A stretch of DNA of 64,000 nt from Limnobacter thiooxidans. GTDB lineage: Bacteria; Pseudomonadota; Gammaproteobacteria; Burkholderiales; Burkholderiaceae_B. Both the position numbers and the translations under genes were made by a program. The stretch lies in NCBI RefSeq assembly GCF_036323495.1, contig NZ_AP028947.1:2790001-2854000 (forward strand), given 5' to 3'. Positions 1 through 64,000 of this stretch are shown in pieces. Position 1 is the stretch's first letter; the number at the start of each line of letters is the position of its first letter. The notes below the pieces were generated by a model. The model made no database searches, was not told the DNA's origin, and saw only the letters and a list, made by a program, of their open reading frames with translations.

Positions 1-1
1 G

Positions 2-637
2 CAGGTTGAACTGCTCAGCGATGAAACCGACGAAACCGCCAGGCTGCGCAGCCTGCGCCGCTTGAAGGTGGGCACGGAACGCTCCACGCGCCTGGTCAAC
101 CAGTTGCTTGCCTTGGCGAGAACCGAAGCCCCTTCCGTGCTGCAATTCGAGAAACTGGACCTGACCCACGTTGCGAGGTCGGTCACCCGCGATTTCGTAC
201 CCGAGGCCATGAACAAGCGCATTGACCTGGGCGTCGAGGTACCCGATCACCCGGTGTATGTGACAGGCCAAACCCTGATGCTGACCGAAATGCTGAAGAA
301 CCTGGTGGAGAACGCCTTGCGGTATACGCCCAACGAGGGCTGTGTCACGGTTCGGGTCGACGACAGCCCTCAACGCGAAGCCATTCTGCTGGAAGTGGAA
401 GACGATGGGCCCGGCATACCGCCTAGCGAACGCAACCTGGTGTTTGACCGCTTTTACCGCGTACTGGGCACCAGTGAAGACGGCTCAGGCCTGGGCCTGG
501 CCATTGTTCAGGAAACTGCTCATCAGCACGACGCGCACGTCAGCATTCACGACAATCCGAAGTCTCTGCACGCAGATCGACCCGGCACCGTGATGCGTGT
601 CAGTTTCCCACCCCGCCACCGGCAGATGGAAGATTGA
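2..637 (+). CDS. Sensor histidine kinase, C-terminal part (5'-truncated)
   Basis: The frame is open from the window edge, so only the last 211 residues are present. They hold the end of the dimerisation/phosphoacceptor helices (RLVNQLLALARTEA) and a complete HATPase domain: N box LKNLVENALRYTP, G1 box DDGPGIP, F box FDRFYR and G2 box GSGLGLAIV. The style is that of TctE/QseC-type membrane kinases that phosphorylate an OmpR-type regulator; that partner would lie upstream, outside the window. The phosphoacceptor histidine is not in view. The downstream phoH gene starts 39 bases later. Family assignment is secure; the stimulus is unknown. Confidence 0.9.
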   Translation, partial: QVELLSDETDETARLRSLRRLKVGTERSTRLVNQLLALARTEAPSVLQFEKLDLTHVARSVTRDFVPEAMNKRIDLGVEVPDHPVYVTGQTLMLTEMLKNLVENALRYTPNEGCVTVRVDDSPQREAILLEVEDDGPGIPPSERNLVFDRFYRVLGTSEDGSGLGLAIVQETAHQHDAHVSIHDNPKSLHADRPGTVMRVSFPPRHRQMED

Positions 638-676
638 TTGCTTAAAATAGAAGATCAATTATTCAAGAAGCACCCC

Positions 677-1693
677 ATGAAATCAAAAGGCAGTGAATGG
701 CAAGCCCCCGAAGATGACAACCACAAGCTCGCCAACCTGTGCGGCCCCGTGGATGCCAACCTTCGGCAAATTGAAGCAGCCCTGCAGGTAAAAATTTCAC
801 GCCGCAACGGCACCTTGAATGTAGTGGGCGAGAAGGAAAACGCCAAGCAGGCTTTTATCCTGATCAATCACTTCTTCGAGAAAAGCGAAAAACCTGTCAC
901 TGCCGATGAAATTCAACTGGCGCTGGTTGAACTGAAAAATACCAACACCGTCGCCAGTTCGAAAAAGGAACCGAACATCATTACCGGCGAAGACGAGCCC
1001 GTGGTGTTGCGCACCAAGCGCGGCGACTTTCAGCCCCGCACTGAACGCCAGAAGGATTACCTGAAAGCCGTTCTGGAACACGACCTGACTTTCGGCATTG
1101 GCCCCGCCGGTACTGGAAAAACCTACATTGCCGTGGCCTGCGCCATTGATGCACTTGAACGTGACAGCGTGAAGCGCATCATCCTGACCCGCCCCGCCGT
1201 TGAAGCCGGCGAGCGCCTGGGCTTCCTGCCGGGTGACCTGAACCAGAAGGTAGACCCCTATTTGCGCCCCCTGTACGATGCCCTGTATGACTTGGCAGGC
1301 TATGAACGCGTCCAGAAGTGGTTTGAACGCAATGTCATTGAAATCGCGCCCCTGGCCTACATGCGCGGCCGCACGCTAAGCCACGCATTTGTCATTCTCG
1401 ACGAGGCGCAGAACACCACGCCCGAACAGATGAAAATGTTTTTGACCCGCATTGGTTTTGGCAGCAAGGCAGTGATCACCGGCGACGTGACCCAGATCGA
1501 CCTGCCCCGTGGCCAGCAAAGCGGCCTGGTACAAACCCAACACGTGCTGCGCAACGTGAAAGGCATCTCAATGACCTACTTCACCAGCCAGGACGTGGTT
1601 CGCCACCCCCTGGTGGCCCGTATTGTTGAGGCTTATGAACGTTTCCACAACCCCGAACGACCCAACCTGCCAACCGAACCCAATGCCCAATAA
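677..1693 (+). CDS. phoH: PhoH-family ATPase (YbeZ-like)
   Basis: A protein of about 338 residues. A basic N-terminal region of KH-like character (about 25-90) precedes the PhoH ATPase domain. Walker A is GPAGTGKTYIA and the Walker B region is FVILDEAQNT, followed by TRIGFGSKAVITGD, all typical of the family. PhoH proteins are cytoplasmic nucleotide hydrolases linked to RNA metabolism, and YbeZ works with the endoribonuclease YbeY. The ybeY start overlaps the end of this gene by 11 bases, so the two are translationally coupled. An upstream in-frame TTG would add 13 residues, but the ATG is preferred because the product then begins MKSKGSEW. Confidence 0.93.
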   Translation: MKSKGSEWQAPEDDNHKLANLCGPVDANLRQIEAALQVKISRRNGTLNVVGEKENAKQAFILINHFFEKSEKPVTADEIQLALVELKNTNTVASSKKEPNIITGEDEPVVLRTKRGDFQPRTERQKDYLKAVLEHDLTFGIGPAGTGKTYIAVACAIDALERDSVKRIILTRPAVEAGERLGFLPGDLNQKVDPYLRPLYDALYDLAGYERVQKWFERNVIEIAPLAYMRGRTLSHAFVILDEAQNTTPEQMKMFLTRIGFGSKAVITGDVTQIDLPRGQQSGLVQTQHVLRNVKGISMTYFTSQDVVRHPLVARIVEAYERFHNPERPNLPTEPNAQ

Positions 1694-2180
1694 AGCCAGC
1701 AACCTTGTCAGCGTGGCCATTCAATGGGCTGTGCATGCCGACCACCCTCCATTCTCGGAAGTGGACAACAGCCGCATTCGGCGCTGGGCGAAAGCCTGCT
1801 TTCTAGACCGCTCGGAGATCACCATTCGCTTGGTGGGCGAAGAAGAAGGCCGGCAACTGAACCGTGACTTCCGCGGAAAAGACTACGCCACCAATGTGCT
1901 GACCTTCCCCATGGACATGCCTGACCTGGGTGCCGACTCCGGCTTGCCCGTGTTCATGGCCGATATCGTGATTTGCCCCACCGTGGTGGAACGCGAGGCG
2001 GCTGAACAGCACAAAGACCCGATCGACCATCTTGCCCACCTGATTGTGCACGGCTGCCTGCATGCCCAAGGCTATGTACACGAGAGCGACAACCAGGCAG
2101 AACTGATGGAAAACCGGGAAATTGAAATCCTGAAACGTTTCAAGATATCAAACCCTTACGTGCTTTCCAGCAAAAAATAA
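1683..2180 (+). CDS. ybeY: Endoribonuclease YbeY
   Basis: A 165-residue protein with the YbeY metal site HGCLHAQGYVH, in which three histidines (HxxxHxxxxxH) bind zinc, and the conserved ATNVLTFP segment. YbeY is a single-strand endoribonuclease needed for 16S rRNA 3'-end maturation and 70S quality control. The start inside the 3' end of phoH gives normal length; an in-frame TTG further upstream would only add residues encoded within phoH. In many proteobacteria corC/ybeX and lnt follow ybeY; here the operon ends and a tRNA gene follows. Confidence 0.95.
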   Translation: MPNKASNLVSVAIQWAVHADHPPFSEVDNSRIRRWAKACFLDRSEITIRLVGEEEGRQLNRDFRGKDYATNVLTFPMDMPDLGADSGLPVFMADIVICPTVVEREAAEQHKDPIDHLAHLIVHGCLHAQGYVHESDNQAELMENREIEILKRFKISNPYVLSSKK

Positions 2181-2202
2181 TGGTTTTTTGGTGTTTCAGG
2201 GC

Positions 2203-2231
2203 TTGACCACTTAACAAAAGTTGGCCATAAT
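2203..2231 (+). promoter_or_regulatory. Sigma-70 promoter of the tRNA-Lys gene
   Basis: TTGACC is followed after exactly 17 bases by CATAAT, 41 bases upstream of the mature tRNA 5' end. Both hexamers are near consensus and the spacing is ideal. Confidence 0.75.
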
Positions 2232-2272
2232 CGCGGTCTTCGGTTGAGGGCGAAAGTCTGACAGCGAATTGT

Positions 2273-2348
2273 GGGTCGTTAGCTCAGCTGGTAGAGCAGA
2301 GGACTTTTAATCCTTTGGTCGTGAGTTCGAATCTCGCACGACCCACCA
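2273..2348 (+). tRNA. tRNA-Lys (TTT anticodon)
   Basis: A 76-base cloverleaf. The acceptor stem GGGTCGT pairs with ACGACCC, the D arm contains AGCTCAGCTGGTAGAGC, the anticodon loop is CTTTTAA with TTT at 2306-2308, and the T loop is TTCGAAT. The CCA end is encoded. A single promoter and a strong terminator flank it, so it is a one-gene transcription unit. Confidence 0.98.
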
Positions 2349-2356
2349 CAAAATAC

Positions 2357-2389
2357 AAAAAGCCTGAGTGTAAAAGCTCAGGCTTTTTT
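2357..2389 (+). terminator. Rho-independent terminator after tRNA-Lys
   Basis: A perfect stem AGCCTGAG / CTCAGGCT around TGTAAAAG, preceded by five A and followed by five or more T. It would also work on the minus strand for the LuxR-type gene ending at 2519. Confidence 0.9.
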
Positions 2390-2518
2390 CATTTCCGGCG
2401 AGTCCGTGCCAATTTCTGATTCTTGAAACTGAATTGTTCTCACCAACGATCGGTTTTGATGTTTACCCAGACAGACTTGAAGACCGAAGAGTTCGCGCTA
2501 CGGATTGATTAAATCCTG

Positions 2519-3196
2519 TCATTGAGGCTCACTGCACATGCTTCGTTCCACAGCTTCTTTGCCATAAAGCCGCTCAGCCATTTTCTTGGCCTGTAAAAAG
2601 CACGTTACTGCTTCTTTCGAGTTAACCACATCAAGCCTGAGAAAGGCGTCCCGAAGGTGGGCCTTGACCGTATCCGGACTGACCTTCATTTCACGGGCAA
2701 TTTCCTTGACCGACATCCCGGTACTCAAGTGATCGATAACCCGGGCCTGCTTGATGGTCAATGGCTTGTTGGCACCCGGCATCTGAATCAGGCTTTGATA
2801 AATGCTTCGGTTTTCAATGCCATCCGTTTTGAACAAGTCCTTGTTGAGGGAATGCTGAACCTCTTCGACAATATTTTTGAACTTGGTACTTTTTGACAAA
2901 TAAACACCACCACTGCTTTTGATTTTTCCAACCAATTCCTCATCCTCTATGGATGTGAAGAAGAAGCGCCTGGCGTGCATGAAATGGGTGGAAATCCATG
3001 ACAGCACTTCCTCGGGTGTGGCGCCAGGTATAACAAGGTCTGACAGAACCAAATCAAAACTGCCTGAATCAAGTGCCTGCAAATCACACATTTTCTCAAC
3101 ATACGTGACTTCATGGGGTTCAATAATCGAGGAGAAGATTTCCTCAGTAATCATTGCGGTCATGGGATGGTCTTCAACTATCAACAGTTTGGGCAT
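2519..3196 (-). CDS. LuxR/NarL-type response regulator
   Basis: A 225-residue two-domain regulator. The receiver (about 1-120) begins MPKLLIVEDHP with the acidic pair, and the phosphoacceptor Asp lies in FDLVLSDLVIPG. The C-terminal LuxR-type helix-turn-helix (about 155-215) contains LTIKQARVIDHLSTGMSVKE and SPDTVKAHLRDAF. The start is chosen because GAGG lies 7 bases upstream and the receiver strand begins immediately; an upstream ATG adds ten non-conserved residues. It lies 45 bases downstream of a hybrid kinase on the same strand and is probably its output transcription factor. Confidence 0.9.
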   Translation of the reverse strand: MPKLLIVEDHPMTAMITEEIFSSIIEPHEVTYVEKMCDLQALDSGSFDLVLSDLVIPGATPEEVLSWISTHFMHARRFFFTSIEDEELVGKIKSSGGVYLSKSTKFKNIVEEVQHSLNKDLFKTDGIENRSIYQSLIQMPGANKPLTIKQARVIDHLSTGMSVKEIAREMKVSPDTVKAHLRDAFLRLDVVNSKEAVTCFLQAKKMAERLYGKEAVERSMCSEPQ

Positions 3197-3241
3197 TTGC
3201 TTTACCTCACGACATGGAACTGACAATCAACGACTTTTCGG

Positions 3242-5362
3242 TCAAGTGAGCAGTAAATCTGCTTTTGATCGAAACTGGTCAAAACTGGTTAATATGCTTT
3301 CAAGGTTAAAAGGCTTCATTAAAATTGAGTCGAAATTTTCGGCGTGTAACAGCTGAACCTCCTCGACCGAAGAGGCTGTCAACGCTGCTAAAAACGCGGT
3401 ACTGGAATGGCGGCCTTGACGCACAAGTGCTGCAAACTCTGCACCACCCATCTCGGGCATGTGCAGATCAGACAAAACAATATCGATTCTCTCCGAACAG
3501 TTTTCAAGGAAAAAAATCGCTTCTCCAGGACTGGAAAATGTCTGCAGATGATGATTGGTTTTCTTCAGCAGCTCTTCCGCAACCATCAGATTGAATTGAT
3601 TGTCATCCACGTACAGCAAGCGCAATTGGAGACCGTCCCTGCTGATCTTTCTCGATATTTGAGGGATGTGGGGCCCAGCATTGAATTCCACGTACTTCAA
3701 CGAATTTGTTTTTTTGTCGTTGTTGTGCTTGAAAGCCAATTCAAACTGACAACAGGTCCCCACCCCAACCGTGCTCTCGATCTTCAACTCGCCGCCCATC
3801 AACATGATTATTCGGCTGGCGATATTCAAGCCCAAACCTGTTCCACCAAACTGCCGGGCGATACTGCTGTCCGCTTGCTTGTAGGGCTCCAAAAGTTTCC
3901 GGATCATGTTGGGTGCAATGCCATCGCCACAGTCAGACACAGCGAAAGACACTTTGACTTGCCCAGGGCTTACCTCTTGGACCAAAACCGTCAGATCCAC
4001 AACGCTGCCAGCACGGGTGAATTTCACCGCATTGTTCATCAGGTTCATCAAGACCTGTTTCAGGCGTAGCGGATCGCCCATCACTTTCAAAGGTATGTCT
4101 GGATCAATTTCTGTTTTGAGGGTGACCCTTTTGCTACGACATTGAACTGACACAAAATCTTTGACTTCCTTGACTACGTACCGGAGATCAAACTCAATGT
4201 CTTCCAACTGAAGCGCGGAGAGCTCCATTTTCTTCAAGTCCAGGATGTTATTGAGTGTGTCCAAAGCAGTGCTCAAAGCAGAGCCCTGGATCTGCAACAG
4301 CTTCTGTGCATCGGGGTTGAATGACATGTGCTCCAGTTCAGTAGAAACACATTTCATTGTGGCTAGGGGATTTCTGATTTCATGACCCAGAATACCTATA
4401 AAGTCTTCAGCGTTTTTCCGGCTCGCTTCAAGCTGCAAGGCCTGTTCGGTCAGCTCCGCATTGACTCTCTCAAGCTCATCCATCAATTGTTGACGCTGCC
4501 GGGTAAAGAACAGGTGAAAGCTGTAACTCAACATTAGCCACGCCAGAAACCCCAGGGCCAAACAGGCCAGCAGTTTCAAAACCATGGCACGTGTTGACAG
4601 TCCAGCCACTACGAGGGTGGTTTGCGTGGGTTTTAGCTCCAGAGTCCAGGTACCTCCGAGGGCCACCAGGTTACGGGTAATCCGGGGGAAAACAGGGGAG
4701 AAAAAAGCATCGTGATTTTTATCAAACAGCTTGGATCTAATGCTGAAAGTGTCTCCCGAGGAATTCGTAAACTGAAGACTGGCGGCAAACTTCGTGGTGT
4801 CTTCCAAAAGCTCGAGAATTTTCTGAAGCTGGGTAACGTCCAGTTCCATGTTGAGCATCCCCAGCATTTGGGGTTGCGGTTCTTCCTGCTGCAGCAGAGG
4901 AACGCTCAATCTCAACTTGAACTTCTGTTCGGGTTGTACTTCCACAGATTGATTGATGACGCTCAGCGAGGGTGCCACCGAAGTCAATTGATCCACGCGT
5001 AAATCCTGATCGGTCAATGAAAAATCGTTGGCGGCAAAAAGACTTTCACTTGAATACAGCAATGAATGCAAATCTGCCCACACGTGAGATGACGTGATGT
5101 TGATGTGAAAGCCATTGACCTTCTTGTTGTCTTCATTAAGAACCAGCAACAAGGCCTGTAACCCACTCAGCTTGGATTCAAAGTCAGAGAGTTTGCTGAC
5201 CACAAGTCCCGAATACTGTTCGATGAACGCATTTTGAACTTTGCTTATTGTTCGAATATTTACAAATTGATAAACAAACACCATGGCCATCGAAATCAAT
5301 GCCACAAAAATCCCCAGACCGAATGCCATGGCCTGAAATCGGTTGCGGTAGCTTATCTTCAT
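3242..5362 (-). CDS. Membrane hybrid histidine kinase with C-terminal receiver
   Basis: A 706-residue inner-membrane sensor. Transmembrane helix 1 is at about 12-34, a periplasmic sensor of roughly 220 residues follows, and transmembrane helix 2 is near 258-282. A coiled coil leads into HisKA with phosphoacceptor motif GHEIRNPLATM and HATPase with MNNAVKFT, DCGDGIAP and GGTGLGLNIAS. A receiver (about 575-695) carries its Asp in IVLSDLHMPEMGG. The histidine is followed by EIRNPL, a common variant of EIRTPL. The adjacent LuxR-type regulator probably receives the phosphate, and the orphan Hpt protein at about 6.3 kb could carry it. The ligand is unknown. Confidence 0.9.
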   Translation of the reverse strand: MKISYRNRFQAMAFGLGIFVALISMAMVFVYQFVNIRTISKVQNAFIEQYSGLVVSKLSDFESKLSGLQALLLVLNEDNKKVNGFHINITSSHVWADLHSLLYSSESLFAANDFSLTDQDLRVDQLTSVAPSLSVINQSVEVQPEQKFKLRLSVPLLQQEEPQPQMLGMLNMELDVTQLQKILELLEDTTKFAASLQFTNSSGDTFSIRSKLFDKNHDAFFSPVFPRITRNLVALGGTWTLELKPTQTTLVVAGLSTRAMVLKLLACLALGFLAWLMLSYSFHLFFTRQRQQLMDELERVNAELTEQALQLEASRKNAEDFIGILGHEIRNPLATMKCVSTELEHMSFNPDAQKLLQIQGSALSTALDTLNNILDLKKMELSALQLEDIEFDLRYVVKEVKDFVSVQCRSKRVTLKTEIDPDIPLKVMGDPLRLKQVLMNLMNNAVKFTRAGSVVDLTVLVQEVSPGQVKVSFAVSDCGDGIAPNMIRKLLEPYKQADSSIARQFGGTGLGLNIASRIIMLMGGELKIESTVGVGTCCQFELAFKHNNDKKTNSLKYVEFNAGPHIPQISRKISRDGLQLRLLYVDDNQFNLMVAEELLKKTNHHLQTFSSPGEAIFFLENCSERIDIVLSDLHMPEMGGAEFAALVRQGRHSSTAFLAALTASSVEEVQLLHAENFDSILMKPFNLESILTSFDQFRSKADLLLT

Positions 5363-5695
5363 GCGCCACCCAACGAAAACCTCTTCAGGTCTCTTAACGC
5401 AGTTGCCATCATCCCTTGCCCCAAAAACCTTGTCACCGACAAACCGCTATTGTTATTTTCATTTATGTTAAACAGCATAGACCGAAATGTGCCGCAAATC
5501 ACCTACCGCATTGGGTAAACCTTCGTAGAAAAAACCAAGCGAAAACCCTTAACGAATCCAGCACAATTGTTTCAGATGTAATCAAATTACTCACAAAGAG
5601 AAACTCGACTACCCCCCACCACCTAGGGAAATCCCCATTCGAGTGAATCACATCCCAACTCAAGATGTAGAAACTGAAGGGGTAGGAGGTTCAAC
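5363..5695. other. Divergent intergenic region
   Basis: About 330 bases between the minus-strand hybrid kinase and the plus-strand small ORF. It should contain the promoters of both units. I see no convincing -35/-10 pair, repeat or RNA structure. The only clear signal is the strong TAGGAGG just before the small ORF at its right edge. Confidence 0.5.
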
Positions 5696-5854
5696 ATGGA
5701 AACGTTTTTAAAAATCACCCTGTGTTACCTGGCCGTTGTGCCTGATTCAGTTTCAGAAATGTATTTGTTTTACCTCGATATGGAGCATTGGGCCATGCGT
5801 GTTGGATTCGGATTCAACGCGGTTTATTTGTTACCTGAACACCTTGGTTTTTAG
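5696..5854 (+). CDS. Small ORF of 52 residues with a consensus ribosome-binding site
   Basis: An ATG placed 6 bases after a perfect AGGAGG opens 52 codons ending in TAG. The next gene starts 11 bases after its stop, behind its own GAAGGAAA. The product begins METFLKITLCYLAVV and is rich in aromatic and hydrophobic residues, with no recognisable domain and no charged C-terminus. It could be a small regulatory or leader peptide coupled to the downstream gene. Evidence is limited to the ribosome-binding site, spacing and operon-like position; no homologue was checked. Confidence 0.55.
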   Translation: METFLKITLCYLAVVPDSVSEMYLFYLDMEHWAMRVGFGFNAVYLLPEHLGF

Positions 5855-5865
5855 AAGGAAACGCC

Positions 5866-6288
5866 ATGCAAACACATCTGTTGCAAAAAAATATTCGCCT
5901 GGTGAAAGGTATTCAATACCAGTCGCAACAACCCGTGATGCGCTTCGAAGAACCACAGGATTTGCAGAATACGCTTCAAAATGTAATTGCTGGACTGTCT
6001 CTTTTCAGGGAAGAATTGCTGAATGGTCGCAACGCCAGGGAGGTACTTCAGACACTCAGCCAGTTAAAACTGTGGCTGCGAGACAAACCTTTGATTTCAG
6101 GAATGGTTCTCGGCAAAATTGAAACACTCGAGAACATGATCGGCACCACATATTCGCACCCTGTAATCAATCAGGACAGCATTATCCTGTCCTCCAGCTG
6201 TCCACAGGCAGAAATTGTTGATAGCCTTGAAATGTGCCAGCACATATTTTTCATGGAAATGGCAATCAATAACACCTTACTCATATAA
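5866..6288 (+). CDS. Unknown 140-residue protein in the phosphorelay island
   Basis: I do not recognise this protein. It is predicted to be mostly helical, with no signal peptide or membrane segment. The central part (about 30-95) has a heptad-like pattern (LQNTLQNVIAGLSLFREELL). The start has GAAGGAAA 6 bases upstream. It sits between a small ORF and an Hpt protein, all reading in the same direction as the large hybrid kinase, so a role in the same signalling network is a guess from context. Confidence 0.7.
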   Translation: MQTHLLQKNIRLVKGIQYQSQQPVMRFEEPQDLQNTLQNVIAGLSLFREELLNGRNAREVLQTLSQLKLWLRDKPLISGMVLGKIETLENMIGTTYSHPVINQDSIILSSSCPQAEIVDSLEMCQHIFFMEMAINNTLLI

Positions 6289-6320
6289 ATTGAGCGTCTG
6301 AGTTATCCATATTGAGCAGC

Positions 6321-6659
6321 ATGAAAACCAACATTGAACTCCCGGGATTTGACACACAAGACGCCTTGGACAAATTCGGAGGAGACCGGGTTTTGTTGAT
6401 CAAGTATGTGTCGTTGATGATCAAGGACTTGGATAAACGCCTGCCATTATTGGGATCAATGTTGAATAACCATGATTTTGAAAATGCCAAAATAGAACTG
6501 CATACGATGCGCGGAACAGCCTCTGCATTGTCCGCGACGCATTTGATTTCACTTTGCCTTGAATGTGAGAAGAGTTGCCAACAAAAACTTGACCAACAAT
6601 CGCTCCATATCTACATGGAACTCAAGTGTGCTGTTGATTTAATCAGACAGGCCATTTAA
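6321..6659 (+). CDS. Orphan histidine phosphotransfer (Hpt) protein
   Basis: A 112-residue all-helical protein matching a stand-alone Hpt domain. The motif ELHTMRGTASALSA carries the phosphoacceptor His, as in Hpt domains of multistep phosphorelays. The N-terminal FGGDRVLLIKYVSLMI is the usual first helix. Such proteins shuttle phosphate between the receiver of a hybrid kinase and a response regulator. Two hybrid kinases flank it: the one at 3.2-5.4 kb lacks its own Hpt, the one at 6.8-10.4 kb has one. The ATG is preferred over a TTG three codons upstream. Confidence 0.85.
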   Translation: MKTNIELPGFDTQDALDKFGGDRVLLIKYVSLMIKDLDKRLPLLGSMLNNHDFENAKIELHTMRGTASALSATHLISLCLECEKSCQQKLDQQSLHIYMELKCAVDLIRQAI

Positions 6660-6662
6660 CCG

Positions 6663-6682
6663 CCCCCCTTATAACAGGGGGG
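6663..6682 (+). other. G/C hairpin between Hpt and hybrid kinase genes
   Basis: Six C and six G flank an 8-base loop, four bases after the Hpt stop codon. No T run follows, so it is not a standard terminator; it could stabilise the upstream mRNA 3' end or attenuate read-through. Confidence 0.4.
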
Positions 6683-6772
6683 AGTACCCAAATGATGGGG
6701 GTTTTAATACAGCAATAAAATTAAAATACCGCAAAGAAGATGGCTCACTTAATCTTGTTGTGGAAATGGTCT

Positions 6773-9700
6773 ATGAAAATTCTGTATGTCGAAGACGATG
6801 AACATATTCAATGGCTTACAGGCACCCTACTGACCACACTGGATCATGAAATTACTGAGGCAGCAAACGCCGCGCAGGCCTGGAGTTTACTGGAACAAAA
6901 CCCCAAACAATTCGACTGTCTGATACTGGACAAAAATCTGCCTGAATGTTCCGGACTGGATTTGTTGAAGGCGATTCGTTCTTCCGCCTGGCACTATGAC
7001 ATTCCCGTGATCATGTTGACCGCGGAAGCTGGAAACAATGGCCTGATTGAATGCCTTGAGGGTGGAGTCAGCCTTTACTTGAGCAAACCCGCCACGCGTG
7101 AATTATTGAAAGCAGCACTTGAACAACTTCAGGGTGAAAACAGAAAACGTCTTGGCTTGCTAAACCTTAGCAATCAATTTTCAAGTGCAGTATCGAACCT
7201 GACAGAGGGATATTTCAGAATTCAAAACCCCAGTCAGGCAAAAAGTCTGGCCTTTTTGCTTAGCCAACAAACACAAAATCCTGACCGAACCTATCTTGGT
7301 ATCCTGGAAGTTCTTGTCAATTCAATTGAGCACGGAAACATTCGGTTCAACAATTCGCAGCTTAAAAATCAACTCGGCAAGAGCGACCTTCACGCGCAAC
7401 TCGACTCATTAAGCAAACAACCACCTTTCTGTGAAAAGTGGGTTGACGTCCGCCTGTCTTCAGATGATTTCATTACACGAATTGAGGTCCGCGATCAGGG
7501 TATTGGTTTTGACTGGAAAAGAACATTGTCACAAAACCAAGGCAACAGGTCGTTGGGCGATATTCACGGCATGCACAGAATCCTGAATGCAGGGTTTCTC
7601 GATTTTCATTACCTCGACGGTGGATGTACGGCAGTGATCGTCATAAAAAAAACACCGTCAAAGAATGGGATCAAGCCTGAAAACAACACCGACTCTGTGG
7701 CACTTTCCGACCCATTTGAACCCGCTTCCACCAGCAAGCCCCAAGAAACTGCAGAGCGATTGGAAAAAAAGTCGCCCCGAACCGTTGAATACAAGGTTAC
7801 AAATGGCGATCTGTTCAACTGCTCCAACGGGGAACTTCTCAAGGCAATTAACCAGATTACATCCGGATTTATTGCATCCAACGACTTTGGCAAGTTCTTC
7901 GAATTGACTCTCGACGTGATTTTATCGGTGACGGGAAGCGAGTATGGATTTTTATCCGAGCTGATGCATGACGAGAATGAAAGCCCCTACATGAGGGCCT
8001 ATGCCATTTCAAACATTGCTTGGGATGAACACAGTCAAGAACGATACGAATGCTTCACCAGAGAGGGTCACATGGACTTTCATGCGATGGACAACCTCTT
8101 TGGATCCGTGTTGCTCAGCGGTGAACCCTTGATTGCCAATCATACGAAAACCCACTACAGCGCTGGCGGCTTTCCGAAGGGACATCGAAACATGGAGGCC
8201 TTCCTGGGCATACCATTGATGGGTTCAGGCAAGGTATTGGGAATGGTGGCCATTGCCAACAGACCCGGTGGTTATCATCCAGAAATGATTGAATGGCTTG
8301 AACCGGTCCGTTCAACCTTGAGCAGCATCATTATCAGCATGCGCAATGAGCGGCACCGACTGATGATCGAAAAACAATTGAAAGAAGCCAAGGAAATTGC
8401 AGAACGCGCCAATGATGCGAAAAGCTTTTTTCTGGCCACAATCAGTCATGAAATTCGCACTCCAATGAATGCCATTGTGGGCATGTCTGAACTTTTGATG
8501 AACTCACCTTTAACTACTTCCCAAACCTATTTTGCCAAGGTCATCAACAGGAACACAGAGCTTCTGCTTTCCATCATCAATGATGTGCTGAACCTGTCAA
8601 AAATCAAGGCCGGTAAAATGAAAGTGATTGAGGGGGATTTTGATCTCGAAGAAGTGTTATCGGAGGTCGCTGAAATACTGGGGCACAGCGCCACGGAGAA
8701 AAATCTGGGTTTGATCATGAGTTATCCGCTCCAGCTGCCACGCAAACTTCACGGTGATGCGGCCAAAATCAAACAGATCTTGATCAACCTGGTCAACAAT
8801 GCCATCAAGTTCACGGACAAAGGGCATGTACTCGTCTCAGTAAGCACACCCGAACGAAGCAGGATATGCATCGATATCCAAGACACTGGAATCGGAATCT
8901 CTGAAGAATCAATACCGCAACTTTTTAGCCCGTTTCACCAGGTGGACCAAACAGCCTCCCGTGAACATGGTGGCACAGGGTTGGGGCTTGCAATCAGCCA
9001 GAAGTTTGCGCAACTTCTGGAGGGTCACATCAGGATTCAAAGTCAAAAAGGAATCGGATCCACTTTCAGCTTTGAATTCCCAATCAAAACGACTGAAGAA
9101 ATCAATTCTTCACGCCACACAAACATCAAGGACCTGGAGGTCTGTTTCATAACGAGCAGCAAAGAAGTGCAGCGCTTGGCTCAATGCCACATGAGGCAAT
9201 ATCAGGGGGTTAAGGTGCATGTCTGTGAGACTGCACATACAGCGGCCATAGAGCAGAATCATTCTTGCGCAAATGAAAGACGGTTGATACTGATTGAGCA
9301 AAATCACCCCGGCTTGAGATATCAATCCAACCGACAGGAAAGAATTCAAACCGGGTTTGACGTGTTCGCTGCGCACGGTAATGCTGACTGCTCGGAAACC
9401 AATGACGGCTTCCATCAATCAAATATTCTGGGTGTGGTGTCTAAACATTTCGGATTTGAGAGTTTTGATCAGACGCTAAGCCAGATTGTAGGCAAGCTAA
9501 ATGGGCAAGAAACAGACAACCCCGGCGAACTCAATACAATTGACCAAGGCAAGGTTTTAAATGAATTGGGTCTCGATGGTCTTTCGGGCACATCGGCTCC
9601 CCCCAATATTTTATTAGTAGAGGACAATCCGATCAATCAGGATGTGGCCAGCCTTGTTCTGACGCAAATGGGTTGCCTGGTGGATGTTGCGTTCAACGGC

Positions 9701-10372
9701 ATTCAAGCCCTGGAAAAATATGCGCGTCACACCTACGACCTGATTTTGATGGACTGCCAGATGCCAGTGATGGATGGCCTGACAGCCACCGCCAAAATCC
9801 GCGAGCTTGAGCAGGCACGCAATGCTGAAAGAACTCCGATTGTAGCGATCACAGCAAATGCCCTACCCACAGACAGGGCCAGCTGTATCAATGCAGGAAT
9901 GGACGATTACCTGGCCAAGCCATTCAAGAGGTCACAGGTGAAAGACATACTAAAAAAATTCCTGATCCCGGCAAGCGGGGAACAGGGAAAGGCAGTTTCA
10001 GCTATTGAAATACTACAGAACTGCGAAGACCCGGTGTTCGATGCAAACTTGATGAGGGAGATTACACACGACAACTGGGAACTGCTCAACAAGATCATAC
10101 TTAAATACAGGTCGTCGTTGCCAGGTCAAATTGAACAACTGTCCAAGCTGATTGCGGATGGAGAAACTTCCGCTTTGTGTGCAGAGTTGCATCGCATGAG
10201 GGGTTCAGCTGTGGGCACAGGCTTTGGCCTGTTTGCGGCTTATCTCAAGGCCATTGAAACAGATGTTCGCTCAGGCCGTTCGAGGGATACAGCCAAGACT
10301 GTTGAACAACTGAATGAACATTTCAAAGCGATCATGGCATTTTCAATTTCGGAAAATCGTCACCCAGCTTAA
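6773..10372 (+). CDS. Giant soluble hybrid kinase REC-HATPase-GAF-HisKA-HATPase-REC-Hpt
   Basis: About 1199 residues with no membrane segment. Order: a receiver (1-120, Asp in CLILDKNLPECSG); an RsbW-like ATPase domain (about 145-285: ILEVLVNSIEHGN, DQGIGFDW, HGMHRIL); a GAF domain (about 365-530); HisKA with ISHEIRTPMNAI; HATPase with VNNAIKFTDKG, DTGIGIS and GGTGLGLAIS; a degenerate receiver-like linker (about 785-900); a true receiver (ILMDCQMPVMDG, about 935-1055); and a C-terminal Hpt (ELHRMRGSAVGTG). Two ATPase domains of different lineages in one chain are uncommon. The chosen ATG starts the receiver exactly; an ATG 11 codons earlier is possible but has a poor ribosome-binding site. 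Confidence 0.85.
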   Translation: MKILYVEDDEHIQWLTGTLLTTLDHEITEAANAAQAWSLLEQNPKQFDCLILDKNLPECSGLDLLKAIRSSAWHYDIPVIMLTAEAGNNGLIECLEGGVSLYLSKPATRELLKAALEQLQGENRKRLGLLNLSNQFSSAVSNLTEGYFRIQNPSQAKSLAFLLSQQTQNPDRTYLGILEVLVNSIEHGNIRFNNSQLKNQLGKSDLHAQLDSLSKQPPFCEKWVDVRLSSDDFITRIEVRDQGIGFDWKRTLSQNQGNRSLGDIHGMHRILNAGFLDFHYLDGGCTAVIVIKKTPSKNGIKPENNTDSVALSDPFEPASTSKPQETAERLEKKSPRTVEYKVTNGDLFNCSNGELLKAINQITSGFIASNDFGKFFELTLDVILSVTGSEYGFLSELMHDENESPYMRAYAISNIAWDEHSQERYECFTREGHMDFHAMDNLFGSVLLSGEPLIANHTKTHYSAGGFPKGHRNMEAFLGIPLMGSGKVLGMVAIANRPGGYHPEMIEWLEPVRSTLSSIIISMRNERHRLMIEKQLKEAKEIAERANDAKSFFLATISHEIRTPMNAIVGMSELLMNSPLTTSQTYFAKVINRNTELLLSIINDVLNLSKIKAGKMKVIEGDFDLEEVLSEVAEILGHSATEKNLGLIMSYPLQLPRKLHGDAAKIKQILINLVNNAIKFTDKGHVLVSVSTPERSRICIDIQDTGIGISEESIPQLFSPFHQVDQTASREHGGTGLGLAISQKFAQLLEGHIRIQSQKGIGSTFSFEFPIKTTEEINSSRHTNIKDLEVCFITSSKEVQRLAQCHMRQYQGVKVHVCETAHTAAIEQNHSCANERRLILIEQNHPGLRYQSNRQERIQTGFDVFAAHGNADCSETNDGFHQSNILGVVSKHFGFESFDQTLSQIVGKLNGQETDNPGELNTIDQGKVLNELGLDGLSGTSAPPNILLVEDNPINQDVASLVLTQMGCLVDVAFNGIQALEKYARHTYDLILMDCQMPVMDGLTATAKIRELEQARNAERTPIVAITANALPTDRASCINAGMDDYLAKPFKRSQVKDILKKFLIPASGEQGKAVSAIEILQNCEDPVFDANLMREITHDNWELLNKIILKYRSSLPGQIEQLSKLIADGETSALCAELHRMRGSAVGTGFGLFAAYLKAIETDVRSGRSRDTAKTVEQLNEHFKAIMAFSISENRHPA

Positions 10373-10450
10373 GCCACGCAAGCCGAAACCACCGGTTCCG
10401 GACACGATGCCCACAAGCCATTCACAAAACCGAAAATGCCACTTTAGGGA

Positions 10451-11581
10451 TTACTCATCCTTGGTTGAGCACTCCGCGGCCTTGGCGTTGTGGTGACAAC
10501 GTACGCGCTTCAAGATCGCCATCATTTTTGGATCGTAAACGCCATCCGCGGTCAATTGCAGGCGCGCCTGCTGCATCATGACATCGTACTTTTCCTGATC
10601 CTGCGGTGCAACCTCCATCCAGTAACGGTTGGGCACCTGTTTCTCAATCTGTCGAACAGTTGCAATGGCCTGATCGACATAGTTCAAACCGAATTTGCGC
10701 ATTTTCATGAGGCGTTCATCCAGATCCGGAACTTCCTTTTCAAGACGGGTTCGGTTGATGATTGCAGAACCGGTTACGTTGATCAGTGGCATTTTGTAAA
10801 TGCCTCCCTTGGTGCCCAGGCCGCGATACAGTTCCAGGGGGGCGAAGGCCAGGGCAGGTGCAGCCACAATATCGACTACGCCGTTGTTGAACTTTTGTGC
10901 GAAATTGGTGATGTCGCTGGGCACCGGTTGTGCACCCAATTGCTGAATCATCTTGGCCTGGCTTTTGTCCCAGTCCATCACGGCCACTTTTTTGCCCGCA
11001 GCTTTCTCGATGGAGTTGATGGCCCGGTCATTGACCATGACATAGGCTGCACCCAAGGGGGTCATGCCAACCACCTGGTATTTGCCACTGATGGACAGCG
11101 GGTAAGTCTTGTCGCTGCCCATCAACAATTGCAATGCAGTTTTTACATGCTCGTAACTGGGCAAGGCGCCTACTGCATCAAAACTGCCAATGAAGGGATT
11201 GAACATGCGTGCGCGCAGTGTGGTCAAGCCCACGGCCTCGCATTGCCCGGTACGAAATGATTCTGCAGCCACACTTTCGTTGGTGAAGGGTAGCAACTCG
11301 GCAAACAGATTCCACTTTCGCGCTTCAATGGCCACATCTTGCGCAATGCCAAACACAGGCCCTGCCCGGCCCATGATGTCAAACACACAAATCTTGATGT
11401 GCAAGGGTTTGTCCAGTGGCTTCATTTCTTTCATCAACTGGTCAGAGACCTTGCCCATCACGCCTGCAGGCATTTTGGGAATGTCTTGCGCCTGTGCTGC
11501 AGGCTGTAGAAGAACAAAAGGAACCAGGCTTGCAGCAAGAGTGCGCGAGAAAAGACGCTGAACGTTGGTGAGGCAAAACAT
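10451..11581 (-). CDS. Secreted protein resembling solute-binding proteins
   Basis: A 376-residue precursor. A typical signal peptide (MFCLTNVQRLFSRTLAASL...LLQPAAQAQD) implies export. The mature part has the alternating segments of a periplasmic binding fold (HIKICVFDIMGRAGPVFGIA near its start, GKKVAVMDWDKSQAKMIQQL in the middle) and resembles proteins annotated as putative solute-binding proteins of DUF6091 type, though I cannot verify this. No transporter genes adjoin it. The start is placed at the signal peptide, 8 bases after GGAGA; longer in-frame extensions lack conserved features. The C-terminus is Cys/His rich (RVRCHHNAKAAEC), which is odd and might bind metal. Confidence 0.7.
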   Translation of the reverse strand: MFCLTNVQRLFSRTLAASLVPFVLLQPAAQAQDIPKMPAGVMGKVSDQLMKEMKPLDKPLHIKICVFDIMGRAGPVFGIAQDVAIEARKWNLFAELLPFTNESVAAESFRTGQCEAVGLTTLRARMFNPFIGSFDAVGALPSYEHVKTALQLLMGSDKTYPLSISGKYQVVGMTPLGAAYVMVNDRAINSIEKAAGKKVAVMDWDKSQAKMIQQLGAQPVPSDITNFAQKFNNGVVDIVAAPALAFAPLELYRGLGTKGGIYKMPLINVTGSAIINRTRLEKEVPDLDERLMKMRKFGLNYVDQAIATVRQIEKQVPNRYWMEVAPQDQEKYDVMMQQARLQLTADGVYDPKMMAILKRVRCHHNAKAAECSTKDE

Positions 11582-11633
11582 GAATGAAGTCTCCGGTTTC
11601 CGCTTTGGTGGGCGGTTATAAAAGCGATTGTGT

Positions 11634-12374
11634 TTAATACGTTTGGCGGTTCGTGGGTTGAACCCACAATACGCGCTCAAAGTGATCCAGGATGATGGGC
11701 AAATCTTCAGCAGGTATACGCCCTGCCCATTGGCGTATTTCCCGAAATGCCAGGTTACGAATCAGCGCAATGATGCCTGAAAGGGTTTTGTCCACCAGAA
11801 AATTGAAATGCATCAAACGCTTGGGCTCATGGACCAAAGGCTGCAACAGTTCATCAACGATCGACAACAGAAATTCGACAGGCTGGCTACGATCTGCTGC
11901 CGGATTTTTTCTCAGATGCTCAATGGTTTGCACAGCCCTTTGAACCACCTCGGAGGGAAGTGCCAGAACGAGGAACTCATGTTCTCGGCCACTGTTGCGC
12001 GGGTAATGGAACATGGCCAGATAGTGGGCAGAAACCACGACCAGGCGCTCACGGGACAGGAATCGACCCAGCCACCGAACATGCCCTTCAATTTGCTGAT
12101 GGATGTCATCCACCAGCTTGAGTGCCTGCTGGTAAGACTCGCCGTGCCTGGATTTTGAAATCAGTTCATCAAAGGCAGGGCGGATGAGGCTGTTCACAAT
12201 TTCAGCAATGCCCATCGACAAGGCCTGCGCGGCAAGGCGAGCCGCCTCGGCCCTGCCCTTCCTGGCGCCTTCTTCATTCAACAAACGAACCTGAAAGCCA
12301 ACGACAGGATCCATTCCGAAAAATACACCGGCGTCACCACGTTCAAAGGCGAATTCCTGAATACCTGCTTTCAT
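11634..12374 (-). CDS. Unknown cytoplasmic protein divergent from a TetR-type regulator
   Basis: About 246 residues from the proposed ATG (MKAGIQEFAFERGD). It is predicted to be largely helical, without a signal peptide or membrane segment, and I do not recognise its family. It ends 53 bases before the secreted-protein gene, so the two may form one transcript. The divergently transcribed TetR-type gene and the paired palindromes between them suggest this unit is the regulator's target. An ATG 34 codons upstream lies past the operator, so the downstream ATG is favoured although AAGGAA sits very close to it. Confidence 0.6.
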   Translation of the reverse strand: MKAGIQEFAFERGDAGVFFGMDPVVGFQVRLLNEEGARKGRAEAARLAAQALSMGIAEIVNSLIRPAFDELISKSRHGESYQQALKLVDDIHQQIEGHVRWLGRFLSRERLVVVSAHYLAMFHYPRNSGREHEFLVLALPSEVVQRAVQTIEHLRKNPAADRSQPVEFLLSIVDELLQPLVHEPKRLMHFNFLVDKTLSGIIALIRNLAFREIRQWAGRIPAEDLPIILDHFERVLWVQPTNRQTY

Positions 12375-12428
12375 TTCCTTACCGTCCACACGCGCACGGA
12401 TGCGTCTGATTGTTTGCAGTGGACTAAG

Positions 12429-12465
12429 GTATCCACATGGATACTCATGGTATCCACTTGTATAC
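12429..12465. promoter_or_regulatory. Tandem palindromic operator, probably for the TetR-type regulator
   Basis: Two 16-base inverted repeats lie in tandem. The first is GTATCC-acat-GGATAC (perfect arms, 12429-12444); the second is GTATCC-actt-GTATAC (one mismatch, 12450-12465). Their centres are 21 bases apart, two helical turns, so two dimers would sit on the same DNA face. The site lies 48 bases upstream of the regulator start and 55 bases upstream of the divergent gene, ideal for repressing both. Confidence 0.6.
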
Positions 12466-12512
12466 ATTTTTGTCAATCGAACTTAAAATCGGGGACTACA
12501 GGAGAAGTGCGA

Positions 12513-13145
12513 ATGAATTTGCTGGTGAGTGATGAGCTGGAAAACATGCCGGACGGCAAACGCAGGTTGGTGGTCGCAGCCCTGAAACTTGCGGCCCGCG
12601 ACGGTGTGCCGCTCAATGCGCTGGGCCTTCGTGAGCTTGCCCGAGAAGCTGAGTTGAATCACAACACGTTTTACCGTCACTTTGAGAACCTGGACGACCT
12701 GGCGCGAAGCACCATCGAAATTATCGCCCAAACCATCATTGACGCCATGGGGACCATCCGTTCCAAAGCAGCAAGCCACGCCGATGCCACCGAAGGGCTG
12801 GTCAACTTTTTCCTGGACCTGGTGTTGAGAAACCCGGATGCATTCACAGTGGGCGTACGTGAAATCAACACGGCATTCAGCCCATTGCGCCCTTTACTGG
12901 TCCGCGTCATTGACGACATTGCGAAGCAAAGTGTGGTGCAAATTCAGGCCATGAACCTGGTACCCCTGAAAGACACGACGGTATTGCTGGAAGTAGCACG
13001 TGAAATCAGCATGCAATTGTTCAGTGCTGCAGTACCGCTGATCAAATCGCCTCAACAGAAGAAGGCAATTGCCGAGAAGCTGGTTCAAAGCATCAGGCGC
13101 CAGTTTTTGGGTGCCCTGGCCATGGAAAGCATGAAAGGTCTTTGA
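12513..13145 (+). CDS. TetR-family transcriptional regulator
   Basis: A 210-residue protein. The N-terminal helix-turn-helix (about 15-60) contains LRELAREAELNHNTFYRHFENLDDL, close to the TetR DNA-binding consensus in which the recognition helix ends TFYRHF. The rest is a helical ligand-binding/dimerisation domain resembling regulators of the fatty-acid type, but the ligand is unknown. An AGGAGA lies 8 bases before the ATG; an in-frame start 33 codons upstream would run through the operator and is rejected. A strong bidirectional terminator follows. Confidence 0.88.
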   Translation: MNLLVSDELENMPDGKRRLVVAALKLAARDGVPLNALGLRELAREAELNHNTFYRHFENLDDLARSTIEIIAQTIIDAMGTIRSKAASHADATEGLVNFFLDLVLRNPDAFTVGVREINTAFSPLRPLLVRVIDDIAKQSVVQIQAMNLVPLKDTTVLLEVAREISMQLFSAAVPLIKSPQQKKAIAEKLVQSIRRQFLGALAMESMKGL

Positions 13146-13180
13146 ATCTGTTGCCTACACTTTCCGGCATGGTTTAAAAG

Positions 13181-13218
13181 AAAAAGCGTCACGAGGAATT
13201 CCCCTCGTGACGCTTTTT
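13181..13218. terminator. Bidirectional terminator between convergent genes
   Basis: A perfect 16-base stem (AAAAAGCGTCACGAGG / CCTCGTGACGCTTTTT) with a 6-base loop. A and T runs flank it on both sides, so it can stop the TetR-type gene from the left and the receptor gene from the right. Confidence 0.92.
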
Positions 13219-13236
13219 TACTCAACTACCGTGAAA

Positions 13237-16200
13237 TCAGAATTTCTCAAAGTCGCCATCAAACGCAGAAACAAGGCTTTTGGTTTCTCGCTTGCGACCA
13301 CTCACCGCCTTTGGGCTGTGAACAGCGTGGCCTTCCGAAGTCTTGAAAAAATCGATCAACTGTCGAAGGTTGTTCGACTCACCAGTCAACGACTCTGCAG
13401 TGGCTGCCAGCTCCTCGGACATCCCCGCATTTTGCTGAGTCAATTGACTCAACTGGCTCATGGCTTCGTTGATCTGCCCAGCGCCCAGGCTTTGCTGCCC
13501 GGAAGCCGTGGCAATTTCGGAAACCAGGGTGGCCGTGCGCTCAATGGAAGGCACAATCTCATCCAGCAAGTTGCCAGCATGTTGTGCTTTCTTGACCGAG
13601 TTTTGAGCCAGTTTGCTGATTTCCTGTGCAGCCTGCTGTGAACGTTCCGCAAGTTTGCGAACCTCGGCCGCAACCACTGCGAAGCCTTTGCCGTGGTCAC
13701 CGGCACGGGCTGCTTCAATGGCTGCATTCAATGCAAGCAGGTTGGTTTTATAGGCAATGTCGTCGATGATCGAAATTTCTGACGCAATTTGCTCCATGGC
13801 GCTCAAGGTTTCTGATACGGCCACGCCACCATTGTTGGCTTTTTCGCTCACTTTCAGAGCCATTTCACGGGTTTCGCCTGCGCTTTGTGCATTCGACTGA
13901 ATGGATGCTGTCATCTCTTCAACCGATGCGCTGGATTCCTCCACACTTGCAGCCTGCTCGCTTGAAGCCTGGCTCAAACTGAGCGAAGTACTGGACACCT
14001 GATCAGCCGCGTTGGCCAATGTCGAAGTGACAGCCCTGACTTGGTCGATGGTGTCGGCAAGTCGGGTCACCGTGTTGTTAACCGCTTTTTTTAGCACATC
14101 AAATTCGCCGGTGTAAGCGCCTTCGACTTTTTTGCTCAAATCACCATTGGCCGCTGCATCCATCACGTTCCGAACTTCTGACATCGCACTGGACAAACTT
14201 TCAACTGAACGATTCACGGCCACTTTCAATTCATCGAAATCACCGCGGTACAGTGTGTCGATTTTCTGGGATAGATCAGCTTTCGATACCGCCGCCATGA
14301 CTCGCTTCACTTCATCGATGGGGGCAATGACTGCATCCAGTGTTTCGTTCACGCCAATCACAATGCGGCGGAAATCACCTTGATGCCTGCTGGCATCAGC
14401 ACGTGTTTCCAAACGACCTTCTACTGCAGCATTGGCCAGCATGTTGGCATCGGCTACAAGGTTGTTCACCACATCAATACAGGTATTCAAGTTGTTCTTG
14501 ATGGTGTTGAAATCGCCGTTGTAGTTGTCGGTGATTTTTTCCGGAATATCACCCTTGGAAATGCGATCCACGTAATTGGCGGCGACGTTCAATGGGCCAA
14601 TGACCGCGTCCAGTGTTTCATTCACACCTTGCACAATCTTGCGGAAGTCACCTTCATGCTGGGTTGCGTCTGCTCGGGTTGACAACAAACCATCCACTGC
14701 GGCCTTGCTGAGCAGCCTTGCATCAGCAATCATTTTGTTGACTGCATCTATGGCCCTGTTCAGGTTGTTCTTGATGGTGTTGAAATCGCCGTTGTAGTTG
14801 TCGGTGATTTTCTCTGGAATGTCGCCCTTGGAAATGCGATCCACGTAATTGGCGGCCACGTTCAATGGTCCAATCACCGCATCCAGTGTTTGGTTCACGC
14901 CTTGCACGATCTTGCGGAAATCGCCCTGGTGCTTGCTGGCATCGGCACGGGTTTCCAGGCGCCCCTCTACGGCAGCATTGGACAACATGTTGGCATCGGC
15001 CACCAGGTTGTTGACCACCGCAATACAGGTGTTCAAGTTGTTCTTGATGTTGTTGAAGTCACCGTTGTAGTTGTCGGTGATTTTCTCTGGAATGTCGCCC
15101 TTGGAAATGCGATCCACGTAATTGGCGGCCACGTTCAATGGGCCAATTACCGCGTCCAGTGTTTCGTTCACACCTTGCACAATCTTGCGGAAGTCGCCCT
15201 GGTGCTTGGTCGCATCGGCTCGTGTTTCCAGTCGACCTTCCACGGCTGCATTGACCAGCATGTCCGCGTCTGCAACCAGGTTGTTGACCACGGCAATACA
15301 GGTATTCAGGTTGTTCTTGATGGTGTTGAAGTCACCGTTGTAGTTGTCGGTGATTTTCTCGGGAATATCGCCTTTGGAAATACGATCCACGTAATTGGCG
15401 GCCACGTTCAATGGGCCAATTACCGCGTCCAGTGTTTCGTTCACACCTTGCACAATCTTGCGGAAGTCGCCCTGGTGCTTGGTCGCATCGGCCCGTGTTT
15501 CCAGTCGGCCTTCCACAGCGGCATTGGACAACATGTTGGCATCGGCCACCAGGTCGTTCACCACATCAATACAGGTGTTCAGGTTGTTCTTGATGGTGTT
15601 GAAATCGCCGTTGTAGTTGTCGGTGATCTTCTCTGGAATGTCGCCTTTGGAAATACGATCCACGTAATTCGCGGCCACGTTCAATGGGCCTATCACCGCG
15701 TCCAGCGTTTCGTTCACACCCTGTACAATCTTGCGGAAGTCACCTTCGTGCTGGGTTGCGTCTGCTCGGGTTGACAACAAACCGTCCACTGCCGCTTTGC
15801 TAAGCAAGTTGGCATCGGCAGTCATTTTATTGACCGCATCAATGGCCCGGTTCAGGTTGTTCTTGATGGTGTTGAAATCGCCGTTGTAGTTGTCGGTGAT
15901 TTTCTCTGGAATGTCACCCTTGGAAATGCGATCCACATAAGTGGCGGCCACGTTCAATGGTCCAATCACCGCATCAAGGGTTTCATTCACACCTTGCACA
16001 ATCTTGCGGAAGTCACCCTGGTGCTTGGTCGCATCGGCCCGTGTTTCCAGTCGGCCTTCCACAGCGGCATTGGACAACATGTTGGCATCGGCTACCAGGT
16101 TGTTCACCACATCAATACAGGTATTCAAGTTGTTCTTGATGGTGTTGAAATCGCCGTTGTAGTTGTCGGTGATCTTATCTGGAATGTCGCCCTTGGAAAT

Positions 16201-18129
16201 GCGATCCACGTAATTGGCCGCCACGTTCAATGGGCCTATCACCGCGTCTAGTGTTTCGTTCACGCCCTGCACAATCTTGCGGAAGTCGCCCTGGTGCTTG
16301 GTCGCATCTGCGCGGGTTTCCAGTAAACCTTCTACTGCGGCATTGGACAACATGTTGGCATCGGCCACCAGGTTGTTCACCACATCGATACAGGTGTTCA
16401 GGTTGTTCTTGATGGTGTTGAAGTCACCGTTGTAGTTGTCGGTGATTTTCTCTGGAATGTCGCCTTTGGAAATTCGGTCCACGTAATTGGCGGCCACGTT
16501 CAATGGGCCTATCACCGCGTTCAGTGTTTCGTTCACACCTTGCACAATCTTGCGGAAGTCGCCCTGGTGCTTGGTCGCATCGGCTCGTGTTTCCAGTCGA
16601 CCTTCCACAGCTGCATTAACCAGCATGTCCGCGTCTGCAACCAGGTTGTTGACCACGGCAATACAGGTATTCAGATTGTTCTTGATGGTGTTGAAGTCAC
16701 CGTTGTAGTTGTCGGTGATTTTCTCAGGAATATCGCCTTTGGAAATGCGATCTACATAATTGGCGGCCACGTTCAATGGGCCAATTACCGCGTCCAGGGT
16801 TTCATTCACACCCTGCACAATTTTTTGGAAGTCACCCTGATGTTTGCTGGCATCGGCCCGTGTTTCCAGTCGACCTTCCACAGCAGCTTTCGACAACATG
16901 TCTGCATCGGCCACCAGGTTGTTCACCACATCAATGCAGGTGTTCAGGTTGTTCTTGATGGTATTGAAATCACCGTTGTAGTTGTCGGTGATCTTCTCTG
17001 GAATATCACCCTTGGAAATGCGGTCCACGTAATGGGCGGCCACGTTCAATGGGCCAATTACCGCGTCCAGGGTTTCATTCACACCCTGCACAATTTTTTG
17101 GAAGTCGCCCTGGTGCTTGCTCGCGTCAGCCCGAGTCTCCAACCTGCCTTCTACAGCCGCGTTAACCAGCATGTTGGCATCGGCTACCAGATTGTTGACC
17201 ACATCAATACAGGTGTTCAGGTTGTTCTTGATGGTGTTGAAATCGCCGTTGTAGTTGTCGGTGATCTTCTCTGGAATATCGCCTTTGGAAATGCGATCTA
17301 CATAATTGGCGGCCACATTCAATGGGCCCACCACGGCATCCAGTGCAGAGTTGATGTTGGAACCCAGATTCTGAAGAAGCCCCACTTTGCCTTCAAGATC
17401 AATCCGCTTGTTCAGCACACCTTTCTGGATGCTGTCGACCAAATCACTGACCTCTTGCATCACAAGCTTTTCTTCCGTGATATCAACCCACTCAGCCATG
17501 AAACCGAGTTTCTCACCAGCCTGGGCAGTCAGTGCTTGAACACGCAAGCGAAAGTCTTTAGAACCAAACCGAAGAGCCACTTCTTTCGTACCCGTCATTT
17601 GACGCAAAATTTGCGCGGTTTGTTCTGGATCCTTGTGATAGCGATCAATCGACCCACCCATCAGATCTTCAAGACGGAAGTTGCCCAGTCGTTTGTTCAA
17701 CTCCGATTGCGACTCCTTCAACATCTTGTTTGCGGAGTGGTTACAGTAATTAAGCACCCGGTCGTTGTCGGCAATCATGATCTTGCTGTCAACGAGATTT
17801 AATGCAAGCTCTTTCGCTTTCAGTGCGCTCAACTGGTCGGCCACACGCTGAATCACCGGCAACAATGCTTTGGGGCAACCTTCCTCCCAGCCACCAGTTC
17901 CAGACAACAATTTGTCTATGACATGACTTGCTTTCCCCAGCTCCGCCTGATGCCTCGCCTGAACGACTCCAATCGATGAACGAACAAGCGAAGCCAGTTC
18001 GCTTTCAGCCTCTGAGTAAGCTGCCGAAGCCGACTCGAAGCCCTTTTCATCCCCTTTTGACAAAGCCAAAAGAGCCCCCTTCAATCTGGAATAATCGCTA
18101 GAACTCGCACTTGTACGAAAGAAACCCAT
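13237..18129 (-). CDS. Giant soluble chemoreceptor with PAS and poly-HAMP array
   Basis: 1630 residues without membrane segments. A helical N-terminus (1-100) is followed by a PAS domain (about 105-220, ending [13 protein letters not shown], the usual PAS exit). A HAMP-like linker (about 222-270) leads into eleven 91-residue repeats (271-1271), each with two HAMP-type modules (for example [20 protein letters not shown] and [15 protein letters not shown]). A diverged twelfth pair (1272-1362: [20 protein letters not shown]) comes next. The C-terminal methyl-accepting domain has the tip [20 protein letters not shown]. It should signal to CheA/CheW in the cytoplasm, as soluble PAS-HAMP receptors such as Aer2 do. 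GGAGA precedes the ATG. Confidence 0.92.
14317..17319 (-). repeat. Eleven tandem 273-base coding repeats (HAMP pairs)
   Basis: Exactly eleven in-frame units of 273 bases, total 3003 bases, each encoding a 91-residue double HAMP. Most units differ at only a few residues. Units 6 and 10 form a subtype ([30 protein letters not shown]). The uniformity implies recent amplification or gene conversion, and copy number may vary between strains or be collapsed in assemblies. Confidence 0.95.
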
Positions 18130-18337
18130 CTGAATTCTCCATTGAAATAATCAATACACACCCGTTAAGGTGACACCGTTTTTGACTAGGACAAAGAATA
18201 AACAGATGGCAAAAAGTACCGATTTAAAAATGATACAAATTTTTTAATTATTAATTCAACAATAAGACACAATTCAAACTTGGCCACCGCTAAAAAGACG
18301 ACTACCATGAGGGAAAATCGAGAGGAGACTCGCCCCA

Positions 18338-18661
18338 ATGGACGTCCGATTATTCAAGATTGTTGTTGCCTTACTGGGATTGGCCTTTGCGGCCGCATTC
18401 ACTGCGCTGTGCGTACCACCGTTAATCGAGAACCCTGACTTTCTCGGTGCAGCCTTGGCCGGGTTCGTGAACCCGTTTTCATCCGGCTATGCACTGGACG
18501 CTATTTTCTGCTGGATGATACTGGCTGTCTGGGTTATGCATGAGGCCAAAACCCAGGACATCAAACATGGCTGGGTTTGCCTTGTGCTGGGCGTAGTACC
18601 CGGTGTGGCAACGGGCTTTGCAGCGTATTTGTTATTGCGGATGAATCAAAAAGCAAATTGA
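18338..18661 (+). CDS. Small membrane protein, DUF2834-like
   Basis: A 107-residue protein with three hydrophobic segments (about 7-27, 53-68 and 80-101). The segment NPFSSGYALDAIFCW matches the pattern of DUF2834 proteins, small inner-membrane proteins of unknown role. GAGGAG lies about 10 bases upstream. It stands alone between two minus-strand genes. The family call rests on remembered sequence style, not a search. Confidence 0.65.
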   Translation: MDVRLFKIVVALLGLAFAAAFTALCVPPLIENPDFLGAALAGFVNPFSSGYALDAIFCWMILAVWVMHEAKTQDIKHGWVCLVLGVVPGVATGFAAYLLLRMNQKAN

Positions 18662-18666
18662 TTCAC

Positions 18667-20001
18667 TCAAAAACCGGGCGGTTGCTTCGTCTGATTTGTT
18701 TTGGCAACCACTTTGCAATACACCTTGAAAGAAATCTTTTCCTTGGCATACACAGCGCACAGGTACTGTACAAGCGCTGGAGAAACGGCACGGTCTTTGG
18801 CCATCAGCAACAGGCCATCAGGATTGTACAAATCACGGCTCAACACGAACCCCGGAACCAATGACTCGCTGTCGATCAGCTGTTCGTCATCGCGTGGGGT
18901 GGCCTGCAAACGAATAAGTGCCCCAGGCAGGGCATTCACCACGTCTATGTCGTATCGCTTGCCTTTTGCGCTCTGAATGAAATCCAGCGTCTGCTGCATA
19001 TCCAGTTTCTGGGTCGCCACAAGCCCCATTTGAAGCTCATCCCAGTCCTCAGCTACAGCCAATACCCGCGCACCCCGGGGAATGTCTTTTCCGCTTAACC
19101 CATCCGGATAGCCTTTTCCATCCACGCGCTCATGGTGACGGGCCACGTACAAAGCAATGTTTTGTAATTCAGGCAAAGCCATCAAGGCAGTTTGACCTTT
19201 GTTGCAATGCTTCACCAAAGCAACTCGGCTTGTCGGGTCAAGCTGGGTAAAAGGCGTAGTCAACACCTGGTCGGAAAGGCCGATTTTCCCAATGTCATGC
19301 AACAGTCCAGCCACATAGATGTCCTCAACCTCAGCCTCAGGCAAACCCATTTCCACAGCGATCCAGCGGGCCAACTCGGCTACTCTTTTTCCATGCCCAG
19401 CCATGGCTGGCGAACTCATTTCGATCAGGTTGGAAAATACCTTCACCGAGTTCAGGAATTGGTCATGAAGCTCTTTGTAAGCGTTCTCCAGAAACAGGTT
19501 GGTTTGGTAAATTTCCTGGGTACGGGCGGCGACACGCTGATCCAGTTCCTGGTTCAGGGTTTGGAGTTCATCCACCTTGACAGCCAGTGAATCGGCCAGG
19601 TGGTCGCGCTCTCTGCGCAGGGTGACCAATTCGATTTGCTGACGCAGCACATCCCGCAATTCATCATCATTCCAGGGTTTGGTCAGATATCTGTGTATTT
19701 GTCCGTCATTGATTGCCGCAATGGTTGACGTGATATCGGCGTAACCGGTCAATAAAATGCGTGCGCAATCGGGTTGGTCGCGATGTAGCTCGGCAAGAAC
19801 TTCTGAGCCGCTCATGCCCGGCATGCGCATGTCACACACCACAGCGACCGGTTTGATGCGCCTCGCAATCTCAAGGGCCTCCTTTGGATCGGTACTGACC
19901 TGTACCTCGTAGGCCTCCGAGCGCAAAGTTCGCTTGATGGCATTGACCACGTTGACTTCATCATCGATGACAAGCACTGACTGAACTGCGGTTTCACTCA
20001 T
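18667..20001 (-). CDS. Response regulator with HD-GYP phosphodiesterase domain
   Basis: A 444-residue RpfG-like protein. The receiver (1-120) has its phosphoacceptor Asp57 in VVCDMRMPG and the conserved Lys in YLTKPW. A coiled coil (about 125-185) links to the HD-GYP domain, with catalytic HD at 235-236 (LLHDIGKIG) and HHERVDGKGYP at 289-299. Such proteins hydrolyse c-di-GMP. About 120 further residues at the C-terminus have no obvious domain. The gene lies one base downstream of the HDOD gene and shares the operon with a REC-PAS protein, suggesting coordinated c-di-GMP output. Confidence 0.93.
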   Translation of the reverse strand: MSETAVQSVLVIDDEVNVVNAIKRTLRSEAYEVQVSTDPKEALEIARRIKPVAVVCDMRMPGMSGSEVLAELHRDQPDCARILLTGYADITSTIAAINDGQIHRYLTKPWNDDELRDVLRQQIELVTLRRERDHLADSLAVKVDELQTLNQELDQRVAARTQEIYQTNLFLENAYKELHDQFLNSVKVFSNLIEMSSPAMAGHGKRVAELARWIAVEMGLPEAEVEDIYVAGLLHDIGKIGLSDQVLTTPFTQLDPTSRVALVKHCNKGQTALMALPELQNIALYVARHHERVDGKGYPDGLSGKDIPRGARVLAVAEDWDELQMGLVATQKLDMQQTLDFIQSAKGKRYDIDVVNALPGALIRLQATPRDDEQLIDSESLVPGFVLSRDLYNPDGLLLMAKDRAVSPALVQYLCAVYAKEKISFKVYCKVVAKTNQTKQPPGF

Positions 20002-20002
20002 C

Positions 20003-20818
20003 TCAGATCGCCCCTGCTAGATCAGTCCATTGCTTGATTTTCTTGTACAGGGTCTGCACCATGGCTGGCAGCGTGACCTTGCTGATTCCAAAACTTGACG
20101 CCGCCAGAGGTGAGACGCTGCTCAGTATTTCATCGGCATCAGTGGCATGAACCACGATATGCGCTGTTTTCAATACCTGCGTAAGCAAGTCATCATCATT
20201 TGAGATGGAGTCAGAATATTGCGTTGCCAACGCATTGCAGATATCGATCGGAAAATTCCAGGATTGCAACACCTCGGCCCCCATTTGACCATGGTCAGTG
20301 TGAAAACGCGCATTCTCTTCGTTGGCCAACTCTTGCCCTCGAACGGCCGTCTGCAACAGCTCGCCATAGTTCTCGGTGTACTGCTGCAGCATCACCAACT
20401 CACCCAGGTTGTGAAACAGCCCGGTCGAAAATGCAGTGGATTGAGAATAGGCAATGCGGTCCGCCAACACCTGACAGGCTGCCGCCACTGACAAACTTCG
20501 CTGCCAATAATCACGAAGCGAAAGCAGTTTCCAGGGGTACTCCTCCACCACAGACCGAATCATCTCGACTTGAACCAGGCTACGGGTTTGATTCAATCCC
20601 AAAACAATGACCGCCTCACCCACTGAGGAAATTTTCCGGGACACGCCAAAAAAAGGCGAGTTTGCGACATGAAGCAGCCGCGCCCCCAGACCAGGATCCA
20701 GCTTCAACAAATCGGCCAGTTCCTTAATGGTCAAGTCTTCACTTTGCAACTGGGCCAGCAACCTGGGGGAACTGACACTGAGGGCAGGAACGACCAATAC
20801 ACCACACAAATGACTCAT
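20003..20818 (-). CDS. HDOD-domain signalling protein
   Basis: A 271-residue protein dominated by an HDOD domain (about 10-215): LLKLDPGLGARLLHVANSPF is the diagnostic helix and FSTGLFHNLGELVML replaces the HD metal motif. HDOD proteins are non-catalytic relatives of HD hydrolases found beside chemotaxis and c-di-GMP genes. Its start overlaps the stop of the upstream REC-PAS gene by four bases (ATGA), and the HD-GYP gene follows almost immediately. Confidence 0.88.
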   Translation of the reverse strand: MSHLCGVLVVPALSVSSPRLLAQLQSEDLTIKELADLLKLDPGLGARLLHVANSPFFGVSRKISSVGEAVIVLGLNQTRSLVQVEMIRSVVEEYPWKLLSLRDYWQRSLSVAAACQVLADRIAYSQSTAFSTGLFHNLGELVMLQQYTENYGELLQTAVRGQELANEENARFHTDHGQMGAEVLQSWNFPIDICNALATQYSDSISNDDDLLTQVLKTAHIVVHATDADEILSSVSPLAASSFGISKVTLPAMVQTLYKKIKQWTDLAGAI

Positions 20819-21705
20819 GATGATTTACCTGCTGTATGGACAAGCACGAGACAACCGGAAGAATCGCTTCGAAGTCCCATGGGTTTGATTTCGATCAGTA
20901 CATCAACACCACGCAGATTCGCATTGTGAGTTTGTGGCTGAAGATCAAAACCAAACAGGTACTCGTCGATCAGATCAGGCAGTGGCGAAGGCAAACATCG
21001 CACCGATTGAGTCATGAAAGTGGCCGAGGGCGAACCAAACAATTCAGCAGCCCACCGATTGACCCAAACAACCTCTGCTGCACTGTCAATACCCAACACA
21101 CCCAGCGGCATGTAGTCCAGTATCTCCTGCATGACACAGACCACCGACGTGTCGCGTTCAATGCGCTGGTTACGGTCTTGCAGCTCTTGCTCCAGGGCGT
21201 GATTCAACTGCAACAATTCGGAATTGATTTCTTCAACCTGCAAATGCAGTCGCAGGTTTTCAGATTCCATTTCATGCCGCTGAAACGCCTCCTTGATGTT
21301 GGCACGAAGCTGATCATCGTCCCAGGGCTTGGTCAAAAACTTGTAAATGGCCCCCTCATTGATGGCTGATGTGACAGAACGGACCTCGGTGTAACCCGAC
21401 AACATCAAGCGCACAGTGCGGGGATACAGGTCTTTCACCTTGCTCAAGAATTCCGTGCCGGATTGACCGGGCATGCGGTGATCAGAAAGAATCACATCCA
21501 CGGGCTGACTGGCCAGAATCTGAAGTGCCTTTTCTGCTGAATTGGCCAGGTGCAACGTGTAACCATCTCGACGCAACACGCGCTGAAGTGAGCGAAGTAC
21601 ATTTTCTTCGTCATCAACCAGCAAAAGGTGCTTGTTGGGCAGTTGCTCAGGCAAGCATTTTTCAGCTTCCAAAGTCAGGGCAGCCTGTTTATCAACAAAT
21701 TGCAT
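20815..21705 (-). CDS. Response regulator with PAS output domain
   Basis: About 296 residues. The receiver (about 25-140) has LLLVDDEENVL, the phospho-Asp in DVILSDHRMPGQSG and YKFLTKPWDDD. A coiled coil (about 145-190) precedes a PAS-like domain (PLGVLGIDSAAEVVWVNRWA). No catalytic output is visible, so it probably acts through protein contact. A perfect AGGAGG lies 8 bases before the chosen ATG. It heads the unit containing the HDOD and HD-GYP genes and is divergent from the kinase at 21.9 kb, its likely phosphodonor. Confidence 0.88.
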   Translation of the reverse strand: MQFVDKQAALTLEAEKCLPEQLPNKHLLLVDDEENVLRSLQRVLRRDGYTLHLANSAEKALQILASQPVDVILSDHRMPGQSGTEFLSKVKDLYPRTVRLMLSGYTEVRSVTSAINEGAIYKFLTKPWDDDQLRANIKEAFQRHEMESENLRLHLQVEEINSELLQLNHALEQELQDRNQRIERDTSVVCVMQEILDYMPLGVLGIDSAAEVVWVNRWAAELFGSPSATFMTQSVRCLPSPLPDLIDEYLFGFDLQPQTHNANLRGVDVLIEIKPMGLRSDSSGCLVLVHTAGKSS

Positions 21706-21924
21706 CACAACAACCTCCTGGGCGCGCGCCACAGAAAAAATCTGTGGGCCTCATCATGGTTAACGGCAGTCGCCTAATAAAGTTAAATGCTAATTCGACA
21801 ATAAAGTCACACTTTCGTCTACGAAAGGGCTGCAAAGGTGAACTTTGGTTTCAAAGGCTGTCAGAGGGTCAAGATTTTTCCTCAAACCTCCGTTAATCGA
21901 ATACCGCAACCTTGAGGAAAAACC

Positions 21925-22947
21925 ATGCATTCCAATTTGAGCTACCAACTCAAGCAGTTTTTTGGAACCGTTGACCTGCAGGAAATTTCAAGCGATTTGA
22001 AAATGCAGAAATTTCTCCAGGACGTGGAGGTGACCTACGAGGAAAAAGATCAGGATCAAAGCATGATCGCCTTGCTGCTGCAGGAAAGGCTGAACGCGGA
22101 GAAGGCCATGCGCAAGGAAAAAAGCGAGCAGGTGGCGCTGATCAAGAAGCTGGAAGAAGCCCATCACCAGTTACTGCAATCTGAAAAAATGGCGTCGATC
22201 GGATCACTGGCTGCCGGGGTTGCACATGAAATCAACAACCCGATTGGTTTTGTGGCTTCCAACATGGGCAATCTGGGCAACTATGTGGAAGACCTGTTCC
22301 AGATCATTGACGCCTACCGAACTGAAGTGCTGAGTTACAACCCCAACCCGCAGGCGGATCAATTGGCCAAGTCACTGGACCTTGATTTTCTTCGCGAGGA
22401 CATCAAACACCTGCTGCTTGAGAACAAAGACGGGGTGGATCGGGTCAAGCGGATTGTGCAGGACTTGAAAGACTTTTCACACGTGGACCACGGCGAGTGG
22501 GTCATGACCAGTATTCACCAAGGCTTGAACAGTACCTTGAACATTGTGAACAACGAGCTGAAATACAAGGCGACAGTAGAAAAGAAATACGGCGATATTC
22601 CTCCAATCTACTGCATTGGTTCGCAACTGAATCAGGTGTTCATGAACCTGCTGATCAACGCAGCACATGCCATTGAAGGTTCGGGAAAAATTGTCATTGA
22701 AACCGGTGTGCAGGACACCGAGCTGTTTGTGAAAATCAGTGACAGCGGTTGCGGCATTCCAAAAGACAACCTGGCGCGTATTTTTGATCCCTTCTTCACC
22801 ACAAAACCAGTGGGCCAGGGCACAGGGTTGGGCTTGTCACTCAGCTATGGCATTGTCAAAAGACATGAAGGAAAAATCACGGTTGAAAGCGAACAAGGGG
22901 TGGGCACCACATTCACCGTGTGGCTACCCCTGACCAGCAAGAGCTAG
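21925..22947 (+). CDS. Soluble sensor histidine kinase
   Basis: A 340-residue cytoplasmic kinase with no membrane segment. A coiled coil (about 45-88) leads into HisKA with phosphoacceptor His101 in [17 protein letters not shown]. HATPase boxes are [35 protein letters not shown]. The AHEINNP form is shared with NtrB-like and other soluble kinases. The N-terminal 45 residues carry no known sensor. It is divergent from the REC-PAS/HDOD/HD-GYP unit, whose two receivers are plausible targets. GAGGAAA precedes the ATG. Its stop codon lies within a CTAG shared with the convergent receptor gene. Confidence 0.92.
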
Positions 22948-24077
22948 AATAATTCCACCCTGGGCAGCCCGGTTTCGCCGGGTGCCTTGCCAATGGCCAG
23001 CAGGTGCGCATTGCGTTGCTGGTGCATCACGTACCTGTTGAACAGGACGTCCATTTTTTCACCAAGGCTTGGGAGCAGCTCGGGATTGTCCGGTGTCTGG
23101 GTGAGCTGCTCATCCCAGTCTTCTACATGCTCGTCCAGCGTGCGCAGCGCGTCTTCAATGTGCTCGATTTGCTGGCGCATGATGTCCTGGGTTTGAAGCA
23201 CCCCCAAAGCATCTGCAATTGAATTCTGAAGTTGTGAGGCGTAACTGGTCAAAGACTCGCTCAGGTGCTGGGTGTCGCTGAGCAAGGCGGAAAACTGCCC
23301 GCCCAGTTCTTTGACCTTTTGAGCAATCGTCAACACCCGATCGCGGGTTTGATCCCCGTCGAGTTGGCTCAAGGCTGACTCCACTTCCTTGCTAAGGGTA
23401 TCCGCAACTTGCTGGATACCGGATCGGATCTGGTTGGCCGCATCGGAAGCCTGTTCGGAAAGCTTGAATACATTTTCGGCAACCACAGTGAAGCCCCGCC
23501 CCACATTCCCTGCCCTCGCGGCCTCAATGGACGCATTCAAGGCAAGCAGGTTGGTCTGGTTGGCAATGTGCTCGACCAGTTCCACCATTGGCATCAGCCC
23601 CTGAATTTCCGATTTCAGATTGCCCAGGGACTTGCGCTGAAAGCTGTCGTGTTCACCCTTGGCCACAGCAACCGAATCCAGTTGCTCCAACATGCGGGTT
23701 TGCTCGTCCAGCCGGTGACTCGAAGCCTGGATCCAGCGGGAACTTGAGTCCACCGCTTCACGGGCAGAACTCAGCACAGACATGGTGTGCTGGTGCGCGC
23801 TACTCAAATGGCCAATGAGGCGCAAGGCACTTTCCTCGCTTTCCTGCTTCACCGAATGAAGGTGGCTGCGCACCACATCGTTGAAACTTTTGACATCCCG
23901 GGCCTGCTCGCGAAGCTGGTCTTTCCACTGATCCCGCACCTTTAACCGATCACTGCTGGAGCTCTTCTTCTGGCTGGCCAGTGATTTCAAAAAGTGACTT
24001 CGGGCCACCACAATACCCAGAGCAACACCGACCAAGGCAACGTACATCATGTCAAACAATGAAAATTCACTGAACAT
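22944..24077 (-). CDS. Methyl-accepting chemotaxis protein with single N-terminal anchor
   Basis: About 377 residues. One hydrophobic N-terminal segment (about 6-24) anchors it; there is no periplasmic domain and no HAMP. The signalling tip is [20 protein letters not shown] with [11 protein letters not shown]. The C-terminal third continues as helices and ends without a CheR-tethering pentapeptide. It is the last gene of the chemosensory operon. GGAGG lies 5 bases before the chosen ATG, so the 32-residue longer frame is rejected. It probably senses an internal or membrane-associated signal. Confidence 0.9.
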
Positions 24078-24103
24078 GGCAACCTCCATGAAAAACACAC
24101 AAC

Positions 24104-24469
24104 TCAGGCATTGGGTACCACTTGCTTGATGATCCGGACCAGGTCCTGTCCACCAACAGGTTTGACCAACCATCCTGTGGCCCCCAGCTTTTTTGCCTCT
24201 TCCCGTTTGTCCTGTTGGGACTCGGTGGTCAAGGTGAGAATGGGGACAAACCGAAGAAGCTGACGGACATTGCGAATGAAATCAATGCCGTTCATATTGG
24301 GCATGTTGATGTCGGTAATAATCAAATCCGGTTTTTGGATGGTCTTGAGTTTTCCGAGTGCGTCCACGCCATCACAGGCCGTGTCCACTTTGAACCCCGA
24401 CATTTCAAGCGTTTGGCGCAAACTCATCAGCATGGTTGCGGAGTCATCCACCAGTAATATTGATTTCAT
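24104..24469 (-). CDS. CheY-like single-domain receiver
   Basis: A 121-residue stand-alone receiver. It has the acidic pair in [10 protein letters not shown], the phosphoacceptor Asp in [13 protein letters not shown], conserved Thr in LTLTTESQQ and Lys in WLVKPVGG. It lies three bases after a STAS gene and before a receptor gene in the chemosensory operon, so it is likely a direct CheA target. Whether it contacts the flagellar motor cannot be told from sequence. Confidence 0.92.
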
Positions 24470-24472
24470 TGC

Positions 24473-24748
24473 TTACGCCCTCCCAGGCAAATCGGCACGA
24501 TTCATCGCGCCTCCGAATATCTGTTCCATCGCACGCCGCAAGTGGGGTGGTTTGGGTAAACCAAGCCAACTTGGCTGGTTGCTCATCAGCACCTGCAACA
24601 CCGCTGTGTGCAGGTACTCGCATTCACTTGCGTCCACTGGCCAGTCGGTGTGACTGCTCAGCATTTCATGCAGCGTTTCGGCTTCTTCCACCACGCATGC
24701 GCCACTCAGGGTAATTTTTCGAGCAGCTTCGTCCAAGCTCACTGGCAT
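24473..24748 (-). CDS. STAS-like small protein
   Basis: A 91-residue protein with the STAS pattern: an N-terminal strand (ITLSGACVVEEAETLHEML), a central strand-turn with VDASECEYLHTAVLQVLM and a C-terminal helix. STAS proteins act as switchable partners in regulatory complexes. The usual phosphorylatable Ser/Thr after the Asp is here Ser in DASEC. It overlaps cheA by 10 bases and precedes the CheY-like gene, a pairing seen in non-flagellar chemosensory systems. Confidence 0.75.
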   Translation of the reverse strand: MPVSLDEAARKITLSGACVVEEAETLHEMLSSHTDWPVDASECEYLHTAVLQVLMSNQPSWLGLPKPPHLRRAMEQIFGGAMNRADLPGRA

Positions 24749-27099
24749 GTCATCATCTCCATCAAATTGAGTATCAACAACACCGAACCGTCGCCCAACA
24801 AAGCAGAACCTGCGTACTGGTGCATGTGCGTCAGCACGCCATCCAGCGGGCGCAGCAAAATGTCGATTGTCGAATCAAAATCGTCTACAACAACGCCCAC
24901 TGTGTCGTGACCCACGCGGGTTACCAGTACGGCGAGTTCATTCTGTTCGTTCATGCGGGGCTGCTGGGACAGACCCAAAAAGCCGTGAAGCGCAAACAGG
25001 GGAATAATTTTTCCGCGCAGCACGGTGGCTTGCTGGTCCTGAATGTGGTGAATTGCATCCAAAGGAACACGGACAGTTTCCACCACCACTTCCATCGGCA
25101 AACCAAACTGCTGGCCTGCCACTTCGATCATCATGACCTTGTTGACAGCCATGCTCAGGGGCAGGCTCAAGGTCAGCGTGGTGCCCTCGCCCAAGGAGGA
25201 CTGAAGGTCGACTTGCCCGCCCACCCGTGCAATGGCGCTGCGCACCACATCCATTCCCACACCCCGCCCCGACACATCGGAAATCTGGTCAGCGGTAGAA
25301 AAACCAGGCCTGAAAATCAACTGGTACAGTTCTTTTTCCGACATCAGCTCCAGTTTTTCAGCGGGTAACAAAGATTTCTCAAGCGCCTTTTGTTTCAAGC
25401 GCTGGGGGTCAATGCCAGCACCGTCGTCACGAATGCTGATGTGCACGCGGTCTGCATCCTGCCAGGCATGAATCGAAATCAAACCCTCGGCTGACTTGCC
25501 AGCGGCCAGACGTGTGTCAGGTGATTCAATGCCATGGTCCAGGCTGTTTCTCAACAGGTGGATCAATGGCTCACTGAGCGACTCGATGATGTTCTTGTCG
25601 GCTTCCGTGTCTTCACCCGTGATATCAAGGCGAACCTGCTTGCCCAGCTTTTTGGACAAGTCGCGCACAAGGCGGGGAAAGCGCTGGAACACTGTGCCAA
25701 CCGGCAGCATGCGAACCTGCATGATGGCGTCTTGCATTTCCTCGGCAATCCGGTTGATCACACTGTGGTTTGCCTTGATTTCCCGGGCAAGTTCGCGACA
25801 TGAAAAGTCATTCTCGGCCCGATTGGCCAGGTAGGGCAGCGCATTCTTGGCCACCACCATTTCACCAATCAGCTCCATCAGGCGGTCGATTTTTTCCCGG
25901 GGAACCTTCAAAACCGAAATGCCCTTGGGGTCTGCTTCGGGCGTGCCGGCTGGGCTGGGCTGGGCTGTAGAAGGAGCCACCACAGCCTGGGGGGCAGGCC
26001 TGGCTTGCTGTGGAGCGATTGCGGGTGGATCCAGTTCGGCAGGCCGTTTGGCAACCCAGGCCTGAAGTGGCTGAATTGAATTTTCGCCCAGACACACAGC
26101 AAGAATTGCGCGTGCGGCTTCGGCCCATTCAGGTCTTCCAGCTGATTTGGCCAATGCGGAAACCGTGGCCACTGCCGCATTGGCTCGGCCTTTCCAGGCA
26201 GGGTCGTTGTCAAGCACCATGGACAACATGGTGGCTTGGCTTTGCCACACCTTCAACAAACCCTGGCGAACACTTTCCGGCAGGGGGTCGTGCTGGGTCG
26301 CTTGCAGCACAGGTGAGGCTGACTCGGTGTTGCTCACTTCAGTCAACACAAGCTGCTCGGCAACGTAATCAAACACCTGCTGCACAGGCGCCAATGGAGC
26401 CGTGCTGACAAAACGAATTTCAACTTGGCACTGGTAACAATCAAAACTGGATGGCTCGGCCCAAGCGCCCAGTTTCTTGACATCCAGAAAAACAAGGTCG
26501 GGTACATTGAAAACCAGTTGCAACGGGTCTTCACCTTTGAAAAAACAGTCCGGTTCAGGTGTGTAGCGCCCACACACCAACCGCCCGGTCGAACCAGGCA
26601 AAGCCGAAAGTGCTTCAGTGAACCAGGGCTGTAACTCCTCGGCACCGGAAGCCGATGCTGCCCTGTCAAGCGCCTCATTGTCTGGGATGTGAGCGGGCAA
26701 GGCCTGGGCTTCACCCGCACGTGCAGACACAATTCGATCGGCCAGCTTGCGGGCCACCGAAAGCTGTACGGCGGGCTGAAAAGTGCCAGCCTCCCAGTCG
26801 TCGATCCCTGCAATCACAAAATCCATCGCTTCCATCAGAAGGTCCGTGTCTTGCCCGCCCAACTGGTGTTTCCCTGCACGCACCTGGTCAAGGGTTTCCT
26901 CGGCCGCATGAAGCGCCACACCCAAAGGTGACAATTCATCAAACAAACCGCAGTTGCCTTTCAGGGTGTGTACCTGCCTGAACAGGCTGTTCAGATTATC
27001 AAGATCTTCCGGTGCCTTTTCAAAACGCAACAAGGCTTCACCGGCCCCTTCCAGCAACTCGCGACTTTCACCAATGAACTGAATTTGCAGGGGATTCAT
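24739..27099 (-). CDS. cheA: Chemotaxis histidine kinase CheA
   Basis: A 786-residue soluble kinase. The N-terminal Hpt (1-110) carries the phosphoacceptor His44 in QVHTLKGNCGLF. A long middle segment (about 110-390) has no recognised P2 domain and ends in an Ala/Pro-rich linker. Dimerisation helices (KIDRLMELIGEMVVAKNAL) precede the HATPase with LLRNSLDHGIE, DDGAGID and GRGVGMDVV. A CheW-like regulatory domain closes the protein. It phosphorylates the neighbouring receivers and CheB. The ATG overlaps the upstream stop as TGATG, so coupling is tight. Confidence 0.95.
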   Translation of the reverse strand: MNPLQIQFIGESRELLEGAGEALLRFEKAPEDLDNLNSLFRQVHTLKGNCGLFDELSPLGVALHAAEETLDQVRAGKHQLGGQDTDLLMEAMDFVIAGIDDWEAGTFQPAVQLSVARKLADRIVSARAGEAQALPAHIPDNEALDRAASASGAEELQPWFTEALSALPGSTGRLVCGRYTPEPDCFFKGEDPLQLVFNVPDLVFLDVKKLGAWAEPSSFDCYQCQVEIRFVSTAPLAPVQQVFDYVAEQLVLTEVSNTESASPVLQATQHDPLPESVRQGLLKVWQSQATMLSMVLDNDPAWKGRANAAVATVSALAKSAGRPEWAEAARAILAVCLGENSIQPLQAWVAKRPAELDPPAIAPQQARPAPQAVVAPSTAQPSPAGTPEADPKGISVLKVPREKIDRLMELIGEMVVAKNALPYLANRAENDFSCRELAREIKANHSVINRIAEEMQDAIMQVRMLPVGTVFQRFPRLVRDLSKKLGKQVRLDITGEDTEADKNIIESLSEPLIHLLRNSLDHGIESPDTRLAAGKSAEGLISIHAWQDADRVHISIRDDGAGIDPQRLKQKALEKSLLPAEKLELMSEKELYQLIFRPGFSTADQISDVSGRGVGMDVVRSAIARVGGQVDLQSSLGEGTTLTLSLPLSMAVNKVMMIEVAGQQFGLPMEVVVETVRVPLDAIHHIQDQQATVLRGKIIPLFALHGFLGLSQQPRMNEQNELAVLVTRVGHDTVGVVVDDFDSTIDILLRPLDGVLTHMHQYAGSALLGDGSVLLILNLMEMMTCQ

Positions 27100-27470
27100 C
27101 AAGCCACCCCGCCCACCAGCAAACTTGCAAACTCCAAGAGCTGCTCAGGTCGTATGGGCTTGATCAGGTAAAGGTTGGCACCTGCCAGGTAGGCTTTGAC
27201 TTCGTCCTCGGCCTCGGCCTCAGTACTGATCATGACGGCAGGCGCCTGTTCTATTTCTGTACTTTCGCGCAGCTTGCGGATGAAGGTGTAACCATCCATT
27301 TTTGGCATGTTCACATCAACCAGGTAAAGGTCAAAATGATTGGTGTGCGCTTTCTCAAGAGCCTCCAGGCCGTTGATGGCTTCCTCGGTTGAAAAGCCGG
27401 CCTGCTGGAGAATGTTTCTGTGATACATGCGCACCGTTGCCGCATCATCAATGATGAGTACTTTTTTCAC
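27099..27470 (-). CDS. CheY-like single-domain receiver (GTG start)
   Basis: A 123-residue receiver beginning VKKVLIIDDAATVRMYHRNI. The phosphoacceptor Asp is in LYLVDVNMPKMDG, with Ser in VMISTEAEAEDE and Lys in YLIKPIRP. The GTG start overlaps the cheR stop by four bases (GTGA), and the upstream in-frame extension merely reads through the end of cheR. It is the second stand-alone receiver of the operon, directly before cheA, so one of the two may be the output and the other a phosphate sink. Confidence 0.9.
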   Translation of the reverse strand: MKKVLIIDDAATVRMYHRNILQQAGFSTEEAINGLEALEKAHTNHFDLYLVDVNMPKMDGYTFIRKLRESTEIEQAPAVMISTEAEAEDEVKAYLAGANLYLIKPIRPEQLLEFASLLVGGVA

Positions 27471-28333
27471 GATTTGTTTTTCTCGCTGGCAAAAGGTTTT
27501 TGATAAACAATGGCGTCTGGAAACTTGCGCACATTGAACAGTCCACTGATGCGGCTCATGGACTCGGAGTGACCCAGACAAATGAACCCGCCCGGGTTGA
27601 GTGCGTCATAAAAGGCCTCGGCAGCCTGTCGACGGGACTCGTCGTCAAAATAGATCAGGAGGTTTCGGCAGAAAATCACATCGACCTTACGGAATCTGCG
27701 GGTGTCTGCAAGCTCTGTAAGATTTGCCCTTGTGAACTCGACACTTTGGCGCAAATCATCAATCAGCTGGTAATCCCCATCCACCTGTTCCCGGAAGTAT
27801 TGGGACTTCAGGTGTGCTGGCAGGTTTTGAACTGAACGACGGCTGAAGCGCCCAAGACTTGCCTGTTTCAGAATGTCGGTGTCAATGTCGGAAGCCATCA
27901 GGTCCACATCGTACTGGCTGATCTGGGGCCAGTATTCCTGAAGATAAATGGCAATTGAAAAGGGCTCTTCTCCAGATGAGCAGGGCATGGACCAAATGCG
28001 GATCGGGTCCTTGTCCTTCTTGTTCACCACAATTTCAGGCAGCATGGATTTCACCATGCAGGCAAAGTGGTACTCCTCGCGAAAAAAGTAGGTTTCGTTC
28101 ACTGTCATGGTGTTGATCAACTGTTGCAGTTCACCACCCGTGGCCTGAAACCGCAGCATCACGAAGTAATCCCGAAACGAGGCACTGTCGGTTTGTGCGA
28201 TCCGTTCCTGCAGGCGCTTGTCAACGAAGTAGCGTTTGCCGTCATCAAAGTACATGCCGGTCTTGCGATAAAAAAACTCACGGAATTTCTTGAAATCGTC
28301 ATCCGTGATTGCATGCTGCGAGGCCACTTTCAT
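27467..28333 (-). CDS. cheR: Chemoreceptor methyltransferase CheR
   Basis: A 288-residue methyltransferase that adds methyl groups from S-adenosylmethionine to receptor glutamates. An N-terminal helical domain (1-90) includes TVNETYFFRE. The catalytic domain has the SAM motif WSMPCSSGEEPFSIA and later VDVIFCRNLLIYFDDE, both diagnostic. It lies between the HEAT-repeat gene and a receiver gene with four-base overlaps on each side. Confidence 0.96.
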   Translation of the reverse strand: MKVASQHAITDDDFKKFREFFYRKTGMYFDDGKRYFVDKRLQERIAQTDSASFRDYFVMLRFQATGGELQQLINTMTVNETYFFREEYHFACMVKSMLPEIVVNKKDKDPIRIWSMPCSSGEEPFSIAIYLQEYWPQISQYDVDLMASDIDTDILKQASLGRFSRRSVQNLPAHLKSQYFREQVDGDYQLIDDLRQSVEFTRANLTELADTRRFRKVDVIFCRNLLIYFDDESRRQAAEAFYDALNPGGFICLGHSESMSRISGLFNVRKFPDAIVYQKPFASEKNKS

Positions 28334-28965
28334 TCGGCTCTCCCCTTGCCTTCAAGGACGCTGTCAATAGCCATGTTGATCGTGAACTCGAAATACGGTT
28401 CATTCGGAAAGCGTTTTGCTGCCTCGTACAGTGCAGGCAGGCAGCTTTCATCAGCCAACTCGACCAGCAGGTCCAGCGCAGTTGCGCACACGTTGATGTG
28501 CTGGTCTGTTTGAATGACATCCGTCAGCCAGGACACCACTTTGGGGTGCTTGAGCGACTCCAGCACATTCACCGTGAAAATTCGCACATCCGGATCCGGG
28601 TCAGCAAGCAGGTCTTCGATGAAAGGGGCGACCACCTGGGGCAGTCCTTTCAGCACTTCGATGGCCTGGTTGCGCCGAAACGGGTCGGAGGAACGCAAAC
28701 AGGGCAGCAGCAGTTCCACCGCCTCGGGTGTGCCCAGACAGCCCAATGTATTCATGATGGAATCCAGGGCCTGCGGATCTTCTTCAACCTGCAGTTGATC
28801 GCCCAGGGCCTGTGTTGCAGCAGGAAAACCGATCAGATCCCGTGCTGCCATTCTTCGCAGGTCGGGATCACCGGATCGAAGACCTGTCACCAGCATGTCG
28901 AGGTCTTCCTGTTCTGCTTGCGGGCCTGGATCAAGGACCACGCCACGCGACTTCATCAAGCCCAT
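28330..28965 (-). CDS. HEAT-repeat protein of the chemosensory operon
   Basis: A 211-residue helical protein with about five HEAT-like repeats, for example PDLRRMAARDLIGF, PFRRNQAIEVLKGL and PDVRIFTVNVLESL. HEAT repeats form curved scaffolds for protein binding; no catalytic residue is visible. Its position between cheB and cheR, overlapping both, suggests it docks one of the adaptation enzymes or a receiver. HEAT proteins are also known beside CheW/CheA genes in some non-flagellar chemosensory clusters. Confidence 0.8.
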   Translation of the reverse strand: MGLMKSRGVVLDPGPQAEQEDLDMLVTGLRSGDPDLRRMAARDLIGFPAATQALGDQLQVEEDPQALDSIMNTLGCLGTPEAVELLLPCLRSSDPFRRNQAIEVLKGLPQVVAPFIEDLLADPDPDVRIFTVNVLESLKHPKVVSWLTDVIQTDQHINVCATALDLLVELADESCLPALYEAAKRFPNEPYFEFTINMAIDSVLEGKGRAE

Positions 28966-30095
28966 CTTCTACCTCCGGAACCCAGCCAAAACTTGAGTTG
29001 CTTTGCTATTTCGCTGGCGGGCAGCACAATGCTGGCCCCACCTTTTTTGATCAATTCTGCCGGCATGCCAAATACAGTGGCTGATTCCTCAGACTCGGCC
29101 ACGGTTCGGGCGCCTGCCAGTTTCAAAGCTGCCATCGCGTTTGAACCGTCGTAACCCATTCCCGTCAGCATCACGCCGATCACCTGCGCGGGGTTCAGGT
29201 TCCTGGCCACACTGCCCATCAGCGCTTCCACGCTGGGGTGCCACAGCAAGTCGGGATTTTCCGGTTTGGGCAGTACTTGCAACACCCCCTGGCGATTGCT
29301 GACCACCATGTCCGTGCCACCCTTGCCGATGTACACATGCCCAGGCTGCAGGGGCATGGGGCGGGACACCTCGAGTACCTCGAGCGGGCACAGGCCGTTA
29401 AGGCGGTTGGCAAAGGCCTGAGTAAAGGTGGGTGGCATGTGCTGTGCAACCAGCACAGGCCAGGGGAAATCTTCGGGAAGTTGCGGCAGTATTTCTTCCA
29501 GCACACGCGGCCCGCCAGTGGATACACCCACACACACCACGCCAAAAGGCCACATGGGAAGGCTGCCTATGGCTGGGCTGGGTGGAGTCCATTTGACAGG
29601 CGCAGGTGCTGATACAAATGCGGGTACAGGTGCGGTGACATTCCCCTGTGGCGCGCTGTTTTTTTCCTTCAAGTCTGCCCTGCGGCGGCGCATCTTTGCC
29701 GCAGTGCGCACTTTCTCCAACAGTTGCAGGCGCACACTGTCAATCGACAGGGAAATGGTGCCCCCCGGTTTCGGAACAAAGTCCACCGCCCCCAGAGCCA
29801 GTGCCTCAAGCGTAGTCATGGCACCCTTTTCGGTCAGTGAAGACACCATGATTACCGCCGTGGGCCGCTCGGTCATTAACATGGACAGGGCAGTCAGCCC
29901 GTCCATTTCCGGCATGTTCACGTCCAGGGTAATGACATCGGGCTTGAACTCCCGATGCTGCATCAAGGCCTCCACGCCATTGCGGGCCGTGGCAATTTCA
30001 AAGTCTCCTTCATCGGCGAACATTGAAACCAGGTGTTTTCTCATCAGCGCAGAATCATCCACAATCAACAGACGGGTTTTGGCTGCCATCAACAT
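28956..30095 (-). CDS. cheB: Chemoreceptor glutamate methylesterase CheB
   Basis: A 379-residue response regulator-enzyme. The receiver (6-120) has LIVDDSALMR and phospho-Asp58 in ITLDVNMPEMDG. A variable Pro-rich linker (about 140-185) leads to the methylesterase domain. The catalytic triad is visible as Ser in GVSTGGP, His in AQHMPPTF and Asp in TGMGYDG. It removes receptor methyl groups and may also deamidate glutamines. GAGG lies 7 bases before the ATG. Confidence 0.96.
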   Translation of the reverse strand: MLMAAKTRLLIVDDSALMRKHLVSMFADEGDFEIATARNGVEALMQHREFKPDVITLDVNMPEMDGLTALSMLMTERPTAVIMVSSLTEKGAMTTLEALALGAVDFVPKPGGTISLSIDSVRLQLLEKVRTAAKMRRRRADLKEKNSAPQGNVTAPVPAFVSAPAPVKWTPPSPAIGSLPMWPFGVVCVGVSTGGPRVLEEILPQLPEDFPWPVLVAQHMPPTFTQAFANRLNGLCPLEVLEVSRPMPLQPGHVYIGKGGTDMVVSNRQGVLQVLPKPENPDLLWHPSVEALMGSVARNLNPAQVIGVMLTGMGYDGSNAMAALKLAGARTVAESEESATVFGMPAELIKKGGASIVLPASEIAKQLKFWLGSGGRRWA

Positions 30096-30104
30096 GCGTA
30101 CACC

Positions 30105-31739
30105 TCAGCTCAATACTGGCTCGTCAAAGGTTTGCGCAGCGGGGTCAAACTGGCAGTTTTCAGACATCTCAAGCGGTGTTTCAAACTCAACCGATTGTTT
30201 GTTGCTGGCTTGCAGTGACTTGCACTCGGCACTGCTCAACAAGGCCTGTGGATCAATCAGCAGGATCATGCGCTTGGTCTCAGTGAGGTTGGCAACCTGA
30301 GGCAACAGGTTCACATCGTGCAGGCCACCTGAAGGTGTATCGGAAATGTTTTTCGGATCAAGCCTTAGCACCTCGGTGACTGAATCCACAATGAAACCAG
30401 TTCGCACGCCGTTCATCAGGTACACCATGATGCGTTGCCGGTCATGGCGCTCACCCCCTTCAATGCCCATTCGTCGGCGCTGGTCAATCACTGGCAACAC
30501 ACTGCCCCGCAAGTTGATGACACCTTCCAGAAAGGCAGGCGTTTGGGGAATGCGGGTCAACTGCTCCGGCACCCGCACGATTTCCTGCACCGAGTGAATG
30601 TTCACTCCGAATTCTTCGGCACCGAGTTGAAACACGACAACCTGTCCTTCGCTCTCCATGTCTTCACTTTCCTCTTGATTGCAAGGCTGGCTTGCCGATT
30701 GAGCTTCGAATCCGGTGCCATGACCCAGGCTTTGAATGGCGGCACTGGTGTAGTCCACCAGGCTGTCAATTTCAAGAATGGACACCAGGCGCTTGCCATC
30801 CTCCAGCCTGCACATGGACTGCACATGGCGCACAGCGCGCGAATTGTTGAACAGGGCAGGCACAGGTTCCTGCACAGACCTGGAAACCCTGAGAACTTCG
30901 TTGACACGGTCCATCACCACACCCACAGAACTGCCACCGGGTAGTTGCAACACCACCACCCTGTGGTGTTCCTGAAGCGCCAGTGTTTCCAGCCCGAACA
31001 GGGCCCGTAAACTGAGCAGCGGCAACAAACGGGCGCGAAGCACCATCACACCCAACACGGCCGCGTGGGCATGGGGCAAGGTGGTGAAATCGGTGGGGGC
31101 CTGAACAATTTCCTGAACACGGTCAATGGGGGCGGCATATTCCTGACCGGCCACCTCAAAACTCACCAGCTGCAATTCGTCCAGATTGCTGTCTTCGTCT
31201 GCAGCATCAGCCATGGCATTGAAGTCACTCGCAGGCCCATTGCCACTCGGCCTTTCCTGGCTTGCGTGGGTTTGAACAAGACGCTCTACATCGAGCAACA
31301 GGGTCAACTCTTTTTCCTGGCGAATGACACCGGCCAGCCACTCGGTGTTGCTGATTTCATCTTCTTGCTGAATGGCGTCGACCTGTTCCGGAGAAATGGT
31401 GACCACTGCATGCACCCGGTCAACCATCAAACCAACAGAGGTGCCGATGCGCAATACCAGCACGCGTGACGCCTCCGAGACTTCAATAGCGGGCATACCC
31501 ATCATGGTTCTGCATTGAAACACAGGCAGCACCCGCCCCCGAAGATTGGCCAGCCCAGTCAGGTGACTACTGGCCAGGGGAACGCGCACCGTGGCTGGCA
31601 CGCGAACAATTTCCTGCACGCATTCCATGGGCACTGCAAATCGTTCATCTCCCAGAGAGAAGGTCACAATCTGTGGACCGTCTGCTCCGTATTCTTCAAT
31701 CTCAACCCCTTCTTCTACCGAATCATTTGTATTCGTCAT
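30105..31739 (-). CDS. cheW: Triple CheW-domain adaptor
   Basis: A 544-residue protein made of three complete CheW domains at about 20-160, 190-335 and 370-515. Each shows the hallmark segments: a VQEIV(R/Q) strand-turn after residues such as FAVPMECVQEIVRVP, and in domains 1 and 3 an LRG(R/S)VLPV strand (LRARLLPLL in domain 2). CheW normally has one domain and couples receptors to CheA. Three linked copies could bridge several receptor trimers or CheA molecules. AGGAG lies 7 bases before the chosen ATG; a start 10 codons earlier overlaps the upstream receptor gene. Confidence 0.93.
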   Translation of the reverse strand: MTNTNDSVEEGVEIEEYGADGPQIVTFSLGDERFAVPMECVQEIVRVPATVRVPLASSHLTGLANLRGRVLPVFQCRTMMGMPAIEVSEASRVLVLRIGTSVGLMVDRVHAVVTISPEQVDAIQQEDEISNTEWLAGVIRQEKELTLLLDVERLVQTHASQERPSGNGPASDFNAMADAADEDSNLDELQLVSFEVAGQEYAAPIDRVQEIVQAPTDFTTLPHAHAAVLGVMVLRARLLPLLSLRALFGLETLALQEHHRVVVLQLPGGSSVGVVMDRVNEVLRVSRSVQEPVPALFNNSRAVRHVQSMCRLEDGKRLVSILEIDSLVDYTSAAIQSLGHGTGFEAQSASQPCNQEESEDMESEGQVVVFQLGAEEFGVNIHSVQEIVRVPEQLTRIPQTPAFLEGVINLRGSVLPVIDQRRRMGIEGGERHDRQRIMVYLMNGVRTGFIVDSVTEVLRLDPKNISDTPSGGLHDVNLLPQVANLTETKRMILLIDPQALLSSAECKSLQASNKQSVEFETPLEMSENCQFDPAAQTFDEPVLS

Positions 31740-31765
31740 GGCAAGCTCCTGAGGTGGGGATCCGA

Positions 31766-33685
31766 TCAAACCGACTGCAACTCATCAGCCAGCGACGCGA
31801 TTTCCTCAATTGCCGCGGACAGTTCTTCCGCACCCTGTGACTGCTGGCGTGCAGCCGCAGCAGATTCCGTGGCAGCCTTCTCCGCCTGCGAGGCAGCAGA
31901 AGACACCTGCTCAACACCTGTCTTGATTTGAGCCACAGCCGACACCATGTCACCCGCCATGCCCACAAGCTCTTTGTTGCCCTGTTCCAGCGTGGCCACA
32001 TCGGCCTCAATCAAGACCAGGTTCTGTGAAATGGTCCGGGTTTTTTCGACCTCGACGGTTGCAGAACTCAGGATTTCCTGCAGGTCGCGCGCCACGGTGC
32101 CGATCTGTTCCTGAATGGAACGGACCATGTCCTTGATGCGGTCTGCATTCTCGGCAGAATCATGGGCCAGGTTTCGAATGTCTGTAGCCACCACAACGAA
32201 ACCCTTGCCAAACTCGCCAGCACGTGCCGCTTCAACTGCCCCGTTGACCGCAAGCATGTTGGTCTGGATGGACACGGTCGTGATGCTGTCCACGATCTTG
32301 TCGATGCGTCGGGACACCACTTCAAGTGCTTTCATTTGCTGCATGCTTTGGCGCGTGGCCACCAGCGAGGTTTCAATTCCGCTGATCAAACCCAGTACAC
32401 CCTGCTTGTTTTCAGTCAGCATGTCTTTGACCACCACCACACGCTTCAAGGCCTCTTCAGCCCGCTGACTGGCCAATTCAATGCCGCGCTCAATCTGGCC
32501 AATCGCAGCAGCACTTTCCGCACTGGCTGCGGCCTGGCTTTGTGCACCCTTTCGGATTTGCTCGATTGCAACCATGATTTGTGACGAAGCGCGGGTAATT
32601 TCCTGCACCGCCGAGGACAACTCCTCTGCAGCAGAGGCGACATCTTCCGCACTTTTTGCAATGTCGGTACTGGTTCTCAACTCGTCTGCAATTTCAGACA
32701 AACTTGAAGATGCCTGGTCAGCTTGGGACAATGCAACGGTTTGCTCATTCACGGTTTTGGCTGACTCTTCACTGGCCGAGCTTTGTTCCTCGGCGGCGGC
32801 GGCAATGGCCTCGGCAGCTTGTAACGCCATCTGGGACGATCTGGAAGATTGCTGAGCCGCCACCATGATTTCCTGCGCACCCTCCATCACCAACTGAACG
32901 TCGCGTGAAATCGCGGACATTTTTTCCACCACCGTTTTTCCACGAATCGCCTCGTTGCGAATGGCTTCCGACGAGGTGTTGATGCCCAGGGCAATTGCCT
33001 GCACCTCGCCTTGTATCTGGGTCACCAGGTTCTGGATATCGCGGGCACTGCGTTCTGAAGTTTCGGCCAGGGTTCGCACCTCATCAGCAACAACTGCAAA
33101 ACCTTTGCCGTGCTTGCCTGCCCGTGCAGCTTCAATAGCCGCATTCAGCGCTAACAAATTGGTTTGGTCCGCGATACGTGCAACCGCTTTGACAATGTCG
33201 CCAATGTTGGATGCCTGGCGCTCCAGTTCACCCACCATGGCCACACTGGTGCCCTGGCGTTGGGAAGCGACTTCAATGCTGCTAACAGTGGAAAGCACTT
33301 CAGTACCAATTCGGCTGGCCATGGACTGAACAGCCAAACCCCGTTCAGAAGCAAGCTGCGAGTTTTGCAACTGTTTTTCAACGGATGTGGACAGCAGGTG
33401 AATGGCGCGCAGACTTTCCTGCGCAGCACCCGCAGCCTCTTCTGCACTCGCAGAAATTTCATCTGTGGCGCGTTTCAGTTCTTCGCAGGCCGAGGACGCC
33501 TCGGTAATGCCGCTGGCCAATTGGCTGGTGGCACTGGCAATTCGCTCTGCCGCCTGTTGCTTCTTGGCCAGGGTTCTGGCCTTTCGTCGCTGTGCTTCTG
33601 CTTCGCGTTGAACAGTTGTTGACACACCTGCTTCGGCAAGTGGGGAATGAGAAGAAATTGTTGAGGATTTTTTTAGCAAAGGCAT
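31766..33685 (-). CDS. Soluble chemoreceptor with two signalling tips
   Basis: A 639-residue all-helical protein with no membrane segment and no sensor domain. Two methyl-accepting signalling tips occur: residues 171-206 ([20 protein letters not shown]) and 471-506 (QTNMLAVNGAVEAARAGEFG), exactly 300 residues apart. The copies have diverged, the second carrying substitutions in the CheA/CheW contact region. Ordinary receptors have one tip. This is the first gene of the chemosensory operon and is followed by the triple-CheW gene. AGGGAG lies 6 bases before the ATG. Confidence 0.9.
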   Translation of the reverse strand: MPLLKKSSTISSHSPLAEAGVSTTVQREAEAQRRKARTLAKKQQAAERIASATSQLASGITEASSACEELKRATDEISASAEEAAGAAQESLRAIHLLSTSVEKQLQNSQLASERGLAVQSMASRIGTEVLSTVSSIEVASQRQGTSVAMVGELERQASNIGDIVKAVARIADQTNLLALNAAIEAARAGKHGKGFAVVADEVRTLAETSERSARDIQNLVTQIQGEVQAIALGINTSSEAIRNEAIRGKTVVEKMSAISRDVQLVMEGAQEIMVAAQQSSRSSQMALQAAEAIAAAAEEQSSASEESAKTVNEQTVALSQADQASSSLSEIADELRTSTDIAKSAEDVASAAEELSSAVQEITRASSQIMVAIEQIRKGAQSQAAASAESAAAIGQIERGIELASQRAEEALKRVVVVKDMLTENKQGVLGLISGIETSLVATRQSMQQMKALEVVSRRIDKIVDSITTVSIQTNMLAVNGAVEAARAGEFGKGFVVVATDIRNLAHDSAENADRIKDMVRSIQEQIGTVARDLQEILSSATVEVEKTRTISQNLVLIEADVATLEQGNKELVGMAGDMVSAVAQIKTGVEQVSSAASQAEKAATESAAAARQQSQGAEELSAAIEEIASLADELQSV

Positions 33686-33948
33686 TCATGTCTCCCTGGA
33701 CGACTTATGGATCGAAAGTCCCTGGAGTGTGTAACGTCTACCTTTATTTATTACTTGAGAGCCAATAGGTAATAGATTGTGAAATATTTATACTGTTTAA
33801 CAATTGACATTCTGAAGCTGAAAAAACCTAGCCAATCCTCCTGATCAAGGTCCGTTACAAAACTTCCAACCACTTACCTTGAGCACCCTATATTCGCGTC
33901 AAACTGCGGCTCTGAATCAACTGCGAAACAGTTTTGACAGAGCGAAAT
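33686..33948. promoter_or_regulatory. AT-rich region upstream of the chemosensory operon
   Basis: About 260 bases, clearly richer in A and T than the neighbouring genes, lie upstream of the minus-strand operon. They must hold its promoter. TATAAA-like stretches are present but I cannot pair one convincingly with a -35 element, and no sigma-28-type site is evident. No ORF is supported. Confidence 0.5.
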
Positions 33949-33980
33949 AATCGGGTGCTGCTTTTCAGCTGCACCCGATT
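33949..33980 (-). terminator. Probable terminator after peroxiredoxin gene
   Basis: A 10-base perfect stem AATCGGGTGC / GCACCCGATT encloses a 12-base loop that can pair further (TGC / GCT side). It lies 29 bases after the peroxiredoxin stop. The minus-strand 3' flank ATTATTTCG is only partly T-rich. Confidence 0.6.
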
Positions 33981-34009
33981 CACGACCCATTATTTCAAGA
34001 AAAGGAAAA

Positions 34010-34663
34010 TCAGTAAGGCATTTTGGTGGTGCGCAAGTAAGGCAACTTGATGTCAATATTGCCGAACTTTGTCTTGGCCTGCTCGTCGTTGAGGGAAAGC
34101 GCCACAATCACATCCTGACCATGCACCCAATTGGCAGGTGTTGCAATCGGCTTGCTATAAGTGGCCTGCAGTGCATCCAGTGCCCTGAGCACCTCAGCAA
34201 AATTTCGGCCCACCGACATGGGGTAGGTCATGGACAGTTGCAGCTTTTTATCAGGACTGATGATAAACACCACGCGCACGCTGGCGGAATCTGCCGCAGT
34301 GCGGCCATCAGGCAGGTAGGCGTTGGCAGGCAACATGTCCAGTGCCTTGGACACCACCAGCGAATCATCGGCGATGATGGGGAATGTCGCTGTTGCACCA
34401 GAGAAGGATTCGATGTCGCGTTTCCAGGCCTTGTGCTCCTCGACACCATCCACCGACAAACCAATCACTTTGGTACCACGTTTTTTCCATTCTTCCGCCA
34501 ATTGCGCCACAGCACCAAACTCGGTGGTACACACGGGCGTGAAATCTTTTGGGTGGCTAAACAGGATAGTCCAGCTGTCACCAATAAAATCATGCAAGCT
34601 GAAAGTGCCCTGATCGGTATTCAGTGTCAGGTCAGGTACCACATCATTGATTCTCAAACCCAT
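34010..34663 (-). CDS. 1-Cys peroxiredoxin (Prx6 type)
   Basis: A 217-residue cytoplasmic peroxidase. The active-site motif is DFTPVCTTE with the peroxidatic Cys near residue 45; length and the C-terminal arm (LPYLRTTKMPY) match 1-Cys/Prx6 enzymes rather than short AhpC. It reduces hydrogen peroxide and organic hydroperoxides. AAGGAG precedes the ATG at good spacing. It stands alone, with a terminator-like hairpin after it. Confidence 0.93.
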   Translation of the reverse strand: MGLRINDVVPDLTLNTDQGTFSLHDFIGDSWTILFSHPKDFTPVCTTEFGAVAQLAEEWKKRGTKVIGLSVDGVEEHKAWKRDIESFSGATATFPIIADDSLVVSKALDMLPANAYLPDGRTAADSASVRVVFIISPDKKLQLSMTYPMSVGRNFAEVLRALDALQATYSKPIATPANWVHGQDVIVALSLNDEQAKTKFGNIDIKLPYLRTTKMPY

Positions 34664-34713
34664 CGCATTCTCCTTGTCAAATGGTACTCAGGCCGTATTC
34701 AGTCGCGGCAAAG

Positions 34714-36399
34714 TCAGTCGCCAAATCCTTTCAACAGAGTACCAGTCAACTGGTACAAATCGCCCAGCGGCTTTCGTTGTGCCGGTGTCAGGCCGTCAGT
34801 GAAACCCATGGCGCGAAAACGGTCCAGCAACTGCGTGTCTTTTGACACCACAAACACTGGCACATCCCAGGGTGTGGGCTCGCGTGAAACACTGCCTGTG
34901 GGCTGATGATCACCAATCATCACGTAAACAGACTCACGTGGTTCGGGCTGCGCAAAATAGCCGGCCAGCCAGGTGTGGGTGTAATTGATGGTGCGCAGAT
35001 AATCCGGTTTCATGTATTCCCAGCTCACCGGTTCGGCTTGCGCCCGTGCAGCTTCGGCCTTGTCAAAGGGCTCAGGCCCAAGTAACTTTTGCCAATCGGG
35101 CTGGTAAGGCGGCACCTGGTGAAATGGGAAATGGCTGGAAATGGTCGGGAAAAAGGTAAACCTTGGCTTGGCCTTTTCATCGCGGGGGTAGAGTTGTTCC
35201 AAGCGTGCGGCTGCAAATTGATCCGGTATTTTCCAGAATCCGAAAGCAGGCCCCTGGTAGCCCAGCGCGGGGCCATCTATATATCGGTCGTAGCTGTAAA
35301 ACGCGCGTTCCACCCATTCCCAGCCCACAGAATGATACAGCCCGAAGGTTTCGTAGCCCTCGCGCTCGAACACGTCCGTCAAGGTACGCCGCTGGGTGGT
35401 CAACAACACGTCGTGCTTTCTCGAATCCTTCAGGTCGATTCCGGAGAGCACCGACAAGTGCGCCAAATCACTGGCCCCGCCAATGGTGGGCGACACGTAA
35501 AAAGCCGACACCACCTGACGTCCACTGGCGAGAATTGCTTTCTCCAGTTCTGCGCGTGTGTCCGCCACCGCTTTTGATGAATCAGCCTGGTCATACAGAA
35601 CGGCCCCGTACGTTTCCAGAAACATCAGGTTCACATCGCGCTGTTTCAGGCCGGCCAGCAATTGGCCCTGCGGCTTGGCCAGGGCTTCATCCACCACGGT
35701 GGTGGCAGGCAGCAGCAAGGCTGCGCGTGAAGGGGTGAGGATGTCCCGCAGCTTCGTGGCTTCTTTCCAATAAACCGGCACCACCGCCTTGGACACAAAA
35801 GTCGGCTTTTCAGGGTCTTCTGAATAATTGCTCACCACCACAACGCCCAACAGGGCAAACAAGGCCCAGAGCCAAGCCCGTTTTGCCACAGGCTCAAGCC
35901 CGGTGGAAACCGTACTCATGGCCATCATCAACAGGTGATGAGCGCCCCAAACCAGCAAAAGAACAGCGCCTACAGCCGGAGCACTGAGCCACAGTGGAAA
36001 ACCCTGCGCAGTTACCCACAGGAAACGGGGCAATTCAGGAACATCCCAATACAGGTTCACCGGACGGCCGAGCAGATTCGGCACCACCACATCCGCATAA
36101 CGGCCTACAACCATCAACAGGTAGATTGCAGCCAGTATGCCCAGGGCCCTGAAAGACGGCTTTCCAAACAGTGCCACCCAAGCCGCCAGTACCATCACCA
36201 GGCACAAAAACTCGGGTGCAATACCCAGCTTGGGCAACACATACACGGTCGGCCAAATCGCGGAAAAACACAAAGTTGAATTCAGAAAAATCAAGGCAAG
36301 GGCGAGCCGCCCCGCCAATCGCCAAAATGAAATCCTGTCAAGCTGTCGCCACACTTGGGCCTTGCTATCCAAAAACGTCAACTTGTTGGCCACACTCAT
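34714..36399 (-). CDS. Membrane alkaline-phosphatase-superfamily transferase (sulfatase/LTA-synthase-like)
   Basis: About 561 residues. Four to five membrane helices occupy the first 230 residues; the rest is a periplasmic domain of the sulfatase/phosphoglycerol transferase type. Visible pieces are VNLMFLETYGA (metal Glu plus the region of the Thr nucleophile), FTFFPTISSHFPFH and VYVMIGDHQPTGS (metal-binding Asp-His). Such proteins hydrolyse or transfer phosphoryl groups onto glycans or lipids. Its ATG overlaps the stop of the glucan synthase gene (ATGA), which suggests it decorates that glucan, for example with phosphoglycerol. The chosen start follows AGGAA; a 37-residue longer frame lies inside the upstream gene. 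Confidence 0.8.
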   Translation of the reverse strand: MSVANKLTFLDSKAQVWRQLDRISFWRLAGRLALALIFLNSTLCFSAIWPTVYVLPKLGIAPEFLCLVMVLAAWVALFGKPSFRALGILAAIYLLMVVGRYADVVVPNLLGRPVNLYWDVPELPRFLWVTAQGFPLWLSAPAVGAVLLLVWGAHHLLMMAMSTVSTGLEPVAKRAWLWALFALLGVVVVSNYSEDPEKPTFVSKAVVPVYWKEATKLRDILTPSRAALLLPATTVVDEALAKPQGQLLAGLKQRDVNLMFLETYGAVLYDQADSSKAVADTRAELEKAILASGRQVVSAFYVSPTIGGASDLAHLSVLSGIDLKDSRKHDVLLTTQRRTLTDVFEREGYETFGLYHSVGWEWVERAFYSYDRYIDGPALGYQGPAFGFWKIPDQFAAARLEQLYPRDEKAKPRFTFFPTISSHFPFHQVPPYQPDWQKLLGPEPFDKAEAARAQAEPVSWEYMKPDYLRTINYTHTWLAGYFAQPEPRESVYVMIGDHQPTGSVSREPTPWDVPVFVVSKDTQLLDRFRAMGFTDGLTPAQRKPLGDLYQLTGTLLKGFGD

Positions 36400-38993
36400 G
36401 CTGTTTTTTCCTGACTTTGCACACTGTCCCGGTTCGGTGCCGTGCTGAGAACAGACACGACAAGGGAGGACAGGAAAGGCAAACTTTGCGACACCAGAAC
36501 AAGACACCATGCCATGTTCTCTCGCGAGTCAAAACCCAGCTGAAAATAAATCAGCCCCACCCCACACAACAACATCAAGGCCAGAATGGATTCATCCCGC
36601 GCGGCATTGAATGCCTGCAACACGGCCAGGTTACTGGCCATTTTCGGAGTGCGAATGAATGCAATTTTTCGCCCCACGAACAAGCCCGACAATGTAGCCC
36701 GGCCAATGACGTAACTCAGCGACAAGCCTGCCAGTGTAGCCGCCAATGCGGTTTTGAAATTGGCCTTGACCTGAACCAGGTACAGCGTGAACAGCTTGGT
36801 GATCTTGAAAGCAAAAAACAGGATAGGCACCACGCTGATTAACAGCGGGGGCGCATTAAATGCGATTGGGTTGAACAGCATCAAACCCGACCACAACACT
36901 GCGAGCAAGGTGAACACCAGGTTAAACCCGTCGGCAATCCAAGGCAGCCAGCCCGACACAAAGTGATATCGCTGTCCCCGGGTTAACTTGCTGTCACGAA
37001 ATCCGGTCAACTGGCCGGCATGCGATCTCAGAATCTGCATGGCCCCATATGCCCAGCGATGGCGCTGCTTTTTGTAATCAGTGAAATTGTCGGGCATGAC
37101 ACCACGGCCATAACTTTGATCGATATAAACCGCTTCATGGCCTTGTTCAAAAATACGCAAGCCCAACTCGGTGTCCTCTGTGATCGTGTCAACACCCCAG
37201 CGACCAACCTCTTCCAGTACGCTGCGTCGAACCATGGTCATGGTTCCGTGCTGAATAATCGCATTGCGCTCGTTTCGGGTCACCATGCCCAAATGAAAGA
37301 ACCCTTTGTACTCGGCATGGCAAATTGACTTGAAGATGTTTTCCGAACCATCCCTGTAGTCTTGCGGTGCTTGCACAATGGCAATTTCAGGCTTCTCGAA
37401 CTGAGGGGCAAGTTCACTGAGCCAATTCGGCTGAACCCGGTAATCCGCATCAATTACCGCCACCACTTCTGCCCTTGCACAGGTTTGCTCCAGCGCATAG
37501 TTCAAGGCACCCGCCTTGTAACCGCTCAAAGGCTTCACATGGAAAAAACGGAAACGCTCACCCAATTGTGCGCAGTGGGCCTGAACGGGTCGCCACGTGG
37601 ATTCACAGGCCGTGTTGTTGTCCACCACAATCACTTCAAAATTCGGATAATCAAGCCGTGCCAGCGCATTGAGCGTGTCAATCAGCATTTCCGGCGGTTC
37701 TTCGTAGGCCGGTACGTGAATCGACACAAAGGGCTGAAATCGGGATTCAGACTGGGACGCTGCGACAGACAGGGGCGACAACAACCGACGCCTGTTTCGA
37801 TACCACATTGATTCTGCCCATTCATGGGCCTCGGACATCACAATGACAAACACACCCACCACGCCGAGCAACAGCACCACCGAAATCGCCACACTGGCCC
37901 AGGTGTGATATTCAAGCGTGAAATCGTAAATCACGTAAATGATCAGGGACGACACCGCAAACGCATTGAAAATCAGAAAGGTACGACCGCTGTCGCGAAG
38001 CGCTGCACTGTCAATCAACAGCAACACAGTCATCAGCAAGGCCACCACAATGGATGCTGCAGCAAGCAACTTCCACTGCGGAATCGCAATGATGGGGCTG
38101 TCGGTTGCGAATTTGGCATCGCGAAATGAATCAAACACGCCCCAATGACCGCCCACACTGCCTTCAAGGTCAGACTTCCAGGGCTGGTCAAATGCCTCCA
38201 TGATGTAAAACACAATCGATTCCTGCTCCGCACGCTGAATGAAGCGACGCAAAAACTTGGCTTGATTGGCTTGCGAAGCAACAGCCTGCTTGATGGATCG
38301 ACCATTGCTGGGCCAACCCACCTCGGTGACTACAATGGGCTTGCCAGGAAAGGTTTTCTGTAACTGCCGGTAGGTATTGATCGAAAAATCAACGGCATCG
38401 TCCAGCGCAATGCCCTCCCAAAATGGCAACAAATGCACCGCCAGGTAGTCGACATGATTCGCGAGTTCAGGGTTTTTAAGCCAGACATGCCAAGGTTCAG
38501 CAGTACTGACGGGAATGTCTGTTGCAGCCCGTACAGTGTCCAGGTAGGCGGTGAGTTGCTGCACGCCAAGGTCTTCGCGCAACAAAACCTCGTTGCCCAC
38601 GATCAGGCGGATGACGTTATTGGAGGGGCTTTGAGCAACCTCCAGCAATCGCTCAACTTCTGTGGCATTGGCAAGCAGATCCGGACTTAACCAGGCTCCC
38701 AAAGCGACGTTGATGTCATGCGCAGCTGCCAATGCAGGGATTTCTCCGAACTGCCCTTCAACCGTGTAAGTGCGAATGGCCCGGGTTTTTCCAGCCAGCA
38801 ATGACAGGTCCTGATTGATTTCCTCAACGGTGGGCTCAACATTCTCAATCGGGCTTTGCCCGGCCTGATAAGGTGAAAATGCAAAACCAGGAACAACCTG
38901 GGTCCACGGTGGTTCTTGCGCAGGCTGGTTGGTGTAACCATACCCCCCCACAACCAGCAACACGAACGCAAACATGGCAAATACGGAGGGCAT
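36396..38993 (-). CDS. Membrane beta-glucan synthase, GH17-GT2 fusion (NdvB-like)
   Basis: An 865-residue inner-membrane enzyme. A hydrophobic N-terminus is followed by a periplasmic GH17-like transglycosidase domain (about 35-305) with probable catalytic Glu135 (VGNEVLLRE) and Glu224 (VVTEVGWPS). Several membrane helices (about 317-410) precede a cytoplasmic GT2 domain with DADYRVQ, EDTELGLR and QRHRWAYGA, and more helices follow. This architecture occurs in bacterial beta-1,3-glucan synthases of the NdvB type; the GH17 part may branch or cyclise the product. It is coupled to the phosphatase-superfamily gene downstream. Substrate is inferred. Confidence 0.88.
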   Translation of the reverse strand: MPSVFAMFAFVLLVVGGYGYTNQPAQEPPWTQVVPGFAFSPYQAGQSPIENVEPTVEEINQDLSLLAGKTRAIRTYTVEGQFGEIPALAAAHDINVALGAWLSPDLLANATEVERLLEVAQSPSNNVIRLIVGNEVLLREDLGVQQLTAYLDTVRAATDIPVSTAEPWHVWLKNPELANHVDYLAVHLLPFWEGIALDDAVDFSINTYRQLQKTFPGKPIVVTEVGWPSNGRSIKQAVASQANQAKFLRRFIQRAEQESIVFYIMEAFDQPWKSDLEGSVGGHWGVFDSFRDAKFATDSPIIAIPQWKLLAAASIVVALLMTVLLLIDSAALRDSGRTFLIFNAFAVSSLIIYVIYDFTLEYHTWASVAISVVLLLGVVGVFVIVMSEAHEWAESMWYRNRRRLLSPLSVAASQSESRFQPFVSIHVPAYEEPPEMLIDTLNALARLDYPNFEVIVVDNNTACESTWRPVQAHCAQLGERFRFFHVKPLSGYKAGALNYALEQTCARAEVVAVIDADYRVQPNWLSELAPQFEKPEIAIVQAPQDYRDGSENIFKSICHAEYKGFFHLGMVTRNERNAIIQHGTMTMVRRSVLEEVGRWGVDTITEDTELGLRIFEQGHEAVYIDQSYGRGVMPDNFTDYKKQRHRWAYGAMQILRSHAGQLTGFRDSKLTRGQRYHFVSGWLPWIADGFNLVFTLLAVLWSGLMLFNPIAFNAPPLLISVVPILFFAFKITKLFTLYLVQVKANFKTALAATLAGLSLSYVIGRATLSGLFVGRKIAFIRTPKMASNLAVLQAFNAARDESILALMLLCGVGLIYFQLGFDSRENMAWCLVLVSQSLPFLSSLVVSVLSTAPNRDSVQSQEKTA

Positions 38994-39164
38994 GGGCTAC
39001 AACTCTAGAGGCGACTTGATCAATTCAGGAAGGCAACTTAACGCAAACAGGGGACACCACGTTTACGCGCCCAATGGCTCAAGCGTTTGGGCCGCGGCGG
39101 ACATGTGTCCCAAAGCCAGCTGATTATGACGTGAATTTTACATTCGTGCGAACCTTGCGCGCAC

Positions 39165-39190
39165 AAAAAAGGGCCGACTTGCGTCGGCCC
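39165..39190 (-). terminator. Rho-independent terminator
   Basis: On the minus strand GGGCCGAC-GCAA-GTCGGCCC is followed by six T. It ends the unit of the MHS transporter and the small membrane protein. Confidence 0.93.
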
Positions 39191-39221
39191 CAATCGTACC
39201 CCAAACGAGTCAGGTACTTGC

Positions 39222-39434
39222 TTATTTGCTGTCGGCCGGGGCCACCGCTGCGGGCGGCGTTTGCTCGGCAACAGCACCTGAAGTAGGTACTGCCTGGCTA
39301 GGTGCAGCATTCTCGTGCGGTGTGTCACCACCGCCGTGCTGTTCTCCGGCCATGTTCAGGTTGTCACCCCCTTGCATGATCACGAACATTGACAAACCTG
39401 CGAACAGCAAGAAAGCAACAATCAACTTCCACAT
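39222..39434 (-). CDS. Small single-span membrane protein
   Basis: A 70-residue protein: one N-terminal membrane helix (about 3-20, WKLIVAFLLFAGLSMFVIM), then a Gly/His and Ala/Pro-rich tail likely to be periplasmic. AGGAG lies 7 bases before the ATG; a TTG two codons earlier is less likely. It starts 15 bases after the MHS transporter stop and is followed by a strong terminator, so it is co-transcribed and may be an accessory peptide of that transporter. No family recognised. Confidence 0.75.
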   Translation of the reverse strand: MWKLIVAFLLFAGLSMFVIMQGGDNLNMAGEQHGGGDTPHENAAPSQAVPTSGAVAEQTPPAAVAPADSK

Positions 39435-39449
39435 AAACAAACTCCTGAA

Positions 39450-41123
39450 TTAGTCGTCTTTAAAAATATCTACATCTTTGGTTTCGCGCACGAAGAGCAA
39501 ACCAATTACAAACGTACCGGCAGCAATAATGATCGGGTACCACAAGCCGTAGAACATGTTGCCGTTCTGAGCCACCATCGCAAAAGCGATTGTAGGCATC
39601 AAACCACCGAACCATCCGTTACCGATGTGGTAAGGCAAGCTCATTGATGTGTAACGGATACGTGTCGGGAACAACTCCACAAGCATCGCAGCAATCGGGC
39701 CGTAAACCATGGTCACGTAAAGCACCAACACGCTCAGGATCAGAATGATCTGCAGCTTGTTGATACGTGCTGGATCGGCTTTGGCTGGGTAGCCTGCTTC
39801 ACCCAATGCGGCCTTCACCTCTGCCTTGAACGCATCAATTGCAGCTTTGGAAGCATCATCAAACTTGCCGGCAACCACGTTGCCCACAGGTGCCGTGATC
39901 AGCTTTTCACCAATTTGAACGGTGGCTGGACCAGCAACTGTTGCAGTCACGTTTTCATAGCTGACAGAGTTCTGTGCCAAAAAGCGCTTTGCGATATCAC
40001 AAGATTTCTTGAAGTCGATTTCACGTGCAACAGGGTTGCCCTGGAAGGAGCAATCGCCAGCAGCTGCGGTCACAACAATCTTGTTCTTCGCTTGAGCTTC
40101 GGCCAAGGCTGGGTTGGCAGCGTTGGTCAAGGCATTGAACAGAGGGAAGTAAGTCAAACAAGCCAGCAACAAACCAGCCAGGATGATTGGCTTGCGACCG
40201 ATCTTGTCAGACAAAGTACCGAACACCACGAAGAACGGTGTACCGATCAGCAGCGATGCAGCAACCAGGATGTTGGCAGTTGAACCATCCACCTTCAATA
40301 CGCTGGTCAAGAAGAACAACGCGTAAAACTGACCTGAATACCAGACCACGGCTTGACCTGCAACCAGGCCAAACAGCGCCAGCAATACCACTTTCAGGTT
40401 TTTCCACTGACCGAAAGACTCGGTCAAGGGCGCCTTGGATGTTTTACCTTCTTCTTTCATTTTCTTGAAAGCAGGCGATTCATTCATGGTCAAACGGATC
40501 CACACGGAAATACCGAGCAACACGATGGACAGAATGAACGGAACGCGCCAGCCCCAATCAGCGAAGGCTTCTTCACCGATCAATGTACGGGTGCCCAAAA
40601 TCACGATCAGTGACAGGAACAGGCCCAAGGTCGCAGTTGTTTGAATCCAGGCAGTGTAAGCACCACGCTTTCCATTCGGTGCATGTTCAGCCACATAAGT
40701 TGCAGCGCCACCGTATTCACCACCCAGCGCAAGACCCTGCAACATTCGAAGCACGATCAAAATAATCGGAGCTGCAACTCCGATACTTGCATAAGTCGGC
40801 AGAATACCCACAATGAATGTCGAACCGCCCATGATCAGAATCGTGACCAGGAAGGTATACTTGCGACCAATCATGTCACCCAAGCGACCAAACACCAAGG
40901 CGCCAAAAGGACGAACGATAAAGCCTGCGGCAAAAGCCAACAACGCAAAAATGAAACCGGATGTGGGATCTAGTCCCGAGAAGAACTGCTTGGCAATGAT
41001 TGCTGCCAATGAACCGTACAGGTAAAAATCGTACCACTCAAATACCGTGCCCAAGGATGAGGCGAAGATCACTTTGCGTTCTTCACCGGTCATTGGGCGA
41101 GCTGCTTCTTTTGTACTCGCCAT
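39450..41123 (-). CDS. MHS-family MFS transporter with large loop insertion
   Basis: About 557 residues. The N-terminal half has the metabolite:H+ symporter signature (TVFEWYDFYLYGSL, FGRLGDMIGRKY, LQGLALGGEYGG). In the C-terminal half roughly 110 soluble residues (about 345-455) with two Cys are inserted between transmembrane helices, after PLFNALTNA and before INKLQIILILSVLV. This makes it longer than typical 430-residue relatives such as ProP or KgtP. The substrate is probably an organic acid or osmolyte. The ATG with GGGGA upstream is chosen over one five codons earlier. Confidence 0.88.
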   Translation of the reverse strand: MASTKEAARPMTGEERKVIFASSLGTVFEWYDFYLYGSLAAIIAKQFFSGLDPTSGFIFALLAFAAGFIVRPFGALVFGRLGDMIGRKYTFLVTILIMGGSTFIVGILPTYASIGVAAPIILIVLRMLQGLALGGEYGGAATYVAEHAPNGKRGAYTAWIQTTATLGLFLSLIVILGTRTLIGEEAFADWGWRVPFILSIVLLGISVWIRLTMNESPAFKKMKEEGKTSKAPLTESFGQWKNLKVVLLALFGLVAGQAVVWYSGQFYALFFLTSVLKVDGSTANILVAASLLIGTPFFVVFGTLSDKIGRKPIILAGLLLACLTYFPLFNALTNAANPALAEAQAKNKIVVTAAAGDCSFQGNPVAREIDFKKSCDIAKRFLAQNSVSYENVTATVAGPATVQIGEKLITAPVGNVVAGKFDDASKAAIDAFKAEVKAALGEAGYPAKADPARINKLQIILILSVLVLYVTMVYGPIAAMLVELFPTRIRYTSMSLPYHIGNGWFGGLMPTIAFAMVAQNGNMFYGLWYPIIIAAGTFVIGLLFVRETKDVDIFKDD

Positions 41124-41292
41124 CTTGAATGTCCCCATTGTCGTAATAATTGCTCATTCATTGATTTGAATGATGTAAGGACTATGGGGTTGTTATCTGA
41201 CTATTTTCTGACGAAGAGAGGCGCATGTATGAACAATTGTTAAATGACCAAACAATAAACAATTTTTCACATTTAACAATTAATGATGCATT

Positions 41293-41409
41293 TCAAGACA
41301 CAGTCTCCCTCAAAGAGGCCTGCAACACGTAGTCCTTGATTGTGCTGTCGCCCCAGTCTTCACCCACAACGATCAGGGCGTAACGCATTGCCGTGCGTGA
41401 ACAGGACAT
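41293..41409 (-). pseudogene. Fragment of a duplicated gene paralogous to the 42.3-43.3 kb gene
   Basis: Reading the minus strand, a 38-codon stretch encodes SRTAMRYALIVVGEDWG followed by DSTIKDYVLQ, then a short unrelated tail and a stop. This matches the C-terminal part of the secreted protein at 42.3 kb (SRTALRYALIVVGEDRG, then ENTIKDYVLQ) at both protein and DNA level over about 84 bases (41319-41402 against 42458-42541). The rest of the gene is missing. It is best explained as the relic of a tandem duplication that has decayed, with the hydrolase gene now lying between relic and intact copy. Confidence 0.75.
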
Positions 41410-41430
41410 TGCGAATCACCCTGCTGCTTT

Positions 41431-42309
41431 CTAGGCCAAGTGGTGAAGAAGTTCTTTGAGTACTGCATCGGGCTGCTCAGCCTGCAGAAAATGCCCACAA
41501 TTGTCTATCAACTCAACACGTATGCCTTTTGGAAAACAGGATGGCTCAACCATGGCCTGCAAAAGCCCGGCCTGCATGCAGCCATCCCTGACGCCGGCCA
41601 TGGCCAGCACCGGCACATTCAACTTTTGTCGGGACAAGGCATACATTGACCTTGTACTTGCCCTGTGCACAGTGAACAGGGCACGGTAATACCTTGTTGC
41701 GGCCCAAGCCACGCGCACATCTGAAAATGCGTGCAGCACCGGGTCAAAATCGGTATCTGTAAATGCCCACCCCGGCGACCATTGTGTCCACAATTCACGA
41801 AGGCGTGCGCAATCATCGATCATGACTTTTGCCGGGGCCTTCGTCGACTGCATTTCAAGCATGTAAGCCGACATGCGCATCTGTCGCGGCAACAGGCGCC
41901 AGGCCCGTTCAACTTTCTGAAATGGGGGTATGGCCAAAAGGGACAATGTTTTCCATGCAGAGGCATTCGTGGCCACAGCCGCCATGCCTGCAACAGCGCC
42001 CCAGTCGTGACCAACCAGGTGTACAGGCTGACCGGCAAACTGGTCTCGCCAAGCCAGCAAATCCAGCCCGGCGGTAAACGCATCGTACTGGGCACCCAAG
42101 TGAACCGATTCAGGCGTATATCCCCTCAGCCAAGGCCGCACGACTCGATAGCCTGCGCGAACCAAGCCATCTCCCACGGCATCCCAACTGTGCGGAGTAT
42201 CCGGAAACCCGTGAACGAGCAGGGCGACAGGCCCATCTGCGGGGCCAGAAACCAAAGCCCGCAATAATAGCGGGCCTTGTTTCAAATCAATTGTTTGCGA
42301 ATGGTTCAA
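41431..42309 (-). CDS. Alpha/beta hydrolase, epoxide-hydrolase-like
   Basis: A 292-residue cytoplasmic hydrolase. The oxyanion motif is LLVHGFPDTPHSWD, the nucleophile elbow GHDWGAVAG carries Asp as in epoxide hydrolases and haloalkane dehalogenases, and the catalytic His is in CGHFLQAEQP. Two cap-domain tyrosines needed by true epoxide hydrolases cannot be assigned with certainty. It overlaps the upstream secreted-protein gene by four bases, so the two are co-transcribed. Confidence 0.88.
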   Translation of the reverse strand: MNHSQTIDLKQGPLLLRALVSGPADGPVALLVHGFPDTPHSWDAVGDGLVRAGYRVVRPWLRGYTPESVHLGAQYDAFTAGLDLLAWRDQFAGQPVHLVGHDWGAVAGMAAVATNASAWKTLSLLAIPPFQKVERAWRLLPRQMRMSAYMLEMQSTKAPAKVMIDDCARLRELWTQWSPGWAFTDTDFDPVLHAFSDVRVAWAATRYYRALFTVHRASTRSMYALSRQKLNVPVLAMAGVRDGCMQAGLLQAMVEPSCFPKGIRVELIDNCGHFLQAEQPDAVLKELLHHLA

Positions 42310-43331
42310 AATAGCCTGCTGAAGTTTCCCCGGAAAAACGCTTCAAGACGGAAGGTCAACGCCACATAAGGATCAAGGTTGCCTTCGGTTGGAAAATGAA
42401 TTTCGGGAACGATGTCCATGAACAATATGTTTTTGTGAATATCGCGGCGGTAGTAAGCTTGCAACACATAATCCTTGATTGTGTTCTCGCCTCGATCTTC
42501 ACCCACGACGATTAAAGCATATCGCAGCGCAGTGCGTGAATCGATCACGCGGTTGATCTCGGCAGTCTGGGAAAACACGGCGGAATCCCTACGCTCCTCA
42601 AAGTCCACGTAAGTTTGAAAACGCAAGGTGCGATCTTCATCAATAGGCCTGTTGACGTCGAAATTGGTACGTACCTGCAATCCACGCTGGTTAAACTGGG
42701 TCACACGGCTGAGTGAGTTAATCTGCCACTTGCTTTCACTGAAATTCCATTGCCGTGCAGCGGAGTACCTGACATAGGGATCAAGTGGGGCACCGAACTT
42801 GACGCCCAAACCCAAGCCCTGAACCCAGGCTTCGCTGGGGTCTTTCGAAGAACGTTGCTCCAGACCAATTGCAGAGTTGTTGGTGTCAAAACGCTGACCA
42901 CCGCGGACCTCTCGAATACCTTGTTCAGATAACCGGCCCAAGGGCTCTTCGATGTCACTCTCGATAATCAGGCGAAGCCTTTTTTTGGTGGTCGGCATGT
43001 CAACCCTGAAACGCACACTTGGATCCAGCTTGGAATCCCCGGGTTGCAAGAGGGTATCCAGTGCAACGCGGAGAAAAGACTGGTTCTCCACAAACAAACT
43101 GTCTTCAGTTCCAAAAAACTGGTCCAGTTTGCGCGCAGTGTTGTCAACAATGCGAGTCAAGTCGTAATGCACCGGCTCAAATCGGTCCTGAAGCCACACG
43201 GGCAAATCACTTTCACCGTGGGGTACGGCAGCTTGTAACAACATGGGCTGCCACGCCAACATCACAACGATGGCCGTCACCAAAAAACTCCGACTTTTCT
43301 GTGCACTCCTGCACAACAAGTTGTTATTCAA
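42306..43331 (-). CDS. Exported beta-rich protein, possibly outer membrane (TTG start)
   Basis: About 341 residues. A signal peptide (SFLVTAIVVMLAWQPMLLQA) is followed by a helical stretch and then many alternating strands (KWQINSLSRVTQFNQRGLQV, TALRYALIVVGEDRG). The C-terminus ends in FSRLF, a terminal aromatic residue of the kind used by outer-membrane beta-barrels. Function unknown. GGGAG lies 7 bases before the proposed TTG; another in-frame TTG eight codons earlier has no ribosome-binding site. A fragment of a paralogue lies 900 bases downstream. Confidence 0.75.
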   Translation of the reverse strand: MNNNLLCRSAQKSRSFLVTAIVVMLAWQPMLLQAAVPHGESDLPVWLQDRFEPVHYDLTRIVDNTARKLDQFFGTEDSLFVENQSFLRVALDTLLQPGDSKLDPSVRFRVDMPTTKKRLRLIIESDIEEPLGRLSEQGIREVRGGQRFDTNNSAIGLEQRSSKDPSEAWVQGLGLGVKFGAPLDPYVRYSAARQWNFSESKWQINSLSRVTQFNQRGLQVRTNFDVNRPIDEDRTLRFQTYVDFEERRDSAVFSQTAEINRVIDSRTALRYALIVVGEDRGENTIKDYVLQAYYRRDIHKNILFMDIVPEIHFPTEGNLDPYVALTFRLEAFFRGNFSRLF

Positions 43332-43455
43332 AGTAGTCTCCCTGACAGGCTGCAAAGCGGACTGACATTCAACTTCAATGTACGCCTTTAAAACTGGCGG
43401 TGTAAGTCCCTGAGTTTGGCGATAAGATCAATAAAAATCATTCAGTTCATGACAT

Positions 43456-44544
43456 TCATGTTGCTGCCTGCGACTTGCCCCTCAACACACTGACCACCAG
43501 CGTAATTACGGTAATCGGCACCACAAAGCTCAGCATGGTGTTGGAATAAAGATCAAGCGCGTCATGCCCCTGGGCATTCAGAACCAGGTAAACCACGTAG
43601 GCTGTGTAGTAGGCCAAAAACACTGCACCCTCCCAGCGTGCAATTTCGCGACCCGTCAGGAAAATAGGCAAACAGGCGAAAGCCACTGCGAGCATCACCC
43701 ACATGTCAAACGCCATGATCGATGACGCGACCTGCAAGCCGGCAGGTAGGGCGACCAAACTGGCCAGGCCCAAACAAGCAAGTATGTTGAAGGTACAACT
43801 GCCAACGACATTGCCCACCGCAATGTCGCGCTCACCTTTCAGGGCGGCAGCCACCGACGTGGCCACTTCGGGCAGCGAAGTGCCCGCTGAAACAATCGTC
43901 AAGGCAATCACCACATCGCTCACGCCCATTACCTTCGCAAACTCAACCGCAGAACCCACCAGCCAATCAGACCCCACTACCAACAAAAACAAGCCAAAGG
44001 AAATCAAACCCAGTTGGGCTGGCCAGCGGGAATCCCAGGCGCCGGGTTTTGCAGGCTGATTTTCAACGTCAAACTCGGTATTGCCTGCCTGGGCCTGGCT
44101 GCGTGACTGAATGACCAGAAACGCGGTGTAGGCCACCATCAAAACAACCAGAATGGCGCCATCAATCCAGGAAAGAACACCATCCAGACTAAGCAACAAC
44201 AGCAAAACCGAGGCACCGATCATGATGGGCACCTCTTGACGTATCAATTGAAGATTGACAATCAAAGGGGCGATCAAGGCACTGACGCCCAAGATAAACA
44301 ACACATTGAAAATATTGCTGCCCACCACATTGCCAACCGCAATGTCGGTGGTGCCCTCAAGCGCAGCGCCCACTGAGACCGCAACTTCGGGCGCACTGGT
44401 GCCAAACGCCACCACAGTCAAGCCCACTACCAACGGCGAAATGCCAAATGAAAAAGCAAGTTTGGATGCCCCCCGAACCAGCGAGTTGGCCCCCAACACC
44501 AGTAGAACGAGCCCCAAACCAAAAAAAACTGCAGTACTCAACAT
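43456..44544 (-). CDS. yrbG: Calcium/sodium antiporter (YrbG-type)
   Basis: A 362-residue inner-membrane protein of the CaCA family with ten hydrophobic segments in two inverted halves. The two alpha repeats are clear: FGTSAPEVAVSVGAAL then GNVVGSNIFN, and AGTSLPEVATSVAAAL then GNVVGSCTFN, with the ion-binding Glu in each. A cytoplasmic loop of about 30 residues separates the halves. It exchanges cations across the membrane; which ions cannot be read from sequence. Confidence 0.93.
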   Translation of the reverse strand: MLSTAVFFGLGLVLLVLGANSLVRGASKLAFSFGISPLVVGLTVVAFGTSAPEVAVSVGAALEGTTDIAVGNVVGSNIFNVLFILGVSALIAPLIVNLQLIRQEVPIMIGASVLLLLLSLDGVLSWIDGAILVVLMVAYTAFLVIQSRSQAQAGNTEFDVENQPAKPGAWDSRWPAQLGLISFGLFLLVVGSDWLVGSAVEFAKVMGVSDVVIALTIVSAGTSLPEVATSVAAALKGERDIAVGNVVGSCTFNILACLGLASLVALPAGLQVASSIMAFDMWVMLAVAFACLPIFLTGREIARWEGAVFLAYYTAYVVYLVLNAQGHDALDLYSNTMLSFVVPITVITLVVSVLRGKSQAAT

Positions 44545-44664
44545 GTCGTTTTGCCCTTTGCGTGTTCAACAACCCCATTGTGAGGGATAAAAAATTCAAT
44601 AATTTCTCACCTGAACGGGTTTTCTCGTAGGATTCGGACATTACAGCCAGATCCAGATTGCAGC

Positions 44665-45042
44665 ATGAAACCCGTCATATTCTGCCTTGAAGACTTTGAA
44701 ATGCACCGTTTTGTACTGGAAACCCATCTCAACAGACTTTTGCAAAACAAGGCTGAGGTTCGCTACTTTCGCAGCCTCGGCCAATTGAAAGCCTCGGGCA
44801 GCACCTGCCAACTCTTGATCTCCGACCTCAACGTAGGAGACTCCAAAGCAGAAAACACCGCCAAATTTCTGTTGCAGTATTCCGAACACACACCGGTCAT
44901 CATTCAATCTTCCGACCCAATATTGCCAGAACAACTTGAACTACAGGCGCCCGGCCGCATACAGGCCGCCGAAAAAGGTGGTCAGGGTCAACGCTTCAAA
45001 GAAGCCATCGAAGAATTCATCTCGAAAATCGCGGTCACCTGA
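44665..45042 (+). CDS. Atypical single-domain receiver
   Basis: A 125-residue receiver-like protein. The acidic pair is reduced to CLEDFEMHR, the probable phosphoacceptor Asp lies in LLISDLNVGDS and the Lys in AAEKGGQG. The usual MPxMDG turn after the Asp is replaced by NVGDSKAENT, so its activation may differ from CheY. No kinase or output gene adjoins it. It is divergent from the antiporter gene. Confidence 0.75.
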   Translation: MKPVIFCLEDFEMHRFVLETHLNRLLQNKAEVRYFRSLGQLKASGSTCQLLISDLNVGDSKAENTAKFLLQYSEHTPVIIQSSDPILPEQLELQAPGRIQAAEKGGQGQRFKEAIEEFISKIAVT

Positions 45043-45143
45043 CCGACCCAGCGGACCATTGAACCGCAATGGCCTTCAAAGCGGGTTGAACCAGTCGGCA
45101 AACTGTACACTCCAAGGTGAATCGCAACATCACCGGAGTTCTC

Positions 45144-45950
45144 ATGTTGAAAGTATTGGTAAAAATGACCGCGTTGCTCCTGTTTGGCTGGAGCCAGGCA
45201 GGCTTTGCTGCCAGCGTGGACCAAAACTATGCTGCGTGGAATTCACTACTGGAAAAACACGTCAAATGGCTGCCCGACAACAAGCAGTCTGTCGTGGACT
45301 ACGATGGATTCAAAAAAGACCGTGACGCATTGAAACAGGTATTGAACGAGTGGTCGGCTTTGAGCCAAACCGAGTTCAATGCCCTGAACAAAAACCAGCA
45401 AATGGCGTTTCTGATCAACGCCTACAATGGCTTCACAGTAGAACTTGTTCTGACGAAATACCCCAACCTGAAGTCAATCAAGGACATTGGCGGCGTATTC
45501 AGCAGCCCTTGGAAGCAGGAGTTTTTCACCCTCTTGGGTAAAAAACGCAACCTGGACTGGATTGAACATGAGCAGTTACGCCCCAATTACAAGGAACCGC
45601 GAGTGCATGCTGCCGTGAACTGCGCAAGCATCGGTTGCCCGGCCCTGCGCAATGAAGCCTTCACGGCCAACAAGCTGAACGCCCAACTGGATGACGGAAT
45701 GCGTCGATTTCTCAGCGACCCCAGCCGAAACCGTGTGAAAAATGGCGAATTGCAAGTCAGCCCGATTTTCAAATGGTTTGCTGAAGACTTTGAAAAAGGC
45801 CATCAGGGATTCAAAGATGTAAAAGATGTGTTTGCCAAATGGGCCAAAGACATGGGTACCACGCCAGAAATAGTCGATAGAATCGCATCCAAATCATTGC
45901 CACTTGCGTATACCGATTACAACTGGGCCCTCAATGAGGCCAAACGCTAA
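45144..45950 (+). CDS. Secreted DUF547 protein
   Basis: About 268 residues with a signal peptide (MLKVLVKMTALLLFGWSQAGFAA). The mature protein has the DUF547 hallmarks QQMAFLINAYNGFTVELV and VHAAVNCASIGCPALRNEAF; the fold resembles transglutaminase-like proteins but the activity is unknown. GGAG lies 5 bases before the chosen ATG; a GTG nine codons upstream is less likely because it would extend the signal peptide. It starts a same-direction run of genes that reaches egtD. Confidence 0.85.
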   Translation: MLKVLVKMTALLLFGWSQAGFAASVDQNYAAWNSLLEKHVKWLPDNKQSVVDYDGFKKDRDALKQVLNEWSALSQTEFNALNKNQQMAFLINAYNGFTVELVLTKYPNLKSIKDIGGVFSSPWKQEFFTLLGKKRNLDWIEHEQLRPNYKEPRVHAAVNCASIGCPALRNEAFTANKLNAQLDDGMRRFLSDPSRNRVKNGELQVSPIFKWFAEDFEKGHQGFKDVKDVFAKWAKDMGTTPEIVDRIASKSLPLAYTDYNWALNEAKR

Positions 45951-45965
45951 AAACACTGCCACCCT

Positions 45966-47324
45966 ATGCCTCACCCAAAAACCCTGCTGCTGTTCAATTA
46001 TGACTGGGACGAACTGGGTGCAAAGCGCCTGAAAGACAACTGGCCGAGCCTTGAATCCGGTTTCGATCTGTTCAGTTTCCCCAGCAACGCTCGCCTGGCC
46101 TGGTTCGATACCGAACGATTTGTCGCCAAGGCCGCGGTGTTCGCACGTTTAACGGGCGCAAAGGCTGTTACATCCAACCACGAACAGTTCGGTGCCCTGT
46201 GCGCAGCCTTGCTCGCGGAAAAAATGGGCTGGCCGGGTACCCCGGTCAAAGCCATTCTGGCCTGCCAGCACAAACTGTATGCGCGCCAGATATTGCAACA
46301 GGTCGCACCCGAAGCAAACCCAACTTTCTCCAGGCTTGATGCAGCCTATGGCGGCCCGGTGCCAAACCACATCCAATACCCGCAATTTGTTAAACCCGTG
46401 AAAGCCGCATTTTCAGTGTTGTCGCGTGTGGTGAATAACCAGCAGGAATTGCATGAACACACTCGGTTTGGTGCTTGGGAACTGTGGGTGATCAAACACC
46501 TTGTAGAACCTTTTGAACGAATTGCAAGAAAGCGCCTGCCTGAAGCAGGCACCGCACACAGCATGCTGCTGGAAGCGCCGGTCACGGGTCGGCAATACAA
46601 CCTGGACGGCTATGTTTGGAAAGGGCAAGTGCGTGCTCTCGGGGTGGTGGACGAGGTGATGTACCCTGACACCGATGCGTTCATGCGCTTCGAATACCCA
46701 AGCCAACTTCGCACCACGGTACAAGCCCGTGCAGCCGACGTGGCCCGGCGTTTCTTGAACGCTGTCGGGTTTGACCATGGTTTGTTCAACATGGAGTTTT
46801 TCCATGATGAAGCCCGCGACAAAATCACCGTGATTGAATTCAACCCGCGCATGGCCTCGCAGTTTTCCGATTTGTACCTGCGGGTTGACGGGATCGATCT
46901 GCATGAAATTGCATTTGCATTGGCACACGGCATTGATCCGGCCACACTGAACCGTGCGCCAACCACCGCCGGCAGTGCAGCCAGTTTTGTGTACCGTTCA
47001 TTCGACCCCAAGGCTCAGGTCGCATTTCCAACAACCGCGCAAAAAAACAGCTTCAGGGAATCCTTTCCCGACGCCCTGTTTTTCGAATACATCAAAGACT
47101 CCAAAGAACTGCAACGCGACTTCAAATGGTTGCGCAGTTACCGGTACGGCATCGTGCACCTGGGCGGCGACAACACGCAGCACCTTCGCCAGCGCTGCGA
47201 ACAGGCCAGTGCCATGCTGGGCTGGACTGCGCCTTATTTGGACGCGCCGCCAGACCGTGCGCCTGAAACCCACACCACCAAACCGGAACTGTTTCTGTCA
47301 AAGCCGGTCAGTACATCCACTTGA
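45966..47324 (+). CDS. ATP-grasp domain protein
   Basis: A 452-residue cytoplasmic protein with an ATP-grasp layout: an N-terminal pre-ATP fold, then KLYARQILQQV, the ATP-binding strand YPQFVKPVKAAFSVLSRVV and the metal-binding segment FNMEFFHD...ITVIEFNPRMASQF near residues 280-300. ATP-grasp enzymes form acyl-phosphate intermediates to ligate carboxylates with amines or thiols. The C-terminal 130 residues have no known domain. It begins 16 bases after the DUF547 gene. Substrate unknown. Confidence 0.85.
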   Translation: MPHPKTLLLFNYDWDELGAKRLKDNWPSLESGFDLFSFPSNARLAWFDTERFVAKAAVFARLTGAKAVTSNHEQFGALCAALLAEKMGWPGTPVKAILACQHKLYARQILQQVAPEANPTFSRLDAAYGGPVPNHIQYPQFVKPVKAAFSVLSRVVNNQQELHEHTRFGAWELWVIKHLVEPFERIARKRLPEAGTAHSMLLEAPVTGRQYNLDGYVWKGQVRALGVVDEVMYPDTDAFMRFEYPSQLRTTVQARAADVARRFLNAVGFDHGLFNMEFFHDEARDKITVIEFNPRMASQFSDLYLRVDGIDLHEIAFALAHGIDPATLNRAPTTAGSAASFVYRSFDPKAQVAFPTTAQKNSFRESFPDALFFEYIKDSKELQRDFKWLRSYRYGIVHLGGDNTQHLRQRCEQASAMLGWTAPYLDAPPDRAPETHTTKPELFLSKPVSTST

Positions 47325-47350
47325 ATGACAGAACAACCTGGAGATGAATT

Positions 47351-47950
47351 TTGAAAATGACACGCACACACAAGCTGCTTTTTGCAGCCAGCCTGATACT
47401 AAGCCTTGGTGCCTGTTCGTCCATGAGCGCACAAAACCCGGCCAACGAATTAAGCCCCGTGAATGCAGCCCAAGCTGAAGGTGCAGACCGAGTCATGCTG
47501 TTTGGCGCTGACGTGGTGGCCTATTTCACAACAAACGCCTATGTTCAGGGATCTGCGAAATTCAGCAGCACCTACAAGGACGTTGATTTTCACTTTTCAA
47601 GCGCCGAGAACAAGGCCTTGTTTGACCAATCCCCCGAACAATACCTGCCCCAGTACGGCGGCTATTGCGCCAATGGCATCATGTTTGGTATTCCTTGGGG
47701 CGGCAACGCAACTGACTTCAAAATGGTGAACGGCAAGCTGTATATTTTCGGAGGCCAAGTGTCACAGGCCGCTTTCGAGCTTGAGCTGGACAAGAACATC
47801 GCCCTGGCCGACCAGTACTGGGAACAGGAAATCAAGGGCAACAACAGCTTTATCCAGCGGGCCAAACGACTTGTTTTGCGGGTTCCCCATTACAAAACCG
47901 GAGAAGAACAGGCCGCACAAGTGAAAGCGGCTCAGAAACCCGGCGTTTAA
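47351..47950 (+). CDS. YHS-domain lipoprotein
   Basis: A 199-residue protein with a lipobox LSLGAC at about residues 19-24, so it is probably membrane-anchored after lipidation. The YHS-like domain (about 40-120) has DVVAYFTTNAYVQGS, FSSAENKALFDQSPEQYLPQYGGYC; the Cys could bind metal. GGAG lies 7 bases before the TTG used here; an ATG two codons later has worse spacing. It follows the ATP-grasp gene after 26 bases. Confidence 0.8.
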   Translation: MKMTRTHKLLFAASLILSLGACSSMSAQNPANELSPVNAAQAEGADRVMLFGADVVAYFTTNAYVQGSAKFSSTYKDVDFHFSSAENKALFDQSPEQYLPQYGGYCANGIMFGIPWGGNATDFKMVNGKLYIFGGQVSQAAFELELDKNIALADQYWEQEIKGNNSFIQRAKRLVLRVPHYKTGEEQAAQVKAAQKPGV

Positions 47951-47965
47951 AACAGACACAGTTGA

Positions 47966-47997
47966 CACAAACCACCCATCGGAGTGAATGGTTTGTG
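47966..47997 (+). other. Perfect 9-base inverted repeat before the ABC transporter genes
   Basis: CACAAACCA and TGGTTTGTG are separated by 14 bases, between the YHS gene and the binding-protein gene. The downstream flank (CGATTATTAATT) is only partly T-rich, so it may be a weak terminator or an operator for the transporter unit. Confidence 0.4.
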
Positions 47998-48050
47998 CGA
48001 TTATTAATTCCTGAAAATTTGTCCTTTCGGTCAAAACAAACGAGGTTTCC

Positions 48051-48926
48051 ATGAAAAATTCAGCCCTTTCAATTTCACGCCGACTGTTCTCAGTCGCAGC
48101 AATCGCCCTTGCAGTGGGTTTCTCCATGTCTGCACACGCCGAACAGGTATTGAAAGTCACCACCATTCCCGAAGAAGCCGCAACCGAGCAGATTCGCAAG
48201 TTCGAGCCTTTGGCCAATTACCTGTCCAAAGCGGTTGGCATGAAAGTGGAATTCACCCCGGTTAGCGACTACCCCGCAGCGGTGGAAGCATTGGTCAACA
48301 AGAAAGTCGACCTGGTCTGGTTCGGTGGTTTCACACACGTACAGGCATCACTGCGTTCCGGCGGAAAGGTCATTCCAATTGCCCAGCGTGTTGAAGACAC
48401 CAAGTTCCAGTCTGTGTTCATCGCCAAAACCGATTCAGGTATCAAAAGCCTTCAGGACATGAAGGGCAAACAAATTTCCTTTGGCTCACAAAGCAGCACT
48501 TCTGGCCACTTGATGCCACGCAGCTTCCTGCTGGAAGCAGGCCTGGAACCTGAAAAGGCATTCAAGCGCGTGGCCTATTCCGGTGCACATGATGCAACCA
48601 TTGCATCTGTAGTCAGCGGCAAGGTGGATGCAGCAGCACTGGACATTACTGTGTGGAAAAAGTTTGTAGCTGAAAATAAGGTTGATACCAAGGCCGTAGA
48701 CGTTTTCTACACCACACCGCCCTATTACAACTACAACTGGACCGTTCACCAGGACATGCCAGCAGACCTGCGCAAGAAAATCCAGAAAGCGCTGTTTGAC
48801 CTGGACCCTGCAGTACCAGAGCATGCAGAAATCCTGAAGCTGAACCGCGCAACCCGTTACATCGACACCAAGCCCGAGAACTACAAAGGTTTGGAAAGCG
48901 CCGCACGTAGCGCCGGCTTGCTATAA
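48051..48926 (+). CDS. PhnD-type ABC transporter substrate-binding protein, possibly selenium oxyanion
   Basis: A 291-residue precursor with a clear signal peptide ending SAHAEQ. The mature part matches PhnD-like phosphonate/phosphite binding proteins: TTIPEEAATEQIRKFEPLAN, VSDYPAAVEALVNKKVDLVWFGG, SFGSQSSTSGHLMPR. The family includes a branch annotated as putative selenate binding protein. The selenium gene pair at 55.7-59 kb and the egtD at the end of this same transporter run favour that branch here, but the ligand is inferred from context. GAGG lies 5 bases before the ATG. Confidence 0.85.
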   Translation: MKNSALSISRRLFSVAAIALAVGFSMSAHAEQVLKVTTIPEEAATEQIRKFEPLANYLSKAVGMKVEFTPVSDYPAAVEALVNKKVDLVWFGGFTHVQASLRSGGKVIPIAQRVEDTKFQSVFIAKTDSGIKSLQDMKGKQISFGSQSSTSGHLMPRSFLLEAGLEPEKAFKRVAYSGAHDATIASVVSGKVDAAALDITVWKKFVAENKVDTKAVDVFYTTPPYYNYNWTVHQDMPADLRKKIQKALFDLDPAVPEHAEILKLNRATRYIDTKPENYKGLESAARSAGLL

Positions 48927-48981
48927 TCCAGCGGTTGGGGGGCCAGTCGGCCTCCCACTGTTTCAAAGGGAAGGTTGCGCA

Positions 48982-49824
48982 GTGAAGCTTCAAATTCAGG
49001 ACATCAACGCCTGCCATCCCTCTGCACCGCCCGGCAGCGCACCTGCCATCAAGGGCATGAGCCTGCAAATCAACAGCGGCGAACAAATCGCTCTGATCGG
49101 CCCCTCTGGTGCCGGCAAAACCACGCTGCTTCAAGTGCTGTCTTGCACATTGAAACCCCAACAGGGCCTGGTTTCGCTGAACGAACAAAACCCTTGGCAG
49201 TTGAGTAAACGTCAACTGCAGAAACTTCGCGGTCAACTGATTGTTGCCCCTCAAGTGCCGCCCTTGCCTCCCCGTCAACGGGTTATTACTTCGGTATTGG
49301 CTGGACGATTGCCCGCGATGAGCCTGCTTCAAAGCCTGAAATCACTTTTTTATCCAGTGGACATTCCTGCCGCCCACATGGCGCTCAGCAAACTGGATTT
49401 ACCCGAAAAAATCTTTGAACGGGTTGATCGGCTTTCAGGCGGTGAACGCCAGCGCGTCGGCCTGGCCCGCCTGTTCGTGTCACCAGCCAAACTGTGGTTG
49501 GTGGATGAACCACTTTCCGCACTCGACCCCACACGCGCGCGCCTGGCCATGTCGGCGCTCACCGATTCCGCGCAGGAAAAAGGAATTTCACTAATTTGCA
49601 CCTTGCACCAGGTGGACATGGCGCTGGCCTTTTTCAAGCGCATCATCGGTCTGCGCGACGGGAAAATTGTGTTTGATTTGCCCACAGAACAAGTCACCCC
49701 GGCCATGCTGAAATCGCTGTATGCCCAGTACGAACATGAATTGCTGGGTCAGCCCGACCGTGAACTGATTGAAAAGCAATTCGAGCGTACAACGCCCACA
49801 GTGGTGGTCAACAATTGTCGATGA
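48982..49824 (+). CDS. ABC transporter ATPase, PhnC-like (GTG start)
   Basis: A 280-residue ATPase. Walker A is GPSGAGKTT, the signature LSGGERQRVGLARL and Walker B LWLVDEPLSALDP. It powers import together with the two permeases downstream. AAGG lies 7 bases before the GTG. The stop overlaps the first permease start by four bases. Confidence 0.93.
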   Translation: MKLQIQDINACHPSAPPGSAPAIKGMSLQINSGEQIALIGPSGAGKTTLLQVLSCTLKPQQGLVSLNEQNPWQLSKRQLQKLRGQLIVAPQVPPLPPRQRVITSVLAGRLPAMSLLQSLKSLFYPVDIPAAHMALSKLDLPEKIFERVDRLSGGERQRVGLARLFVSPAKLWLVDEPLSALDPTRARLAMSALTDSAQEKGISLICTLHQVDMALAFFKRIIGLRDGKIVFDLPTEQVTPAMLKSLYAQYEHELLGQPDRELIEKQFERTTPTVVVNNCR

Positions 49825-50669
49825 GCAGCCTGCCAGTACACAACCCCCGGTTCGATGTACCTTTGCGCGACCCGGCTTGGCACCAGCGCCTGTTCTGGAT
49901 GATATTCGCTTTGCTGTTGCTGTGGCCTCTGACAGAAGCCACTGAGTTCCGGCCATCGGTGTTGTTCGAGCCAGAAAACATGAAAATCACAGCCAACTTC
50001 ATTGGCAGCTTTTTCCCGCCCGTTCTGGAACCCGACCTGCTGGCCCGCATTCTTCGAGAAACCTGGAAAACCGTGGCCATCGCCACAGCCGGCATGGTGC
50101 TGGCTTTGTTGATCGCTTTTCCGCTGACCATCATTTCGACCCGCGTGTTGTCCGTGTCGGCCATTTCAGGGCGAATGGCTGCGCTGCCATTTGTCGTGCG
50201 CCAAATAGTCCGCTGGACACTCATTGTTCTGCGAAGCATTCCCGAACTGGTGTGGGCCCTGGTGTTTGTTCGTGTGGTCGGTTTGGGCCCTACGGCAGGG
50301 GTATTGGCCATTGCGCTGACCTATGGTGGCATGCTGGGCAAGGTGTACGGTGAAATTCTGGAAAGCGGCGAAACCACAGCCACTGAAACCTTGTTGCGCA
50401 ATGGTGGCAGCCGCCTGCAGGCTTTCTTTTATGGCCTGCTGCCACAAAATGTGATGGAGTTGACCTCGTACACTGTGTATCGCTGGGAATGCGCCATTCG
50501 TTCATCCGTGGTTCTCGGCTTCGTGGGTGCAGGCGGCTTGGGTCAGGAACTCGACAACTCCATGAAAATGTTCAATGGTGGCGAAGTGGCCACCATGTTG
50601 ATGGTATTCATTCTGCTGGTGGCTCTGGCCGATGCAGTCAGTGCGTTTTTCAGGAATCGCCTGATATGA
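49821..50669 (+). CDS. ABC transporter permease 1, PhnE-like
   Basis: A 282-residue inner-membrane protein with about six helices. The EAA-type loop is visible as NGGSRLQAFFYGLLPQNVME, preceded by LRSIPELVWALVFVRVVGLGP and followed by RWECAIRSSVVLGFVGAGGLG, as in PhnE permeases. Its start overlaps the ATPase stop and its end overlaps the second permease, so the three are translationally coupled. Confidence 0.92.
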   Translation: MSSLPVHNPRFDVPLRDPAWHQRLFWMIFALLLLWPLTEATEFRPSVLFEPENMKITANFIGSFFPPVLEPDLLARILRETWKTVAIATAGMVLALLIAFPLTIISTRVLSVSAISGRMAALPFVVRQIVRWTLIVLRSIPELVWALVFVRVVGLGPTAGVLAIALTYGGMLGKVYGEILESGETTATETLLRNGGSRLQAFFYGLLPQNVMELTSYTVYRWECAIRSSVVLGFVGAGGLGQELDNSMKMFNGGEVATMLMVFILLVALADAVSAFFRNRLI

Positions 50670-51499
50670 GCATTCAAACAGCTGTCTCCAACCGGGCACC
50701 CGACTGCCCAGCCAAGGCGCCCCCCGTGATGAAGGGTGGTACGGCCGCCCTGTTGCTCGGCATGTTGATGCTGGTGTTTGCCAGTTTCTGGACCTTGAAT
50801 CTGAAATGGGGAGAATTTCTTTCGCTTGAGGCCTTTGCATCCATGGGACGCTTTCTGGGAGAGTTTTTCCCGATGGATACCCAGGTTGCATTTTTGAAAC
50901 GCGTCGGTTGGGGCACCCTTGAAACCCTTGCCATGTCACTCTTGGGTACCGCACTGGCGGCACTCGCCGGGCTGGCCCTGGCCATTCCCGCCAGCAAATT
51001 GCACAGCAACGACAAAAGTACCCTGCGCACCCCCACCCGTTGGGTGCTCAATGCCCTGCGCTCGATCCCCGAGCTTGTGTGGGCAGCGCTGCTGCTTATT
51101 TCAGCCGGGCTTGGGCCTTTCGCGGGTACGCTGGCATTGGCCTTTCACACCACTGGTGTACTGGGCAGGCTGTTTGCAGAATCGATCGAGAATGCGCCAC
51201 CCGAACCTGCAGATGCCTTGCGCGCGCAGGGAACAGGTAACCTGATGGTGTTCTATTTCACCACCTTGCCGCAGGTGCTACCGCAATTGATGAGCTACAC
51301 CCTTTACCGCTGGGAAAACAACATCCGCGCCGCCGCTGTGCTGGGCGTGGTGGGTGCAGGCGGCCTCGGGCAGCTGCTGTCGTTTCACATGGGTTTGTTC
51401 CAGATGGGCAAAACCGCCACCATTCTGGCAGCCATGTTATTGCTGGTTGCCCTTGTTGACAGCCTGAGCTATCACCTGCGCCGCAAGATGACCCGCTAA
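50666..51499 (+). CDS. ABC transporter permease 2, PhnE-like
   Basis: A 277-residue permease paralogous to the previous one, with LRSIPELVWAALLLISAGLGP, the EAA-type loop ALRAQGTGNLMVFYFTTLPQ and RWENNIRAAAVLGVVGAGGLG. The two would form a heterodimeric channel. The start overlaps the upstream stop as ATGA; a longer in-frame extension lies inside the first permease. egtD follows after 24 bases. Confidence 0.92.
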   Translation: MSIQTAVSNRAPDCPAKAPPVMKGGTAALLLGMLMLVFASFWTLNLKWGEFLSLEAFASMGRFLGEFFPMDTQVAFLKRVGWGTLETLAMSLLGTALAALAGLALAIPASKLHSNDKSTLRTPTRWVLNALRSIPELVWAALLLISAGLGPFAGTLALAFHTTGVLGRLFAESIENAPPEPADALRAQGTGNLMVFYFTTLPQVLPQLMSYTLYRWENNIRAAAVLGVVGAGGLGQLLSFHMGLFQMGKTATILAAMLLLVALVDSLSYHLRRKMTR

Positions 51500-51523
51500 G
51501 CGACCAACAAGACATTTGAAGTC

Positions 51524-52495
51524 ATGACCACCACACCGCAATTTATCCAGATTTATCAGGCGCAGGCCGAACACATTCGTGAAGAATTGCTCAGCGGACT
51601 GCGTGCCACCAAGGCGTACGCTTCCCCGAAATATCTGTACAACGAGCTGGGCTCAAAACTGTTTGAGGCCATTACCTGCATTCCTGAGTACTATCCCACC
51701 CGCACTGAAGCCAGAATATTCGACGAACATGCGCACGACATGGCAAAACTGCTGCCGCACGGGTGCGTGCTGATTGATCTGGGCGCAGGCAATTGCGAGA
51801 AGGCTGTTCGCCTGTTTCCGGTATTTCAGCCAGCCCGATATGTCGCGGTTGACATCTCGGTGGACTTTTTGAAAGTGGCGCTGGAACGCTGGCAGCGCCA
51901 GTTTCCAACTCTGGAAATGACCGGTGTCGGCATGGACTTTTCCAGCCAATTGATATTGCCCGCAGACCTGGCCTTGAAGCCAACACAGGCCAGGGTCATG
52001 TTCTATCCCGGGTCCAGTATTGGCAACTTCACCCCCGAAGAAGCCTTGCTGTTTCTAAAACAGGTGCAATCGGCTTGTTCCGTTGTTGACGGGGGTGGCT
52101 TGCTGATTGGTGTAGATCTGGTGAAAAGCAAAGGGGTACTGGAAGCGGCTTACGACGATGCACTGGGCATCACTGCAGCTTTCAACCGCAACATGCTGCT
52201 GCATTTCAACACACTGGCTGGCACCAACTTCAAGCTGGAAGACTGGAAACACATCGGCCTTTACAACACCGAGCTGAACCGGATCGAGATGCACCTGGAA
52301 GCACTTCGGGATTTGACCGTGACCTGGGAAGGTGGGGAACGTCACTTTACAGAAGGTGAACGTATTCACACCGAAAATTCCTACAAATGGACCCTAAAAG
52401 GATTTGAGGAATTGTTGAAACAGGCCGGGTTTTCAGCTTGCAAGGCTTACACGGATACGGAGCAAAAGTTTGCGGTGTTTTGGGCGAAGGCTTGA
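51524..52495 (+). CDS. egtD: L-histidine N-alpha-methyltransferase EgtD
   Basis: A 323-residue SAM-dependent enzyme that trimethylates histidine to hercynine. Diagnostic stretches are ASPKYLYNELGSKLFEAIT, PEYYPTRTEARI, the SAM-binding LIDLGAGNCEKA, and FYPGSSIGNFTP. Hercynine is the backbone for ergothioneine (via EgtB) and selenoneine (via SenA). Neither of those iron enzymes is encoded in this window. The gene directly follows the PhnE-like permeases, an unusual link between a binding-protein transporter and hercynine formation. Confidence 0.94.
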   Translation: MTTTPQFIQIYQAQAEHIREELLSGLRATKAYASPKYLYNELGSKLFEAITCIPEYYPTRTEARIFDEHAHDMAKLLPHGCVLIDLGAGNCEKAVRLFPVFQPARYVAVDISVDFLKVALERWQRQFPTLEMTGVGMDFSSQLILPADLALKPTQARVMFYPGSSIGNFTPEEALLFLKQVQSACSVVDGGGLLIGVDLVKSKGVLEAAYDDALGITAAFNRNMLLHFNTLAGTNFKLEDWKHIGLYNTELNRIEMHLEALRDLTVTWEGGERHFTEGERIHTENSYKWTLKGFEELLKQAGFSACKAYTDTEQKFAVFWAKA

Positions 52496-52540
52496 GGTTA
52501 CGATTGCTTTGGTTGTTCGCCAACTTGGCGCTGCCTGCCT

Positions 52541-52685
52541 GTTCTGCACTGAAAACCGCGTAATCCCTTTTTGCATTCATCCTGACTCACCGAACTCGGC
52601 AAGAAAGATGGCCGAATTCGGTGTCGGCCAAAGGCCGAACGCTGCGGCTGAATTCAAACGGGGCGGTTTTCTTCAAGTGCAGAAC
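52541..52685. repeat. Structured intergenic repeat, copy A
   Basis: Terminal arms GTTCTGCACTGAAAACCGC (52541-52559) and GCGGTTTTC-TTCA-AGTGCAGAAC pair over 19 bases with one 4-base bulge. Inside are a hairpin CACCGAACTCGGC / GCCGAATTCGGTG (about 52588-52623) and a small one CGGCC-aaa-GGCCG. It lies between convergent 3' ends. Flanking CGCCAA/TTGGCG-type hairpins occur on both sides. Confidence 0.8.
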
Positions 52686-52724
52686 TGCCAAACTCGCCGC
52701 CAAGCTGGCGGAAAAAGCACCGCC

Positions 52725-53339
52725 TCAGTTTTGCGGGAGCATCGTTTCCGCGGCGGGCACCTCAGACCACTTTCGGCAAGGCCATTTCCAATAACCAGGA
52801 GCTCCCCACCAAATTGCCTCAATGGTGACCGGGTTATTTGAGCGAATGTGCACCTCATCAATTACGCTTCCCTCTGGATAAAAATATCTCTTCTTGTCAG
52901 GATGATTGGCGAAACCAAGCGAGGCAAACGTTTCGCCTTTCACTGTTGGCGATCCGGTGAAGGAATACACCAAATCTATCCAGCCTAGTTTGTTGTTGTG
53001 AACTCTTACGTCGAAAAGCAGCACCTTACCCGTCTGCTTGTTTCGGGGAAGCCACCGGTTCCAGGATTCGGGATGCTCGTCCTTATTAGTCAAGTCCACA
53101 AAATCAAAATCAGCCCGTTTCAAAAGCATATGGACATAGTAAATAGACGGGGAGACATTAAATGGCCTGGTGAGTTTGAGCTGTTTCCATTCGGGACCCA
53201 CTTGAATTGGACCGGCAATCTCGGCATCTTGGGGTGACTGGGTTCGTAACCAACACAATGGGTCTGCCATTGCCAAAGCTGGCCCCAAAAACAGTATAAG
53301 TAGCGCTGCAATACGTGGCCAGGAACAACTTACCCTCAT
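52725..53339 (-). CDS. Exported protein of unknown function
   Basis: A 204-residue precursor with a signal peptide (IAALLILFLGPALAMAD). The mature part is strand-rich with many Trp residues (ESWNRWLPRNKQTGKVLLFD, IEAIWWGAPGYWKWP) and no recognised domain. Its start overlaps the stop of the upstream papain-like gene (ATGA), so the two form a pair. The pair lies between copies A and C of the structured repeat, which are in opposite orientation. Confidence 0.7.
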   Translation of the reverse strand: MRVSCSWPRIAALLILFLGPALAMADPLCWLRTQSPQDAEIAGPIQVGPEWKQLKLTRPFNVSPSIYYVHMLLKRADFDFVDLTNKDEHPESWNRWLPRNKQTGKVLLFDVRVHNNKLGWIDLVYSFTGSPTVKGETFASLGFANHPDKKRYFYPEGSVIDEVHIRSNNPVTIEAIWWGAPGYWKWPCRKWSEVPAAETMLPQN

Positions 53340-53887
53340 GACTTAAGCGCCTTCACGAACTTGAGCGACTCACTTTTTACCAAACCGCCGGGACTGACTG
53401 CGTGAGCTGGATATTTAGTAACAAACAAGCCTGCCATTTCAAAAGCACGAACAATCAATTCACTGCAATAAAACTGACTGTCGTGAGCCGACTGATCCTT
53501 TAAAACCTCGTCTGCCACCTCAATCAGTACCGTAGCAGGCAACAAGCGCTTTACATTTGAACAACCCGAACTGATTGCTGACCGAACAGCCCCACGGAAA
53601 TCATATGGCTTGCCCTCGTATCTAATGATCGAATTACAAACCTTATCTGCATAAAAATGGGTTATGCCTCGATAACGGAACAGGTCCACTTTGGTTGCAC
53701 CATTTAATACTTCTGACAAGGCAACGCGAGCAACGCCAAATTGCGGCGTTGCCTCTATACAGAAACTATTGTTCAAAACCAAAATGGCGTGACTATAGGA
53801 AGCACACGTCACACCCTGAATACCTCTGGATTGCAAATTACCGGAATTGGTAACAATAATGTCGGCGGCTTGAATGGATGAAAGCAT
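53336..53887 (-). CDS. Permuted papain-like (YiiX/NlpC-P60-type) protein
   Basis: A 183-residue protein without a signal peptide. The order of motifs resembles circularly permuted NlpC/P60 or YiiX-like proteins: DIIVTNSG at the start, His in YSHAILVLN, the strand KVDLFRYRG, GKPYDFRGAV, and Cys in FYCSELIVRAFEMAG followed by SPGGLVKS. Such enzymes act on amide or ester bonds; a Cys-His pair is present but order and pairing need a model. Base composition looks lower in GC than its neighbours. Confidence 0.65.
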   Translation of the reverse strand: MLSSIQAADIIVTNSGNLQSRGIQGVTCASYSHAILVLNNSFCIEATPQFGVARVALSEVLNGATKVDLFRYRGITHFYADKVCNSIIRYEGKPYDFRGAVRSAISSGCSNVKRLLPATVLIEVADEVLKDQSAHDSQFYCSELIVRAFEMAGLFVTKYPAHAVSPGGLVKSESLKFVKALKS

Positions 53888-54382
53888 GTTGGGCTGGCGA
53901 AAAGAAAAGTTGAGGAGGCGACCGTAGCATATTGACCAGCAGGGGGAAAAATACTTAAACCCATGTGATGGATGTTATCCCCCGCCAAAAAAAGCCAGAA
54001 AACCATATGACTACCAGCGCTCTAGGGGCTCTTGCCGCACGCCTTGCCGTGAATACGTCACGCTAGGGATTCAAGCAACAGGCTGAGGAATTAGTCCTCT
54101 TGAAATTGCCCTGCGACAGTGCTCTAAAGGTACAAACGACCATGTACTGCTGCCACTTTGCACGAGTTCTGTCCCAATCAGCAGCGATGTTTCAATCGCT
54201 TCGCCTTCAAGAAAATCTGCCCGTTTGAATTCACACGCCACGTCCGGCGTTCAGCCGACACCGGGTTCGGCCATCTCTTTTGCCGAACCTCGGTGAGTCA
54301 GTGTGAATTTCAAACAGGGATCAACAGATTTTCAGGCGAGGGATTGGAATTCGCGCTGATTGGAACAGAACCCGATGACAGC
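53888..54382. other. Intergenic region holding repeat copy C
   Basis: About 495 bases. The left 300 bases hold the upstream region of the papain-like gene and no clear ORF; the short plus-strand ORFs there have no ribosome-binding site. The structured repeat occupies the part nearest the methyltransferase gene. Confidence 0.5.
54201..54339. repeat. Structured intergenic repeat, copy C (reverse orientation)
   Basis: Read on the minus strand it aligns along its whole length with copy A. Terminal arms are TCGCCT-GAAAATCTG and CAGATTTTC-TTGA-AGGCGA. The inner hairpin is CACCGAGGTTCGGC / GCCGAACCCGGTG, and the small one CGGC-tgaac-GCCG. Arm bases differ from copy A yet still pair. Confidence 0.78.
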
Positions 54383-55576
54383 TCAAGCAGCCGCAAGCCG
54401 CCACAAGCTGGTCATTTCCTTGCACCGTGCGTCAAACAGGCCATCGGTGTTGTCAAACGCCTTGCCGTGTTTGGGCTTGGCATCTAGACGACCTGCCACT
54501 TTCAAACCGGCGGCTTCAATCCAGCCCAGCAATTCTTCACGCGTGCGCAAATTCAAGTGCTCAGCCAGGTCTGACAAAATCAACCAACCTTCGCCACCCG
54601 CATTCAGGTGGGCCGCCAAGCCGGCCAGAAACGCTTTCAGCATGCCGCTGTTTTCATCGTAAATGGCGCGCTCGATTGGCGACGTTGGCTTGCCCGGCAA
54701 CCAGGGTGGATTGCACACAACCAGATCGGCCTTGCTTTCGGGAAACAGATCCGCTTCAAGCACCTTGATCTGTTTGCCCATGCCCAGGTTTTGAATATTG
54801 AATCGGGCGCATTCGAGTGCACGAGGGTCGTTGTCGGTGGCCACAATATTGCTCAACCAGCGCTGGGCCAACACTGCTGCCAATACGCCTGTGCCTGTAC
54901 CCACATCCACTGCAGAACCATTCACTTCGCAGGCTTTTGGCAATGGCGCCTTCAGCACCAGGTCAACATACTCGCCACGCACTGGCGAAAACACGCCGTA
55001 GTAAGGGTGAATGCGGTTGCTGGGTGGATCGCCCAAGGCAGACACTTCCACCCCTTTCTTGCGCCATTCATAGGCACCAACAACACCCATCATTTCGCGC
55101 AGGGAAGTCACAATCATCGGGCCATCGGCTTGCGGCTCACCCCAGGCTTCAGTGCAGGCTGCCAACACATCAGGTGCACGGCGCAAGGGGATGCTGTAAT
55201 CGGCATTGAACGGAATCAGGATTGAACCCAGAATTCGGGCACGCTGGGCCTGGGCCTGGCGATACAAGTGAAACTTCTGGGGATAAGCCACATCGGCCTT
55301 GCCTGATTTGGCGGCTTTCTCGCGCTTGTGTTCCGCATTTTTATCCACCCGGCGCACCAGGGCCTGCATCAACTGGCGGGCATTCTGAAAATCGCTTTGC
55401 CACAACAGGGCGGTGCCCTCGCAGGCCATGCGATAAGCCATGTCCGCAGTCAACGTGTCGTCCGCCAAAACAACTTTGCCCGGCACAGCCAAATGCCGCT
55501 CGGAAACCCAACGTGCATTGAATGTTTCATCACCCTTGGACCATTGGATTACAGGGGTTTCATTGGCTGCTTGCAT
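54383..55576 (-). CDS. Class I SAM-dependent methyltransferase (NPPW type)
   Basis: About 397 residues. The C-terminal half has SAM motif I AVDVGTGTGVLAAVLAQRW, the acidic loop VATDNDPRALECARFN and catalytic DLVVCNPPWLPG. The NPPW motif marks N-methyltransferases acting on glutamine, adenine or guanine, such as HemK/RsmC relatives. The N-terminal 190 residues lack a known domain. It is divergent from the SenB-like gene. A role in selenium metabolism is not implied by sequence. The chosen ATG drops 33 poorly conserved residues; its ribosome-binding site is weak. Confidence 0.8.
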   Translation of the reverse strand: MQAANETPVIQWSKGDETFNARWVSERHLAVPGKVVLADDTLTADMAYRMACEGTALLWQSDFQNARQLMQALVRRVDKNAEHKREKAAKSGKADVAYPQKFHLYRQAQAQRARILGSILIPFNADYSIPLRRAPDVLAACTEAWGEPQADGPMIVTSLREMMGVVGAYEWRKKGVEVSALGDPPSNRIHPYYGVFSPVRGEYVDLVLKAPLPKACEVNGSAVDVGTGTGVLAAVLAQRWLSNIVATDNDPRALECARFNIQNLGMGKQIKVLEADLFPESKADLVVCNPPWLPGKPTSPIERAIYDENSGMLKAFLAGLAAHLNAGGEGWLILSDLAEHLNLRTREELLGWIEAAGLKVAGRLDAKPKHGKAFDNTDGLFDARCKEMTSLWRLAAA

Positions 55577-55692
55577 GCGTATTCTCGTGGTGATGGGCGG
55601 GTGGGATCGTGTAAACTGCTCTGGACTCGCAGTGTACCACCTCGGTGGCCTGCACCCTGAGACCTCCTGTTTCACATAGAGCGACTGTTGTC

Positions 55693-56742
55693 TTGAGCAA
55701 ACCCCGCATTGCCATTGTCAGCCCTGCCCTTGCTGACGCCAACAACGGCAACTGGCAAACTGCCCGTCGCTGGCAGCTGTTTATGTCTGAACATTTTGAT
55801 GTCCGTGTTGTAAAAACCTGGGAAGACTCAGATCAAACACAACAAGACGTCGCGCTGATTGCACTGCATGCACGCAGGTCCGCAGACTCGGTTCAGGCCT
55901 GGGCAACAAGTCGTGGATTGGCCGCAGGATCAAGTCCTGGCTTGATCGTGGCACTGACAGGCACCGACCTGTACCGTGATATTGAAACCGACAAAGCAGC
56001 ACAGGATTCGCTTGAACTGGCCCAACACCTGATTGTGTTGCAAGAAAAGGGCGTCGAGAAGCTGGGTGAAAAGCTGCAAAGCAAAACCTCGGTGATTTTT
56101 CAGTCCACCACTTCACGCAAAACCCTGGCAAAACCCAAACGCAGATTGAAAGTGGTGATGGTGGGGCACCTGCGAGATGAAAAAATGCCCCAAACCCTGA
56201 TGGAAGTGGCCGTGTTACTGCGCGGCTATGGCGACATTTACATCGATCACATTGGCGGCCCGCTCGACCCGGAACTGGCACAGGCTGCCCAGGACACCAT
56301 GCAGGTGTGCCCCAACTACCGATGGCTGGGCAATCTGCCCCACGGTACAACCCGCACTCGAATCCAGCGCGCACACGTGCTGGTGCATGCCAGCAAGATG
56401 GAAGGTGGCGCACATGTCATCATGGAAGCCGTGTGCAGTGGCACACCCGTGGTGGCCAGTTTCATTGACGGCAACATCGGAATGCTGGGCACAAACTATC
56501 CCGGCTACTTCCCCATGGGTAATTCCCATGCGTTGGCCAACATGCTGACTCAATTGCAGGAAGACATCGTCAACCCAAAACCCCTGCCACCGGGAAAGTC
56601 CAGCCTGTATACCAAACTGAACAACCAGTGTGCCGAACGTGCAAAACTATTCGCACCGGAAAACGAACAAAACCAGTTAATTCGACTCGTACAACGGGCC
56701 ATTCAATACAACACAGTAGCAACAAGCCATGCAAACATCTGA
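55693..56742 (+). CDS. senB: SenB-like glycosyltransferase (probable selenosugar synthase)
   Basis: About 349 residues from a TTG (MSKPRIAIVSPAL). A GT-B glycosyltransferase: an N-terminal fold starting IAIVSPALADANNGNWQTA, and a C-terminal donor site with VMVGHLRDEKMPQTLM, SKMEGGAHVIMEAV and SGTPVVAS. These features and the tight coupling to selD match the family (annotated TIGR04348) that includes SenB, which makes a selenosugar from selenophosphate and a UDP-sugar in selenoneine biosynthesis. It overlaps the SelD-fusion gene by 14 bases. The start is uncertain: a GTG 16 codons earlier is in frame. Confidence 0.8.
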   Translation: MSKPRIAIVSPALADANNGNWQTARRWQLFMSEHFDVRVVKTWEDSDQTQQDVALIALHARRSADSVQAWATSRGLAAGSSPGLIVALTGTDLYRDIETDKAAQDSLELAQHLIVLQEKGVEKLGEKLQSKTSVIFQSTTSRKTLAKPKRRLKVVMVGHLRDEKMPQTLMEVAVLLRGYGDIYIDHIGGPLDPELAQAAQDTMQVCPNYRWLGNLPHGTTRTRIQRAHVLVHASKMEGGAHVIMEAVCSGTPVVASFIDGNIGMLGTNYPGYFPMGNSHALANMLTQLQEDIVNPKPLPPGKSSLYTKLNNQCAERAKLFAPENEQNQLIRLVQRAIQYNTVATSHANI

Positions 56743-59014
56743 ACAACCCATTCTTCGTGACATCGTGCTGGTCGGCGGCGGTCACAGCCACGTGGGGGTA
56801 CTGCGCATGTTTGGCATGAAGCCTTGGCCTGGTGTTCGGCTGACCCTGATCTGCACCGACATTCACACCCCCTATTCCGGCATGCTGCCTGGCTACATTG
56901 CCGGGCACTACAGCTACGACGATGTGCACATCGACTTGGGGAGACTCTGTGCTTTTGCGGGCGCCCGTTTGTTCAAGGACGAAGTGGTTGGCATTGACCG
57001 GGCCAATCAGAAAGTGATTTGCAAGAACCGACCACCCGTGGCGTACGACGCGCTTTCGATCAACATTGGCAGCACACCCCAGGTGCAGTTAGTGCCCGGC
57101 GCACTGGAACATGCAGTGCCCGTCAAACCCATTGCAAAATTCAACCAGCGTTGGCTGAATTTGCTGGACCGTGTGAAAACCCACGCAGGCAAAACCACCA
57201 TTGCAGTGGTGGGCGGCGGCGCAGGTGGCGTTGAACTGCTGCTGGCCATGCAGTTTCGCTTGCGCAATGAACTGAAAACCATGGGTCGAAATCCCGATGA
57301 ACTGGAGTTTCACCTGTTCACCGCGGACGCCGATGTACTGCCTACCCACAACCCCGGTGTGCGGGCACGGTTTGAAAAAGTGCTGAATGCACGTGGCGTT
57401 GTGCTTCACCGCGACGCTGAAGTGGTGCAACTGGATGGCCACACGCTGCAAACCCGGCAAGGCGAACGTTTGCACGCCGATGAAATCATGTGGGTGACGC
57501 AAGCCGGTGGCGCAGCCTGGTTGAAAAACACCGACCTGGAACTGGACAACCGTGGTTTTGTGAATGTGGGCCCCACCCTGCAAACCAGCCGCGACCCGAA
57601 AATTTTTGCAGCTGGCGACATTGCCAATCTGACCAGCACACCGCTTGAAAAGGCGGGCGTGTTTGCCGTGCGGATGAGCAAACCCCTGGCCAAAAACCTG
57701 CACCTGTTTGTTCAAGGTGCTGCGCTGAAGGAATACCACCCACAGAAAACATGGCTGGCCCTGATCAGTACAGGTGACCAGTATGCGGTGGCCTCGAAGG
57801 GCTTGCTGGGCTTTGCAGGGGCCTGGGTGTGGCAGTGGAAAGACTGGATTGACCGCCGCTTCATGGCGAAATTCAGTGAATTCCCCGAGATGGATCCGAA
57901 TGCGAAACCTGCCGGTGGGAATACACCCAACCTTGCACTCACCCAGGAAGAAAGCCTGCAAGCCATCTCCGCCATTGCCATGCGCTGTGGCGGTTGCGGA
58001 GCCAAGGTGGGTTCCACGGTGTTGTCTCGCGCCTTGGGCAACCTCAAGCCCGTGGACCGCGCCGATGTGCTGGTGGGCTTGCATGCACCCGATGACGCTG
58101 CCATTGTCAAAGTGCCCCCCGGCAAGGCCATGGTGCACACCGTCGATTTTTTCCGTGCCTTTGTAGACGACCCCTACGTGTTTGGAAAGGTAGCAGCCAA
58201 CCACGCACTGGGCGACGTGTTTGCCATGGGTGGTGAGGCGCAATCGGCCACCGCCGTGGTGACCGTGCCGCCCGGGCTGGAATCGAAAGTGGAAGAACTG
58301 CTATTCCAGATGATGAGCGGCGCAGTGGAAGTATTGAACGAAGCCGGTTGCGCCTTGGTGGGTGGCCACACCGGAGAAGGTCGAGAACTTGCACTGGGTT
58401 TTGCAATCAATGGCCTGGTCGATGAAAACCTCAACGGTGTCATGATCAAGGGTGGCATGCGTCCCGGCGATGTCATTTTGCTGACCAAACCGATTGGCAC
58501 TGGAACCCTGTTTGCCGCGCTGCCCCAACTGAAAACCAAGGGCCGCTGGATCGACGCAGCCCTGGAATCGATGGTGAAAAGCAACCGCCTGGGTGCACAG
58601 TGCCTGCGTGAACATGGCTCCAAAGCCTGCACCGACCTGACCGGCTTTGGCTTGCTGGGCCACCTGGTGGAAATGACAAGGCCTTCGGAAGTGGATGCAG
58701 AACTGGACCTGAGCGCCCTGCCCTTGCTGGACGGCGCGCTTGACATGGTGAATGCAGGTATTGTGAGTTCGCTACAACCAGCCAACGTGCGCTTGCGCCG
58801 CGCCATTCGCAACCAGGCTGAGTACGCGAACGACCCGCGCTACCCCTTGATATTCGATCCTCAAACTGCGGGTGGATTATTGGCCACCGTGCCAGGCGAT
58901 CAAGCCGAAGCCTGCGTGGCCGCCTTGAAAAAACTGGGCTATGAGCACACCGCGATCATTGGCCGGATTTTGCCGCAAGGTGATGCGCTTGAACCCATCG
59001 TATTGAAAGGCTGA
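56729..59014 (+). CDS. selD: FAD-dependent oxidoreductase/selenophosphate synthase fusion
   Basis: A 761-residue two-enzyme protein. The N-terminal part (1-about 375) is an NDH-2-like pyridine nucleotide-disulfide oxidoreductase: LVGGGHSHVGVLRMF for FAD, VVGGGAGGVELLLAM for NAD(P)H, and FAAGDIANL. The C-terminal part (about 400-761) is selenide, water dikinase with catalytic Cys423 and Lys426 in RCGGCGAKVGS, and HTVDFFRAFVDDPY. The active-site residue is Cys, not selenocysteine. It makes selenophosphate, here probably for SenB; it might equally serve tRNA selenation or selenocysteine. No selA/selB/selU is in view. In the senABC system this role is SenC. Confidence 0.92.
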   Translation: MQTSEQPILRDIVLVGGGHSHVGVLRMFGMKPWPGVRLTLICTDIHTPYSGMLPGYIAGHYSYDDVHIDLGRLCAFAGARLFKDEVVGIDRANQKVICKNRPPVAYDALSINIGSTPQVQLVPGALEHAVPVKPIAKFNQRWLNLLDRVKTHAGKTTIAVVGGGAGGVELLLAMQFRLRNELKTMGRNPDELEFHLFTADADVLPTHNPGVRARFEKVLNARGVVLHRDAEVVQLDGHTLQTRQGERLHADEIMWVTQAGGAAWLKNTDLELDNRGFVNVGPTLQTSRDPKIFAAGDIANLTSTPLEKAGVFAVRMSKPLAKNLHLFVQGAALKEYHPQKTWLALISTGDQYAVASKGLLGFAGAWVWQWKDWIDRRFMAKFSEFPEMDPNAKPAGGNTPNLALTQEESLQAISAIAMRCGGCGAKVGSTVLSRALGNLKPVDRADVLVGLHAPDDAAIVKVPPGKAMVHTVDFFRAFVDDPYVFGKVAANHALGDVFAMGGEAQSATAVVTVPPGLESKVEELLFQMMSGAVEVLNEAGCALVGGHTGEGRELALGFAINGLVDENLNGVMIKGGMRPGDVILLTKPIGTGTLFAALPQLKTKGRWIDAALESMVKSNRLGAQCLREHGSKACTDLTGFGLLGHLVEMTRPSEVDAELDLSALPLLDGALDMVNAGIVSSLQPANVRLRRAIRNQAEYANDPRYPLIFDPQTAGGLLATVPGDQAEACVAALKKLGYEHTAIIGRILPQGDALEPIVLKG

Positions 59015-59021
59015 ACACAGC

Positions 59022-59711
59022 ATGCCAGTCACTTTGCTGAAACACTGGAAAAAAAGCGCGCTGCTGCTTGTGGCCGCGCTTTTTCTCTGGGTGTGGCTCA
59101 GCATGGATGTGTCACTTCAAGACATGCTGATGGCCCAGCGCGAGTTGGCCATGCACTTCATGGAACACCCCACACTGGTCACCCTGATTTACTTCAGCCT
59201 GTTCGTGGTCATTACTGCCCTTTGCCTGCCCGGCGCTGGTGTACTGATGCTGGTGGGCGGCGGTTGCATGGGCTTTGGGCTGTGTATTGTGGTGTCCACT
59301 GCTGCCTCAGCCTTGGGCGCATTGCTGACTTTTCTGGCCGCACGCTTTCTTTTCCGTGAATCAGTTGAGCAGCGCTTCGCAGCGAAACTGCTGGAAATCA
59401 ATCGGGGCATCGAAAAGAATGAGGTGGTCTACCTGCTGAGTTTGAGGCTGGCACCCATCATTCCATTTGTGGCCTTCAACCTGCTGGCCGGGCTGACACG
59501 GGTGAAGCCCTGGACCTTTTTGTGGACCAGCTTTCTGGGCATGCTGCCCGGTACTGTGCTGTATGTGAATGCAGGTCATGAACTGTCGAAAGTCAGCCAG
59601 TTGGGCGAACTGATTTCCACTGAGGTGGTGGTGTCATTGACCGCACTGGCGCTGGTACCGTTTCTGATTCAGTGGGCAGCGAAGCAAATTCAACAGCGCA
59701 AGACTGCTTAG
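59022..59711 (+). CDS. TVP38/TMEM64-family membrane protein
   Basis: A 229-residue inner-membrane protein with about five helices. The family core is present: ALCLPGAGVLMLVGGGCMGF, SLRLAPIIPFVAFNLLAGLT and TFLWTSFLGMLPGTVLYVNAG. It belongs to the VTT/DedA-related group of probable lipid or ion transporters. It starts 7 bases after the SelD-fusion stop, so it is co-transcribed with the selenium genes. A selenium-related transport role is a context-based guess. Confidence 0.88.
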   Translation: MPVTLLKHWKKSALLLVAALFLWVWLSMDVSLQDMLMAQRELAMHFMEHPTLVTLIYFSLFVVITALCLPGAGVLMLVGGGCMGFGLCIVVSTAASALGALLTFLAARFLFRESVEQRFAAKLLEINRGIEKNEVVYLLSLRLAPIIPFVAFNLLAGLTRVKPWTFLWTSFLGMLPGTVLYVNAGHELSKVSQLGELISTEVVVSLTALALVPFLIQWAAKQIQQRKTA

Positions 59712-59768
59712 CTCTATCGGCGCAGCTTATCCACTATCCACTCCGCTATCGGCGCAGCGACTCAGCCA

Positions 59769-59959
59769 ACTCGTCGTGGTTTACTCATGCCGCACTGAAA
59801 ACCGCTTCTCCCTTCTTGAATCAAGGCCCTCGATTCACCCAAGCCCCGACAAAAAAGCGCGGTCGGGGCTGGGTGTCGCCCGCAGGGCGACCATCGAAAC
59901 CTTGTTCAAGCCGGGGCGGTTTTCTTGAATGTGCGGCACAAGCAAATCCACTGACGAGT
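59769..59959. repeat. Structured intergenic repeat, copy B
   Basis: Core arms TGCCGCACT-GAAAACCGC and GCGGTTTTC-TTGAAT-GTGCGGCA pair, and the stem continues outward to ACTCGTC / GACGAGT. The inner hairpin is CACCCAAGCCCCGAC / GTCGGGGCTGGGTG and the small one GTCGCCC-gca-GGGCGAC. Same layout as copies A and C with different stem bases. Confidence 0.8.
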
Positions 59960-60128
59960 CGGCTTACCGCAGCCGTGAGCCAGCAGAAGTGAGACAGCTT
60001 CAGGGTCAGAACAGAACCAGCAAGCTGAGTTGAACCTGCAAGCAGAACTGAACATTCAAGTTGTCGCACGCTGACCAATCGGAAAACTTGCCGGCTTTGT
60101 GTGCAGAGTCAAGCGGTCGCGACAGCGA

Positions 60129-60166
60129 AAGCAAGTCCCGACTTTCTGTTTTGTCGGGGCTTGCTT
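60129..60166. repeat. 14-base-pair hairpin
   Basis: AAGCAAGTCCCGAC and GTCGGGGCTTGCTT flank a 10-base loop with a single G-T pair in the stem. No T run follows on either strand, so it is not a canonical terminator. Confidence 0.65.
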
Positions 60167-60219
60167 AGTGAGACACAAGCACAAAGACGAAGCAGCAAGT
60201 TTTCGGTCAGCGGTGACAA

Positions 60220-60273
60220 TTGAAGTTCAGTGCAATGAACTTCAAGTTCGATTCAATGAGCTTGAAGTTCAGT
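60220..60273. repeat. Inverted and direct repeats of TTGAAGTTCA
   Basis: TTGAAGTTCA (60220) and its exact complement TGAACTTCAA (60236) form a 10-base hairpin with a 6-base loop. TTGAAGTTCAGT recurs at 60262 as a direct repeat. It lies just beyond the 3' end of the FKBP gene. Confidence 0.65.
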
Positions 60274-60278
60274 TCAAA

Positions 60279-60650
60279 TTATCGAATGTCGAACAACTCA
60301 ACATCAAAAATCAGGTCGGTGTTGCCAGGGATGGGGCCCGCACCACGCGCACCATAAGCAGTGTCGGATGGGCAAAACACGATTGCGCGGTCACCCACCA
60401 CCATTTCACACAGGGCCTGTGTCCAGGCTGGAATCACGCGATTCAGCGGGAAGGAAATTTTCTCGTTGCGCTTGATGGAGCTGTCGAACACCTTACCATC
60501 AAGGAAAGTGCCTTCGTAATGCACTTCAACAATCGAATTGGGCGTGGGCTTCTGGGTACCAGTACCACGCTTCTTGAAAGTCAGCTTGACGCCAGAAGGT
60601 AGTACGAGTTCGTCGCCAGCAGCGGCGTTGTTGGTAGTTGAATCGGTCAC
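60279..60650 (-). CDS. FKBP-type peptidyl-prolyl isomerase
   Basis: A 123-residue single-domain cytoplasmic PPIase. Core FKBP residues are visible: VEVHYEGTFLDGKVFDSS, the VIPAWTQALCEMVVGD helix region and GPIPGNTDLIFDVELFDI. It speeds cis-trans isomerisation of prolyl bonds during folding. There is no signal peptide or extra dimerisation domain, unlike FkpA. It stands alone downstream of cynS on the same strand with a 68-base gap. Confidence 0.93.
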   Translation of the reverse strand: MTDSTTNNAAAGDELVLPSGVKLTFKKRGTGTQKPTPNSIVEVHYEGTFLDGKVFDSSIKRNEKISFPLNRVIPAWTQALCEMVVGDRAIVFCPSDTAYGARGAGPIPGNTDLIFDVELFDIR

Positions 60651-60718
60651 AGCTTTACCTCAGGGTCAGAATTGAAACAGGCGTCCATTCTAACCCGAGG
60701 TGTTCCTGTGCCTTGAAA

Positions 60719-61162
60719 TCAATAGGTTTTATAGGGCAGGAATTTTCCGCTCATGTTGATGCTGACGCGGTCGCCCATGGCATTGGGTTCGCGCTGCAAA
60801 TCCATCTTGAAGTCAATCGCGCTCATGATGCCATCACCAAACTCTTCGTGGATCAGTTCCTTGAAGGTGGTGCCGTACACGCTGATCAATTCATAAAAGC
60901 GGTAGATCAGCGGGTCGGTGGGCACGGCTGTGGGCAGTGAACCTTTGTAGGGCACCACTTGCAGGCAGTCCACTGCGTCGGCGGGCAGGCCCAGGTATTC
61001 ACCAATATTCTTGGCCTGCTCTTCAGTCAGGGTCATCTGGCCCAGCAAGGCGGCTGTGCTCCATTCCTTGGACTGGCCCAGTACTTTGGCACAGTCGTCC
61101 CAAGTGCATTTCTTCTTGCGCTTGGCCAATACAATCATTTCGGTGACGTCGGTTCGTTTCAT
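60719..61162 (-). CDS. cynS: Cyanate hydratase (cyanase)
   Basis: A 147-residue enzyme that converts cyanate and bicarbonate to ammonia and carbon dioxide. The N-terminal helical domain is followed by the conserved active-site region DPLIYRFYELISVYGTTFKE; catalytic Arg88, Glu91 and Ser114 correspond to Arg96, Glu99 and Ser122 of the E. coli enzyme. AAGGAG lies 6 bases before the ATG, which overlaps the stop of the transporter ATPase. The arrangement indicates cyanate as the transporter's substrate. Confidence 0.97.
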   Translation of the reverse strand: MKRTDVTEMIVLAKRKKKCTWDDCAKVLGQSKEWSTAALLGQMTLTEEQAKNIGEYLGLPADAVDCLQVVPYKGSLPTAVPTDPLIYRFYELISVYGTTFKELIHEEFGDGIMSAIDFKMDLQREPNAMGDRVSINMSGKFLPYKTY

Positions 61163-62139
61163 GGTGCACTCCTTTGAAGCAAATTAAGTGAAGGTGTTGT
61201 GTCTGTGGCAGCCAGGGCTTTCAAGCCGGGGCGTACCACTGTGGGTTGTTGATGCTGTGCAGCCACCGCGGCATTACCGGCCAAGCGAGAAGCGGCTTCT
61301 TCTGGGGCAGGCGAAGCACGGTGCACCAGAAAATCCACCAGGTGGTTGCGAATGGCGTAGTACTGCGGGTCGTGGTGCACGGTGCTGCGGCTGCGTTCGC
61401 GCGGCATGGTGTTCTCCACAATCTCGGCAATGCGCGCACGTGGGCCGTGGCTCATCAGCATGACTTTGTCGGCCAGCAAAATGGCCTCGTCCACATCGTG
61501 GGTGATCATGAACACGGTTTGGCCGGTGGCTTTCACGATTTGCAGCAACTCGTCCTGAATGGTGCCGCGTGTCAGTGCGTCGAGCGCGCCAAACGGTTCG
61601 TCCAGCAACAGCATTTGCGGTTGAATGGCGAACGCCCGGGCAATGCCCACGCGCTGCTTCATACCACCGGAAAGTTCATGCGGCTTTTTTTGTGCTGCCT
61701 TGCCCAAACCCACCATGTCCAGGTACTTCATGGCATGTGCGCTGATTTCCTCAGGGGACTTTTCCGGCCAGCGAGAGCGCACACCGAATTCAACGTTTTT
61801 CAGTGCGCTCATCCAGGGCATCAAGGCATGGCTTTGAAACACCACGCCACGATCAAGCGATGGGCCGACCACTTCCTTGCCATTCATGATGACGTAGCCC
61901 TGTGTGGCTTCATCCAGACCGGCCAGGATGTTCAGAATGGTGCTTTTGCCGCAACCGGAATGGCCGATGATGCAAACAAACTCACCCTTTTGAATATCAA
62001 AGTTCACAGCCTCAAAAACAGGTGCAACTTTCGGATCCTGAGGCGCATAACTTTTTACCAAACCTTCGACCTGAAGGAAGGGTGCCACCAAGTCAGGGGC
62101 GATGGCGTAGGGTTGCGCTGTTGTTTGTTCAGTCGTCAT
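61159..62139 (-). CDS. ABC transporter ATPase of nitrate/cyanate type
   Basis: A 326-residue ATPase of the NrtD/SsuB/TauB group: Walker A GHSGCGKST, signature LSGGMKQRVGIARAF, Walker B MLLLDEPFGALDALTR and the H loop THDVDEA. About 50 residues at the C-terminus extend beyond the ATPase fold without a known domain. AAGGAG precedes the ATG. Coupling to cynS suggests the CynD role in a CynABD importer. Confidence 0.93.
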   Translation of the reverse strand: MTTEQTTAQPYAIAPDLVAPFLQVEGLVKSYAPQDPKVAPVFEAVNFDIQKGEFVCIIGHSGCGKSTILNILAGLDEATQGYVIMNGKEVVGPSLDRGVVFQSHALMPWMSALKNVEFGVRSRWPEKSPEEISAHAMKYLDMVGLGKAAQKKPHELSGGMKQRVGIARAFAIQPQMLLLDEPFGALDALTRGTIQDELLQIVKATGQTVFMITHDVDEAILLADKVMLMSHGPRARIAEIVENTMPRERSRSTVHHDPQYYAIRNHLVDFLVHRASPAPEEAASRLAGNAAVAAQHQQPTVVRPGLKALAATDTTPSLNLLQRSAP

Positions 62140-62145
62140 TGTTCT

Positions 62146-62994
62146 TTACTCCTTGTAGCTGACGAGGCGGGCCATGCGGGCCAGCAGCGTGTCCAGCAAC
62201 ATGCCGATCAAGCCGATGAACAGAATTGCGCTGATGATGTTGGCAATCGACAGGTTGTTCCATTCGTTCCACACGAAGTAACCAATGCCTGTACCACCGA
62301 CCAGCATTTCCGCTGCCACAATCACCAGCCAGGCAATGCCCACCGAAATCCGCATACCGGTCATGATGGTGGGTGCAGCCGCTGGAAGAATCACTTGAAA
62401 TGCTGTACGCAAGGCACTCACTTCCAGAGTTTTGGCCACGTTCAGCCAGTCACGGCGCACACCCGCCACGCCGAAGGCGGTGTTCACCAACATCGGCCAG
62501 ATTGAACAGATGAAAATCACAAAAATCGCAGAGATATCGCTGTCCTTGATGGTGTACAAAGCCAGCGGCATCCACGCCAGGGGCGACACAGGCTTCAAGA
62601 TTTGAATGAAGGGGTCAAGTGCCTTGTAAAGCAAAGGCGACATACCGATCAGGAAACCCAAAGGAATCGCCACCAAGGCCGCCAGACCAAAACCCACCAG
62701 CACCCGGAAAATGGAATAGCCCAGTTGAATGCCAATGCCTTTGTCGTTGGTACCGCGGTCATAAAACGGATCGCTGACATGGCCCCACAGTTTTTCACCC
62801 ACATCGCCCGGTGTGGGCAAAGGGGTTTTGCTGCCAGTGGATGCAGCCTGCCCCACCAGCGCTGCATACTCGGGGTCCACGTTAACGGCCGCCTGTTCAG
62901 GCAATGTGGCAACGGTCCAGATGGCAATCAGCACCACCAGAATCAATCCCGACAAAGCCCAGGGCGCCCACTTTTGCTTCCTGAAGTCTTTCAT
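62146..62994 (-). CDS. ABC transporter permease of nitrate/cyanate type
   Basis: A 282-residue inner-membrane permease with about six helices. The EAA-type loop is VAKTLEVSALRTAFQVILPAAAP, preceded by PLGFLIGMSPLLYKALDPFIQ and PLAWMPLALYTIKDSD, as in NrtB. An unusual periplasmic stretch of about 50 residues follows the first helix. It lies between the binding-protein and ATPase genes with gaps of 5 and 6 bases. Confidence 0.93.
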   Translation of the reverse strand: MKDFRKQKWAPWALSGLILVVLIAIWTVATLPEQAAVNVDPEYAALVGQAASTGSKTPLPTPGDVGEKLWGHVSDPFYDRGTNDKGIGIQLGYSIFRVLVGFGLAALVAIPLGFLIGMSPLLYKALDPFIQILKPVSPLAWMPLALYTIKDSDISAIFVIFICSIWPMLVNTAFGVAGVRRDWLNVAKTLEVSALRTAFQVILPAAAPTIMTGMRISVGIAWLVIVAAEMLVGGTGIGYFVWNEWNNLSIANIISAILFIGLIGMLLDTLLARMARLVSYKE

Positions 62995-62999
62995 GCCGC

Positions 63000-64000
63000 T
63001 CAGCCTTTGGTTCTGGAAATGGCGAAGCTGTTGATGTATTCCTCAGGCTTCTTTGGATCGAAAGGCTTGCCCATCACGCTGAATTTTTTGTCCAGTGTGG
63101 AAGGTGTGGCCATGCCCAGTTCTTTCATCAAGCGTGTTGCATCGGTTGCCAAAAACACCTCCTTGGCAATCTTGTTGTAGTTCACCTCGCCCTTGATCTG
63201 GCCCCAACGCTTCATCTGCGTCAAAATCCAGATCGCAAAACTCTGGTACGGGAAGGGATCAAAGTCGATGCGCTGTGGGTCTTTCTTGATGCCACCGAGG
63301 CCATCGGCATAAGTGCCAGTCAACACCTGCTCCACCACGGTCAAGGGCTGATTCAGGTAGTTGGTGGGGGCAATAGCTGCGGCAATTTCCTTGCGGTTTT
63401 CTGGCTTGCGAGCGTACGCAGTTGCATCCAGCACGGCCTTCAACAAGGCCTTGTAGCTGTTGGGGTTCTGGGTCACAAATTCCTTGCTGGCGGCAAAGGC
63501 GCAGCAAGGGTGCCCGGCCCAAATTTCTTTCGACAACATGTGGATGAAACCCACGCCGTCATACACTGCGCGCTGGTTCACAGGGTCAGGTGCCAAAAAT
63601 CCGTCAATGTTGTCAGCCCGCATGTTGGCGACCATCTCGGGTGGAGGCACTGCGCGAATTTGCACATCACGGTCAGGATCAAGACCTGCTTCAGCCAGGT
63701 AATAGCGCAGCAGGTAGTTGTGCATGGAGTAATCAAAAGGCACCGCAAACTTGAAGCCCTTCCAGTCTTTCGGATCGCGTTTGTCTTTGTGCTTCATGGC
63801 CAGCGTAATGGCCTGCCCGTTGATGTTTTCCACTGCAGGCATGGTCCATGGTATGGCATTAGAACCCACGCCCATGGAGATCGCCAAAGGCATCGGCGAC
63901 AGCATGTGCGCAGCATCGTATTCCTTGGCCAGCGACTTGTCGCGCACCACCGCCCAACCTGCAGTTTTCACCACTTCAACATCCAGACCCTGCTTGGCAT
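63000..64000 (-). CDS. Nitrate/cyanate-type substrate-binding protein (5'-truncated)
   Basis: The frame is open to the window end, reading AKQGLDVEVVKTAGWAVVRDK, so the N-terminus and signal peptide are missing. The visible 333 residues match NrtA/CynA-type binding proteins: PMPLAISMGVGSNAIPWTMP, NYLLRYYLAEAGLDPDRDV, PPEMVANMRADNIDGFLAPDP and AGHPCCAFAASKEFV. It delivers the anion to the adjacent permease. Given cynS at the end of the operon, cyanate is the likely ligand, nitrate the alternative. Confidence 0.92.
   Translation of the reverse strand, partial: AKQGLDVEVVKTAGWAVVRDKSLAKEYDAAHMLSPMPLAISMGVGSNAIPWTMPAVENINGQAITLAMKHKDKRDPKDWKGFKFAVPFDYSMHNYLLRYYLAEAGLDPDRDVQIRAVPPPEMVANMRADNIDGFLAPDPVNQRAVYDGVGFIHMLSKEIWAGHPCCAFAASKEFVTQNPNSYKALLKAVLDATAYARKPENRKEIAAAIAPTNYLNQPLTVVEQVLTGTYADGLGGIKKDPQRIDFDPFPYQSFAIWILTQMKRWGQIKGEVNYNKIAKEVFLATDATRLMKELGMATPSTLDKKFSVMGKPFDPKKPEEYINSFAISRTKG

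Follow-up and report, generated by a model that had tools for sequence, protein, structure and literature searches.

A probable selenium hub gene cluster with its senA unlinked in a Limnobacter genome

The locus described here appears equipped to make a selenosugar, which raises the question of what that sugar is used for. A sequence-only reading of the window (the whole 64-kb stretch of DNA that was analysed, C1:2790001-2854000 in contig coordinates) had recognized a PhnD-type importer, EgtD, a SenB-like glycosyltransferase overlapping a SelD fusion and a TVP38 protein within 12 kb, and no DinB/FGE-type SenA or EgtB in the window. It left two explanations, that SenA lies elsewhere or that the selenosugar has another fate, and suggested searching the genome for SenA and EgtB homologues and for selA and mnmH. 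We analysed the Limnobacter genome concerned (G000), a single contig of 3,536,915 bases that is 99.4 per cent complete. Every gene named in that reading was recovered in the span 48051-59711 of the window, both ends of which coincide exactly with open reading frames (ORFs). Rfam matches in the 64-kb window were limited to one tRNA at 2273-2345. The features of the span, in window coordinates, are as follows.

48051..48926, plus strand: PhnD-type substrate-binding protein of a putative selenium importer (TIGR04553, 359.8 bits, cut-off 250)
48982..49824, plus strand: importer ATPase (PF00005, 97.6 bits; best NCBIfam match PhnC, 200.6, below its cut-off of 266.1)
49815..50669, plus strand: importer permease 1, PhnE-like (TIGR01097, 204.6, just under the cut-off of 216.7)
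50666..51499, plus strand: importer permease 2, PhnE-like (TIGR01097, 253, cut-off 216.7)
51524..52495, plus strand: EgtD, histidine methyltransferase predicted to form hercynine (TIGR03438, 352.4, cut-off 290.9)
52725..53887, minus strand: two small ORFs, one with no Pfam match and one YiiX-like (PF05708)
54383..55675, minus strand: class I methyltransferase (PF05175, 55.5), occupying the place of senA in relatives
55693..56742, plus strand: SenB, predicted selenosugar synthase (TIGR04348, 448.3, cut-off 300)
56729..59014, plus strand: oxidoreductase-SelD (SenC-type) fusion, predicted selenophosphate synthase (TIGR03169, 527.2, cut-off 310; TIGR00476, 289.2, cut-off 125)
59022..59711, plus strand: TVP38/DedA-superfamily membrane protein (PF09335, VTT domain, 84.4, cut-off 33.9)

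The egtD start lies 24 bases past the last permease, the SenB and SelD ORFs share 14 bases, and the TVP38 gene opens 7 bases after the SelD stop. For permease 2, whose ORF opens at 50489, the start was placed at an ATGA that overlaps the end of permease 1, and 55693 is by our reading the probable start of SenB within an ORF of 55645-56742.

Gene identities, orthology and copy numbers can be read directly from the genome. The glycosyltransferase scores 371 bits against the solved RsSenB and groups with solved SenB enzymes in a tree of 56 chosen rows, so it does not fall outside the SenB clade. All fourteen checked active-site positions (N20/T23/E231, the EGGAHV motif, the SeP pocket residues and K158, as given in excerpts of PMC10891094) are identical to those of Variovorax paradoxus SenB, and D86 is kept too. 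By homology it is a true SenB, and selenosugar synthesis is its predicted activity. The SelD part of the fusion, besides exceeding the TIGR00476 cut-off, has the Cys/Lys active-site motif GCGAK at residue 422. The genome has a single over-cut-off match for each of EgtD, SelD and SenB, all inside the window; each must therefore serve all of its users. For MnmH, too, a single match exceeds the cut-off, and for SelA none does.

The TVP38 gene stands beside SenB in all seven Limnobacter loci, and in 22 of 80 loci in a wider SenB survey (the best 80 of 550 confirmed SenB loci). In Cupriavidus metallidurans, a member of the DedA family is reported to have been linked to selenite uptake (PMC8679861), and a role for the TVP38-type protein in selenium uptake would fit that report.

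An FGE-family search agreed that the window encodes neither SenA nor EgtB: it gave no match there, and all seven matches in the genome (five proteins) fall outside C1:2790001-2854000. One of these proteins is a SenA orthologue of 393 residues at C1:127116-128297 (coordinates computed from the L110 stretch, with the start estimated by us inside a longer frame). It scores 446.5 bits against NF041186 (cut-off 420), a model that cannot separate SenA from OvsA, so the assignment rests on the tree and on solved relatives. Its best solved relative is SenA 8ryz (344.5 bits, against 146.9 for OvsA). In a 62-row tree of a chosen subset, it lies within the clade of solved SenA (support 99/94), joining the SenA of Limnobacter B02.bin.52 at 100/100 and then that of G034 at 98/88. 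The HX3HXE iron motif known from EgtB-type enzymes is present as HEQMHNE at residue 164. This orthologue rules out loss of SenA from the genome. Measured along the contig, 2.71 Mb separate it from the cluster; on a circular contig the distance would be 0.81 Mb. Thus senB and selD are linked, and senA is not. As judged from homology, all sen pathway genes are encoded in this genome but the cluster is split. Of the two explanations first offered, an SenA elsewhere is borne out for this genome, and another fate of the selenosugar is not.

Downstream of the relocated senA, at a distance of about 4.5 kb, L110:12787-14934 encodes a 715-residue fusion of a TVP38 (VTT) domain and a disulphide oxidoreductase. 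Similar matches occur near senA in L116, L119 and L122; in Limnohabitans a related family is found near SenB.

The senABC selenoneine pathway of V. paradoxus (PMC9814287, PMC10891094) has counterparts here for SenB, SelD/SenC and SenA, and the two systems share the placement of egtD beside senB. The Limnobacter system differs in its unlinked senA, in the oxidoreductase domain fused to SelD, in the importer and TVP38 gene flanking the cluster and in the additional presence of OvsA.

Gene order in relatives bears on how the cluster came to be split. In L123 (G034, from the same genus) the importer (minus strand), egtD (plus), senA (minus), senB (plus) and selD (plus) stand in one row. The order egtD-senA-senB with senA divergent is also found, in either orientation, in L098, L099, L125, L128 and L129; selD follows senB in L098, L099, L123, L128 and L129, and none is shown in the L125 stretch. 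Limnobacter B02.bin.52 (L181), like G034, keeps senA directly beside senB, with egtD 11 kb off. In our genome and in G066, G090 (probably the same genome as L136/G124) and G112, a minus-strand methyltransferase gene is in the senA place and senA lies elsewhere, the unlinked SenAs of the latter three being 73-77 per cent identical to ours. Compared with those three, our genome alone adds the two small ORFs, which were not seen there in L114, L117, L120 or L123. Because senA is beside senB in two relatives and the methyltransferase takes its place here, the ancestors of this Limnobacter branch most likely had an egtD-senA-senB-selD cluster that senA later left. In the SenB tree of 56 chosen rows the deep branches have poor resolution and the Limnobacter SenBs do not form one clade, so a partial exchange of the cluster or of senB is possible instead of a simple movement of senA. 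A separate arrangement was seen at L127:6148-10731 (G111), where a divergent SenA-like gene with a long tree branch is next to a divergent SenB (34.7 per cent), the SelD fusion is in the opposite orientation and the EgtD match is only a fragment.

The methyltransferase in the senA place could itself point to a fate other than selenoneine: the selenosugar might, for example, be modified by this adjacent class I enzyme, the distant SenA being irrelevant. Its gene lies between egtD and senB in our genome and in G066, G090 and G112, and it adjoins SenB in six of the best 80 of 550 loci. All six are of what we call the Limnobacter type, the loci whose SenBs are closest to that of the window (81-86 per cent identity) among those 80; they come from Limnobacter alexandrii, L. 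parvus, Limnobacter sp. CACIAM 66H1 and three MAGs whose titles give only Burkholderiales or Gammaproteobacteria. However, every genome named with this arrangement carries both SenA and OvsA, and outside Limnobacter the methyltransferase does not stand beside SenB in any of the 33 full-flank loci among the best 80 of 550. The protein, moreover, only weakly resembles HemK/PrmC-type enzymes, with none of its 19 NCBIfam hits over cut-off. We also considered it as an OvsM-type enzyme and rejected this, TIGR04345 not being among those hits. A fate of this kind is very unlikely in our genome, and use of the selenosugar by the unlinked SenA remains our reading. Other fates may exist elsewhere, since eight of the best 80 of 550 SenB loci belong to assemblies with no recognized user of the selenosugar.

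These eight emerged from the same survey: of the best 80 of 550 SenB loci, 57 have SenA within the stretch and 23 do not. When the 23 and L181 were searched genome-wide, SenA was found elsewhere for the six Limnobacter-type loci and for nine others, although in some assemblies 'elsewhere' may reflect only contig ends, and one SenA is in broken frames. In eight assemblies from the best 80 of 550 (loci L152, L169, L170, L176 and L183, from Limnohabitans, and L159, L199 and L201) no SenA, OvsA, EgtB or EgtD was found. The SenA profile, which also picks up OvsA and EgtB (323 bits for the EgtB of our genome), gave partial matches of 36-69 bits in six of the eight and nothing in two, and EgtD was found in none of the eight; positive controls run alongside gave SenA in 5/5 (four over cut-off) and EgtD in 5/5. 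Several of these assemblies are drafts or MAGs, so absence is not proof. All eight orphan SenBs keep the fourteen checked active-site residues, and SelD is in the stretch of seven, the exception being L159. Upstream of senB, L152, L176 and L183 share one gene family, whose L176 member matches PF04143 (sulphur transport, YeeE/YedE-type). The idea of another selenosugar fate thus fits these genomes and not ours, and SenB lineages whose product has no known user would, if real, imply a third use of the selenosugar.

A second user is predicted in our genome as well. In the described ovoselenol pathway OvsA acts on histidine with a selenosugar, and the OvsA/OvsM route leads to ovoselenol. The second NF041186 match, at C1:2312147-2313436 (421 bits, cut-off 420), was considered as a second SenA and rejected: it scores 544 bits at 55 per cent identity against the solved OvsA 8u41, compared with 193 bits at 39 per cent against SenA, and in the 62-row tree it is inside the clade of solved OvsA (support 97/99). 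The gene next to it encodes a TIGR04345 methyltransferase of the OvoA-C-terminal type (288 bits, cut-off 170), the pair spanning C1:2312147-2314192. Such a methyltransferase is beside OvsA in ten of twelve OvsA stretches (L121 and L218 are probably one genome, and the SenA-like protein of L127 was left out of these counts); it was not found after OvsA in L101 or in the nearest relative, L214, where 1.5 kb downstream was covered. From homology and position, we predict that OvsA and this methyltransferase form an ovoselenol pair using the same selenosugar. With respect to the described ovoselenol pathway (OvsA, PDB 8u41 and 8ux5), the OvsA orthologue and its adjoining methyltransferase are shared, but the Limnobacter OvsA has neither SenB nor SelD beside it and would depend on the hub in the window, 0.5 Mb away. 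Matches to SenB, SelD, EgtD or the binding protein are likewise absent from all twelve OvsA stretches, which cover 4-15 kb each.

SenA and OvsA occur together in all five same-genus genomes (ours included) of a 121-genome family sample, and in the six Limnobacter-type genomes among the best 80 of 550 that have no senA at the senB locus. Full-length OvsA matches (72-90 per cent identity) were confined to those six among the 50 of the best 80 of 550 loci that were searched. In the family sample OvsA is also present in G051, outside the genus. No OvsA was found in L181, a Limnobacter with SenA, so not every member of the genus carries both. Several Limnobacter OvsA proteins are named 'selenoneine synthase SenA' by NCBI (L112:7148-8437; P0008, P0014-P0016, P0020 and P0022); an automatic 'SenA' label can therefore mean OvsA.

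The sulphur counterparts are encoded too, unlinked to the window. EgtB, at C1:2351129-2352445 (512 bits, cut-off 360), has an EgtE-like gene beside it that reaches only 162 against a cut-off of 400; OvoA, at C1:2283274-2285427, has 717 residues and both domains (702 against 400 and 336 against 170). The ergothioneine (EgtB/EgtD) and ovothiol (OvoA) pathways are thus both represented, and EgtB would share the EgtD of the window. With EgtB and MnmH both encoded elsewhere in the genome, egtD could in principle serve ergothioneine only, leaving SenB-SelD as a remnant or for tRNA selenouridine. Yet a SenA orthologue is present, SenB is complete with a conserved active site, and the other four genomes of the genus, all of which keep egtD beside or near senB, have no EgtB-scale match listed. 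(An OvoA-scale match also occurs in G090; among the five, only our genome has EgtB-scale and OvoA-scale matches together.) An ergothioneine-only role is extremely improbable, and the selenoneine-type reading stands, with EgtB sharing EgtD and not replacing SenA.

The supply of selenium to the cluster is the other part of the question. The importer set is complete, comprising a binding protein, an ATPase and two permeases, and its TIGR04553 binding protein is linked to the selenium genes. In make-up it matches the PhnCDE-type phosphonate/phosphite importers, and the nearest solved relatives of the binding protein are named phosphonate or phosphite binding proteins. It may thus take up phosphite or phosphonate, or carry another oxyanion, its position beside selenium genes being incidental; three of the twelve family-sample genomes with the binding protein over cut-off (G083, G105 and G086) have no SenB over cut-off and no selenium gene recognized by eye nearby. 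Unlike those importers, however, the binding protein passes the selenium-linked model TIGR04553 and fails the PhnD model (186.3, cut-off 261.1), and it is linked to SenB loci. Of the best 80 of 550 SenB loci, 46 have it within the stretch, among them 22 of the 33 full-flank non-Limnobacter loci. In the family sample of 121 genomes, SenB and the binding protein each occur in twelve and together in nine (hypergeometric P, with kinship uncorrected, 4e-9 when counted by genome and 0.003 by genus). In favour of the phosphite or phosphonate reading, the two are not neighbours in four of the nine (G012, G051, G060 and G108). The TIGR04553 name was presumably itself assigned from such neighbourhoods, so a match to it is not independent evidence. 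We regard phosphite or phosphonate uptake as unlikely, though a serious alternative, and from homology and linkage we infer a selenium oxyanion as the ligand.

Two further observations concern the importer and its surroundings. In L133, L134, L136 and L138 the binding protein is 93-97 per cent identical to that of the window, whereas L135 and L137, the other two Limnobacter-type loci, have an inverted importer with only about 60 per cent identity to that of the window, which looks like an exchange of the transporter cassette. Upstream of the importer, two ORFs at window positions 45966-47950 are ATP-grasp-type and YHS-type (by eye only) and recur in 15 and 11, respectively, of the best 80 of 550 SenB stretches.

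According to a passage of a 2026 review (PMC13188914), a dedicated high-affinity bacterial selenium importer has not yet been identified. The phrase 'selenate ABC transporter' occurs in PMC13077682 and PMC9426549. In the open-licence PMC literature, which cannot show that a claim is unpublished, we found no report of PhnD-type selenite uptake or of selenoneine in Limnobacter, and none by title of OvsA as a selenium enzyme.

Taken together, the locus very probably serves as a common selenium hub for a selenometabolite system whose genes are dispersed. The substrates and products of the following scheme are predicted from homology and linkage. The PhnD-type transporter would bring in a selenium oxyanion, which would be reduced and then converted to selenophosphate by the oxidoreductase-SelD fusion. 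SenB would move this selenium onto a UDP-sugar, giving the selenosugar, and EgtD would supply hercynine. The unlinked SenA would join the two into selenoneine, and OvsA with its methyltransferase would use the same selenosugar and histidine for ovoselenol. The same SelD would also supply MnmH, and the same EgtD would supply EgtB. More tentatively, and somewhat short of what we would call probable, the selenosugar may be a branching currency (spent by SenA, by OvsA and, in the orphan lineages, in a third way) and the TIGR04553 system a dedicated high-affinity selenium importer, both holding jointly.

For genome interpretation, a gene cluster that lacks one partner does not by itself imply that the pathway is absent. 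The locus also offers a concrete candidate for a bacterial selenium importer. This Limnobacter is predicted to make both described selenium derivatives of histidine, together with their sulphur twins, from a single EgtD, SelD and SenB, and with these genes shared, single deletions in one strain could test both how the selenosugar is shared and what advantage selenium has over sulphur.
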